Shown here piece after piece: positions 1 through 33,763 of a stretch of DNA of 33,763 nt; the first letter of the stretch is position 1; every line of letters begins with the position of its first letter. The notes beneath the pieces were generated by a model. It was given only the letters and a program-made list of their open reading frames with translations, was not told the origin of the DNA and ran no database searches. A program made the position numbers and the translations under genes. This stretch comes from a virus: IMG/VR virus record IMGVR_UViG_3300035703_000278, positions 1 to 33,763 of that record; one strand, given 5' to 3'.

Positions 1-127
1 CTGCTTCAAAACGACCCGAACTACATCAACACCCTGCGCGGTATTGGGTCAAAAGAGCTTGTGAGAGCGTGGCTCGAGGGTGATTGGAACGTCATTACGG
101 GCGCTTACTTCGACACGTTTGAGGCTA
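1..127. repeat. Terminal direct repeat, left copy (circular overlap)
   Basis: Bases 1-127 are identical to 33637-33763. The reading frame of TerL runs through the repeat without a break on both sides, so joining the ends gives one intact gene. The exact length of 127 matches a common assembler k-mer, so this is most likely an assembly overlap from a circular or circularly permuted genome rather than a biological terminal repeat. The unique circle is 33,636 bp. Confidence 0.95.
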
Positions 128-807
128 CCCGCAACGGCAAGCCATGGCATGTCATCCCGCCGTTTGAGATTCCTGAGTATTGGCCACGGTTTTGTGCATA
201 TGACCACGGGTTTGCAGCACCGTTTTGCAATCTTTGGTTTGCTGTCTCAGATGGCACGATCCCGTCGGTGCCGAAGAACTCGCTTGTGGTCTACCGAGAG
301 CTCTATGGGGCTGTTGGGCCTAACGAAGGCATGCGGCTCACGCTTAAGGGTATAGCAGAGCTTATCCGGTCACATGAGCTCCCCGATGAAAAGCTCGAAT
401 ACCGGCGTGCGGACCCGTCAATCTTTAAGAATGAGGGCGGTCCCACCATTGCCGAGGAGTTGGGGCGTTTCGGGGTGTACTTTACCAAGGCCGACAACAA
501 CCGCCCCGCAGGTTGGCAACAGGTCCGACTACGCCTTGAGGAATATGAGGGAGCGCCGCTTCTCCAAATCTTCTCGACCTGTAAACACCTCATTAGGACT
601 TTGCCCGCTTTGCAGCACGATCCCGTGAGAGCCGAGGATCTTGATACAACGGGCGAAGACCATGCGGCTGATGCTCTAAGGTACGGGTTAATGTCTCGCC
701 CATACTTTAGAGCAGCGCCGCGCCAAACCGGCCCAATACGCGGAATTGAGCGTGCAAGCTTAGAGGAACTTTGGAAAGCACAACCGACGAAAAAGAGAGT
801 GTGGTGA
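1..807 (+). CDS. terL: Terminase large subunit, C-terminal nuclease part
   Basis: This is the continuation of the gene that starts at 33028; base 1 corresponds to codon 204 of the joined protein. It carries the RNase H-like nuclease domain, with the first acidic residue in AYDHGF (D271), a second cluster around RADPSIF, and the C-terminal DHAADALRYG motif (D423, D427). These aspartates bind the metal ions that cut the concatemer. A GTG at 61 is only an internal valine, not a start. The stop at 805-807 lies inside the start region of the portal gene. Confidence 0.97.
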   Translation: MLQNDPNYINTLRGIGSKELVRAWLEGDWNVITGAYFDTFEATRNGKPWHVIPPFEIPEYWPRFCAYDHGFAAPFCNLWFAVSDGTIPSVPKNSLVVYRELYGAVGPNEGMRLTLKGIAELIRSHELPDEKLEYRRADPSIFKNEGGPTIAEELGRFGVYFTKADNNRPAGWQQVRLRLEEYEGAPLLQIFSTCKHLIRTLPALQHDPVRAEDLDTTGEDHAADALRYGLMSRPYFRAAPRQTGPIRGIERASLEELWKAQPTKKRVW

Positions 808-3092
808 GTAGCGGCGCTGAACTTGTTCGGAAGCTGCAAGGACTTGGGAAGCTCTACGACAAAGAGTTTGAGCGCTGGGTTACCGAATGCAAGCGCATCA
901 CTCGCCGGTATCGCTCTGAGCGCGGCACGGGGATGGATTACGATGAGGATCCTACTGCGTGGTTCAATATCTTCTGGGCATCCCTACAGACGGCAGCGCC
1001 AGCGCTATACGCTAGAACTCCTGTGCCTCAAGTAGAGCGCCGCTACAAAGACCGAGACCCTGTGGCTCGAGTGGCTGCGGAGATCCTCGAGCGAGCTATC
1101 CGGTTCGAGATTAAGAACTTTGACTTCGACGGCGCTGTAAATGCTGCCGTGCTTGACCGGCTCCTCTACGGGCGCGGTATCGCTCGTGTGTACTATGAGC
1201 CGAAGTTTGCTGTGGTCGATGGCGTAGAGGTAAAGCAGGGGGAGAGCGTGCGCGTCGGGTACGTGCAGCTTCAGGACTTTAAACACTCAAGCGCTCGCAC
1301 GTGGGACGAGGTAACGCAGGTCCGCTTTCGCTCGTACATGTCAAAGGAAGAAGCAGCGCAGCGCTTTGGGAAAGAAAAGGCTGCAAAGCTCAAATATACC
1401 CACGTCCCTGAGACGATGGAGGATGAGAAAACCTTTTCTAACGGTGAGCAGGGCGACTTTAAGAAGGCAGAGGTGTGGGAGGTCTGGGACAAGCCTACAC
1501 GGATGGTCATTTGGATAACCGATGAGCTTAAGGACGAGCCCCTTGATTTGCTTCCCGATCCGCTTGGGCTTGAAGGGTTCTTTCCTATCCCTAAGCCGCT
1601 GTTTGGCACTATCACCAACGACAGCCTTATCCCCGTTCCCGACGCGCGACAGTGCAAGAAGCTTTACAACCTCCTTGACGACATCGAGGCAAAGATTGGC
1701 GCACTAACGACAGACCTCCGAGTGGCGGGTCTGTACGACGCAGCGATGGAGGAGATCCCTCGTATCGTTCAAGGTGGCGACAAGCTTATCCCCGTTCGTA
1801 ACTACGCAGCCTTAAAAGCTCAGGGTGGCCTTGTTCAGGCTATCGAGTGGTGGCCCCTTGATCAGGTGGTTGGCGCTTTGCAGGTGCTTTACCAGCAAAA
1901 AGAGCAGACGAAGTCGGACATCTACGAGATCACCGGCTGGGCGGATATCATGCGGGGCACAACAGACCCCAATGAGACGGCAGCGGCTCAGCAACTAAAG
2001 GGGCGTTTTGCCTCTATTCGACTCACTAACTCACAAAACGACGTTCAGCGTTTTTGCCGTGACCTCATAGCTATCATGGGGGAGATTATTGCCGAGCTGT
2101 TTGAGCCTTCTCAGCTGCTTGCCATGACGGGAGCCGAGTTCGTCCCTGGGGCAAGCCCCGAGGAAAAGCAGCAAAACTACCTCATAGCGATTGAGCTCTT
2201 ACGAAACGAGCCAACGCGCCGCTTCCGTATTGAGATTGAAACGGATAGCACGCTTGCCATCAATGAGGCGCTCGACCAACAGGCACGGGCTGACTTTATG
2301 CAGTCGCTTGTCGGTGCCCTTCAAACCATGGGGCCGCTGATGGAACAAATGCCGGCGTTTGTGCCGGTGCTGGGCGAGGCGCTTGGGTTTGTGGCTCGTA
2401 CCTACAAGGCGGGCCGAGGGCTCGAGGGAGCGGTTGAGCAGGCGGTTGAATCGACCAAGGAAATGCTTGCCAAAAAGAGCGAAGCTCCGCCGCAGCCCGA
2501 TCCGAAGATGGCAGAGGTTCAGGGACGTTTGCAGATTGCGCAGATGGAGAGCCAAGCCAAGATGCAGGCGGCTCAGATCGAGGCGCAGGTTCAACAGGCA
2601 AAAGCTCAGCAAGACGCAGAGCAGCACGCTCTTAGTATCGAGCAAGCTCGGCTCGACGCTCAGCTTAAGATCCAGCAACAACAGGTCGATGAGTATGTGA
2701 AGCAGCAAGAGCTTGCGATTGCTCAAAAGGAACTTGAGATAAAGGCGAATCAGGTTCAGGTAGAGCTTCTTAAGCTTCAAGCCTCGACCGAGCATGAGCA
2801 GACAAAGCAGGCAATTAGCCAAGAAACCAACCGTATGGATCAGCTGTTGCAGGCTCAGAAGCTAGACCTTGACGCCATGCGCATCAAGCTAAGCGAAGCC
2901 GAGAAGCTCATGGAGGAGCGCCGGCTTGCAGGGGAGCAGGAGCTTGAGAGGCTTCGGATAGGGGTAGAGAGCGTTCGCCCCGTAACCGCAGCCGGCAAGG
3001 GGGAGCCCATAGTCATCAACAATATCCTCCCCTCAAAGCCAAAGCCCCAAGCAGCCGAAAGCGAAGAGGATGAGGCGCCGGAAGCTGAGTAG
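771..3092 (+). CDS. Portal protein
   Basis: This is the dodecameric ring at the capsid vertex through which DNA enters and leaves. The 773-residue length fits P22-type podovirus portals rather than the shorter siphovirus ones. The N-terminal half has the typical WASLQTAAPALYARTP helix and LYGRGIARVYYEP strand. From about residue 575 to 720 it is a very long Q/E/K-rich coiled coil, a likely barrel helix extended into the capsid. The start is uncertain: TTG 771 has AGAGGA close upstream, while GTG 801 and GTG 804 are alternatives, the latter overlapping the TerL stop as GTGA. It lies directly after terL, as expected. Confidence 0.9.
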   Translation: MESTTDEKESVVSSGAELVRKLQGLGKLYDKEFERWVTECKRITRRYRSERGTGMDYDEDPTAWFNIFWASLQTAAPALYARTPVPQVERRYKDRDPVARVAAEILERAIRFEIKNFDFDGAVNAAVLDRLLYGRGIARVYYEPKFAVVDGVEVKQGESVRVGYVQLQDFKHSSARTWDEVTQVRFRSYMSKEEAAQRFGKEKAAKLKYTHVPETMEDEKTFSNGEQGDFKKAEVWEVWDKPTRMVIWITDELKDEPLDLLPDPLGLEGFFPIPKPLFGTITNDSLIPVPDARQCKKLYNLLDDIEAKIGALTTDLRVAGLYDAAMEEIPRIVQGGDKLIPVRNYAALKAQGGLVQAIEWWPLDQVVGALQVLYQQKEQTKSDIYEITGWADIMRGTTDPNETAAAQQLKGRFASIRLTNSQNDVQRFCRDLIAIMGEIIAELFEPSQLLAMTGAEFVPGASPEEKQQNYLIAIELLRNEPTRRFRIEIETDSTLAINEALDQQARADFMQSLVGALQTMGPLMEQMPAFVPVLGEALGFVARTYKAGRGLEGAVEQAVESTKEMLAKKSEAPPQPDPKMAEVQGRLQIAQMESQAKMQAAQIEAQVQQAKAQQDAEQHALSIEQARLDAQLKIQQQQVDEYVKQQELAIAQKELEIKANQVQVELLKLQASTEHEQTKQAISQETNRMDQLLQAQKLDLDAMRIKLSEAEKLMEERRLAGEQELERLRIGVESVRPVTAAGKGEPIVINNILPSKPKPQAAESEEDEAPEAE

Positions 3093-3113
3093 CTAAAACG
3101 CAAAAAGTTTTAG
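3093..3113. other. AT-rich perfect hairpin after the portal gene
   Basis: CTAAAAC (3093-3099) and GTTTTAG (3107-3113) form a perfect 7-bp stem with a 7-base loop, starting right after the portal stop codon. There is no uridine tract, so it is not a classical terminator. It may stabilise the 3' end of the portal message or simply be a compositional accident. Confidence 0.35.
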
Positions 3114-3138
3114 TGCCTCTCTTCTCCAAACCCCAAAA

Positions 3139-3172
3139 GCCGCCACGCTCATAATCGTGGCAAGGCGTTTTT
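3139..3172 (+). promoter_or_regulatory. Hairpin covering the start codon of the 3157 gene; terminator-like
   Basis: GCCACG (3142-3147) pairs with CGTGGC (3156-3161) across an 8-base loop. The stem can extend with GCC (3139-3141) to GGC (3164-3166) past an AA bulge. It is followed by GTTTTT. The GTG start at 3157 is in the right arm. The structure could attenuate transcription after the portal gene or hide the start of the next gene. Confidence 0.4.
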
Positions 3173-3444
3173 ATCAATGGCGAGATGGTGAGTTTGTAGA
3201 GCTGGGGCTTAAGCCCGTGGAGGCTACTACCCAAATAATCACCGACTCTCTTCCCCCTGGGGGCCTTTGGCACCCTGCCACAGGCACGTTCGTAGACTCA
3301 AAGAGCCGGTTTCGTCAGTACACCAAAGCCGCCGGCTGCGTAGAGGTCGGCAACGATGTGCAAAGAGACACGCGCCAATGGGGCGTCCCAGACCTCAAGG
3401 GCGACATTGCGCGCAATATAGAGAGACATCGCGGTGGTAGATAA
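3157..3444 (+). CDS. Small conserved head-region protein between portal and scaffold
   Basis: A 95-residue protein of a small family that often sits between portal and scaffold in podovirus-like genomes. The recognisable part is the stretch DSKSRFRQYTKAAGC followed by VEVGND, plus the short N-terminal RFYQWRDGEFVE strand. Its function is not established; a virion or assembly role is inferred from position. The start is GTG 3157, with no Shine-Dalgarno site and with the start codon inside a predicted hairpin (3139-3168). No better start exists before the conserved N-terminus. The 3' end overlaps the scaffold start. Confidence 0.75.
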   Translation: MARRFYQWRDGEFVELGLKPVEATTQIITDSLPPGGLWHPATGTFVDSKSRFRQYTKAAGCVEVGNDVQRDTRQWGVPDLKGDIARNIERHRGGR

Positions 3445-4513
3445 CGAGACAGAAGAAATCCAAGAATCAACCGAAACCGAAAGCCCCGTCGAAGAGGCTC
3501 AAGCCCCTGAGGAGGATAGCCTCAGAGCTACCCTCGAGGCAGCGGTTCAACAGCATGAGGAAAGCGAGCCCGAATCGGCTTCACCCTCTCGCACCCGAGA
3601 CGAAAAGGGGCGCTTTGCCTCGTCGTCAAAACCCCAAGTATCAGACCAAGCGCCACAAATGGAGGCCAGCGAAGCTTTAGAGCCCATCGCCCCCCCTTAT
3701 TCGTGGTCTGCCGACAACAAAGAGCTATTCGCCAAGCTCCCACGCGAGATGCAGGACTATGTCATCAAGCGAGAGCAAGAGCGCGAAAGCTTCGTGGGTC
3801 GGAAGGCGCAAGAAGTATCAGCGGTAAGGGAAAAGTACGCACCCGTGGAGCGCATCGTCACGCAGTATGGCGACACGTTCAAGCGGGCCAACATAGACCC
3901 CTATCAGGGAATTGAGAGCCTCGTTTTGGCGCAACAATACCTCGATAAGGATCCGGTTGGTGCCTTGCGCTTAATGGCGCAGAGCTACGGACTCGACCTA
4001 TCGCAGCTTGCCAATGGAGCGGAGAGCACACAACCCGCACAACCGCAGGCGTATCCCCAAATGCACTATCTGACGAATGAGCTCGAGAACATTCGCGGCA
4101 AGCTTGCAGCCATCGAACAAGAGAAGGTGGCCCAGCAACAGCGAGCAGCGGTGTCGGAAGTAGAGACGTTCGCCAATGAGATGGACAGTAGCGGAAAGCT
4201 CGTTCGGCCTTTTATGGCTGACGTGCATGAGCAGATGATGGACGAGGTTCGTCTTATCCGCTCGCGTAATCCAGAGCTTCCCGCGCGGCAGATCCTCCAG
4301 CAAGCCTATGAGGTGAGCTGCTGGAAAAACCCCAACGTTCGAAGCCGTCTCATTGAACAGCAGCGAGCACCACAGGTGCAAGCTCAAAGAGTGCAGCAAG
4401 CCAAGCTTGCAGGCTCCTCCGTAAGGGGTGCCCCTGGGGCTAGTACGCTCGGAAGTACAAACGGGAACTCAGTGCGAGACGCAATTTTGGCGGCATTTGA
4501 CTCGCATAGCTAA
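3434..4513 (+). CDS. Capsid scaffolding protein
   Basis: This protein guides coat assembly and leaves before DNA fills the head. The N-terminus is strongly acidic and low in complexity (E, S, P-rich, residues 1-70). It is followed by the conserved core PPYSWSADNKELFAKLP and DYVIKREQER, a pattern seen in scaffold proteins of many podovirus-like phages. The C-terminal third is helical and Q-rich. Length (359 residues) and position between portal and coat genes agree. GTG 3434 is used as start, overlapping the previous gene by 11 bases; no stronger start lies nearby. Confidence 0.85.
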   Translation: MVDNETEEIQESTETESPVEEAQAPEEDSLRATLEAAVQQHEESEPESASPSRTRDEKGRFASSSKPQVSDQAPQMEASEALEPIAPPYSWSADNKELFAKLPREMQDYVIKREQERESFVGRKAQEVSAVREKYAPVERIVTQYGDTFKRANIDPYQGIESLVLAQQYLDKDPVGALRLMAQSYGLDLSQLANGAESTQPAQPQAYPQMHYLTNELENIRGKLAAIEQEKVAQQQRAAVSEVETFANEMDSSGKLVRPFMADVHEQMMDEVRLIRSRNPELPARQILQQAYEVSCWKNPNVRSRLIEQQRAPQVQAQRVQQAKLAGSSVRGAPGASTLGSTNGNSVRDAILAAFDSHS

Positions 4514-4531
4514 ACCTTAAAGGGGGAATAA

Positions 4532-5509
4532 ATGGCAACACCAAATAGTTCGATTAGCGAAATTATCGCTACGACAATCCAAAGCCGCAGCAAAAAGCTT
4601 GCGGATAACGTAACCAACAACACAGCGCTTCTCTACAAGCTCAAAGAGAAGGGCCGTGTTCGTCCGTTCTCGGGCGGATCTTCCATTTTGGAAGAGCTCA
4701 CCTTTGCAGAGAATGGAACCTTCGGATGGTATAACGGGTACGAGACTCTCAACGTGTCACCATCAGAGGTAGTTTCTGCCGCTGAGTACGCGATGAAGCA
4801 GTGCGTTGTAGCTGTTTCCATCTCGGGCACCGAGCGTTTGCAGAACTCAGGCCCAGAGGCTCTGATCGACCTTCTTGAGGCTCGAATTCAGAACGCTGAG
4901 CAAACCATGATCAACAACATCTCAGTAGGGTGCTACTCGGATGGAACCGGAAACGGTGGAAAGCAGATCGGTGGCTTGCAGGCTCTTATCGCTGACACTC
5001 CAACATCGGGAACTGTTGGTGGTATTAACCGCGCATCCTACAGCTGGTGGAGAAACGTGAGCTACGACGCAACCACAGACGGTGGCGCAGCAGCTACGAC
5101 CTCCAACATCCAGAGCTACATGAACAACGTATGGGTGCAGCTTGTTCGCGGAACAGATCGCCCTGATCTGATCGTAGCTGACAACAACTACTACAAGCTT
5201 TACCTCGGATCGCTTCAAGCGATTCAGCGTATTGCTTCCGACAAGATGGCTCAAGCTGGATTCACTAGCTTGAAGTTTATGGATGCGGACGTAGTGCTCG
5301 ATGGTGGATACGGTGGGGACGCTCCAGCCAACCATATGTACTTCATCAACACTGACTACCTCTCATTCCGTCCTCACAAGGACAGGAACATGGTGGTAAT
5401 TGGTGGAGATCGTCAGTCGGTAAATCAGGATGCAACGGTTCGCTTGCTCGGATGGGCAGGAAACCTCACGCTTCGCTGTGCATTCCTTCAAGGCGTTCTT
5501 AAAGACTAA
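4532..5509 (+). CDS. Major capsid protein
   Basis: The 325-residue coat protein is presumed to have the HK97 fold. It starts with a helical N-terminus (IATTIQSRSKKLADN), followed by GGSSILEEL and FGWYNGYETLN, features common to a family of phage coat proteins. A typical internal part is DLLEARIQNAEQTMINNIS. It has the best ribosome site of the late block (AAGGGGGAATAA before ATG). Codon use is noticeably cleaner than in its neighbours, as expected for the most abundant virion protein. It is immediately downstream of the scaffold gene. Confidence 0.93.
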   Translation: MATPNSSISEIIATTIQSRSKKLADNVTNNTALLYKLKEKGRVRPFSGGSSILEELTFAENGTFGWYNGYETLNVSPSEVVSAAEYAMKQCVVAVSISGTERLQNSGPEALIDLLEARIQNAEQTMINNISVGCYSDGTGNGGKQIGGLQALIADTPTSGTVGGINRASYSWWRNVSYDATTDGGAAATTSNIQSYMNNVWVQLVRGTDRPDLIVADNNYYKLYLGSLQAIQRIASDKMAQAGFTSLKFMDADVVLDGGYGGDAPANHMYFINTDYLSFRPHKDRNMVVIGGDRQSVNQDATVRLLGWAGNLTLRCAFLQGVLKD

Positions 5510-5538
5510 CTTTTTTAGCGACTAGGAGGATTATTACT

Positions 5539-6021
5539 ATGACGTTCATTTCAGTAGAAGCTCGTTCAGGAGTTCAACCTATTGCTGACACCAGCACAAC
5601 CCAACAGCACGCACTTGGGACAACCATCCGCGCCGTCGATGAGACCTACGGCGAGGGCGAGTTTGTTTACCTCAAGGGCGCAGCATCCACACTCGTTGGA
5701 TCCGTTGTTATCTTCGATCAGAAGGCAGCAACGACAACGCTTGCGGTTGCAGGCTCACGAGGCCCTGTGGCTGTGGCTATGTCCGCCAACGTTGCCAGCC
5801 AATATGGCTGGTACCAAGTAAGCGGCTCGGCTGTTGCTAAGGCTGGCACCGTAGCAGCTAACGCTTCGCCTTATGTTACCGCTACAGCGGGAACCATCGA
5901 CGATGCGGTAGTAGCAACGGACAAGATCGACGGCGCACGTTTCAAGAGCGCAGACGGAACCCCGTCGGCTGGCTTGGCAGTGCTCCAGCTTGCTCGTCCT
6001 TCGCTTAACGGCAACGGATAA
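5539..6021 (+). CDS. Head decoration / minor capsid protein
   Basis: A 160-residue, alanine-, valine- and threonine-rich beta protein with no charged clusters. The stretch YGEGEFVYLKGAAS followed by VVIFD resembles small capsid-decorating proteins that bind the coat lattice. It follows the coat gene by 29 bases and has a strong ribosome site (TAGGAGG, 5523-5529). It precedes the first late terminator, so it shares the high-expression coat transcript. The decoration role is inferred from position and composition. Confidence 0.75.
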   Translation: MTFISVEARSGVQPIADTSTTQQHALGTTIRAVDETYGEGEFVYLKGAASTLVGSVVIFDQKAATTTLAVAGSRGPVAVAMSANVASQYGWYQVSGSAVAKAGTVAANASPYVTATAGTIDDAVVATDKIDGARFKSADGTPSAGLAVLQLARPSLNGNG

Positions 6022-6034
6022 GCGGTTAACAAAC

Positions 6035-6067
6035 AGGGGGGCGCTAGTACAGGCCCCCCTACTTTTT
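6035..6067 (+). terminator. Intrinsic terminator after the coat and decoration genes
   Basis: AGGGGGGC (6035-6042) pairs with GGCCCCCCT (6052-6060) as an 8-bp GC-rich stem with a roughly 10-base loop. It is followed by ACTTTTT (6061-6067). It would cap the highly expressed capsid transcript and lower expression of the tail genes that follow. Confidence 0.88.
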
Positions 6068-6084
6068 AGAGAGAAAGAGACACA

Positions 6085-6756
6085 ATGGAATTCGACTTAA
6101 GCGGAATAGAGATCCCCGATAATGTTTACCAAAACGGCTTTGGCTCCGTGCGCGAAAAGGGCGCTCGCCCCCTCGTTCGATTCGAGTGGAAGCCGGTAGA
6201 GCTTAAGAGCAAAAGCCTAGACGAGGGACGGCCCATCTTCGAGCAGCGGCTTTTTGCCGAGCGACGGCTCCCTGGGTCCAAAGATTACCAGCCGGCAGAT
6301 GTCGAGGTGAAGTTTATCACTAACTCGCGCGGCTTAAAGGTACCGGATCCCTTGAACAAGATCGTGCGTGAGTACGGCGTCGAACTAAAGCGTTTCCTAG
6401 AGCTTGGCGAAAAGCCGCTCGATGGTACACCACTGGAAGAGTGGAGACAGATCACAAAGGACCGAATCGCTGCTTGCCACTGGCTTGATATTCGCACCGT
6501 CGAGGAGCTCGCCAGCATGCAAAATAACGACGCGGTCATCATGAAGCTTGGCCCTGGGGGGCGCGAGCTTGTGGCGCAGGCAAACGCCTACCTACAGGTT
6601 CGTGAAGATAGCTCGTATGCCGAGAAGCTAGCGGCAGAAAAGGAAGCTATCAAACGGGAAAGCGAGCTTCGCATCTCTCAGCTTCAAGCGCAGCTTGAGG
6701 CGATGGCTGAGAAGATTGAGGGGCTAGTAACCAAGAAGGAATCGAAAGGTAAATGA
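6085..6756 (+). CDS. Conserved phage protein with coiled-coil tail, unknown function
   Basis: A 223-residue protein found in many phages between the coat and tail genes. The middle part, GTPLEEWRQITKD with DIRTVEELASM downstream, looks like a short helical-hairpin module. The last 60 residues (E/K/Q-rich, ending in KKESKGK) form a coiled coil. It has a good ribosome site (AGAGAAAGAGA) and overlaps the next gene by ATGA, so the two are translationally coupled. A head-completion or assembly role is only inferred from position. Confidence 0.75.
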   Translation: MEFDLSGIEIPDNVYQNGFGSVREKGARPLVRFEWKPVELKSKSLDEGRPIFEQRLFAERRLPGSKDYQPADVEVKFITNSRGLKVPDPLNKIVREYGVELKRFLELGEKPLDGTPLEEWRQITKDRIAACHWLDIRTVEELASMQNNDAVIMKLGPGGRELVAQANAYLQVREDSSYAEKLAAEKEAIKRESELRISQLQAQLEAMAEKIEGLVTKKESKGK

Positions 6757-7610
6757 ATGTTCTGACCCTCATCCAAGATGCCTGCCGAGAGCTAAAGCTA
6801 CCTGTCCCTGCGTCTGCCGCTGGCAGCCCAGACCGAGAGATCCAGCTTTTAATCGGCTTGCTTAATCTTGAGGGGGCAGAGCTTCGCTCTAAATACGTCT
6901 GGCCGGTGTTGAATAAAGAGTATCTCTTTAACACATCGGCTGACGTGCAGGGCTATCCGCTACCGACCGACTTCGACTACGAGTGCTTCCAAACCCATTG
7001 GGACCGAACGAGCCATTGGTCCCTACGAGGCCCGCTCTCGCCGCAGGAATGGCAGCAACGAAAGAGCGGAATCACCCTCGTTCTTCCTCGTTTTGGCTTT
7101 CGAGTAAAAGGGGCAACCTCTACACCCTTCCTCGTTGAGCCTACGCCAGCAGCCACGCATCAGCTTGTGTTTGAGTATCAGTCGGTGAATTGGCTTCGCC
7201 CGTCGACCGAATGGGCAGCCTCGACGGTCTTTGCGGCTGGTGCCTACTGTTTCAGCGCCGGCAACGTCTACCAAACCACAGCAGGCGGCACCTCCGGCAG
7301 CACCGCCCCGACTCATAGCACCGGATCGGCTTCCGATGGTGGCGTCACATGGACCTTTACAACCTACGACAGGGTGCTCGCTGATACGGATGTATTAGTG
7401 CTGCCACCTCAGACCCTCAAAGCCGGCGTCAAGTGGCGCTGGAAGCGGGAGAACGGGGTCGAGTGGCAGACCTACTACGAGGAGGCAGTCGCCTCAGCAC
7501 GCCGCTCGATTCAATCGGGGCGCTCTGCTCGAGAGGTCTCACTTACACCGAGCAAGGGAACTGCGCTCATTAACTACTGGTCTATTCCAGATGGGGGTTT
7601 TGGTAACTAA
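6753..7610 (+). CDS. Head-tail connector / tail tubular-like protein with inserted CBM-like domain
   Basis: The N-terminus (LIQDACRELKLPVP, then LLNLEGAELR and YPLPTDFDYECF) and the later GPLSPQEWQQRKSG match the adaptor-like protein of many podoviruses that joins portal and tail. Around residues 150-205 there is an extra beta-rich stretch, GAYCFSAGNVYQTTAGGTSG then DGGVTWTF, resembling small carbohydrate-binding-type modules. The core resumes with VLPPQTLKAGVKWRWKRENG. Both ends overlap neighbours (ATGA, TAATG), indicating coupling. The adaptor role comes from family knowledge; the carbohydrate role is inferred. Confidence 0.75.
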   Translation: MNVLTLIQDACRELKLPVPASAAGSPDREIQLLIGLLNLEGAELRSKYVWPVLNKEYLFNTSADVQGYPLPTDFDYECFQTHWDRTSHWSLRGPLSPQEWQQRKSGITLVLPRFGFRVKGATSTPFLVEPTPAATHQLVFEYQSVNWLRPSTEWAASTVFAAGAYCFSAGNVYQTTAGGTSGSTAPTHSTGSASDGGVTWTFTTYDRVLADTDVLVLPPQTLKAGVKWRWKRENGVEWQTYYEEAVASARRSIQSGRSAREVSLTPSKGTALINYWSIPDGGFGN

Positions 7611-9385
7611 TGGCTCTGTCTCAAGACGAAAAAACTCGGCTTTTAGTTCTCCTCACGTTGCTCTCTCAGGGCTCCTCGGGCAGGCAAGCGCTTTCTACCA
7701 TTCAACCCATCCTGTCCCTCATTGAGCAAAAGCAGGGAGAATCCAAGGCAAGAAAAGATCAACGCCGTCAAGAGCGTAACGCCATGGCATCACAAGCTGG
7801 TGGCCTCGCTGGCTCCCTCGGCGGCATGTACCTCATCGGCAGGGCGCTTGCTCCTAATACGCCCCCATCATCGCCAAATGTTGTCAATGCCAGAGTAGTG
7901 AATGGAGACGTTGCAGCTGTTAATACGCCAAAAGTTGTGAGCGTCAATAAATCAGTGGCAACCGTAGAGACTCCGAATGGCACAACTCAACAGGTACCCA
8001 CTGAGGCGCTCAACGACAGCGGTTTTTGGAGTAGTGTGAACTGGAATTCTGTCGGCTTGGGGGCAACCTCTTTGCTTTCAGCTTATCAGGCCTACAAAGC
8101 ATATCAGGAAAAAGATTATGTCGGTGCCGGTATTTATGGAACAACGGCTGCAACGGGAACGGCGACACTGTTAGGCAGCCAAACCGCAGGCGCAGCGATG
8201 CCATACCTCGGACCGATTGCCGGCGCCTATCAGGGCTATAAGACCGCCGAAATGATCGGAGACTCGGCAGCTGGTAGCCGACGCAATCAACAAGGAGCTC
8301 TGGGTGGGGCCACCGCTGGAGCCCTGATCGGCTCGCCATTTGGACCCATTGGCATGGGAATAGGAGCAGCTGTTGGAGGAGCTGCCGGTTTAGTTGGTTC
8401 ATGGACTGGAAGCTCAAAGGGCAAAGCGCAAACAACGCGAGACAATATCCGAGGAAGCCTTCAAAACGCTGGAATCTTGGATGGTAATTACAAGGGCAGC
8501 CTCGCGGACGGATCTACCTATGACTTTGGAAAAGATGGTTCAACACTAAAGTGGAAAGAGATCGACTCCATAGCCGCTAAACAGCCAAAAGCATGGAACA
8601 GCGTGGTCCCTCTGGCTGATGCTTTAGCTGCCACCTACGGGTTTGTGGGGCAAAACGCCTCTGATGTTGCCGCTTGGTACGCAAAGGGAGCGGTGAGCAA
8701 TGCGGGCGATGATCAAAATATCGCCATAGAAAATATGCGGCATTTTGCAAAGCAGCAGGGCGTCACCTATGACATGACAAAGAAAAAGCTCGACGAGGCT
8801 TTAAAAGATGGGCGGATCGATCAAAGTCAATACGACTACTATCTCGGCGGTGCTCGAGCTTTGACTGATGGCAACGGCGCAACACAACCTCAACAACAAA
8901 TGTCTTACCAACCCCAACCCAATGCGTTTATGACGCAACCGCAAAAGCCTAAGAGCCTTCAAGACGTTTTACGCAATCAACAGATGCAGCAACAACAGCA
9001 ACCGCAAACCCCTCCACCCGTAAAAAGCTCATTCATGGCGCCATCGCCATTACCTGCTCAGGAACCGGTCCCTTCGTACCGTCAGCCCGCTCCGCTTCAA
9101 AATCAGAGCACAATACAACAGGGTGGACCAACCTACCGACCGCCGGCACCCCTACCATCGAATCAAGGGCAAATGGCTCAACCTTCAACCCGACCGCCGG
9201 CGCCACTTCCGGCTCAAAGCTCATTCTCAACACCTCCTCAGATTGCTCCCCCTGCAAACAACAATCAGGGACTTTTGAGCCTTAAGGATCAAATTAAGCA
9301 GGGGAACCAAAACGGCAACTTGGACCTTCAAGGGCTTTTGGGCTTGATTAGAAACTACAATCAGCAAAACGGGGCTAAGGCGTAA
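7610..9385 (+). CDS. Putative ejection (internal virion) protein, glycine-zipper segments and Pro/Gln tail
   Basis: A 591-residue protein not recognised by family. After a basic N-terminus it has three glycine/alanine-rich hydrophobic stretches (residues about 65-80, 173-220 and 231-266, the last containing GMGIGAAVGGAAG). These are of the glycine-zipper type seen in proteins that enter membranes. The C-terminal third is P/Q-rich and disordered, with a repeated RxPAPL motif (PSYRQPAPL, PTYRPPAPL, STRPPAPL). Its place among tail and ejection genes suggests a protein sent into the host with the DNA. That role is an inference. Confidence 0.6.
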   Translation: MALSQDEKTRLLVLLTLLSQGSSGRQALSTIQPILSLIEQKQGESKARKDQRRQERNAMASQAGGLAGSLGGMYLIGRALAPNTPPSSPNVVNARVVNGDVAAVNTPKVVSVNKSVATVETPNGTTQQVPTEALNDSGFWSSVNWNSVGLGATSLLSAYQAYKAYQEKDYVGAGIYGTTAATGTATLLGSQTAGAAMPYLGPIAGAYQGYKTAEMIGDSAAGSRRNQQGALGGATAGALIGSPFGPIGMGIGAAVGGAAGLVGSWTGSSKGKAQTTRDNIRGSLQNAGILDGNYKGSLADGSTYDFGKDGSTLKWKEIDSIAAKQPKAWNSVVPLADALAATYGFVGQNASDVAAWYAKGAVSNAGDDQNIAIENMRHFAKQQGVTYDMTKKKLDEALKDGRIDQSQYDYYLGGARALTDGNGATQPQQQMSYQPQPNAFMTQPQKPKSLQDVLRNQQMQQQQQPQTPPPVKSSFMAPSPLPAQEPVPSYRQPAPLQNQSTIQQGGPTYRPPAPLPSNQGQMAQPSTRPPAPLPAQSSFSTPPQIAPPANNNQGLLSLKDQIKQGNQNGNLDLQGLLGLIRNYNQQNGAKA

Positions 9386-9398
9386 GGGAGGGTAACTC

Positions 9399-10919
9399 GT
9401 GCAAGCCGATAAAAGCCAACCGTTTGTAATACCGGCGCCCGTTGGCGGCTGGAACGCGCGTGACGCGCTTCCTGTCATGGACCCCAAGGATGCGCTCACC
9501 CTTGACAATGTTTTCCCAGAAGCGAACCTGTGCCGTATTATAGGGCGTGGTACAACCACGGACTCGGTGGCGGTTACCGACGGAGCGCTTCAAACCTTTG
9601 CTGAATACTTCCCATCCGACGGCGGCTCGTTTGGTATCGTTGCAGATGGCGACAACTTCCGGCTTGTAACCAGTGCGGGGAGCTTTACCGGCTCGGCTCG
9701 AGCACACGGGGGAGCCTCTCGCTGGGAATCGGTCAACTTTAACGGTTCAATCGTATTTGTAAGCGGTGTTTGCGCACCCGAAGCTTACAACGGGACAACG
9801 TGGAGCAACCCTAGTTACACCGGCATCGCAGACCCAACGAAGCTTTCTCATATCGACGCCTACAAAAGCCGCCTCTACTTTGTCGAAGCGAACACTCAAA
9901 AAATATGGTACGGCGGGCTTCGAGCTATATCGGGCGCCCTTACTGAGTACGACGTTGCCGGTATCATGCGGCGCGGCGGCTCTTTGGTTTTTGCCGGCTC
10001 CCTTACCAAAGACACTAGAAACGGGATCACCGACTTTTTTGTGATTGTAACGAATCAGGGTGAGGTTCTTTACTTCACGGGTGATAACCCTGGGGCTTCT
10101 AATTGGGTGATCGCTGGCCGTGCCTATATCGGCGCCCCGATGGGCAAGCGTGCGTTTTGCTCGTTTAAGAGCGATCTTCTCGTAGCCACAACGGATGGCA
10201 TCGTGTCGCTGAGCAACGTGCTCGAGACGGGGGAGCCTGAGTACCTTACAACCAAGATCCAGAACGCCTACAACGAAGCAGCAACGGCAGCAACGAGCTT
10301 TGATGGTTGGGAGCTTAAGTACTGGCCGAGTGGCCACATGCTGATTCTGAACGTGCCACAGAGCTACCCGACTGACGTTCACCAGTATGTGATGAACACC
10401 TTCACGGGCGCATGGTGTCGGTTCAAGGGTATACAGGCAGCGGCGCTTTGCCCACTTAAAAACAAGCTTTTCTATACCGTGCGGGGCCCAAGCACAAACT
10501 CAATCGTAGAGTTCGGAACCGGAGCGCAGCCGCCCGCTGATATTGAGATCCAAAGCGCTTTTTTGCCGCTTGGAGACCGTTTTACCATTAAGCAAGTTAA
10601 GCGCATCCGTCCGTTTTGGAACTCGCCTAGAGGGTTTCGCTATTACCTCGAATGCCCCACCGACTTTGAGGAGGTGCGCCTCAATAATTTGGTGCGAGCA
10701 AACAACGCAGGCAGCACACCGTGGGGCTCTCCGTGGGGCAGCCCGTGGGCGCTCGGACCGCAAACAAACCCAGCCTTTTACTCGGTAGACTGTAAGACAG
10801 GGACTTTTTTCAGCTACCGAATCAAAACAGCGCAAGCAAACGGGGGGGAGTATGTCCCGCCCGCAGGAACAACGCTCAGCGCTGTATCTTTCATTTTTGA
10901 AGCAGGAGGAATCATCTAA
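9399..10919 (+). CDS. Tail hub/nozzle beta-propeller protein (P22 gp10-like stabilisation protein)
   Basis: A 506-residue beta-rich protein. The opening FVIPAPVGGWNARDALP with PKDALTLDNVFPE is typical of tail hub or DNA-stabilisation proteins that form a propeller below the connector. Repeated blades contain short turns such as YNGTTWSNP, YKSRLYFVE and FTGDNPGASNW. This type of protein plugs the exit channel and carries the fibres or needle. The start GTG 9399 has a strong AGGGAGGG site. A run of WGSPWGSPWALG near residue 450 is a small internal duplication. It overlaps the next gene by TAATG. Confidence 0.8.
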   Translation: MQADKSQPFVIPAPVGGWNARDALPVMDPKDALTLDNVFPEANLCRIIGRGTTTDSVAVTDGALQTFAEYFPSDGGSFGIVADGDNFRLVTSAGSFTGSARAHGGASRWESVNFNGSIVFVSGVCAPEAYNGTTWSNPSYTGIADPTKLSHIDAYKSRLYFVEANTQKIWYGGLRAISGALTEYDVAGIMRRGGSLVFAGSLTKDTRNGITDFFVIVTNQGEVLYFTGDNPGASNWVIAGRAYIGAPMGKRAFCSFKSDLLVATTDGIVSLSNVLETGEPEYLTTKIQNAYNEAATAATSFDGWELKYWPSGHMLILNVPQSYPTDVHQYVMNTFTGAWCRFKGIQAAALCPLKNKLFYTVRGPSTNSIVEFGTGAQPPADIEIQSAFLPLGDRFTIKQVKRIRPFWNSPRGFRYYLECPTDFEEVRLNNLVRANNAGSTPWGSPWGSPWALGPQTNPAFYSVDCKTGTFFSYRIKTAQANGGEYVPPAGTTLSAVSFIFEAGGII

Positions 10920-11818
10920 TGGCAATGTTTACAACTCAGGTCGTTGGGCCAGATAATAAGCAGCAACAATCGGCTGGGCTCTTTTCAGCCGGCAACGCCT
11001 TTGGTCAAGCAGCGGGTCAATCCTATAACAACACTGCCCAATGGCTACAAAACAACCCAGCCAACTACGACAACGCTCCCAAGCTCCCTGGGGTCGATGA
11101 CTTCTCCGCAGACCGTCAACGTATTGAGCAGGCGCTCATAGGTCGAGCAAAGGGGGAGCTCGACACTCGCTATGGTCAGGAAAGCGCAGACTTTGAGCAG
11201 CGAATGGCAAACGAAGGCGTAGACATCGGCTCGGAAAGGTACAAGCGCGAAAAAGCCCTTTTCGAGAAGGGACGAAACGAAGCCTACAACGATGCCAATT
11301 TTAGGGCGATGCTTGCCGGTGGCGACGAGCAAAGCCGTTTGTTTGGCATGGGAATGTCGGCGCGACAGCAGGCTGTCTCGGAGACTGACAATCTGAGAAA
11401 CAGCCGGCTCGCTGAAATGGCGGCTATTCTCAATCCTGCGCTGGAGATGGAGGGACTCATCACGAATCGCAACATAGCGGACATGCAAAACGAAACTCAG
11501 CGGTATGGGATCGACAAGAATTTCGAGACCTCTGGGCTCGACCGAGCGTCTCGTGAAGCGCTTGCTCGCATGCAGGATGAAACACAGCGGTATGGCGTCG
11601 ACAAATCTTTCCTCACTGGACAGCTTGACCGTGACCAACGAAAGCTTTTGCAAGATGATCAACAGACCTTTGAGAAAGGGGAAAACAAGGAAAACCGCAA
11701 GGTACAGCGGGAGGGGATTAAGCGCTCCGGTGGCGGCGGTGGTGGGGGCGGTGGTCTAAATCTTGATCAGCTTTTGCAGATTGTCGAAAGACTTACAGGT
11801 GAGAAGCTTTCGGGCTAA
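10919..11818 (+). CDS. Virion-associated protein with internal repeats, unknown function
   Basis: A 299-residue helical protein of a family often found after the tail nozzle gene. The conserved part runs from DDFSADRQRIEQALIGRA to GSERYKREKALFEKGRNEAY and SRLFGMGMS. Two copies of a unit of the form MQ[ND]ETQRYG[IV]DKxF are spaced exactly 29 residues apart (11483 and 11570). Near the end there is a nine-glycine run (about 11730-11755). It is probably an ejection or tail-internal protein by position; no catalytic motif is visible. Confidence 0.65.
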   Translation: MAMFTTQVVGPDNKQQQSAGLFSAGNAFGQAAGQSYNNTAQWLQNNPANYDNAPKLPGVDDFSADRQRIEQALIGRAKGELDTRYGQESADFEQRMANEGVDIGSERYKREKALFEKGRNEAYNDANFRAMLAGGDEQSRLFGMGMSARQQAVSETDNLRNSRLAEMAAILNPALEMEGLITNRNIADMQNETQRYGIDKNFETSGLDRASREALARMQDETQRYGVDKSFLTGQLDRDQRKLLQDDQQTFEKGENKENRKVQREGIKRSGGGGGGGGGLNLDQLLQIVERLTGEKLSG

Positions 11819-11832
11819 CAGGGGAGAACAAA

Positions 11833-13002
11833 ATGGCAGGCTACGCAGACGCGCTCGCATCAGTGCTCTATCCAAACTCGGCGGCTTCATCGCTTTACAC
11901 GCTGGGTGGAAAGGGCATCACCGGCTTTCAGCTTCCAACCTTCAAAAACCCATGGCAAAACGCTTTGGCGAACGCTGTGCAAGGCTTGGCTGGCGCAGGG
12001 CTTCAAGCCTATGGCATCCACTCTACAAACGTGGCAAATGCCCAAAACGCTGCGGCCATGCTTCCTGAACTTGACAAAATGGGCGTCGCTGTACCAGCAG
12101 GAATCCGCGATGGCTTAGCCAGCGAGAACCCACAGACCCGTGCGCTTGCTCTTGCTCTGACAGAGGGAAAGATGAAGGCGCAAGAGGCGGCAGCGGCTCA
12201 AGAGGCTGAGCTTCGAAAGTTTAAGCTTCAAGAGGATTACAAAACTGACAACTCCATCAGAGCAAAGAAGGCAGAGGTAGACGCTGGCCGCCTTGATAAA
12301 GCTTTCGACCGCGAAAGCAAGCTTCGCAACGAGCTGGGGGATACTGACGAGGCCAAGACATTCAGCCGCGTTCACTCAGCGTTTCAAACGATGATCGATA
12401 GCGCCCAGAAAGATGATCGAGTTTCTGATATTGACCTCATCTCGGGAATTGCAAAGATCCGCGATCCACTGAGTGCGGTTCGTGAGGGCGAGTTTAAGGT
12501 GAACGAGAATACCGCCGACTGGCTCACCAAGACGTTTGGCGACCTTAAGGGAGTAGTTCTCGACAAGGGGAAACTGACGCCTGAAATGCGAGGCAAACTC
12601 TTACAATCAGCCCAAAACTATTGGGAGGCATCGCGCGACGCTTACGCAACAAAAGCGGCCCCGTTGGATGCCATCGCCAATGAGGAAGGACTGAGATCGG
12701 GACGGGTGATCAGCATCCCTTATCAAAGAACAGCGTATGACAAATTCCTTGCGGGCATACCTAGTTCAGAGCAAATCCGCCGGATCTACGCAGAAAATGA
12801 GCGGCGAAGAGCTTTTGCGCCGCCGCCTGCTGCTGGTCCAACTCCGCCGCCAATCGGAGGGGTCAGCGTTGAGATAGCTCGACCGACTGGCGACATAGTA
12901 CAACAACCGACACCTACTCCGACGCTCGAGCCGTTAGCCCCTGGGTTTGAGTATCGCCAATCTCCAACGGGTAAGATGTATATTATTGAGAAAGGGAAGT
13001 AA
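11833..13002 (+). CDS. Putative internal virion / ejection protein
   Basis: A 389-residue protein. The first 75 residues are Ala/Gly-rich and mildly hydrophobic, followed by a charged helical region. A conserved core around FSRVHSAFQTMIDSAQ, LISGIAKIRDPLSAVREGEF and LTPEMRGKLLQSAQNYW is seen in ejection-type proteins of many podoviruses. The C-terminus is P-rich (PPPAAGPTPPP, PTPTPTLEP) and ends in EKGK. The ribosome site is AGGGGAGA. Its end overlaps the large ejection protein start. The role is inferred from the core and the position. Confidence 0.7.
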   Translation: MAGYADALASVLYPNSAASSLYTLGGKGITGFQLPTFKNPWQNALANAVQGLAGAGLQAYGIHSTNVANAQNAAAMLPELDKMGVAVPAGIRDGLASENPQTRALALALTEGKMKAQEAAAAQEAELRKFKLQEDYKTDNSIRAKKAEVDAGRLDKAFDRESKLRNELGDTDEAKTFSRVHSAFQTMIDSAQKDDRVSDIDLISGIAKIRDPLSAVREGEFKVNENTADWLTKTFGDLKGVVLDKGKLTPEMRGKLLQSAQNYWEASRDAYATKAAPLDAIANEEGLRSGRVISIPYQRTAYDKFLAGIPSSEQIRRIYAENERRRAFAPPPAAGPTPPPIGGVSVEIARPTGDIVQQPTPTPTLEPLAPGFEYRQSPTGKMYIIEKGK

Positions 13003-16000
13003 TGGCCCCACCTTTTGAGGTTCTGACGGAATCGGAATACCAAGCACTGTTTGGCAACAACGGGACGCCGATCCCTGCCTCTGCCTCAACTATTCCCGCA
13101 GCCGCCACGATCCCAAATCAGGAGGAAATAGCAGTAATCCCCGAAAGCGAGTTTCGCCGGCGTTATGGCAGCCTGACAGAGAACGCTGTGGCGGGAATCG
13201 CTGATCTCCCGTCAGGGCTTATGTCTGCCCCTGGGGCAATTTACGACACAGGCAAAGGAACTTTAAGCGCGGCCCTTTCGGGGATCGATACGCAAGAAGA
13301 GCGGCAAGCCGTCAGGAACCTAGGATCAATGGCAGCAGCTACAGCGGGCGGCATTACAGGCGCTCAGGCTGGGGCTTGGTTGGGCGCTCCTCTCGCCCCT
13401 CTTACTGGCGGCTTGTCGATTCCGGTTGGTGGCGTGTTGGGCGGAGCGTTGGGTGGCGGACTCGGCCTGCTCGGCATCGACTGGTTTGCAGAGAACCAAG
13501 GGGTAGACGCCCCAAGAACTTCAAAAGAGAGATTGAACGATCTCGCCTATAACACGGCCCAAGGCGCAGCGGGAGACGTTGCCGTCCGAGGCATGGGAGC
13601 GGCTGCGGCGCGAGCATATGAGCCGATCCGAAAGGTCGCCACCGAAGCTGGACGAACGGAAGCCGCCGCAAACGTCCTGCGAAATACCCTCGGCGACGGT
13701 GCAGATATCACCCTTGCCGCAAAGCAAATAGCCGATGACGGAACAAACCCACTCTCTAAGTATCAAACGACCGCAGAGGCGCTACAAACGGACGCAGCTG
13801 CTCAGCTTGAGAAGATGCTCCAGCAAACTGATATTGGTAGCCCGTTGACTCAGCAAAGCGTAGCGCGAGAGGCGGCACGCAAGCAGATCCTTAAAGACAT
13901 GGTTCCCGAGGGAGTTTCTATCGACGGCGCGCAGCGGGTAATTGAGCAACGAATCAAGGACCTAAGAGCTGGGGCGGAAACGATAGATCAGGGGCTCCCC
14001 GCTAACGTAGATCCAACCGTAGCAGGTGCGGGGCTTAGAGAGATAACAGAAGTGCTTGACGATGCCAGCGGGCAGTACCAGCGCGAAACGTGGGAGGCAA
14101 TACCGAACAGAGAAGCCCCACTTCTTGCACCTCCTCGCGAGCTTATGAGCGCGCCAAGCATGATGAAAAAGCTTTTCGGCCCTGGGTCCGAAGGTGCGCC
14201 TTCCGACGTGCGCAAGCTTGTAGAAACCTTGGATCCAGAACAAAAGCCGGTTCCAGATGTAGACCCAACCACTCGGATGCTTAAAGAGCTAAGCGGCCAA
14301 ATCCAACAGGCTGATCCACGCGTTTCTCTCGATTACTTGCAGAACGCAAGAAGCTGGGCCTCGGAGCAGGCGAGCGACTACTATGGTCGAGGAAAAAACA
14401 GGGCGGGAGCGGTGTCTCAGGCCGCCGTACGCGACATTGATAATATTCTAAATTATGCCGAAACGAGCGGCAGAATGACACCCGAACAGGCGAAAGCCTA
14501 CAGGAAGGCGCTCGAGGTCACGGCTGAGGAAAAGGCAATTTTTGGCCGTGGACCTACGGGTCGGATCCTTCGTCGTGGGGATGGCACGAGTGGGTATCAG
14601 ATGGACTCGGCAAACGTTGGACGCCAATTCTGGAACTCAACGGCTGAGAGTATGGACTCATTCAATAAAGCCCTTGGTGGAAACGTAAAGGCGCGTGAGC
14701 TTTTGGTCGGTGATGCCCTTACAGACTTCCGAAAGAAGTCAGGGGTAGGGTCGGGAGACCGAATCAATCTCAAGCAGGCTAGGACATGGATCCGAGACCA
14801 CGACGCTTTCCTCAAAACCTTCCCAGATATCAAATCCTCACTTGAGCAGATTTACACCAAGGAAGCGAAGGCAGCACTTAAAGAGCAAAAGCTTGGAAGC
14901 TTTGTAGCGGCTAATCCCGAGGCAGCGGCCTCCGTTATCTTTGAGGGTAAGGATTCCCTCAAGATGGCGCGCGACCTTAAAAACGAACTTAAAGGACGTC
15001 CCGAACTCCTAAACGGGGTGCGAAAGGGTATTGTTGAGCATCTCTACAGCAAAATGTACGGGGTGGGCGATCTCAACGCGAAACCCACGACCTTCAAAAA
15101 CTTCCTCGACAAAAACGGCTCGGTGCTTCGCGAACTATTTGATGAAGAGCAAATCAAAGGGTTCGAATCTCTTTACGCGGATTTCAGCTCTCAGGCTCGC
15201 AAAGAGGATGTAGGAAGCCTACCGTCAAAAGGAAACTCCGTTACTTCCCAGAAAGAGAGCCTTCACAAGGTACTCCTAAAGGACATTCTTGATGAATTCG
15301 GAACGCTCGGAAAGCTCCTCGACAAGGGAGAGGAGGCCGGCGCTTTGTTGGGTGCTACTGCCGGATCTGGTCAAGGGCCCATCGGAGCAGCTATTGGAGG
15401 AGCCGCCGGAGCAACCGCGGGAACAAAAGTCGGAAATATAGTACAGCGAGCAAAGCGGGCAGTACTGCAAGAGCTCTCAGAAGCGATGGCAGATAAGACC
15501 GCAGCCCGCGAACTTCTTAGCAAAGCAACCCCTCAAAACATTAACAAATGGCAGAAGCTTCTTGAGCCTAAACTTATGTTTTTCCGCCGCACTTTGATAG
15601 GTGGCATGCTTGGCGCTCGAGAGGACGACAATAAGGCTTTTGAGGATTTGGCTTCATTACTCCCTCAAGAGCGTCTTGTTGCCTTCCCAACCACAACGCC
15701 CACACAGGCGGCAGATTTAGCGGCGGCACTTCTCCAACCGGCATCGCTTCGTACTATGGCAGGGGGGCAGGAGATGAGCACAACCAAGCCAAAAGCACCG
15801 CAAGCAAAGGGCGCCCTTGTGGGTGATGTAGACCTCACGCCTCGTCGCATCGATCCGGCATTGGTTGACGCAGTGGTTATGCAGGAGAGCGCCGGCAAGG
15901 CTAACGCCGTTGGACCGCGCACCAAGTACGGCTCCGCTAAAGGCTTAATGCAGCTCCTTGATTCTACGGGCAAAGAGTGGCACAAAAAGCTTGGTCTTAA

Positions 16001-16385
16001 AGGGGAATACGATCCTTTTAATGCCGAGCAGAACAAAGCAATCGGAACCGCTTACCTCGACAACCTTACATCCCGTTACAAGGGATCCGTCCCTCTAGCT
16101 CTTGCCGCTTACAACTGGGGGATGGGCAACCTTGATAAGGCCATCGACGGGATCGGCGCAAAGCTTCCCAAGGCTATCGACGCAGAGCTTGAGCAATCCA
16201 CCATTAAACTCATTAAAGACGGAATGGCCGAGAGGGACGCAAAACGGCTCTCTATGGCCCAAATCGTCGATAAATACGGGCCATCCATTCTCGACGGGGC
16301 TTTACCGGATGAGACACGAAACTACGTCCGAAAGATTATGACTAATTACAATAAGAAAAGAGGCGTAGGCCTCGTAGAGGTATAA
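13002..16385 (+). CDS. Large ejection protein with C-terminal lytic transglycosylase domain
   Basis: This is the largest gene of the phage (1127 residues). The C-terminal part (about 945-1060) is an SLT-type lytic transglycosylase: VVMQESAGKANAVGP with catalytic Glu962, SAKGLMQLL, and LAAYNWGMGNLDKAI. It would open the peptidoglycan locally during DNA entry. Glycine-zipper hydrophobic stretches lie at about residues 109-157 and 778-812 and may form the trans-envelope channel. In T7 gp16 the enzyme domain is N-terminal; here it is C-terminal. The gene starts at the stop of the previous one (TAATG). Confidence 0.88.
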   Translation: MAPPFEVLTESEYQALFGNNGTPIPASASTIPAAATIPNQEEIAVIPESEFRRRYGSLTENAVAGIADLPSGLMSAPGAIYDTGKGTLSAALSGIDTQEERQAVRNLGSMAAATAGGITGAQAGAWLGAPLAPLTGGLSIPVGGVLGGALGGGLGLLGIDWFAENQGVDAPRTSKERLNDLAYNTAQGAAGDVAVRGMGAAAARAYEPIRKVATEAGRTEAAANVLRNTLGDGADITLAAKQIADDGTNPLSKYQTTAEALQTDAAAQLEKMLQQTDIGSPLTQQSVAREAARKQILKDMVPEGVSIDGAQRVIEQRIKDLRAGAETIDQGLPANVDPTVAGAGLREITEVLDDASGQYQRETWEAIPNREAPLLAPPRELMSAPSMMKKLFGPGSEGAPSDVRKLVETLDPEQKPVPDVDPTTRMLKELSGQIQQADPRVSLDYLQNARSWASEQASDYYGRGKNRAGAVSQAAVRDIDNILNYAETSGRMTPEQAKAYRKALEVTAEEKAIFGRGPTGRILRRGDGTSGYQMDSANVGRQFWNSTAESMDSFNKALGGNVKARELLVGDALTDFRKKSGVGSGDRINLKQARTWIRDHDAFLKTFPDIKSSLEQIYTKEAKAALKEQKLGSFVAANPEAAASVIFEGKDSLKMARDLKNELKGRPELLNGVRKGIVEHLYSKMYGVGDLNAKPTTFKNFLDKNGSVLRELFDEEQIKGFESLYADFSSQARKEDVGSLPSKGNSVTSQKESLHKVLLKDILDEFGTLGKLLDKGEEAGALLGATAGSGQGPIGAAIGGAAGATAGTKVGNIVQRAKRAVLQELSEAMADKTAARELLSKATPQNINKWQKLLEPKLMFFRRTLIGGMLGAREDDNKAFEDLASLLPQERLVAFPTTTPTQAADLAAALLQPASLRTMAGGQEMSTTKPKAPQAKGALVGDVDLTPRRIDPALVDAVVMQESAGKANAVGPRTKYGSAKGLMQLLDSTGKEWHKKLGLKGEYDPFNAEQNKAIGTAYLDNLTSRYKGSVPLALAAYNWGMGNLDKAIDGIGAKLPKAIDAELEQSTIKLIKDGMAERDAKRLSMAQIVDKYGPSILDGALPDETRNYVRKIMTNYNKKRGVGLVEV

Positions 16386-16386
16386 T

Positions 16387-18102
16387 ATGGCTTGGAACGG
16401 AGCGGGCAGCTTTCAACGCACAAACGGCAGCTTTTCGGGCTCAGACGTCTGGCAGGACGACGCAAGCGCCGGCTTTGACATTGTCGACAGCCGCCACGAC
16501 ACACACGACCAAGACCTTGCTCAGGGAATCAACAACTGCCTAGCCAAGGACGGGCAGAATTCGCCAACCGCCAACCTCCCGATGGCGGGCTTTAAGCACA
16601 CAGGTGTGGCTGATGGCTCAGCGCGTAATCAATACGCTACGGTGGCGCAGCTCCAAGATCAGGGCGTTCAGGCGCTTTCAAGCGTAGCGGGAACCGCCAA
16701 CGCTATCACCGCCAGCATGACGCCAGCGATCTCCGCTTATGTGACAGGAGCTCGTTACACGTTTAAGGCGGTAAATACAAACAACGCCACCACAACCCTT
16801 AAAATTGATTCAGCCGCAGCAGTAACAATTCAATACAACGGAGCGGCGCTTGTAGGTGGCGAGATCGTTTCTGGCAGATACTACGAGGTTGTTTACGACG
16901 GAACAAATTTTCAGCTTCTAAACCCATCCAATGTAGCGACTCCTCTCTGGGGCGGTACAACGGGCGGAACCTCTACGGCGTACACTATAACGCCGGCACC
17001 CGCTATCACGGCTTATGCGACTGGACAGCGATTCACTTTTAAGGCTCATACAGCAAACGGCGCTGCTCCGACTCTTGCTGTAAACGGTCTTACGACAAAG
17101 ACCATCAAGCGGCAAGGGACGGCTCTCGTAGGTGCTGAGTTTATTTCAAACGATATTGTCGCCGTTGTTTATGACGGAACCGACTTTCAGCTTTTGAGTG
17201 TTGCAAATACGCCTTTGTATGTTGATAGAACTAATAATCGAGTCGGTATAGGCGTTGCGCCCTTCTCATGGGGGACCACTGCGCTTGATTTGGCGGGTGG
17301 CCTGGCGGTGCTTGGATTAAATAATAGTGGCTACGTCGCCAGTAATGCATATTGGGATGGAACGAATTGGAAATATAAAGCATCAGCCGCATCTACTTTA
17401 TATAAAGAAGAGGCAGGAACGCATATCTGGGAAACTGCTAGCAGCGGCACCGCGGGAAACAACATTACCTTCGCGGAAAGGATGCGAATAGCTAACGACG
17501 GAAAAATTGGATTCGGAACAAACGCTCCAACCAGTTTTTATGAATTTTTAAGAACCGCGAATGATAATTCTACGAGTCTTGGGCTAGTAAATGCAAACAG
17601 CGGATCCGCTGCGTCTTGCACTTTCCATTTTGGAAATAACATCTCCAACACAGCCGCAGGATTTATTTATAATTCGTCAACAAATACAACGAACGCTGGA
17701 GCCAATGGTTTAACTATTTTTCAAAACGCAGGAAGCGGCAAAATTAGAATTTCAGCCGTTTCAGCAGGAGTGGACTTGCTTTCAGGAGCGACATCTTGGT
17801 CTGCTGTTTCCGATAGCAGATTAAAAAAGAACATTAAGCCCCTAGCCTATGGACTAGCTGAGATCATTTCCTTGAATCCTGTTCGGTTTGACTACAAAGA
17901 AGATAACTCCAATGATTCCAAAAGAATGGGGTTTATTGCTCAGGAGGTTTTGCCCATCCTTCCTGAGGTCGTAGCAGGGGATGAGGAGACATTTTACGGT
18001 CTAAGTACGACCGAGCTGATTCCAACAATGATTAAAGCGATTCAGCAGCTCAACGCAAAAGTAGAGGCGCTAGAGGCCAGAGTCGTGGAGCTTGAGGCAT
18101 AA
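16387..18102 (+). CDS. Tail fibre with S74 intramolecular chaperone
   Basis: A receptor-binding fibre of 571 residues. Residues 1-90 form a conserved tail-attachment domain (WQDDASAGFDIVDSRHDTHD, LAQGINNCL). Two tandem 65-residue repeats follow (16726-16920 and 17002-17196, 34 of 65 identical), then a variable AT-rich shaft. The C-terminus carries a peptidase S74 chaperone: SDSRLKKNI, with the Ser475/Lys480 pair expected to cut the chaperone off after trimer folding, and a terminal coiled coil. G+C drops from 37/60 at 16561-16620 to 21/60 at 17521-17580, suggesting exchange of the receptor-binding part. Confidence 0.9.
   Translation: MAWNGAGSFQRTNGSFSGSDVWQDDASAGFDIVDSRHDTHDQDLAQGINNCLAKDGQNSPTANLPMAGFKHTGVADGSARNQYATVAQLQDQGVQALSSVAGTANAITASMTPAISAYVTGARYTFKAVNTNNATTTLKIDSAAAVTIQYNGAALVGGEIVSGRYYEVVYDGTNFQLLNPSNVATPLWGGTTGGTSTAYTITPAPAITAYATGQRFTFKAHTANGAAPTLAVNGLTTKTIKRQGTALVGAEFISNDIVAVVYDGTDFQLLSVANTPLYVDRTNNRVGIGVAPFSWGTTALDLAGGLAVLGLNNSGYVASNAYWDGTNWKYKASAASTLYKEEAGTHIWETASSGTAGNNITFAERMRIANDGKIGFGTNAPTSFYEFLRTANDNSTSLGLVNANSGSAASCTFHFGNNISNTAAGFIYNSSTNTTNAGANGLTIFQNAGSGKIRISAVSAGVDLLSGATSWSAVSDSRLKKNIKPLAYGLAEIISLNPVRFDYKEDNSNDSKRMGFIAQEVLPILPEVVAGDEETFYGLSTTELIPTMIKAIQQLNAKVEALEARVVELEA
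16726..17196 (+). repeat. Two tandem 65-residue repeats inside the tail fibre
   Basis: Copies at 16726-16920 and 17002-17196 encode units of equal length that begin AI[ST]AY and end VVYDGT[ND]FQLL, with 34 of 65 residues identical by hand alignment. They are separated by a 27-residue linker. They are likely duplicated beta modules of the fibre shaft. Confidence 0.85.
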
Positions 18103-18105
18103 GCC

Positions 18106-18366
18106 ATGACCGACAAGCAAAGAGCCATGTTGAACGCACTAGCACCGGCATCGAGCCTTTTGCTTTTTGGCTTTTTTGTTTTCGTTTCTCGGGAATTTAT
18201 CGCATCAGTGAGAGCGGATCAGGCGGTGCATGCGCAACAAATAAGGCACCTCGAGCAGCTTGTAGCTGAAAAGAGCATGCAGCTTCAATTTATTGAATCG
18301 CAGATGCACGACCTCAAGGAAACCCTTCGCCGCATAGAGCTTAAAATAGACGAGATGCACAAATGA
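18106..18366 (+). CDS. Small membrane-anchored coiled-coil protein, possible spanin- or holin-like lysis protein
   Basis: An 86-residue protein with one hydrophobic segment at residues 13-33 (SSLLLFGFFVFVS), followed by a continuous amphipathic coiled coil to the end. This layout is like an inner-membrane spanin, but no partner lipoprotein is embedded in or next to it. It lies between the tail fibre and an exported protein, where lysis genes are commonly placed. It overlaps the next gene by ATGA. Function is inferred from topology and position only. Confidence 0.6.
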   Translation: MTDKQRAMLNALAPASSLLLFGFFVFVSREFIASVRADQAVHAQQIRHLEQLVAEKSMQLQFIESQMHDLKETLRRIELKIDEMHK

Positions 18367-19181
18367 ATCTTAAGCCCCTCATCCTCGCCGCCGCCATCCT
18401 CACCATGGGGACTGCCAGCGCCGAGAATGTGGGTCTAAGCTACCTTGGGCTTTGTAACCGCACATGGCCGTGTGAGTCATCCCTTAAGGCGTACAAGCAT
18501 CAATCCGTAATTCGCACGGGCTGGCTCGAGCATAGCTTCGGCATCGAGTGTCCCTGTGCCGATAGGTTGCTAAAAGACAAGCGCCCCAAAGAGGTGCGGA
18601 TTCACCTAGTGAACGGGCCGTGCATGCGGAACCGTCGGTGCGCAAGACGAGAGGTTTTTCATGGCTTCACGATAGCCTCAGCGAACCGTGACCTTAAGCG
18701 AGAAAACAGCAAGATAGCGAGGCGCGTGAGTAGAATAGCGGAGCGGGTAAAAGACCGTCTCGCAAAGAGTCGCGGACCTCTCACCTGTTATGTGTCGCCT
18801 GTACTCGAGGGGGATATAAACGAGGATTCGCGCAAAGCCTTGCACCGCATCGCCGGCGCCTACCTGCCACACTGTACGCTCGTTGATAGCCCCCACAAGC
18901 GCCCCTGTTTGCCTAATACGGTTTGCGAGGCTCATGGGGAAGCCCCAAGGCTAAAACGCCCCTGTATCGCCGACCTCGATGGTGTATCAGCCTATGACAC
19001 ACATATTCCAACATACTTGAGGCATACCGCAAAATGCGACTTGTCCTACCTCTGGGCCCATGGGTTTAACTGCAACAAACAAGGGCAAAGCTTTTCAGGC
19101 CCACCGGCAGGGCGTACTTGCGCAGGAGCCACGCAGGACGTCGAGAATCTTGTGAAATGGCTGAGGGCCACCTACAAGTAG
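18363..19181 (+). CDS. Exported 14-cysteine protein, candidate lysis enzyme
   Basis: A 272-residue protein with a clear Sec signal peptide (AAAILTMGTASA, cut near residue 22). The mature part holds 14 cysteines, an even number that suggests disulfides formed in the periplasm. I do not recognise a named family. Motifs worth noting are RIHLVNGPCMRNRRC, CYVSPVLEGDI, CEAHGE and IADLDGVSAYD. Their order, beta strands ending in acidic residues, would fit a TIM-barrel glycosidase, but this is a guess. It is the last gene of the late operon, where an endolysin is expected and no other is present. It ends 4 bases before the antisense tRNA. Confidence 0.7.
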   Translation: MNLKPLILAAAILTMGTASAENVGLSYLGLCNRTWPCESSLKAYKHQSVIRTGWLEHSFGIECPCADRLLKDKRPKEVRIHLVNGPCMRNRRCARREVFHGFTIASANRDLKRENSKIARRVSRIAERVKDRLAKSRGPLTCYVSPVLEGDINEDSRKALHRIAGAYLPHCTLVDSPHKRPCLPNTVCEAHGEAPRLKRPCIADLDGVSAYDTHIPTYLRHTAKCDLSYLWAHGFNCNKQGQSFSGPPAGRTCAGATQDVENLVKWLRATYK

Positions 19182-19185
19182 AAAG

Positions 19186-19260
19186 TGGCTCCACGGGCAG
19201 GACTCGAACCTACAGCCACCGGCTTAACAGGCAGGCGCTCTACCATTGAGCTACCGTGGA
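19186..19260 (-). tRNA. tRNA-Asn (anticodon GUU)
   Basis: The minus strand folds into a complete 75-nt tRNA with acceptor TCCACGG/CCGTGGA, D arm GCTC-AATGGTA-GAGC, anticodon loop CTGTTAA, variable loop TGGCT and T arm GTAGG-TTCGAGT-CCTGC. It has discriminator G and an encoded CCA. Anticodon GTT reads AAC and AAU. One pair in the anticodon stem (position 29-41) is a T-C mismatch. It lies 10 bases after the SSB-like gene in the same direction, so it is probably processed from the early transcript. Confidence 0.95.
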
Positions 19261-19270
19261 GCATGATCAG

Positions 19271-19582
19271 TTAAAACGGGATCTCGTCGTCGGCTACATC
19301 ATACTTCTTAACCAAGAAGGTGGGGGCAGGGGGGCTTTCTTCCGTCGCAACCTCTCCCTTTGATGCGCGGCGTCTCTCGGCATTAAACTCAGCGGCTTGA
19401 GCGGCGAGGCTTGCGATAGCCGAGAGATCCCAATCGTTGAGGTATTTCGACTCCTTCCACTCGCCCGTCTCTTTATCTTTGTAGCGCTTGCTCAGGTTCC
19501 AACTGATGCCACGCTCGCCTTGCCAGCCGGTAAGCTTTACGCCGCTGATCTGGCTCTTAAACTCAACCAAAGGTTTATTCAT
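19271..19582 (-). CDS. Putative ssDNA-binding protein with SSB-like acidic tail
   Basis: About 103 residues. The core (SKRYKDKETGEWKES, then DLSAIASLAAQAAEF) resembles a widespread small family with a possible PC4/YdbC-like DNA-binding fold rather than the classical OB fold. After a low-complexity linker it ends in DDEIPF, the acidic tip by which SSB proteins recruit partners. ATG 19582 overlaps the stop of the upstream gene (ATGAATAA), giving coupling; ATG 19591 is an alternative. An intrinsic terminator lies just upstream. Tail identification is strong, the fold assignment weak. The tRNA-Asn follows it. Confidence 0.7.
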   Translation of the reverse strand: MNKPLVEFKSQISGVKLTGWQGERGISWNLSKRYKDKETGEWKESKYLNDWDLSAIASLAAQAAEFNAERRRASKGEVATEESPPAPTFLVKKYDVADDEIPF

Positions 19583-19898
19583 CTTTTCCATCCCATAAAA
19601 AAGGCCCCACGCTGTGCGCAAGGGGCCAGTATCTACATATCTCTCGAGCAAGAGCGCACTTCCCCGCAAAGCTCTGCTCAGCTTTTGCAATCAAAACCCA
19701 GCGATAAAACAGCTCCCAATCTACCTGCTGGATCCCTTTATCTCCTCGTCCCTGATGGGCTTCCCCGAACTCGTAATCGTGGATGCTGCAACCACGGGTA
19801 AAGGGGTGATTAGCGGGAAGCTTAAAGGGCCCGTACCCACAACCGACCTCTTTATCCTCTGGCAGGACTCTTTTAAAAATCGACCGTATCCAACTCAT
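19575..19898 (-). CDS. Conserved phage protein with CxxHD motif, unknown function
   Basis: A 107-residue protein with the core GYGPFKLPANHPFTRGC then SIHDYEF, and a helical C-terminal part (YRWVLIAKAEQSFAGKCALA). The CxxHD arrangement recalls phospholipase A2-type active sites, but the protein is too short and the match too weak to claim that activity. The start ATG 19898 has a good site (AGGGTGAGAG) and overlaps the upstream gene by 26 bases. The coding end contains the intrinsic terminator at 19597-19627. Confidence 0.7.
   Translation of the reverse strand: MSWIRSIFKRVLPEDKEVGCGYGPFKLPANHPFTRGCSIHDYEFGEAHQGRGDKGIQQVDWELFYRWVLIAKAEQSFAGKCALAREICRYWPLAHSVGPFLWDGKDE
19597..19627 (-). terminator. 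Intrinsic terminator inside the 19575 gene, before the SSB-like gene
   Basis: On the minus strand GGCCCC (19627-19622) pairs with GGGGCC (19608-19603). An inner CGC/GCG stem forms in the loop, and the hairpin is followed at once by TTTTTT (19602-19597). This is a textbook intrinsic terminator, yet it lies within the last codons of a gene and ahead of the SSB-like gene and tRNA. It would reduce their transcription unless antiterminated. Confidence 0.8.
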
Positions 19899-20337
19899 CT
19901 CTCACCCTTGCAATTACTCGCAGCCTGCTTGCATCTATCTCCACCACGGGCCCGTCTGGGTGCGTGTCTCGCTCGGTTTTACGAGCGGCCCAAACAAGCG
20001 GTGCCGTCATGTCATGAATAGAAGTATACGAGATCACCCCGTCACCATCGAACCGTAGAACAAAAAAATAAGGGCGTCCGGTTGCCTGCCATGTGGCCCG
20101 AGCCCATAGAAGCTTATGTAGTGGCATAAAGATCGTGCGGTAGGTGTCGCTTGCGCAGCTCCGACAGCGTATCTCTATAAACGCCGTAACCTTTCCGTTT
20201 TTGATTGCCGCATAATCAGCAAGGTATAGCTTATCCTCTACGAGCTTTTTAAGCTCTGCGTCCCACGCATGAGAGAGAAGGGCGGCTACCTGCCGCTCGT
20301 TCTTTAGATCCTCCTCTGTCTCGTTGCGGGGTGTCAT
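19873..20337 (-). CDS. PD-(D/E)xK-like protein, possible nuclease
   Basis: A 154-residue protein. Residues 38-57 (LYLADYAAIKNG then AFIEIRCR) follow the pattern of PD-(D/E)xK nucleases: Asp41, a turn, then Glu55-Ile-Arg57, with an N-terminal helix carrying glutamates. The usual lysine is replaced by arginine, so activity may be altered or lost. A later strand-helix pair (PYFFVLRFDGDGVI) fits the fold. It sits among accessory early genes, its ATG directly following the stop of the upstream gene (TAA ATG). The fold is inferred. Confidence 0.65.
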   Translation of the reverse strand: MTPRNETEEDLKNERQVAALLSHAWDAELKKLVEDKLYLADYAAIKNGKVTAFIEIRCRSCASDTYRTIFMPLHKLLWARATWQATGRPYFFVLRFDGDGVISYTSIHDMTAPLVWAARKTERDTHPDGPVVEIDASRLRVIARVRDELDTVDF

Positions 20338-20700
20338 TTATTCCTTTGACTCGTCATCGCTAAGGTGACCATTCCACGAACGATTTAGCAGCTCTTTGCC
20401 TTCTCTCTCTAATTTTTGCTCTAGTAGCATGATGCTCTCTTCCTTTGAGCGCTTATAAATGAATGCAAGGTGAGCCGATCTCTCTTTCCGGTGCGTTTCG
20501 TCGATAAGTTTGAGAGCTTCTTGATACTTTGCTTTTTCATCCGCTATGGCTTGTAGATACCCAGCAGTATAGCCTTTTACGATTCCCATGTGAGTTTCGT
20601 ATGAGACTCGCTCGCCGTTGTATTTGTAACCACTTGCATCGGCAAACTCACAAGCTTTTAGGGAGAGCTCATTGCTATCTGGATCGTCTATAAATATCAT
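20338..20700 (-). CDS. Small accessory protein, mostly helical, unknown function
   Basis: A 120-residue protein. The N-terminal part (ACEFADASGYKYNG, then YTAGYLQAIADEK) resembles the short AY/GY-A helix found at the N-terminus of its two downstream-strand neighbours and of DUF551-type proteins. The rest is a charged coiled coil (KERSAHLAFIYKRSKEES). The start overlaps the upstream stop (ATGA at 20700-20697). No enzymatic motif is seen. Confidence 0.65.
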   Translation of the reverse strand: MIFIDDPDSNELSLKACEFADASGYKYNGERVSYETHMGIVKGYTAGYLQAIADEKAKYQEALKLIDETHRKERSAHLAFIYKRSKEESIMLLEQKLEREGKELLNRSWNGHLSDDESKE

Positions 20701-21104
20701 GCTTCCTCATTCGGCGGCTGGGGGAGGGGCATCCAGTGGGTCGCATAGCTGAGCGGCTTTTCGCAGTAGCCTTGCGCATTATCAAATACCCACGATTCAG
20801 AGCCATAATGAGCCACAACAACACCTCGCACTTCCGTGTTCACGATGCAAAGCTCATTCATTTCCGGCATCCTCTCCCTAACCGAGATCCACTGAGGCGT
20901 TGCGGCTTGAGCCTTCCAATATTCGGCGTTATCTGCGTACCGCTCTGCATCTTCCTTCCATGCGTCACGACTAGCTAGTGCTGTGTCTAGCTGATCCTTT
21001 GCGGCTTGGTAGCCAGCGAGGAAGCTGGTGGCGGCCAACAAACGGCTCAACTCGTTGTGGTAACGGCTAGCATACTCCTCTGCCAACTCTTCAGGTGTTT
21101 TCAT
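20697..21104 (-). CDS. DUF551-domain protein
   Basis: A 135-residue protein. The C-terminal half is a clear DUF551 domain: WISVRERMPEMNE, then VVVAHYGSESW and ATHWMPLPQPP. The N-terminus (MKTPEELAEEYASRY, FLAGYQAAKDQ) is nearly the same as the start of the next upstream gene, which suggests a duplicated helix module. DUF551 proteins are common phage accessory proteins of unknown role. It overlaps the upstream gene by TAATG. Confidence 0.85.
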   Translation of the reverse strand: MKTPEELAEEYASRYHNELSRLLAATSFLAGYQAAKDQLDTALASRDAWKEDAERYADNAEYWKAQAATPQWISVRERMPEMNELCIVNTEVRGVVVAHYGSESWVFDNAQGYCEKPLSYATHWMPLPQPPNEEA

Positions 21105-21328
21105 TAAAAGAACCCCGTCTTTTCAATAAGTGTGAGGCTAAACTTTTCCACTGGAGGTTTAGTGCTTGGCTCTTGTTGACCATGTTTCTTGCGAAGCTCT
21201 AGGTAGAAGTCGAACATTTCCTTTTCTGACATCTCTCGGCCAGCCTTGAATCCAGCAAGGAACGCCTCCTGTATGACAGACGCTTTTTCGATTGCGTAAT
21301 CTTCTGCTAATCGCTCAGGTGTTTTCAT
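21104..21328 (-). CDS. Small protein sharing the N-terminal helix of the DUF551 neighbour
   Basis: A 74-residue protein. The start MKTPERLAEDYA followed by FLAGFKAGREMSEKEM parallels the N-terminus of the following DUF551 protein (MKTPEELAEEYA, FLAGYQAAKD), but the DUF551 part is missing. It probably arose by partial duplication. The ribosome site GAGGGAGAG is strong. The gene overlaps both neighbours (ATGA, TAATG). Confidence 0.7.
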   Translation of the reverse strand: MKTPERLAEDYAIEKASVIQEAFLAGFKAGREMSEKEMFDFYLELRKKHGQQEPSTKPPVEKFSLTLIEKTGFF

Positions 21329-21606
21329 CTCTCCCTCCTCGGTCCCTCAGGCAATACCATCCAATGCGTGATCTTTCCCTCTAGTCCTATGTGCATAGTG
21401 TTTGACAGGTCCCACCCCAGCTCCTTCATGTAGAGCGCAATCACAGGCTCATAGCTGCGGACAACAACTAGGTAGTTTCCTGTCGCCTGTGGCTCTTGAT
21501 CACTATCGATCCAATTACTCGCAAAAACCCCGCAGCTTCCGTCGAGAAGCTCAGCGTCGCTCGCTGTGCTTAGGTCCGGCATAGCTTTCGGGGCTTCGTG
21601 CCTCAT
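21325..21606 (-). CDS. DUF551-like protein
   Basis: About 93 residues from ATG 21606, chosen because it lies 1 base after the stop of the small membrane gene and follows GGGGATAAG. The open frame continues upstream but would run through that gene. The end (ATGNYLVVVRSYEPV, then ITHWMVLPEGP) is DUF551-like, with the same spacing of the final THW-LP motif as the neighbouring DUF551 protein. The N-terminus is short and acidic. Function unknown. Confidence 0.7.
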   Translation of the reverse strand: MRHEAPKAMPDLSTASDAELLDGSCGVFASNWIDSDQEPQATGNYLVVVRSYEPVIALYMKELGWDLSNTMHIGLEGKITHWMVLPEGPRRER

Positions 21607-21607
21607 C

Positions 21608-21736
21608 TTATCCCCACGCAAGCCGCACAATCTTAACCGCCACAAAGAGCAGAGCAGCCATCGCCACAAAGTAGAAAGCGATCAGCGAAATCAACAGGGA
21701 CACAGCACCGCCCAACGTGAGGTATTGTTTTCTCAT
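21608..21736 (-). CDS. 42-residue membrane protein
   Basis: A short gene with a good ribosome site (AGGAAAGG) and an ATGA overlap with the stop of the upstream gene. It encodes MRKQYLTLGG followed by one or two hydrophobic helices (VSLLISLIAFYFVAMAALLF) and a short positive tail (VKIVRLAWG). It fills the gap between two early genes exactly, which supports it as real. It may be an inner-membrane accessory or exclusion-type protein; no family is recognised. Confidence 0.65.
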   Translation of the reverse strand: MRKQYLTLGGAVSLLISLIAFYFVAMAALLFVAVKIVRLAWG

Positions 21737-21984
21737 TTTTTACCTTTCCTAGCTGGCGCGGCTCTTTTTACCATTCCCAACCCCACTCTTAAGCCATCTT
21801 TGAAGCCGTCCGTGTAGTTCTCTAAGCAGACAAGCCGGAGCCGTTCTGCTTTCTCTGATTTGGCAGACCAATCGCGAGTCGCTCTCTCAGCTCTCCAGTT
21901 AATCCAAATAGTTTGCGCCTTTCGTCTTGCCTCGATAGCCTCTTTGATTGAAGGTCGTTTGTAATTTCCCATTTTCTTTTCCAT
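21733..21984 (-). CDS. Small basic helical protein, unknown function
   Basis: About 83 residues from ATG 21984, which has GGAG at a good distance; a GTG at 21999 is possible. The protein is highly charged (IKEAIEARRKAQT, RATRDWSAKSEKAERL) and ends in RAAPARKGKK, which could bind nucleic acid. There is a short glycine-containing helix (FKDGLRVGLGMV). It is coupled to the 42-residue membrane gene. Confidence 0.6.
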   Translation of the reverse strand: MEKKMGNYKRPSIKEAIEARRKAQTIWINWRAERATRDWSAKSEKAERLRLVCLENYTDGFKDGLRVGLGMVKRAAPARKGKK

Positions 21985-22025
21985 TTTAAACTCCAACACT
22001 ACTCGCTGAATTTGGCCTAAAGCTA

Positions 22026-22238
22026 TTATCCGTCATTTCCATCGCTGCCCCGTACCACTGGATGTCCACTCATCATGACGGCGTTGTCCCCGTAAATGCG
22101 CTCGACGCTACACTTTGGGTTTTGACAGTAAAAATACCGATCTCTGCCATCCTCGGTATAAGCTGTGCTGAGGTGGTTGCATCCTGGGCACCGCCTAATT
22201 TGCTCAGGCTCATCCTTCATTCTGTGCTCTATTCCCAT
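22026..22238 (-). CDS. Small zinc-ribbon protein
   Basis: About 70 residues from ATG 22238 (GAGGATGTG upstream). A single zinc ribbon is visible: CPGC, then YFYCQNPKC about 18 residues later, giving CxxC...CxxxxC. This is close to the 'restriction alleviation'-type and Com-like small phage zinc proteins, but the match is not enough to name a function. The C-terminus is unstructured (HPVVRGSDGNDG). Confidence 0.65.
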   Translation of the reverse strand: MGIEHRMKDEPEQIRRCPGCNHLSTAYTEDGRDRYFYCQNPKCSVERIYGDNAVMMSGHPVVRGSDGNDG

Positions 22239-22245
22239 CACATCC

Positions 22246-22497
22246 TCACGGCCAGTTTCGATACAACACAACCCCGCATCCGTCCCAACCGAGGATCTCT
22301 ACTGCGTTGATATCCTCCTCGTTGAGAATAACGCCGGCGAGCTCGTTCATGGGCAGATCCTGATTTTTGTGGGCTAAAAGCTCAAGCTCAGTGATACCGC
22401 TTTGCTTATGCTGGTAGTCTGGCGCCTCTTGCTTCCACACCCGAATCACATATTTCGGGATGGTTATGCGGTGCATGCTTTCAACTAAAACGCTCAT
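22246..22497 (-). CDS. Small early protein, unknown function
   Basis: About 83 residues from ATG 22497, preceded by AGGAGG (the open frame extends upstream but the strong ribosome site decides the start). It has a basic beta N-terminus (HRITIPKYVIRVWKQE) and a helical middle with LELLAHKNQDLP and ILNEEDINAVEILG. The short aliphatic and acidic pattern gives no family match. Confidence 0.6.
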   Translation of the reverse strand: MSVLVESMHRITIPKYVIRVWKQEAPDYQHKQSGITELELLAHKNQDLPMNELAGVILNEEDINAVEILGWDGCGVVLYRNWP

Positions 22498-22510
22498 TTT
22501 TCCATTCCTC

Positions 22511-22750
22511 CTATAGCTTGGCTTGTTTCCAAAAGAGCAGCTCAGCTTGAAGCTCATTAACCGCTACTTTCACCGCATCAGCCATCTTGGCCTCTTTCTC
22601 ATCGAGCACGTTCATAAGCTCTTTCGCTCCTGCCTCAACTGTCATCTCGGCATGCTTTACAGCCCGCAGCACTGCGCGAACCTTAAGGCCAACGACGTGG
22701 TCGGTGTTTTGCGGATCATTTATTGCTAAGAATTTCGATATTGGATTCAT
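22511..22750 (-). CDS. Small helical early protein, unknown function
   Basis: A 79-residue protein made of three amphipathic helices (VRAVLRAVKHAEMTVEAG, KELMNVLDEKEAKM, VKVAVNELQAELLFWK). AGAGG lies 11 bases upstream of ATG 22750. It overlaps the end of the preceding gene by 35 bases. No motif points to a function. Confidence 0.6.
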   Translation of the reverse strand: MNPISKFLAINDPQNTDHVVGLKVRAVLRAVKHAEMTVEAGAKELMNVLDEKEAKMADAVKVAVNELQAELLFWKQAKL

Positions 22751-22973
22751 TTGTGTTTTGCCTCTTTAGTCTTTCGGGCGGGTCGATTACCAAATAATCG
22801 GAAACCTCCCGCCAATGGATTGTCGTGCCTGCGTTGGTCCCGCTTAGTATCGTGAACTGATGCCCTGCGAGGGCAGCCAACTCCCACGATGCTAAGCGGG
22901 GGATCCAAACGATTAGGCGTTTTTTTGGGGGAGGGATGCGTTGTCGGAATGTTCGCCAACTCAAGCCCCCCAC
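22716..22973 (-). CDS. Small early protein, start GTG
   Basis: About 85 residues from GTG 22973, which follows a strong GGAGG; the longer frame to 23066 has no ribosome site and would overlap the neighbour. The protein has a beta-rich centre (KKRLIVWIPRLASWELAALA, HQFTILSGTNAGTTIHW) and ends in a basic, Asn-rich tail. Function unknown. Confidence 0.6.
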   Translation of the reverse strand: MGGLSWRTFRQRIPPPKKRLIVWIPRLASWELAALAGHQFTILSGTNAGTTIHWREVSDYLVIDPPERLKRQNTNESNIEILSNK

Positions 22974-22975
22974 GG

Positions 22976-23164
22976 TTATTTCCTCCGGTATGATTGCACC
23001 GCATCGGAGCTCGGCAAGCTTATGGCGGCATCGTTTCCGAGGAACTCGACATTGATGAAGATCCACGAACCGGCGAGCCCTATGAGTATTAGGTCGGTGA
23101 GGACCGTTACAGCGAGCCCCTTGATCGTGAACAAATCTTGCTTAATTTCGTTAATGAGGCTCAT
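22976..23164 (-). CDS. Small single-pass membrane protein
   Basis: A 62-residue protein with one membrane segment (LAVTVLTDLILIGLAGSWIF) after an amphipathic start (MSLINEIKQDLFTIKG). The ATG overlaps the stop of the lipoprotein gene (TAATG), so the two are translationally coupled and probably act together at the envelope. The pair could be spanin-like or a surface exclusion pair; neither is proven. Confidence 0.65.
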   Translation of the reverse strand: MSLINEIKQDLFTIKGLAVTVLTDLILIGLAGSWIFINVEFLGNDAAISLPSSDAVQSYRRK

Positions 23165-23367
23165 TACTTCACCTCCTCTGACGGCATCTCAGCCGATTGT
23201 CCGCAGTTAACGAATAGGCATTTAAGAGGTGGCTGCGCGTAGGTGCGCTGCGAGCTTTGCGACTCGTCGATCTTTTGAATCCAAGCTTTGCCGCCTATTT
23301 CGATTCCTGAGCACCCGCTTACTAGAAGCGCGAGCGTCGTGATAAGTATTGCGTTGATATGTCTCAT
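23164..23367 (-). CDS. Small lipoprotein
   Basis: A 67-residue protein with a lipoprotein signal peptide: hydrophobic ITTLALLVSGC, with the lipid-carrying Cys at residue 19. The mature part is only about 49 residues and includes two more cysteines (LKCLFVNCGQ). Ribosome site GGAG. Size and type recall outer-membrane spanins (Rz1), but it is in the early operon and not proline-rich. A role in superinfection exclusion is equally possible. Confidence 0.7.
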   Translation of the reverse strand: MRHINAILITTLALLVSGCSGIEIGGKAWIQKIDESQSSQRTYAQPPLKCLFVNCGQSAEMPSEEVK

Positions 23368-23425
23368 TTGTCTGTCTCCGTTTTATTTTGGTTCAGCGCC
23401 GCTTAGTCAGAGCGACACCAAAAAC

Positions 23426-23650
23426 CTAGTTATATTCACCTTCAAAACCACTGCTTTCGATCTCCTCTCTCACAACTCGCTCAAGAGCATTGAAAAAGCC
23501 TTGCTCTCTATGCAGGAGGAGCTCGATACCTTTGCGGGAAATCTTTCGCAAAAGTAGCCCCTCCTTACCCACCTTACTGACAAGCCTCTGATTGAGCGTT
23601 GCGCCCAAAATGAAGCCCATCAAAAACTGCGTTGCATCGTTCTTCGTCAT
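23426..23650 (-). CDS. Small early protein, unknown function
   Basis: About 74 residues from ATG 23650, which overlaps the stop of the DUF1064 gene (ATGA). The N-terminus has a short hydrophobic glycine-containing helix (TQFLMGFILGATLNQRLVSK), followed by basic and acidic helices (KISRKGIELLLHREQGFF, VVREEIESSGFEGEYN). A membrane-associated role is possible. No family recognised. Confidence 0.6.
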   Translation of the reverse strand: MTKNDATQFLMGFILGATLNQRLVSKVGKEGLLLRKISRKGIELLLHREQGFFNALERVVREEIESSGFEGEYN

Positions 23651-23973
23651 GAGATCACCCATTTGTATAAAGGGAAGAGGGCTTGGCCGATCTTCCACTT
23701 AAGTTTAAACGTGTCTGTCTGGTACCCTTTGGCATCTTCAACAACCACGGCACCGTCCATCCTGTACATAAAATCAGCGCGGTATGTGCAGACCTTCACC
23801 CCTGCAACATTCAGCGGAATCGAAACCTGCCGCTCAAGGTTTTGAATCACCCCGAGGCTTTCTAATTTTTTTAGCTCTTGCCATCGCATAGCTTCTTTCT
23901 TTGAATCAAAGCGGAGCCCGTCTACTTCCGTTTTCTGGGCCCCGTACTTGTTACCCCTAGAACTCCAGCGCAT
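23647..23973 (-). CDS. DUF1064 PD-(D/E)xK nuclease
   Basis: A 108-residue protein with the hallmark start RGNKYGAQKTEVDGLRFDS and KKEAMRWQEL. Expected metal-site residues are Glu27, Asp67 (YRADFMY) and Asp80-Ala-Lys82 (VVVEDAKG). Members are phage nucleases likely to cut branched recombination intermediates. It lies next to the Sak4-like and OB-type genes, which fits a recombination role. ATG 23973 has AAGGAATTAG and overlaps the upstream gene by 17 bases. Confidence 0.85.
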   Translation of the reverse strand: MRWSSRGNKYGAQKTEVDGLRFDSKKEAMRWQELKKLESLGVIQNLERQVSIPLNVAGVKVCTYRADFMYRMDGAVVVEDAKGYQTDTFKLKWKIGQALFPLYKWVIS

Positions 23974-24574
23974 CTAATTCCTTCGCCTCTGCCACCAACC
24001 CATCGAGCATCTCGAGGTAGAGCCGCTGAAAATTCCCAGCGACCCTTGCCTTGCCACCGTTAAGCTCAACAAAGCTGGCAGCGCGTAGCTTTTCGCAAAC
24101 GTGCTTTGCGCCGAGGCGCTCAATCGCCCACTCAACTTTCAGCTTATAGGCGCCCTTGTCTTTGACGGTGTAGGAGAGGGGATACCAACCAACCCCAGCT
24201 TTTTCCTGAACCGGCACGATTCCTCGTTTCGCCATCTCTTTGACTCGAGCTTGAAACTCTTTCTTTACCTCGTCGCTGTTTTGACCGTTGAAAGCGAGGT
24301 GTTTTGTAACTGCCGGCTTTTCTGGATCCCGTGCAACCTTAACGCGCAGCTGCCCGCCGGAGAGGTAGCCAAACAAGGCCACCTTTCTGCCAGCCGCCAG
24401 AACATTGCTTGCAGCCTCATAGACCTCCTGAAACACGCGGCAGGGGATGACGCTCCCTTCGGTGCTCTCGATTATGAAGTCGAGATACCAGCCGTTTTTC
24501 GATTCCCGCCGTCTCTCTGGGTCGAATGGCGGTAAAATTGTCCCGTGATACTCTTTCGATTGGTAAGTGTTCAT
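23957..24574 (-). CDS. Probable OB-fold ssDNA-binding protein (Sak4 partner)
   Basis: A 205-residue protein. The N-terminal domain (EYHGTILPPFDPERR, GWYLDFIIESTEGSVI, GRKVALFGYLSGGQLRVKV) shows the strand pattern of an OB fold. A basic helical C-terminal half follows (YKLKVEWAIERLGAKH), and the end is acidic (AEAKELDALEF), somewhat like an SSB tail. It lies just downstream of a Sak4-type ATPase, whose known relatives act with an SSB. Ribosome site GGGGAG. The OB fold and partnership are inferred. Confidence 0.65.
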   Translation of the reverse strand: MNTYQSKEYHGTILPPFDPERRRESKNGWYLDFIIESTEGSVIPCRVFQEVYEAASNVLAAGRKVALFGYLSGGQLRVKVARDPEKPAVTKHLAFNGQNSDEVKKEFQARVKEMAKRGIVPVQEKAGVGWYPLSYTVKDKGAYKLKVEWAIERLGAKHVCEKLRAASFVELNGGKARVAGNFQRLYLEMLDGLVAEAKELDALEF

Positions 24575-24639
24575 GTGCTCCCCGTCGATATAAAATGCGG
24601 CGCTGTGCCCATCGCCTGCGCCGCAAGGCGTGAACTGGT

Positions 24640-25590
24640 TTAGGCACTAACAGGAGCGACATCCGAACAACTTGCCGCCATAAGCGCGTCGAGCGCCACC
24701 CGATCCGTGGCAGCTAACTCACGAGCGAGAGCCTTCTCAACCCAGTCTCTTTGGTTGAGTACAAGGTCTCCCGCTCGCTCGCCTTGCTTAGAGCAGCGAG
24801 TCTCGAGAAGGTGTGCGCTGAGCGTGTCTAAGTCGCCCGCAGCCGCAGCGCCTTTCAGGAGTTCGAGGACTGAGGGCCTCTTCTCTTCAACAGCACCGCC
24901 AGCAAGCCACGCACCTATCTCGGAACCCACTTTAAAATCTGGTTTATGAACTACTCGATCAGCGAATTGGGGGAGTCGGCTCTTTTCAACTACGAGCCGG
25001 TGCTCAAGATCCATGGAGCCCATCCAATCGAACTCGTACTCACCGCCCTGACGGAATACAGGAGCGAGGCCCACCTTCTTTGGTACGCTTCTCGTTTTCC
25101 CGTCTGCGCCCGTCACCTCTTCCATGACGTAGTCGGTTTTTGATCGCATGGTGACGATAATATGGAGCGGCGCTTTTACAATAGCTTCGACGAGCTGTTT
25201 GTATATTGGCGTTACGTTCTTCCACGCTGTGAAGCTGTTGCCTCGCTGGCGGGCTTGTACGTTGTCCACCTCCTCGAGCAGGTATTCCCAAGCGTGCGAG
25301 AGGGAGTCGATGACGAGCACCGCATACCCAGCCGCCGCCGCCGCCTCAATTACCTCGATGTAGCTCTTAACCGAGGTGTTTGGTAGGTCGACATGGTCAA
25401 AGGCAAAATTGTCAGCGTAGAGGGCAGCCGAGCTTTCCTCTGTGTCTGCAAAAGCGATCTTGCCGCCTTGCCCTGCTAAGCCCTTTGCTATCTCTAGGGC
25501 GGTCCATGTTTTGCCGCTGCCTGATGGCCCAGCGATGCAGCCTTTAAATTTACGTTGAATGCGCTGTGCGCGTTTGAATTGAATAGCCAT
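24640..25590 (-). CDS. Sak4-like RecA-family ATPase (single-strand annealing/recombination)
   Basis: A 316-residue protein. Walker A is GPSGSGKT (residues 21-28) and Walker B is AVLVIDSLSHAW (Asp95). Other family signs are FADTEESSA, which fits the Sak4 'D-x-E' strand, and a central HIIVTMRSKTDYV strand. Sak4 proteins bind ssDNA and promote annealing and strand exchange with SSB in phage recombination. The extended C-terminus (220-316) is Ala/Glu-rich and variable. The start ATG has a strong GGAGGG site. It is the second gene of the leftward early operon. Confidence 0.88.
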   Translation of the reverse strand: MAIQFKRAQRIQRKFKGCIAGPSGSGKTWTALEIAKGLAGQGGKIAFADTEESSAALYADNFAFDHVDLPNTSVKSYIEVIEAAAAAGYAVLVIDSLSHAWEYLLEEVDNVQARQRGNSFTAWKNVTPIYKQLVEAIVKAPLHIIVTMRSKTDYVMEEVTGADGKTRSVPKKVGLAPVFRQGGEYEFDWMGSMDLEHRLVVEKSRLPQFADRVVHKPDFKVGSEIGAWLAGGAVEEKRPSVLELLKGAAAAGDLDTLSAHLLETRCSKQGERAGDLVLNQRDWVEKALARELAATDRVALDALMAASCSDVAPVSA

Positions 25591-25610
25591 GTTTTATCCC
25601 TCCGTTGGTA

Positions 25611-25850
25611 CTAGCGAAATGCTGGTTCAAGCTCGCGGCTCTGATTCACGATGTCGTGCATCAGCTCGCCTTCGATGTCGGCGGCGCGAACGGAGAGGAT
25701 ACGGGAGGCCATCATATAGCCCCGTGAGGTACCCAAAAGAAAAGCGTGCTCAGTATCGTCGTTGACGAATGCGTCGGCTTTTTCGTGGGTGGTAATTGCT
25801 AGTTTACGCAGGCGCTCGGCGAGCTCCCGCAGAAGGGTTATTTCGTTCAT
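25611..25850 (-). CDS. First gene of the leftward early operon, small helical protein
   Basis: A 79-residue acidic helical protein (LLRELAERLRKLAITTHEKA, FLLGTSRGYMMASRILSV). It stands at the head of the early operon next to the operator gap, which is often the place of a regulator or an anti-repressor, but no HTH is visible. The ribosome site is weak (GAGTAAGA). Function unknown. Confidence 0.6.
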   Translation of the reverse strand: MNEITLLRELAERLRKLAITTHEKADAFVNDDTEHAFLLGTSRGYMMASRILSVRAADIEGELMHDIVNQSRELEPAFR

Positions 25851-26001
25851 GTCTTACTCGCTTTTTTAAGTGCGCATCGCATCGCTAGTCAGGCGTTCAA
25901 TGCGCATCGTTCATTACTTGTCACTGACAGTAGTCATGTGTCAGTGCTAGTACGATGAGGACGCTATCGTATTCGATGCGTTTACGCTAGACTCTTTTTT
26001 T
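25851..26001. promoter_or_regulatory. Divergent control region with operator-like repeats
   Basis: A 151-bp gap between the leftward early operon and the rightward HTH gene. It holds a perfect inverted repeat (25922-25946) and four copies of CGCATCG: direct at 25873-25879, 25878-25884 and 25903-25909, and inverted at 25974-25980. Two of the copies extend to TGCGCATCG. Divergent promoters are expected here, but no hexamer pair is clear enough to assign. Confidence 0.7.
25922..25946. promoter_or_regulatory. Operator-like inverted repeat
   Basis: CACTGACA (25922-25929) and TGTCAGTG (25939-25946) are perfect complements separated by 9 bases (gtagtcatg). The 25-bp dyad has the size of a dimeric HTH repressor site and lies in the divergent control gap beside the HTH gene, a likely partner. 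Confidence 0.7.
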
Positions 26002-26244
26002 ATGAATCAGCAAAAAAAACGCAAACTAGACCAAACCTCGTTATATGAGGCGATTCGTGTTGAATTAGGTCTCGAGAAGTATCAGCTCGCTCAGCTATTA
26101 GGACAAACCCGCCAGTGGTACACGAGGAAGAAAAACCCGCTCTGCACTATGACCACGCCGGATCTTTGGAAGCTCTATAAAGTATCGGGTATGACCCCAG
26201 AGGAGTTTGTGCGGGCAATACAGAAAGCCGCCGCTGAGCGATAG
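26002..26244 (+). CDS. Small HTH regulator (Cro/CI-like)
   Basis: An 80-residue DNA-binding protein. A helix-turn-helix is visible at residues 27-45 (YQLAQLLG, turn QTR, QWYTRKKN), followed by LWKLYKVSGMTPEEFVRAI, typical of Xre-type small repressors. It has no dimerisation or LexA-like cleavage domain. The ATG is preceded by CTCTTTTTTT with no Shine-Dalgarno site, so it may be translated from a leaderless message, as lambda cI is. It faces the leftward early operon across the operator gap. Confidence 0.75.
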   Translation: MNQQKKRKLDQTSLYEAIRVELGLEKYQLAQLLGQTRQWYTRKKNPLCTMTTPDLWKLYKVSGMTPEEFVRAIQKAAAER

Positions 26245-26694
26245 CTACCGGCGAAGCTTAAGCGCTAGTGATGTGACCGCCGTTGTTGTGCCTGTGTCGT
26301 TGTCGCAATCCATCTGAAAGAAGCTCGCAAAGGATCCAGTCTTGCCGGAAAGTTTCAAGCCAACGGTGCCGCTCAGCTCGCAGTAATCAAAATCAGAATT
26401 CCGAGGCGGCGGAACCTCAAAAGCGGGGATGTTGCGCATCCAGCCACTTTCTGACTTTTTGAGAACCCATTGGGCGGCTTTGCCGTCCACTTGTAGAAAA
26501 TTGATTGTTACAGTCGAGCTCGTTTGCGTTATACTTACCGCCGTTGCCCAAGCGTCTGTCGTTTTGACGCCTTTTAAATTGTAGGTCATCTCTTTAGCAA
26601 TCCCACGCATCTTGAAACGCTTGACTGGCGCAGCAAGGGCAAGGGAGGGAAAGAGTAGGGCTACGACAAAGAGGGTGAGAGCTCGTTTCATCAT
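26245..26694 (-). CDS. Exported protein, possible lysogenic-conversion (moron) gene
   Basis: A 149-residue protein with a clear Sec signal peptide (ALTLFVVALLFPSLALA, cut before APV). The mature part is beta-rich (TDAWATAVSITQTSSTVTIN, GTVGLKLSGKTG) with two cysteines that could pair. No phage family is recognised. It stands alone, in the opposite direction to the HTH gene, between the regulator and the initiator. Such placement is typical for genes expressed in the lysogen. No clear ribosome site; ATG 26694 or 26691. Confidence 0.65.
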   Translation of the reverse strand: MMKRALTLFVVALLFPSLALAAPVKRFKMRGIAKEMTYNLKGVKTTDAWATAVSITQTSSTVTINFLQVDGKAAQWVLKKSESGWMRNIPAFEVPPPRNSDFDYCELSGTVGLKLSGKTGSFASFFQMDCDNDTGTTTAVTSLALKLRR

Positions 26695-26821
26695 GTTTTA
26701 TGATTACGGGCTCTAGGGGTCGGAAGTCAAATAGAGAAAAAATGCCGCGGTGGCGAGCCAGACATGAATCGGTGAACACCGCGGCACTAAAGATTACGGA
26801 ACCCGCATCATAGCGTTAACT
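26695..26821. promoter_or_regulatory. Divergent gap with dyad and 90-bp-spaced direct repeats
   Basis: This 127-bp gap separates the leftward exported-protein gene from the rightward winged-helix gene. It contains a 10-bp dyad (26743-26752 with 26777-26786) and GATTACGG at 26702-26709 and again at 26792-26799, exactly 90 bp apart. It may hold divergent promoters, a replication origin or an autoregulatory site for the winged-helix protein. Confidence 0.55.
26737..26786 (-). terminator. Leftward intrinsic terminator
   Basis: TGCCGCGGTG (26743-26752) and CACCGCGGCA (26777-26786) form a perfect GC-rich 10-bp stem with a 24-base loop. On the minus strand it is followed by TTTTTT (26742-26737). 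It would stop leftward transcripts that read antisense through the winged-helix gene from the integration block. The long loop leaves room for an operator role instead. Confidence 0.55.
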
Positions 26822-28153
26822 ATGAGAACAAATTCCCGAGAAAACCCATCACGGTTGACTAGACCGCTGTCGACTAAAGTCGACGAGCTCCCTCACTCTT
26901 ATACCGCCAAAGTACCAGTAGATCCCCAATCAGTCACCAGAAAAATGTTTAGTGAAATTGAAGGCTTAGTACCCACGTTTGAAACGGTCGATATTCCGTG
27001 GATTGAACACGGTTATAAAACCAGATTCAACCTAACATATCAGGCACTTGGCAGGGAGCATCGTTACCTTACGAGAACTAGAAGGAAATCCGCGCTTATT
27101 TGTAAGCTTTCGGACCTACTAAAGCTTCTCTACATTGCGAGAACTCGCAAAATTGCCCCCCTCAGATCACGCCTAGCGCTGTTGGAAATATCCCACAGGC
27201 GCCGATGTGCGGGCCGTGTTGGCACGTTCTCGATGGGCGAGTTTCGCTCGCTCGTAGGTGGTACAAGAATCACCGATCAAGAGGTGCTGGCGCTCTTAAA
27301 AAATCCAAAGGTCGACGTCTCAGAAAATACCCTACACGAGATGGCGAAGGTGCTAGGGCAGGAGCGCCTCGACCGCCCCGTGTGGATACCCCGCCGGCTT
27401 GTTCGACACCTTGCCGCCCATGGGTCACGGCTTGAGATTGCGGCTTCTCTTACCCTTGCAGCACGGCGCATGGTGAACCGCTTTGGAAGGGCTCGAGTAT
27501 CGGCTCGGATGGTGGCTGAGCTGGCAGGTGCAAACGAGAAACACGTCCGATCCGCCCTTGAATCGCTCCAATTCAAACGCCTGTTGATAAAAAATAAGCA
27601 GGCAGAGAGGTGGTCGGTTAACCGCTGGGGCTCCCTCTACGACTTCCCCGAGGATCTCTCAATCGACCCTTTAAACGAGCAAAAGCCCCTAAGAGCTCCT
27701 CCCCGACGGCGTACCTCGATGGGTTTCTCCCCCCGCAGTCATGGGGTGGTGCTCTCAATGCTTGTCGTGTCCGGCTGTCCGAAACGCCCGTTCACCGGAC
27801 GTCCGGACAGAGGTGCCGCTACCCCTTCAACGCAAAAAGGGGCCAATCTTATAAACCCAGACCCTAGCTCTTTGCTAGAGCAGCAGCAAAGCTTAGCAGA
27901 ACCCCTCCAAATGGCACCGCCTAACGCCGAACATGCGGCAGAACGCCGCCGGCTGGGCTTGCTTGCAAAAAATTTATGGCTGGATAGGGGGGAAGCTGGG
28001 GCCTTTTACCGAAACGCTTGGTCAAACCTGCACACACCCGAAGCAGCCACCGAGGCTCTTTCGGTTTGGGGCTTTGACCACTGCCGCAGCATTCGCCGTC
28101 AATTTCCACCACACCGACCCGCCCAAGCCCCTTGGAGGAAAAAAGCCGCATGA
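26822..28153 (+). CDS. Winged-helix DNA-binding protein, putative replication initiator
   Basis: A 443-residue, very basic protein. Around residues 205-275 there is a winged-helix pattern (LEIAASLTLAARRMVNRFG, RVSARMVAELAGANEKHV, LESLQFKRLLIKNKQ). A Pro/Arg-rich, probably disordered linker follows (280-360), then a helical C-terminal domain (LAKNLWLDRGEAGAFYRNAW). The layout of DNA-binding part, linker and C-terminal part suits an O-type initiator that recruits host helicase. The phage has no replication enzymes of its own, which supports this. The role remains an inference. Confidence 0.55.
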   Translation: MRTNSRENPSRLTRPLSTKVDELPHSYTAKVPVDPQSVTRKMFSEIEGLVPTFETVDIPWIEHGYKTRFNLTYQALGREHRYLTRTRRKSALICKLSDLLKLLYIARTRKIAPLRSRLALLEISHRRRCAGRVGTFSMGEFRSLVGGTRITDQEVLALLKNPKVDVSENTLHEMAKVLGQERLDRPVWIPRRLVRHLAAHGSRLEIAASLTLAARRMVNRFGRARVSARMVAELAGANEKHVRSALESLQFKRLLIKNKQAERWSVNRWGSLYDFPEDLSIDPLNEQKPLRAPPRRRTSMGFSPRSHGVVLSMLVVSGCPKRPFTGRPDRGAATPSTQKGANLINPDPSSLLEQQQSLAEPLQMAPPNAEHAAERRRLGLLAKNLWLDRGEAGAFYRNAWSNLHTPEAATEALSVWGFDHCRSIRRQFPPHRPAQAPWRKKAA

Positions 28154-28488
28154 AGTCACACCTCGACGATCAGGTTCTACACGCCATCCTGTCTGAGCAG
28201 GCCAGCCAACAGCCGGAACGTAGGCTTCTCTGGGCTATGCTTAAGCGCTGGATCTTGGATTACACCGGAGCATGCTCGAGAACGAACCGAGAAGCCTACC
28301 CGCTTGATGCCCGTTTTGACGCCGTAGAATGGGCGTGGAGCGACAGTATCGACCCGTTTAGCTACCAATGGGTTTGCGACGTGCTCGGCCTTGACGCCGA
28401 ATGGCTGCGCCGCAGTGCGGACAAAACCGCCATGCGGGCTGAAACTCTGGGCCCTCTTCTCGGCAGAATTGGCAGCCTTGAGATTTAA
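28150..28488 (+). CDS. Conserved small phage protein, unknown function
   Basis: 112 residues from ATG 28150, coupled to the initiator stop (ATGA). The stretch LDARFDAVEWAWSDSIDPFS followed by WVCDVLGLDAEWLR is a pattern common in small phage proteins near replication or regulatory genes. The last 131 bases overlap, on the opposite strand, the end of the leftward zinc-ribbon gene. The conserved core ends before most of that overlap. Confidence 0.7.
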   Translation: MKSHLDDQVLHAILSEQASQQPERRLLWAMLKRWILDYTGACSRTNREAYPLDARFDAVEWAWSDSIDPFSYQWVCDVLGLDAEWLRRSADKTAMRAETLGPLLGRIGSLEI

Positions 28489-28702
28489 AAATATCGGGAA
28501 CAGCGGCTTCGGAGATGTGGTACTCGCGCTCAACGACCCACTGGTTTTTGACGAGGAGCTCGTGAATTACTAGCCCGCGCTCTGAGACCCAGACGCGCGA
28601 CATGTCGGTGCTTATTTTAAGCATGATCTTTTGACGCCCTCGTTTGCTGGTTGCAAGGGTAGGGAACTCAAAAATCTCCTCATCGTATCGGTGCTGGATC
28701 AT
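28358..28702 (-). CDS. Zinc-ribbon protein, overlaps the convergent gene
   Basis: About 114 residues from ATG 28702, which overlaps the end of the HNH-fusion gene; the longer frame to 28753 would overlap it too far. The C-terminus is a convincing zinc ribbon: CQFC, then FCPHCGAAIR 16 residues on. The N-terminal part is beta-rich (KIMLKISTDMSRVWVSERG). The zinc ribbon is encoded in the 131 bases that also encode, on the other strand, the end of the 28150 gene. Function unknown. Confidence 0.6.
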   Translation of the reverse strand: MIQHRYDEEIFEFPTLATSKRGRQKIMLKISTDMSRVWVSERGLVIHELLVKNQWVVEREYHISEAAVPDIFKSQGCQFCREEGPEFQPAWRFCPHCGAAIRRQGRARRKPIGS

Positions 28703-29108
28703 CTCTCTGACAAATCTTTCGGATGGTTCCCTCTTTCCATCCATGTTTACCACGCTTAGGGGGAATTTCCATTTGGTTTAAGGTGTCGCAGATCGCTTGT
28801 AAGGTTACGCCGCCTCTTCGCCAGAGTACAATGATCTGCCGCACGGCAAGCTCCTCTGGGTGCGGTACGAGCCATCCTTCGACTACCTGCCAGCCAAAGG
28901 GAATCGAGCCGCCTGTAAATTTCCCCTGATTTTTGAGTATTTGGAGGGCTTCCTTGGTTAACTGTGAGGTGTTCCAGTGCCCCGCCTTGCCGTGGGCTTT
29001 GGGGTGACACGCACCGCAAAGGGCGACTGTTTTCTTGCCGCCAAGGACTTTAGGCACAACATGATGACGATGGGTGGCGGGAGAACCGCACTCAAAGCAC
29101 GCTGGCAT
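28680..29108 (-). CDS. HNH endonuclease fused to a serine-recombinase 'Recombinase' domain
   Basis: A 142-residue protein with two parts. Residues 1-40 are an HNH nuclease: zinc ligands C4, C7, C31, C34, the HH pair at 15-16, and H35/H39 (RHHVVPKVLGGKKTVALC). Residues 68-135 match the Recombinase DNA-binding domain of large serine recombinases (IPFGWQVVEGWLV, LQAICDTLNQMEIPPKRG, GWKEGTIRKIC). The catalytic serine (Resolvase) domain is absent. The start has AGGGGG. It follows the RHH regulator gene and precedes the zinc-ribbon gene. Confidence 0.85.
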   Translation of the reverse strand: MPACFECGSPATHRHHVVPKVLGGKKTVALCGACHPKAHGKAGHWNTSQLTKEALQILKNQGKFTGGSIPFGWQVVEGWLVPHPEELAVRQIIVLWRRGGVTLQAICDTLNQMEIPPKRGKHGWKEGTIRKICQRDDPAPIR

Positions 29109-29123
29109 TCCCCCTAGATGGCA

Positions 29124-29279
29124 CTACTTCGAGGCTTCGAGAATGAGCATCTCGATAGTTCTGCTCATGCTTAAATTTCGACGAAGCGCCAAACGGCGCA
29201 GCTTCTCATGTATATCAGGCCGCATGGCGAGCATAATTCGCTTTCGCTTCTCGCTCGGCTTGGCTTTAGGTCTTGGCAT
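29124..29279 (-). CDS. Ribbon-helix-helix regulator (CopG/Arc type)
   Basis: A 51-residue protein from ATG 29279 (GGGGAG three bases upstream). The basic start (MPRPKAKPSEKRKRI) leads into a short strand and two helices (MLAMRPDIHEKLRRLALRR, SMSRTIEMLILEA), the usual RHH layout of dimeric repressors. A perfect inverted repeat at 29282-29307 covers its ribosome site, so autorepression is likely. It sits between the small 87-residue gene and the HNH fusion. Confidence 0.8.
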   Translation of the reverse strand: MPRPKAKPSEKRKRIMLAMRPDIHEKLRRLALRRNLSMSRTIEMLILEASK

Positions 29280-29281
29280 AA

Positions 29282-29307
29282 GCTCCCCAAAAGCATGTTT
29301 GGGGAGC
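29282..29307. promoter_or_regulatory. Perfect inverted repeat upstream of the RHH gene
   Basis: GCTCCCCAAA (29282-29291) and TTTGGGGAGC (29298-29307) are perfect complements around a 6-base loop. The left arm contains the complement of the GGGGAG ribosome site, and the repeat ends 3 bases from the ATG. No uridine tract follows on either strand. It is therefore best read as an RHH operator or a ribosome-site hairpin rather than a terminator. Confidence 0.75.
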
Positions 29308-29326
29308 GTTCTCACCGTTTCATGCT

Positions 29327-29590
29327 TTAAGAGTTATTTACCTCTTCCTCGACTTTCCCCGCAAGGGTCTTGAGAAGCCGGTAGCCGCCATCAGGTGCGC
29401 TTAACACCCCTGTGGTTACAGCCCAGCTCTCAAATTCCTCAAGGGGCATTTGCTTAAGCTCACGCCATACCCCGTTGGACCGGCATCGCCAGAGGGTAGC
29501 TACCTCGCCGTTTTTGGTTATTCGGTAAACGACCTCGTTTACAACATCGCTCTTAATGACGAGCTGCTCGCTCTTTTCTTTGTCTTTCAT
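29327..29590 (-). CDS. Small protein in the integration block, unknown function
   Basis: An 87-residue protein with a charged start (MKDKEKSEQLVIKSD), a beta-rich middle (EVVYRITKNGEVATLW, WRELKQMPLEEFESW) and an acidic end (KVEEEVNNS). The ribosome site is GGAGTGACTAACC. Position next to the integrase could suit an excisionase or a regulator, but no HTH is visible. Confidence 0.65.
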   Translation of the reverse strand: MKDKEKSEQLVIKSDVVNEVVYRITKNGEVATLWRCRSNGVWRELKQMPLEEFESWAVTTGVLSAPDGGYRLLKTLAGKVEEEVNNS

Positions 29591-29693
29591 GGTTAGTCAC
29601 TCCAATAAACCCACGTTCTAATGGGTGTATAATAGTTATATAACTTTAGGAGCGCAGAAAATCCAGAAGGACGGAACGCTTTTTAAGTAAAAT
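29591..29693. promoter_or_regulatory. Gap after the integrase gene with palindrome; possible promoter or attP
   Basis: This 103-bp AT-rich gap holds a perfect 12-bp palindrome AGTTATATAACT (29634-29645) and a small ACCCA/TGGGT hairpin (29609-29626), with TATAAT at 29628-29633 on the plus strand. Phage attachment sites often lie next to the integrase, so attP may be here or in the gap at 30786-30924. No core sequence can be identified without a host. Confidence 0.35.
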
Positions 29694-30785
29694 TTATGCA
29701 GCTCGCTTTTTAGAGGTAGGGAAGGCAAGCCCTTTTGCTGGGCTCTTATCGACGCCGAAACGGCGCTTATCATACCATTCAACCATCTGGACCGACTTGT
29801 GGCGTGAGAACTCCTGAACCTCACGATACGGTGTCCCGTCAGCCAACAGCTTGGTGATTGCCGTGGCGCGGGCAGAGTGGGGGGTATAAGCCTCGCTTAG
29901 CCCAGCCGCCTCACACGCACGCTTAAAGATTAGGTACACAGAGGCATCGTTCATGGGCCTGTTGGTCTGTACCCTTCCGGCTCGCCCCGTCCACGTTACA
30001 AAAAGCGGCTCATCTTGAGCTGCCCCGCTTTCTGTGCGCTCGTTAACAAGCGCCCATACCGCATCCGCAGCCCACTCGGGGAGCGCCTGTTGATGGTCGG
30101 CTCCGTCTTTTGTGTTTCGCAGGTTAAGGAATGTAGTGCCGCCGTGGCTCTTGTCCACATCTCCAATCAAAAGCTTTACGACCTCACCGCGCCGCAGGCC
30201 ACCGCCAAACAGCACACACAGGATCGCTTTGTCGCGCGTTGCTCGAGGGCTCTCTTCGATGGCCTCAATCACCGCCGGCACCTCGTCAAAATCAAGCGCC
30301 TCAGTGTCGCGCTTCCTACCGCCTTTTGCGTTCGGGACAGGTACAAGGTGAGGAGAGAAAGGGTTCCCGCTTAAGTAGACCCCATGCGCTATGAGAACCT
30401 CGTAGAGCTTTCGTAAGCACATGATCTTTTTGGCTATTGTGGCGGGGCTATGAGCGCTACTGCCGTGGGCAGGGGCAGGTTTACCCGCTCGCCGAGCCAA
30501 CCGATTGATGCGGGGAGTTTGTCCCCGTTGTCGCTTAAGCTGCTGGACATAAGAAAGAGCATGAACAGGTAAAGCGGAAGCCATAAGCTCAGCCGCTGCT
30601 CTTGTTCCTGCGGTGGCGCCTAAAAATGCGCTGTATTCACGGATGATCGAAACGTAGGTGCGCTGTGTCGTCGGCGCTAGATGGGCAAGCCAAGCGGCCA
30701 CTTTTAGCCACAGTGCATGACGCTCAGCAACATCTCGAACAAGGGTCATCCAATCCACGCTCACAGTATGAGTCAAACGACCCAC
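29694..30785 (-). CDS. int: Tyrosine integrase
   Basis: A 363-residue tyrosine recombinase that would insert the phage into the host chromosome. The catalytic set is present: Arg198 (GGGLRRGEV), Lys226 (NTKDG), His303-x-x-Arg306 (HSARATAITKLL), His329 (FSRHKSVQM) and Tyr338 (VEWYDKRR). The N-terminal core-binding domain includes APTTQRTYVSIIREYSAFL, and the basic segment about 85-110 likely contacts DNA. Start GTG 30785, with AGGA upstream. It is transcribed leftwards, opposite to the late genes. Confidence 0.95.
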   Translation of the reverse strand: MGRLTHTVSVDWMTLVRDVAERHALWLKVAAWLAHLAPTTQRTYVSIIREYSAFLGATAGTRAAAELMASALPVHALSYVQQLKRQRGQTPRINRLARRAGKPAPAHGSSAHSPATIAKKIMCLRKLYEVLIAHGVYLSGNPFSPHLVPVPNAKGGRKRDTEALDFDEVPAVIEAIEESPRATRDKAILCVLFGGGLRRGEVVKLLIGDVDKSHGGTTFLNLRNTKDGADHQQALPEWAADAVWALVNERTESGAAQDEPLFVTWTGRAGRVQTNRPMNDASVYLIFKRACEAAGLSEAYTPHSARATAITKLLADGTPYREVQEFSRHKSVQMVEWYDKRRFGVDKSPAKGLAFPTSKKRAA

Positions 30786-30924
30786 GCTGTGTCCTGCTAA
30801 AGGGGGGGTGAGAGATTCAGAACCAACTTCGGAGGGTAAACCTTAAAAACAACCGCTACCCCTTTTCCAAATAGCAAACGGGGCAACAATCTCAATGACG
30901 TGTATCATAGAGAGAGACAGCATC
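30786..30924. promoter_or_regulatory. Divergent gap between integrase and late block
   Basis: This 139-bp gap separates the leftward integrase gene from the rightward late block. It must hold the late or lysis promoter and perhaps the integrase promoter. It contains a short run of G (30802-30808) and TATCAT at 30903-30908, a possible -10. No convincing -35, long repeat or terminator is seen. Confidence 0.4.
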
Positions 30925-31155
30925 ATGGCACTTTTTGACTCAAAAAGCCCTTTAAAAAGCTTAACAATTTGGGGATCTTTGCTCAGTTTTGGGGCGTGTT
31001 TAGAGGCTTTACACGAGGCGCTTAAATTGGTCCCCGTGGAGGCGTTACCCTCGGATGCCGGCGCAGCCGTTACCGCAGCCTTGGGCATTTTGGGAGCCGT
31101 CCTGTCGATTATAGGCCGCCTGCGAGCAAGCCAAAAAATCAGCCTTAAGCCATAA
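30925..31155 (+). CDS. Putative holin-like small membrane protein
   Basis: A 76-residue protein with two hydrophobic segments (LTIWGSLLSFGACLEAL and VTAALGILGAVLSIIG) and a short basic C-terminus (GRLRASQKISLKP). The GAVLSIIGRLRA ending is common in small phage membrane proteins thought to act as class II holins. ATG 30925 was preferred over ATG 30895; a GA-rich stretch (GAGAGAGAC) lies upstream. It opens the rightward late block, 17 bases before the methyltransferase gene. Confidence 0.6.
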   Translation: MALFDSKSPLKSLTIWGSLLSFGACLEALHEALKLVPVEALPSDAGAAVTAALGILGAVLSIIGRLRASQKISLKP

Positions 31156-31172
31156 ATATCCAGCGTATAAAA

Positions 31173-32372
31173 ATGGACATACAAAACCGGCGGGTCGATT
31201 CGCTGATCCCCTATAGCCTTAACAACCGGACCCACCCCGCTGAGCAGGTGGCTCGTATAGCCAACAGCATCAGCCAGTTTGGGTTTAATCAGCCGATAGT
31301 GATAGACGAGTCGAATGTAGTGCTCGTAGGCCACGGGCGCCTTTTAGCGGCTCAGAAGCTTGGGCTGTCTGAGGTGCCAACGCTCAAGGTGGAGAACCTC
31401 ACCGAGTCAAAGAAACGCGCCTACCGCATCCTCGATAACAAGCTGCAAAACGACAGCGAGTGGGAGCTCGACAACCTAAAGCTTGAACTCGCCATGCTTG
31501 AGGATGAGGGCTTTGAGCTCGAGCCGTGGGGCCTTGAGAGCTTGCTTCCAGAGGATCCGGTGCCGGAGGTGGTAGAGGATGACTTTGAGGCAGAGGAACC
31601 CACAGAGGTATACATCAAAACAGGCGACCTTATAGAGCTGGGGCAGCACCGTGTTTTGTGTGGTGATTCTACGCAAGAAGAGGACGTGGGGCTTCTAATG
31701 GGCGGCGCAGTCGCCGAAATTATGGTTACTGATCCACCCTACGGTGTGGAATACGATCCAGCGTGGCGGGAGGAATACGATGGTGGATCAAGAGCGACGG
31801 GGCAAGTAGAGAACGATGATCGAGCTGACTGGACAGAGGCTTGGAGGCTTTTTAAGGGGCAGATTGTTTACGTTTGGCACGCTGATAAATTTTCCCCCGT
31901 GGTAGCCGACAGTCTAGAGAAGTGCGACTTTGAATTGAGAAACCTAATTATATGGGCAAAACAGCGTCACACGTTCGGAAGAGGACACTATCATCATCAG
32001 CATGAGCCATGCTGGTACGGGGTGAAGAAAGGAACGACCGCTAATTGGGGGGGAGATAGGACACAAACAACCCTGTGGAGCATTGAAAGCAATCGACGAA
32101 ACGAGACAGGACACGGCACCCAAAAGCCTATCGAGTGCATGGCTCGGCCAATGCGGAATCATGGTGTTCGTTCGATTTACGATCCTTTTCTGGGCTCTGG
32201 CACAACCTTGATAGCAGCCGACCAACTAGGTCGGCAGTGTTACGGGATGGAGATAAGCCCAAAGTACTGCCAGATCATCCTAGAGCGCTACAAAGCCCAC
32301 TGTGAGAAAGAGGGCAAGCCATTTGTATGCCGCATAAATGGGGAGGCTTTCGATGGCAAGGTGCGGGCGTAA
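31173..32372 (+). CDS. ParB-like domain fused to a DNA methyltransferase
   Basis: A 399-residue protein. The N-terminus is a ParB/Srx-type domain (SISQFGFNQPIVIDESN, GHGRLLAAQKLGLSEVP). A DNA methyltransferase follows: DPPY at 187-190 (VTDPPYGVEY) and the later SAM motif DPFLGSGTT at 337-345. The order DPPY first, then FxGxGTT, marks a beta-class amino-methyltransferase (N6-adenine or N4-cytosine). No restriction partner is next to it, so it is an orphan, probably for protecting phage DNA or for packaging or expression control. It lies between the holin-like gene and terS. Confidence 0.92.
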   Translation: MDIQNRRVDSLIPYSLNNRTHPAEQVARIANSISQFGFNQPIVIDESNVVLVGHGRLLAAQKLGLSEVPTLKVENLTESKKRAYRILDNKLQNDSEWELDNLKLELAMLEDEGFELEPWGLESLLPEDPVPEVVEDDFEAEEPTEVYIKTGDLIELGQHRVLCGDSTQEEDVGLLMGGAVAEIMVTDPPYGVEYDPAWREEYDGGSRATGQVENDDRADWTEAWRLFKGQIVYVWHADKFSPVVADSLEKCDFELRNLIIWAKQRHTFGRGHYHHQHEPCWYGVKKGTTANWGGDRTQTTLWSIESNRRNETGHGTQKPIECMARPMRNHGVRSIYDPFLGSGTTLIAADQLGRQCYGMEISPKYCQIILERYKAHCEKEGKPFVCRINGEAFDGKVRA

Positions 32373-32736
32373 ACCGTGGGAGCCAACGGATGCAGACCGC
32401 AAGCTCGTAGAGAAGATGGCAGCCTGCGGCATTCCGCATGAGCAGATCGCTAAGGTGGTCGGTAAAGACCTAAAGACCATATACAAGTATTGTCGGGAAG
32501 AGCTGGACACAGCCATAGCAAAAGCAAACGCCAACGTAGCGGCGGCACTGTACCAAAACGCCATCAAGGGCAACGTCACAGCTCAAATCTTCTGGTGTAA
32601 GACCCGCCTTGGGTGGAAGGAAACCCAGATAGTAGAGCAGCCGCAGGCAGTAACCTTGCAGCTCGTCGACGCTCCTAAGCAAGAATCCATGGCCGAGTGG
32701 CTTAAGCGAAGGCAGACAGATGACAAATCCTCGTGA
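32353..32736 (+). CDS. terS: Terminase small subunit
   Basis: A 127-residue protein from ATG 32353, with GGGAGG six bases upstream and a 20-base overlap with the methyltransferase. A HTH lies around residues 18-50 (LVEKMAACGIPHEQIAKVVG, LKTIYKYCREEL). It is followed by the helix ALYQNAIKGNVTAQIFWCKTR and GWKET, which is typical of phage TerS or TerS-like HTH proteins. It binds the packaging start site and delivers the DNA to TerL. It is two genes upstream of terL. Confidence 0.85.
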   Translation: MARCGRKPWEPTDADRKLVEKMAACGIPHEQIAKVVGKDLKTIYKYCREELDTAIAKANANVAAALYQNAIKGNVTAQIFWCKTRLGWKETQIVEQPQAVTLQLVDAPKQESMAEWLKRRQTDDKSS

Positions 32737-33031
32737 CTTTGACGATGCGCAGGTGCTTTTTAAGGCGGCGCTTTCCGATGCTTACAAGCTTTTAAGCGAG
32801 AGTAACGACCCCTTGTGGCTTGAGGCTGATACGCCAACGCGCAAGCACCTTGCCCGTATGGTTGCAGAGAACAAGATGGTGGCGCTTGGTTACGTTCCCT
32901 CGAGGTGGACCTACACCGGCAACTGCCAAAAGTGCGGGCCCGTTCCACTTGAGGAGCCTGTCGAGGGAGAGCTCGTTGGCTGCCCGTGGTGCGCCGTTGG
33001 CTCAGCGCCGCATATATACACGTTCGTATGA
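32720..33031 (+). CDS. Zinc-ribbon protein between terS and terL
   Basis: A 103-residue protein. The N-terminal helix (FDDAQVLFKAALSDAYKLL) is followed by a conserved middle part, GYVPSRWTYTGNCQKCGP, and a second knuckle, GCPWC, giving CxxC...CxxC. Similar small zinc proteins occur in other phages and mobile elements; no role is established. It overlaps terS by 17 bases and terL by ATGA, so it is probably expressed with the terminase and may take part in packaging. Confidence 0.7.
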   Translation: MTNPRDFDDAQVLFKAALSDAYKLLSESNDPLWLEADTPTRKHLARMVAENKMVALGYVPSRWTYTGNCQKCGPVPLEEPVEGELVGCPWCAVGSAPHIYTFV

Positions 33032-33763
33032 TTAACACATGGGCACCACAGGCAGGGCCGCAAGCGGAAGCCATCACCGCCACATGGTGCGATGAGTTGT
33101 TTTTCGGTGGCGCTCGAGGAGGAGGAAAATCGGACTTTCTTCTTAATGACTTTGCCCAAGACATAAACCGCTATGGTAAGCACTGGCAGGGCATCCTCTT
33201 TCGTAAATCGTACCCAGAGCTTTCAGGTCTGGTCCAGCGCTCTCACTCGCTGTGGTCACAATCGGGTGCTGAGTGGAAGGAAGCAAAGCATCAGTGGCAA
33301 TTTCCTAACGGTGCTGTCCTACGCTTTCGCCATCTTGAGCGAGACCTCGACGCAGGGCGCTATCAGGGCCACCAATATCCTTGGATAGGTTTCGACGAGC
33401 TCACGAATTGGGCAAGCCCAACCGCCTACGACATGATCAAGGCGTGCCGCCGTTGGGCAGATGCCGAGCTTCCAACCAAGCGCGTGCGCTCCTCTGGCAA
33501 CCCTGGGGGAGCCGGTCATCAGTGGGTAAAGAGCCGCTTTATTGACCCAGCGCCCACCGGCTTCACGCCGATGCAGGACGATGAGACGAAGTGGTGGCGA
33601 ATGTTTATCCCTTCCAAGGTGAGCGACAATAAGATTCTGCTTCAAAACGACCCGAACTACATCAACACCCTGCGCGGTATTGGGTCAAAAGAGCTTGTGA
33701 GAGCGTGGCTCGAGGGTGATTGGAACGTCATTACGGGCGCTTACTTCGACACGTTTGAGGCTA
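33028..33763 (+). CDS. terL: Terminase large subunit, N-terminal part (continues at base 1)
   Basis: This is the ATPase motor that packages DNA into the procapsid. The ATG overlaps the stop of the preceding zinc-ribbon gene (ATGA). Visible motifs are Walker A, GGARGGGKS at residues 27-35 with K34; Walker B, WIGFDE around 119-124 with catalytic E124; and a coupling-type motif, SGNPGGAG. The frame is open to the window end and continues unbroken at base 1, because 33637-33763 repeats 1-127. The joined protein is 471 residues, normal for TerL. The fold and motif order are known for the family; the junction is seen directly. Confidence 0.97.
   Translation, partial: MINTWAPQAGPQAEAITATWCDELFFGGARGGGKSDFLLNDFAQDINRYGKHWQGILFRKSYPELSGLVQRSHSLWSQSGAEWKEAKHQWQFPNGAVLRFRHLERDLDAGRYQGHQYPWIGFDELTNWASPTAYDMIKACRRWADAELPTKRVRSSGNPGGAGHQWVKSRFIDPAPTGFTPMQDDETKWWRMFIPSKVSDNKILLQNDPNYINTLRGIGSKELVRAWLEGDWNVITGAYFDTFEA
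33637..33763. repeat. Terminal direct repeat, right copy (circular overlap)
   Basis: This is the second copy of the 127-bp overlap that begins the window. It lies inside the TerL coding sequence, which is an unlikely place for true phage ends. That favours a circularly permuted map over a unique direct terminal repeat. Confidence 0.95.

Follow-up and report, generated by a model that had tools for sequence, protein, structure and literature searches.

An HNH domain joined to the DNA-binding domain of large serine recombinases in phages: a probable nuclease family of the homing type

The locus analyzed here raises the question of what a phage does with a protein of 142 residues in which an HNH domain is followed directly by the DNA-binding part of a large serine recombinase. 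The window, by which we mean the whole stretch of DNA analyzed, is an IMG/VR virus record of 33,763 bases (IMGVR_UViG_3300035703_000278). Its positions 1-127 and 33637-33763 are identical (127 bp), and TerL seems to be divided between the two ends, as would be seen in a closed genome, probably that of a temperate phage. The genome also carries a tRNA gene at 19189-19260 (-) (RF00005, 65.9 bits), the only Rfam match, and, at 31173-32372 (+), a gene that joins a ParB-N domain to an N6/N4 DNA methyltransferase. The fusion protein is referred to below as HNH-RD, with RD denoting the Recombinase DNA-binding domain, and the features of the locus are collected in Table 1.

Table 1. Coordinates of the HNH-RD gene, its neighbors, and its domains in the window
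Feature	Coordinates	Strand	Evidence or remarks
Zinc-ribbon protein (ATG start, 128 aa; GTG start at 28753, 131 aa)	28358..28744	(-)	CxxC..CxxC; weak Zn-ribbon matches
Convergent orf118	28132..28488	(+)	Probably homologous to the gene that precedes TerL in the terminase-linked group; hhalign probability 82%
HNH-RD fusion protein, 142 aa, ATG start	28680..29108	(-)	Also conserved in four other contigs of this phage cluster
HNH nuclease domain, residues 1-45	28974..29108	(-)	C4/C7/C31/C34 zinc site; H15, H16, H35, H39 active-site candidates
Linker helix, residues 47-60	28929..28970	(-)	Matches recombinase helix E at its C-terminal end
Recombinase DNA-binding domain (RD), residues 62-135	28704..28925	(-)	PF07508, phrog_95, structure
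Arc-like RHH regulator of 51 aa, upstream of HNH-RD with a 15-bp gap	29124..29279	(-)	PHROG Arc-like repressor, E=1.4e-4
Small ORF of 87 aa, flanked by the integrase and RHH genes	29327..29590	(-)	34-38% identity in sister phages
Tyrosine integrase	29694..30785	(-)	PF00589, E=4e-28

The recombinase half of the protein is recognized by both profile and structure comparisons. Residues 85-134 are covered by PF07508 (24.9 bits against a cut-off of 21.1, E=2.4e-5), and positions 222-309 of phrog_95, annotated as 'integrase', match residues 47-134 (E=7.4e-15). The AlphaFold2 model of the window protein (mean pLDDT 85) comprises an HNH part with a strand-strand-helix order, a helix at residues 47-60, and the RD after it; in this predicted structure, residues 46-142 superpose on residues 149-253 of the SPbeta integrase (Z 10.2, rmsd 2.5 over 97 residues), and the RD part also superposes on the Bxb1, phiC31, and LI integrases (Z about 7-10). 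The matching part of the SPbeta integrase corresponds to what we take to be the DNA-contacting end of helix E together with the RD of serine recombinases. The joining of an HNH domain to a Recombinase DNA-binding domain, which the initial annotation had proposed from the letters of the DNA, is thus borne out, with a serine-integrase fold rather than an unrelated one in residues 46-142. The recombinase part had been placed at residues 68-135, a span that contains the PF07508 match, but its true start lies earlier, at about residue 46, and includes the end of helix E. The proposed lack of a catalytic serine domain also holds, in that no profile match to a resolvase catalytic domain with its nucleophilic serine was found in the window protein, residues 1-45 of which are HNH.

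The HNH half is more divergent from its profile: PF01844 (HNH) matches residues 4-39 of the window protein below its cut-off (E=0.0028) and relatives L132 and L155 above it, and several HNH PHROGs match the window protein from residue 3 on (E about 1e-3). In structure comparisons of the HNH part, IscB and Cas5-HNH are among the top rows, but at E>0.5 and Z<4, and the HNH part alone gives a weak match to the IscB HNH (rmsd 1.4 over 41 columns, E 1.8). Across 38 aligned relatives, C4, C7, H15, H16, C31, C34, H35, and H39 are invariant, so that the earlier description of the domain as a complete HNH stands for its histidines and cysteines, but not for the loop bearing the motif asparagine between the histidines; this loop of four residues is deleted in the window protein and in most (CFECG-type) members and retained, asparagine included, in canonical members such as L155 and L150. 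Colicin-type HNH enzymes bind their metal through a similar HH...H-x3-H set, and by this analogy the HNH domain of HNH-RD is expected to be active as a nuclease.

On the minus strand of the window, the gene order is tyrosine integrase, small ORF, RHH, HNH-RD, and zinc ribbon, faced by two plus-strand genes, and the zinc-ribbon ORF, which is conserved in sister phages, overlaps the 3' end of HNH-RD. The initial annotation had described this operon with RHH and zinc-ribbon proteins beside a tyrosine integrase and had suggested looking for the same order elsewhere; the order is confirmed and is kept in related contigs of sister phages (L082/G002, L090, and L083-L084/G013-G007). Identity of HNH-RD to the window protein is 70-72% in L082/G002 and 53% in L083-L084/G013-G007, the corresponding values being 84% and 58% for the integrase, 90% and 74% for the RHH protein, 71% and 47% for the zinc ribbon, and 86% and 68% for orf118. 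The neighbors are thus conserved to a degree similar to or greater than that of HNH-RD, as expected if the module is inherited vertically as a whole in the window cluster, where HNH-RD is present in all five contigs covering the locus and no empty-site relative was seen. In the window's lineage, the gene has settled in an integrase-linked operon, probably under RHH control, and, being inherited with its neighbors, may have been domesticated there.

The window protein is one member of a widespread family. The 75 loci found in an alignment scan include about 25 different HNH-RD proteins, along with several HNH proteins whose DNA-binding modules are of other kinds, and a hand-made DNA pattern spanning the HNH-RD junction, which favors GC-rich codons, returned 10 true members in 11 matches on viral contigs. 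The same pattern gave a single true HNH-RD (L183, Bacillus) in five matches across 85k bacterial and archaeal species genomes (about 257 Gb), and a profile search of 398 genomes of one bacterial phylum found no HNH-RD, its matches being to the recombinase domain only and none starting before profile position 41; on these counts, the family looks mainly viral. Narrow peptide patterns run on viral and genome contigs gave little or nothing beyond the window's cluster. Full-length matches were found neither in named phage records (with the window protein, L113, and L114 as queries) nor in named plasmid records (with the window protein and L114). Two gut-phage RD matches were considered as HNH-RD candidates and rejected, since they lie in long ORFs that are probably ordinary integrases.

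In the window protein and most scanned HNH-RD members, the match to phrog_95 starts at profile positions 220-231 and ends near 300-315, and the fusion point, as judged from these alignments, is essentially the same throughout. Among the pairs that allowed the calculation, dN/dS is about 0.07 in the window/L082 pair for the RD only and, with entire genes from the terminase-linked group described below, 0.15-0.21; the value near 1 in the close pair L108/L111 comes from few changes and is uninformative. By these substitution ratios, HNH-RD is under purifying selection; a chance ORF is excluded. Truncated serine recombinases do exist (e.g. L234), and the protein might on that account be a decayed fragment of a large serine integrase beside an unrelated HNH gene, the two joined by chance or by assembly, but the repeated occurrence of the fusion at almost one and the same point, across many lineages and in independent assemblies, together with purifying selection, in practice refutes this reading, to which we assign a negligible chance. 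The same data bear on the idea of a DNA-binding regulator in which the HNH fold is a structural zinc module only. Such a regulator would agree with the missing motif asparagine and with an operon shared with an RHH protein, but it is very improbable given that invariance extends beyond the zinc cysteines to H15, H16, H35, and H39, that the HNH half is constrained at least as much as the RD in most pairs, and that a relative occupies a nuclease insertion site.

This insertion site lies in a lineage other than the window's. Among 80 viral dnaE loci with an identity of at least 76%, one (L244) carries HNH-RD. L244 and L245, which share 85% identity over 2238 bp, align as far as the dnaE stop, and the alignment resumes at the start of the Clp-protease gene; the extra ~480 bp of L244 are the HNH-RD ORF, inserted precisely between these two points, and L245 represents the empty site. 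The junction could be measured in 58 loci, of which 47 are empty (3-36 bp) and 11 occupied, by HNH (three), HNH_3 with or without AP2 (two), PDDEXK_5 (one), QueF (three), an unknown gene (one), and HNH-RD (one). The insertion pattern of the L132/L244 member is homing-endonuclease behavior, and its position beside a polymerase gene matches the reported habit of phage homing endonuclease genes (HEGs), which cluster near DNA polymerase and terminase genes (PMC10448857). The RD of this member is weakly recognized (phrog_95 E=0.001, no PF07508 match). It provides the one precise insertion found with a near empty-site relative, a second clean absence being that of L202 in the terminase-linked group, so the mobility of the family rests on one well-resolved insertion, in a non-window lineage and with a divergent RD. 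Among the functions that had been listed for the window protein, homing consequently has the best evidence (ORF-only insertion, empty-site relatives), though in another lineage, and packaging is possible in the terminase-linked group. The dnaE-Clp-protease junction is also of interest as an insertion hot spot for unrelated nuclease genes and QueF, well suited to comparing homing endonucleases, and in L094, dnaE is followed by two genes in tandem, the one for an HNH_3-AP2 protein and the other an HNH-RD-like ORF truncated at the contig end.

Taken with the domain make-up and conservation observed, this insertion pattern leads us to consider that HNH-RD is probably a homing-type endonuclease or nickase of phages, free-standing and specific in the DNA site that it attacks. 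In the mechanism that we propose, a zinc-stabilized HNH nuclease would have replaced the catalytic domain of a serine recombinase, and the helix-E end and Recombinase domain, with which integrases hold on to half an att site, would have been kept as a targeting module. The RD would bind the site of HNH-RD, the linker helix would place the HNH domain over neighboring DNA, where it would cut, and a cut made in the phage population would copy the HNH-RD gene into genomes devoid of it. Specific binding by the RD, cutting nearby by the HNH, and spread of the gene by cutting are what we infer from the data; the idea, already put forward in the initial annotation, that a recombinase targeting domain has been reused to guide a predicted nuclease is supported by profile, structure, and comparative evidence.

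A different pattern is seen in a group of 14 loci defined by TerL at least 66% identical. HNH-RD is present in 13 of these, divergent from the TerL operon, and cleanly absent from L202, which keeps both the TerL region and a conserved non-coding stretch beside it; TerL relatives at 56% identity or less are without HNH-RD. Divergence of HNH-RD tracks that of TerL (Mantel r=0.80, p=0.0001, 11 sequences), a covariation unlike that of a freely moving gene. Since HNH-RD is close to fixation in this group and in the window lineage and is passed on there together with the genes around it, it may have a settled role in them, for example in packaging. HNH-RD could accordingly be viewed as a fixed packaging or replication nickase, whose RD would bind the cos site or origin of its own genome and which would nick and assist the terminase, as reported for the HNH protein of HK97, which acts with terminase at cos (discussed in PMC10448857). 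HNH-RD adjoins the TerL operon and the conserved non-coding stretch in 13 of the 14 loci, co-evolves with TerL, and is under purifying selection, all of which agrees with such a role, but the window gene lies ~3 kb from a putative small terminase gene, on the opposite strand and in an integrase operon, its neighbors in several other lineages are replication, recombination, or methylase genes, L202 dispenses with it, and it is missing from 79 of the 80 dnaE-group loci, so that we hold a fixed nickase to be rather unlikely. A mobile homing-type enzyme that has settled in some lineages explains all three lineage patterns with the least strain, and PMC10448857 likewise describes homing as compatible with a function in packaging in the case of the HNH protein of HK97.

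Several observations were made around these terminase-linked genes. In L198, L202, and L205, a strongly conserved non-coding stretch of 330-410 bp separates HNH-RD (or its empty site) from TerL; it is 90% identical between L202 and L205, with or without HNH-RD, has no Rfam match, and raises the question of whether it is a cos site, an origin, or a control region. Just past the HNH-RD stop in L120-L138 is a conserved TCTTAATTAA, then C-rich and alternating CACGCG repeats, at which many contigs break. Contig ends just after HNH-RD were considered as genome termini, but they coincide with these C-rich and CACGCG repeats and are read as assembly breaks. A conserved ORF of ~60 aa precedes HNH-RD (L121 4505-4675, L136 3359-3553), as the RHH gene does in the window cluster.

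The origin of the RD from enzymes that recognize att half-sites, and the place of the window gene in an integration module beside a probable RHH regulator, would also suit a nuclease directed against competitors or the host, in which the RD would direct the HNH to cut at att-like half-sites or other sequences carried by rival prophages, satellites, or the host. HEG-related nucleases are described as acting against satellites in ICP1 (PMC10448857), but for HNH-RD no target was found, PADLOC gave no match, and the relative at the homing hot spot is better explained by homing; we therefore regard this function as decidedly improbable. A broader scenario, which we offer as an unlikely one, is that phages have repeatedly made nuclease guides from serine-integrase modules and that some lineages, the window's included, have domesticated a regulated cutter of att- or cos-like sites, thereby excluding rivals that integrate through serine recombinases or starting packaging.

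As a probable homing-type nuclease, HNH-RD can be compared with several known systems. Phage HNH-AP2 homing endonucleases (IPA-HNH HEGs, with HNH_3 and AP2; PMC10448857) are, like HNH-RD, encoded by small free-standing genes and combine a nuclease with a C-terminal DNA-binding module, next to dnaE and at the same junction in related phages, whereas HNH-RD carries a serine-recombinase RD with the end of helix E instead of AP2, and its HNH is of the zinc-finger subtype without the motif asparagine. The SPbeta, Bxb1, phiC31, and LI integrases (PF07508) have an RD and helix-E end homologous to those of HNH-RD (Z 7-10), but HNH-RD differs from large serine recombinases in having no resolvase catalytic domain, nothing after the RD, and a length of 142 aa, most PF07508 matches in four bacterial genomes being in ORFs of about 300-760 aa. 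I-HmuI-type HNH homing endonucleases consist of an N-terminal HNH and C-terminal DNA-reading helices with an HTH module. The structure PDB 1U3E, cited in PMC6316719, represents this type. An N-terminal HNH and a C-terminal DNA-reading part are shared with HNH-RD, although the module of HNH-RD is unrelated and HNH-RD is not intron-encoded. The packaging HNH of the HK97 gp74 type has in common with one HNH-RD phage group a terminase-adjacent gene, but HNH-RD differs from it by its recombinase DNA-binding domain and, in most lineages, is not tied to terminase.

Swapped DNA-binding modules in homing endonucleases are already known. No report of an HNH/recombinase-domain fusion was found among the open-access papers searched, and the architecture may have been annotated earlier, for example in a domain database. 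If our reading is correct, HNH-RD would represent a class of homing-type nucleases that read DNA with the att-reading module of serine integrases, and comparing natural sets of HNH-RD proteins together with their occupied and empty sites would connect the sequence of the recombinase domain with its DNA target, which is of value given how difficult the targeting of serine integrases is to reprogram. It would also provide a natural design of about 140 residues for RD-guided nicking or cutting enzymes, indicate that the DNA-binding part of recombinases moves as a separate module between enzyme classes, and place mobile and nearly fixed states within one family.

Related HNH proteins carry HTH_7/HTH_38, HTH_62, or RHH-like DNA-binding modules, and the combination of a canonical HNH with resolvase-type HTH or HTH_62/Recombinase domains in L155, L150, and L183 suggests that fusions of nucleases with recombinase DNA-binding domains arose more than once. 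In L140 (831-1181), the same kind of HNH is followed by an RHH domain like NikA/DUF6290, another swapped DNA-binding module. In L115, a pair resembling IS607 (a serine recombinase and a TnpB-like ORF, identified by eye, 5888-7742) lies about 0.5 kb from HNH-RD.
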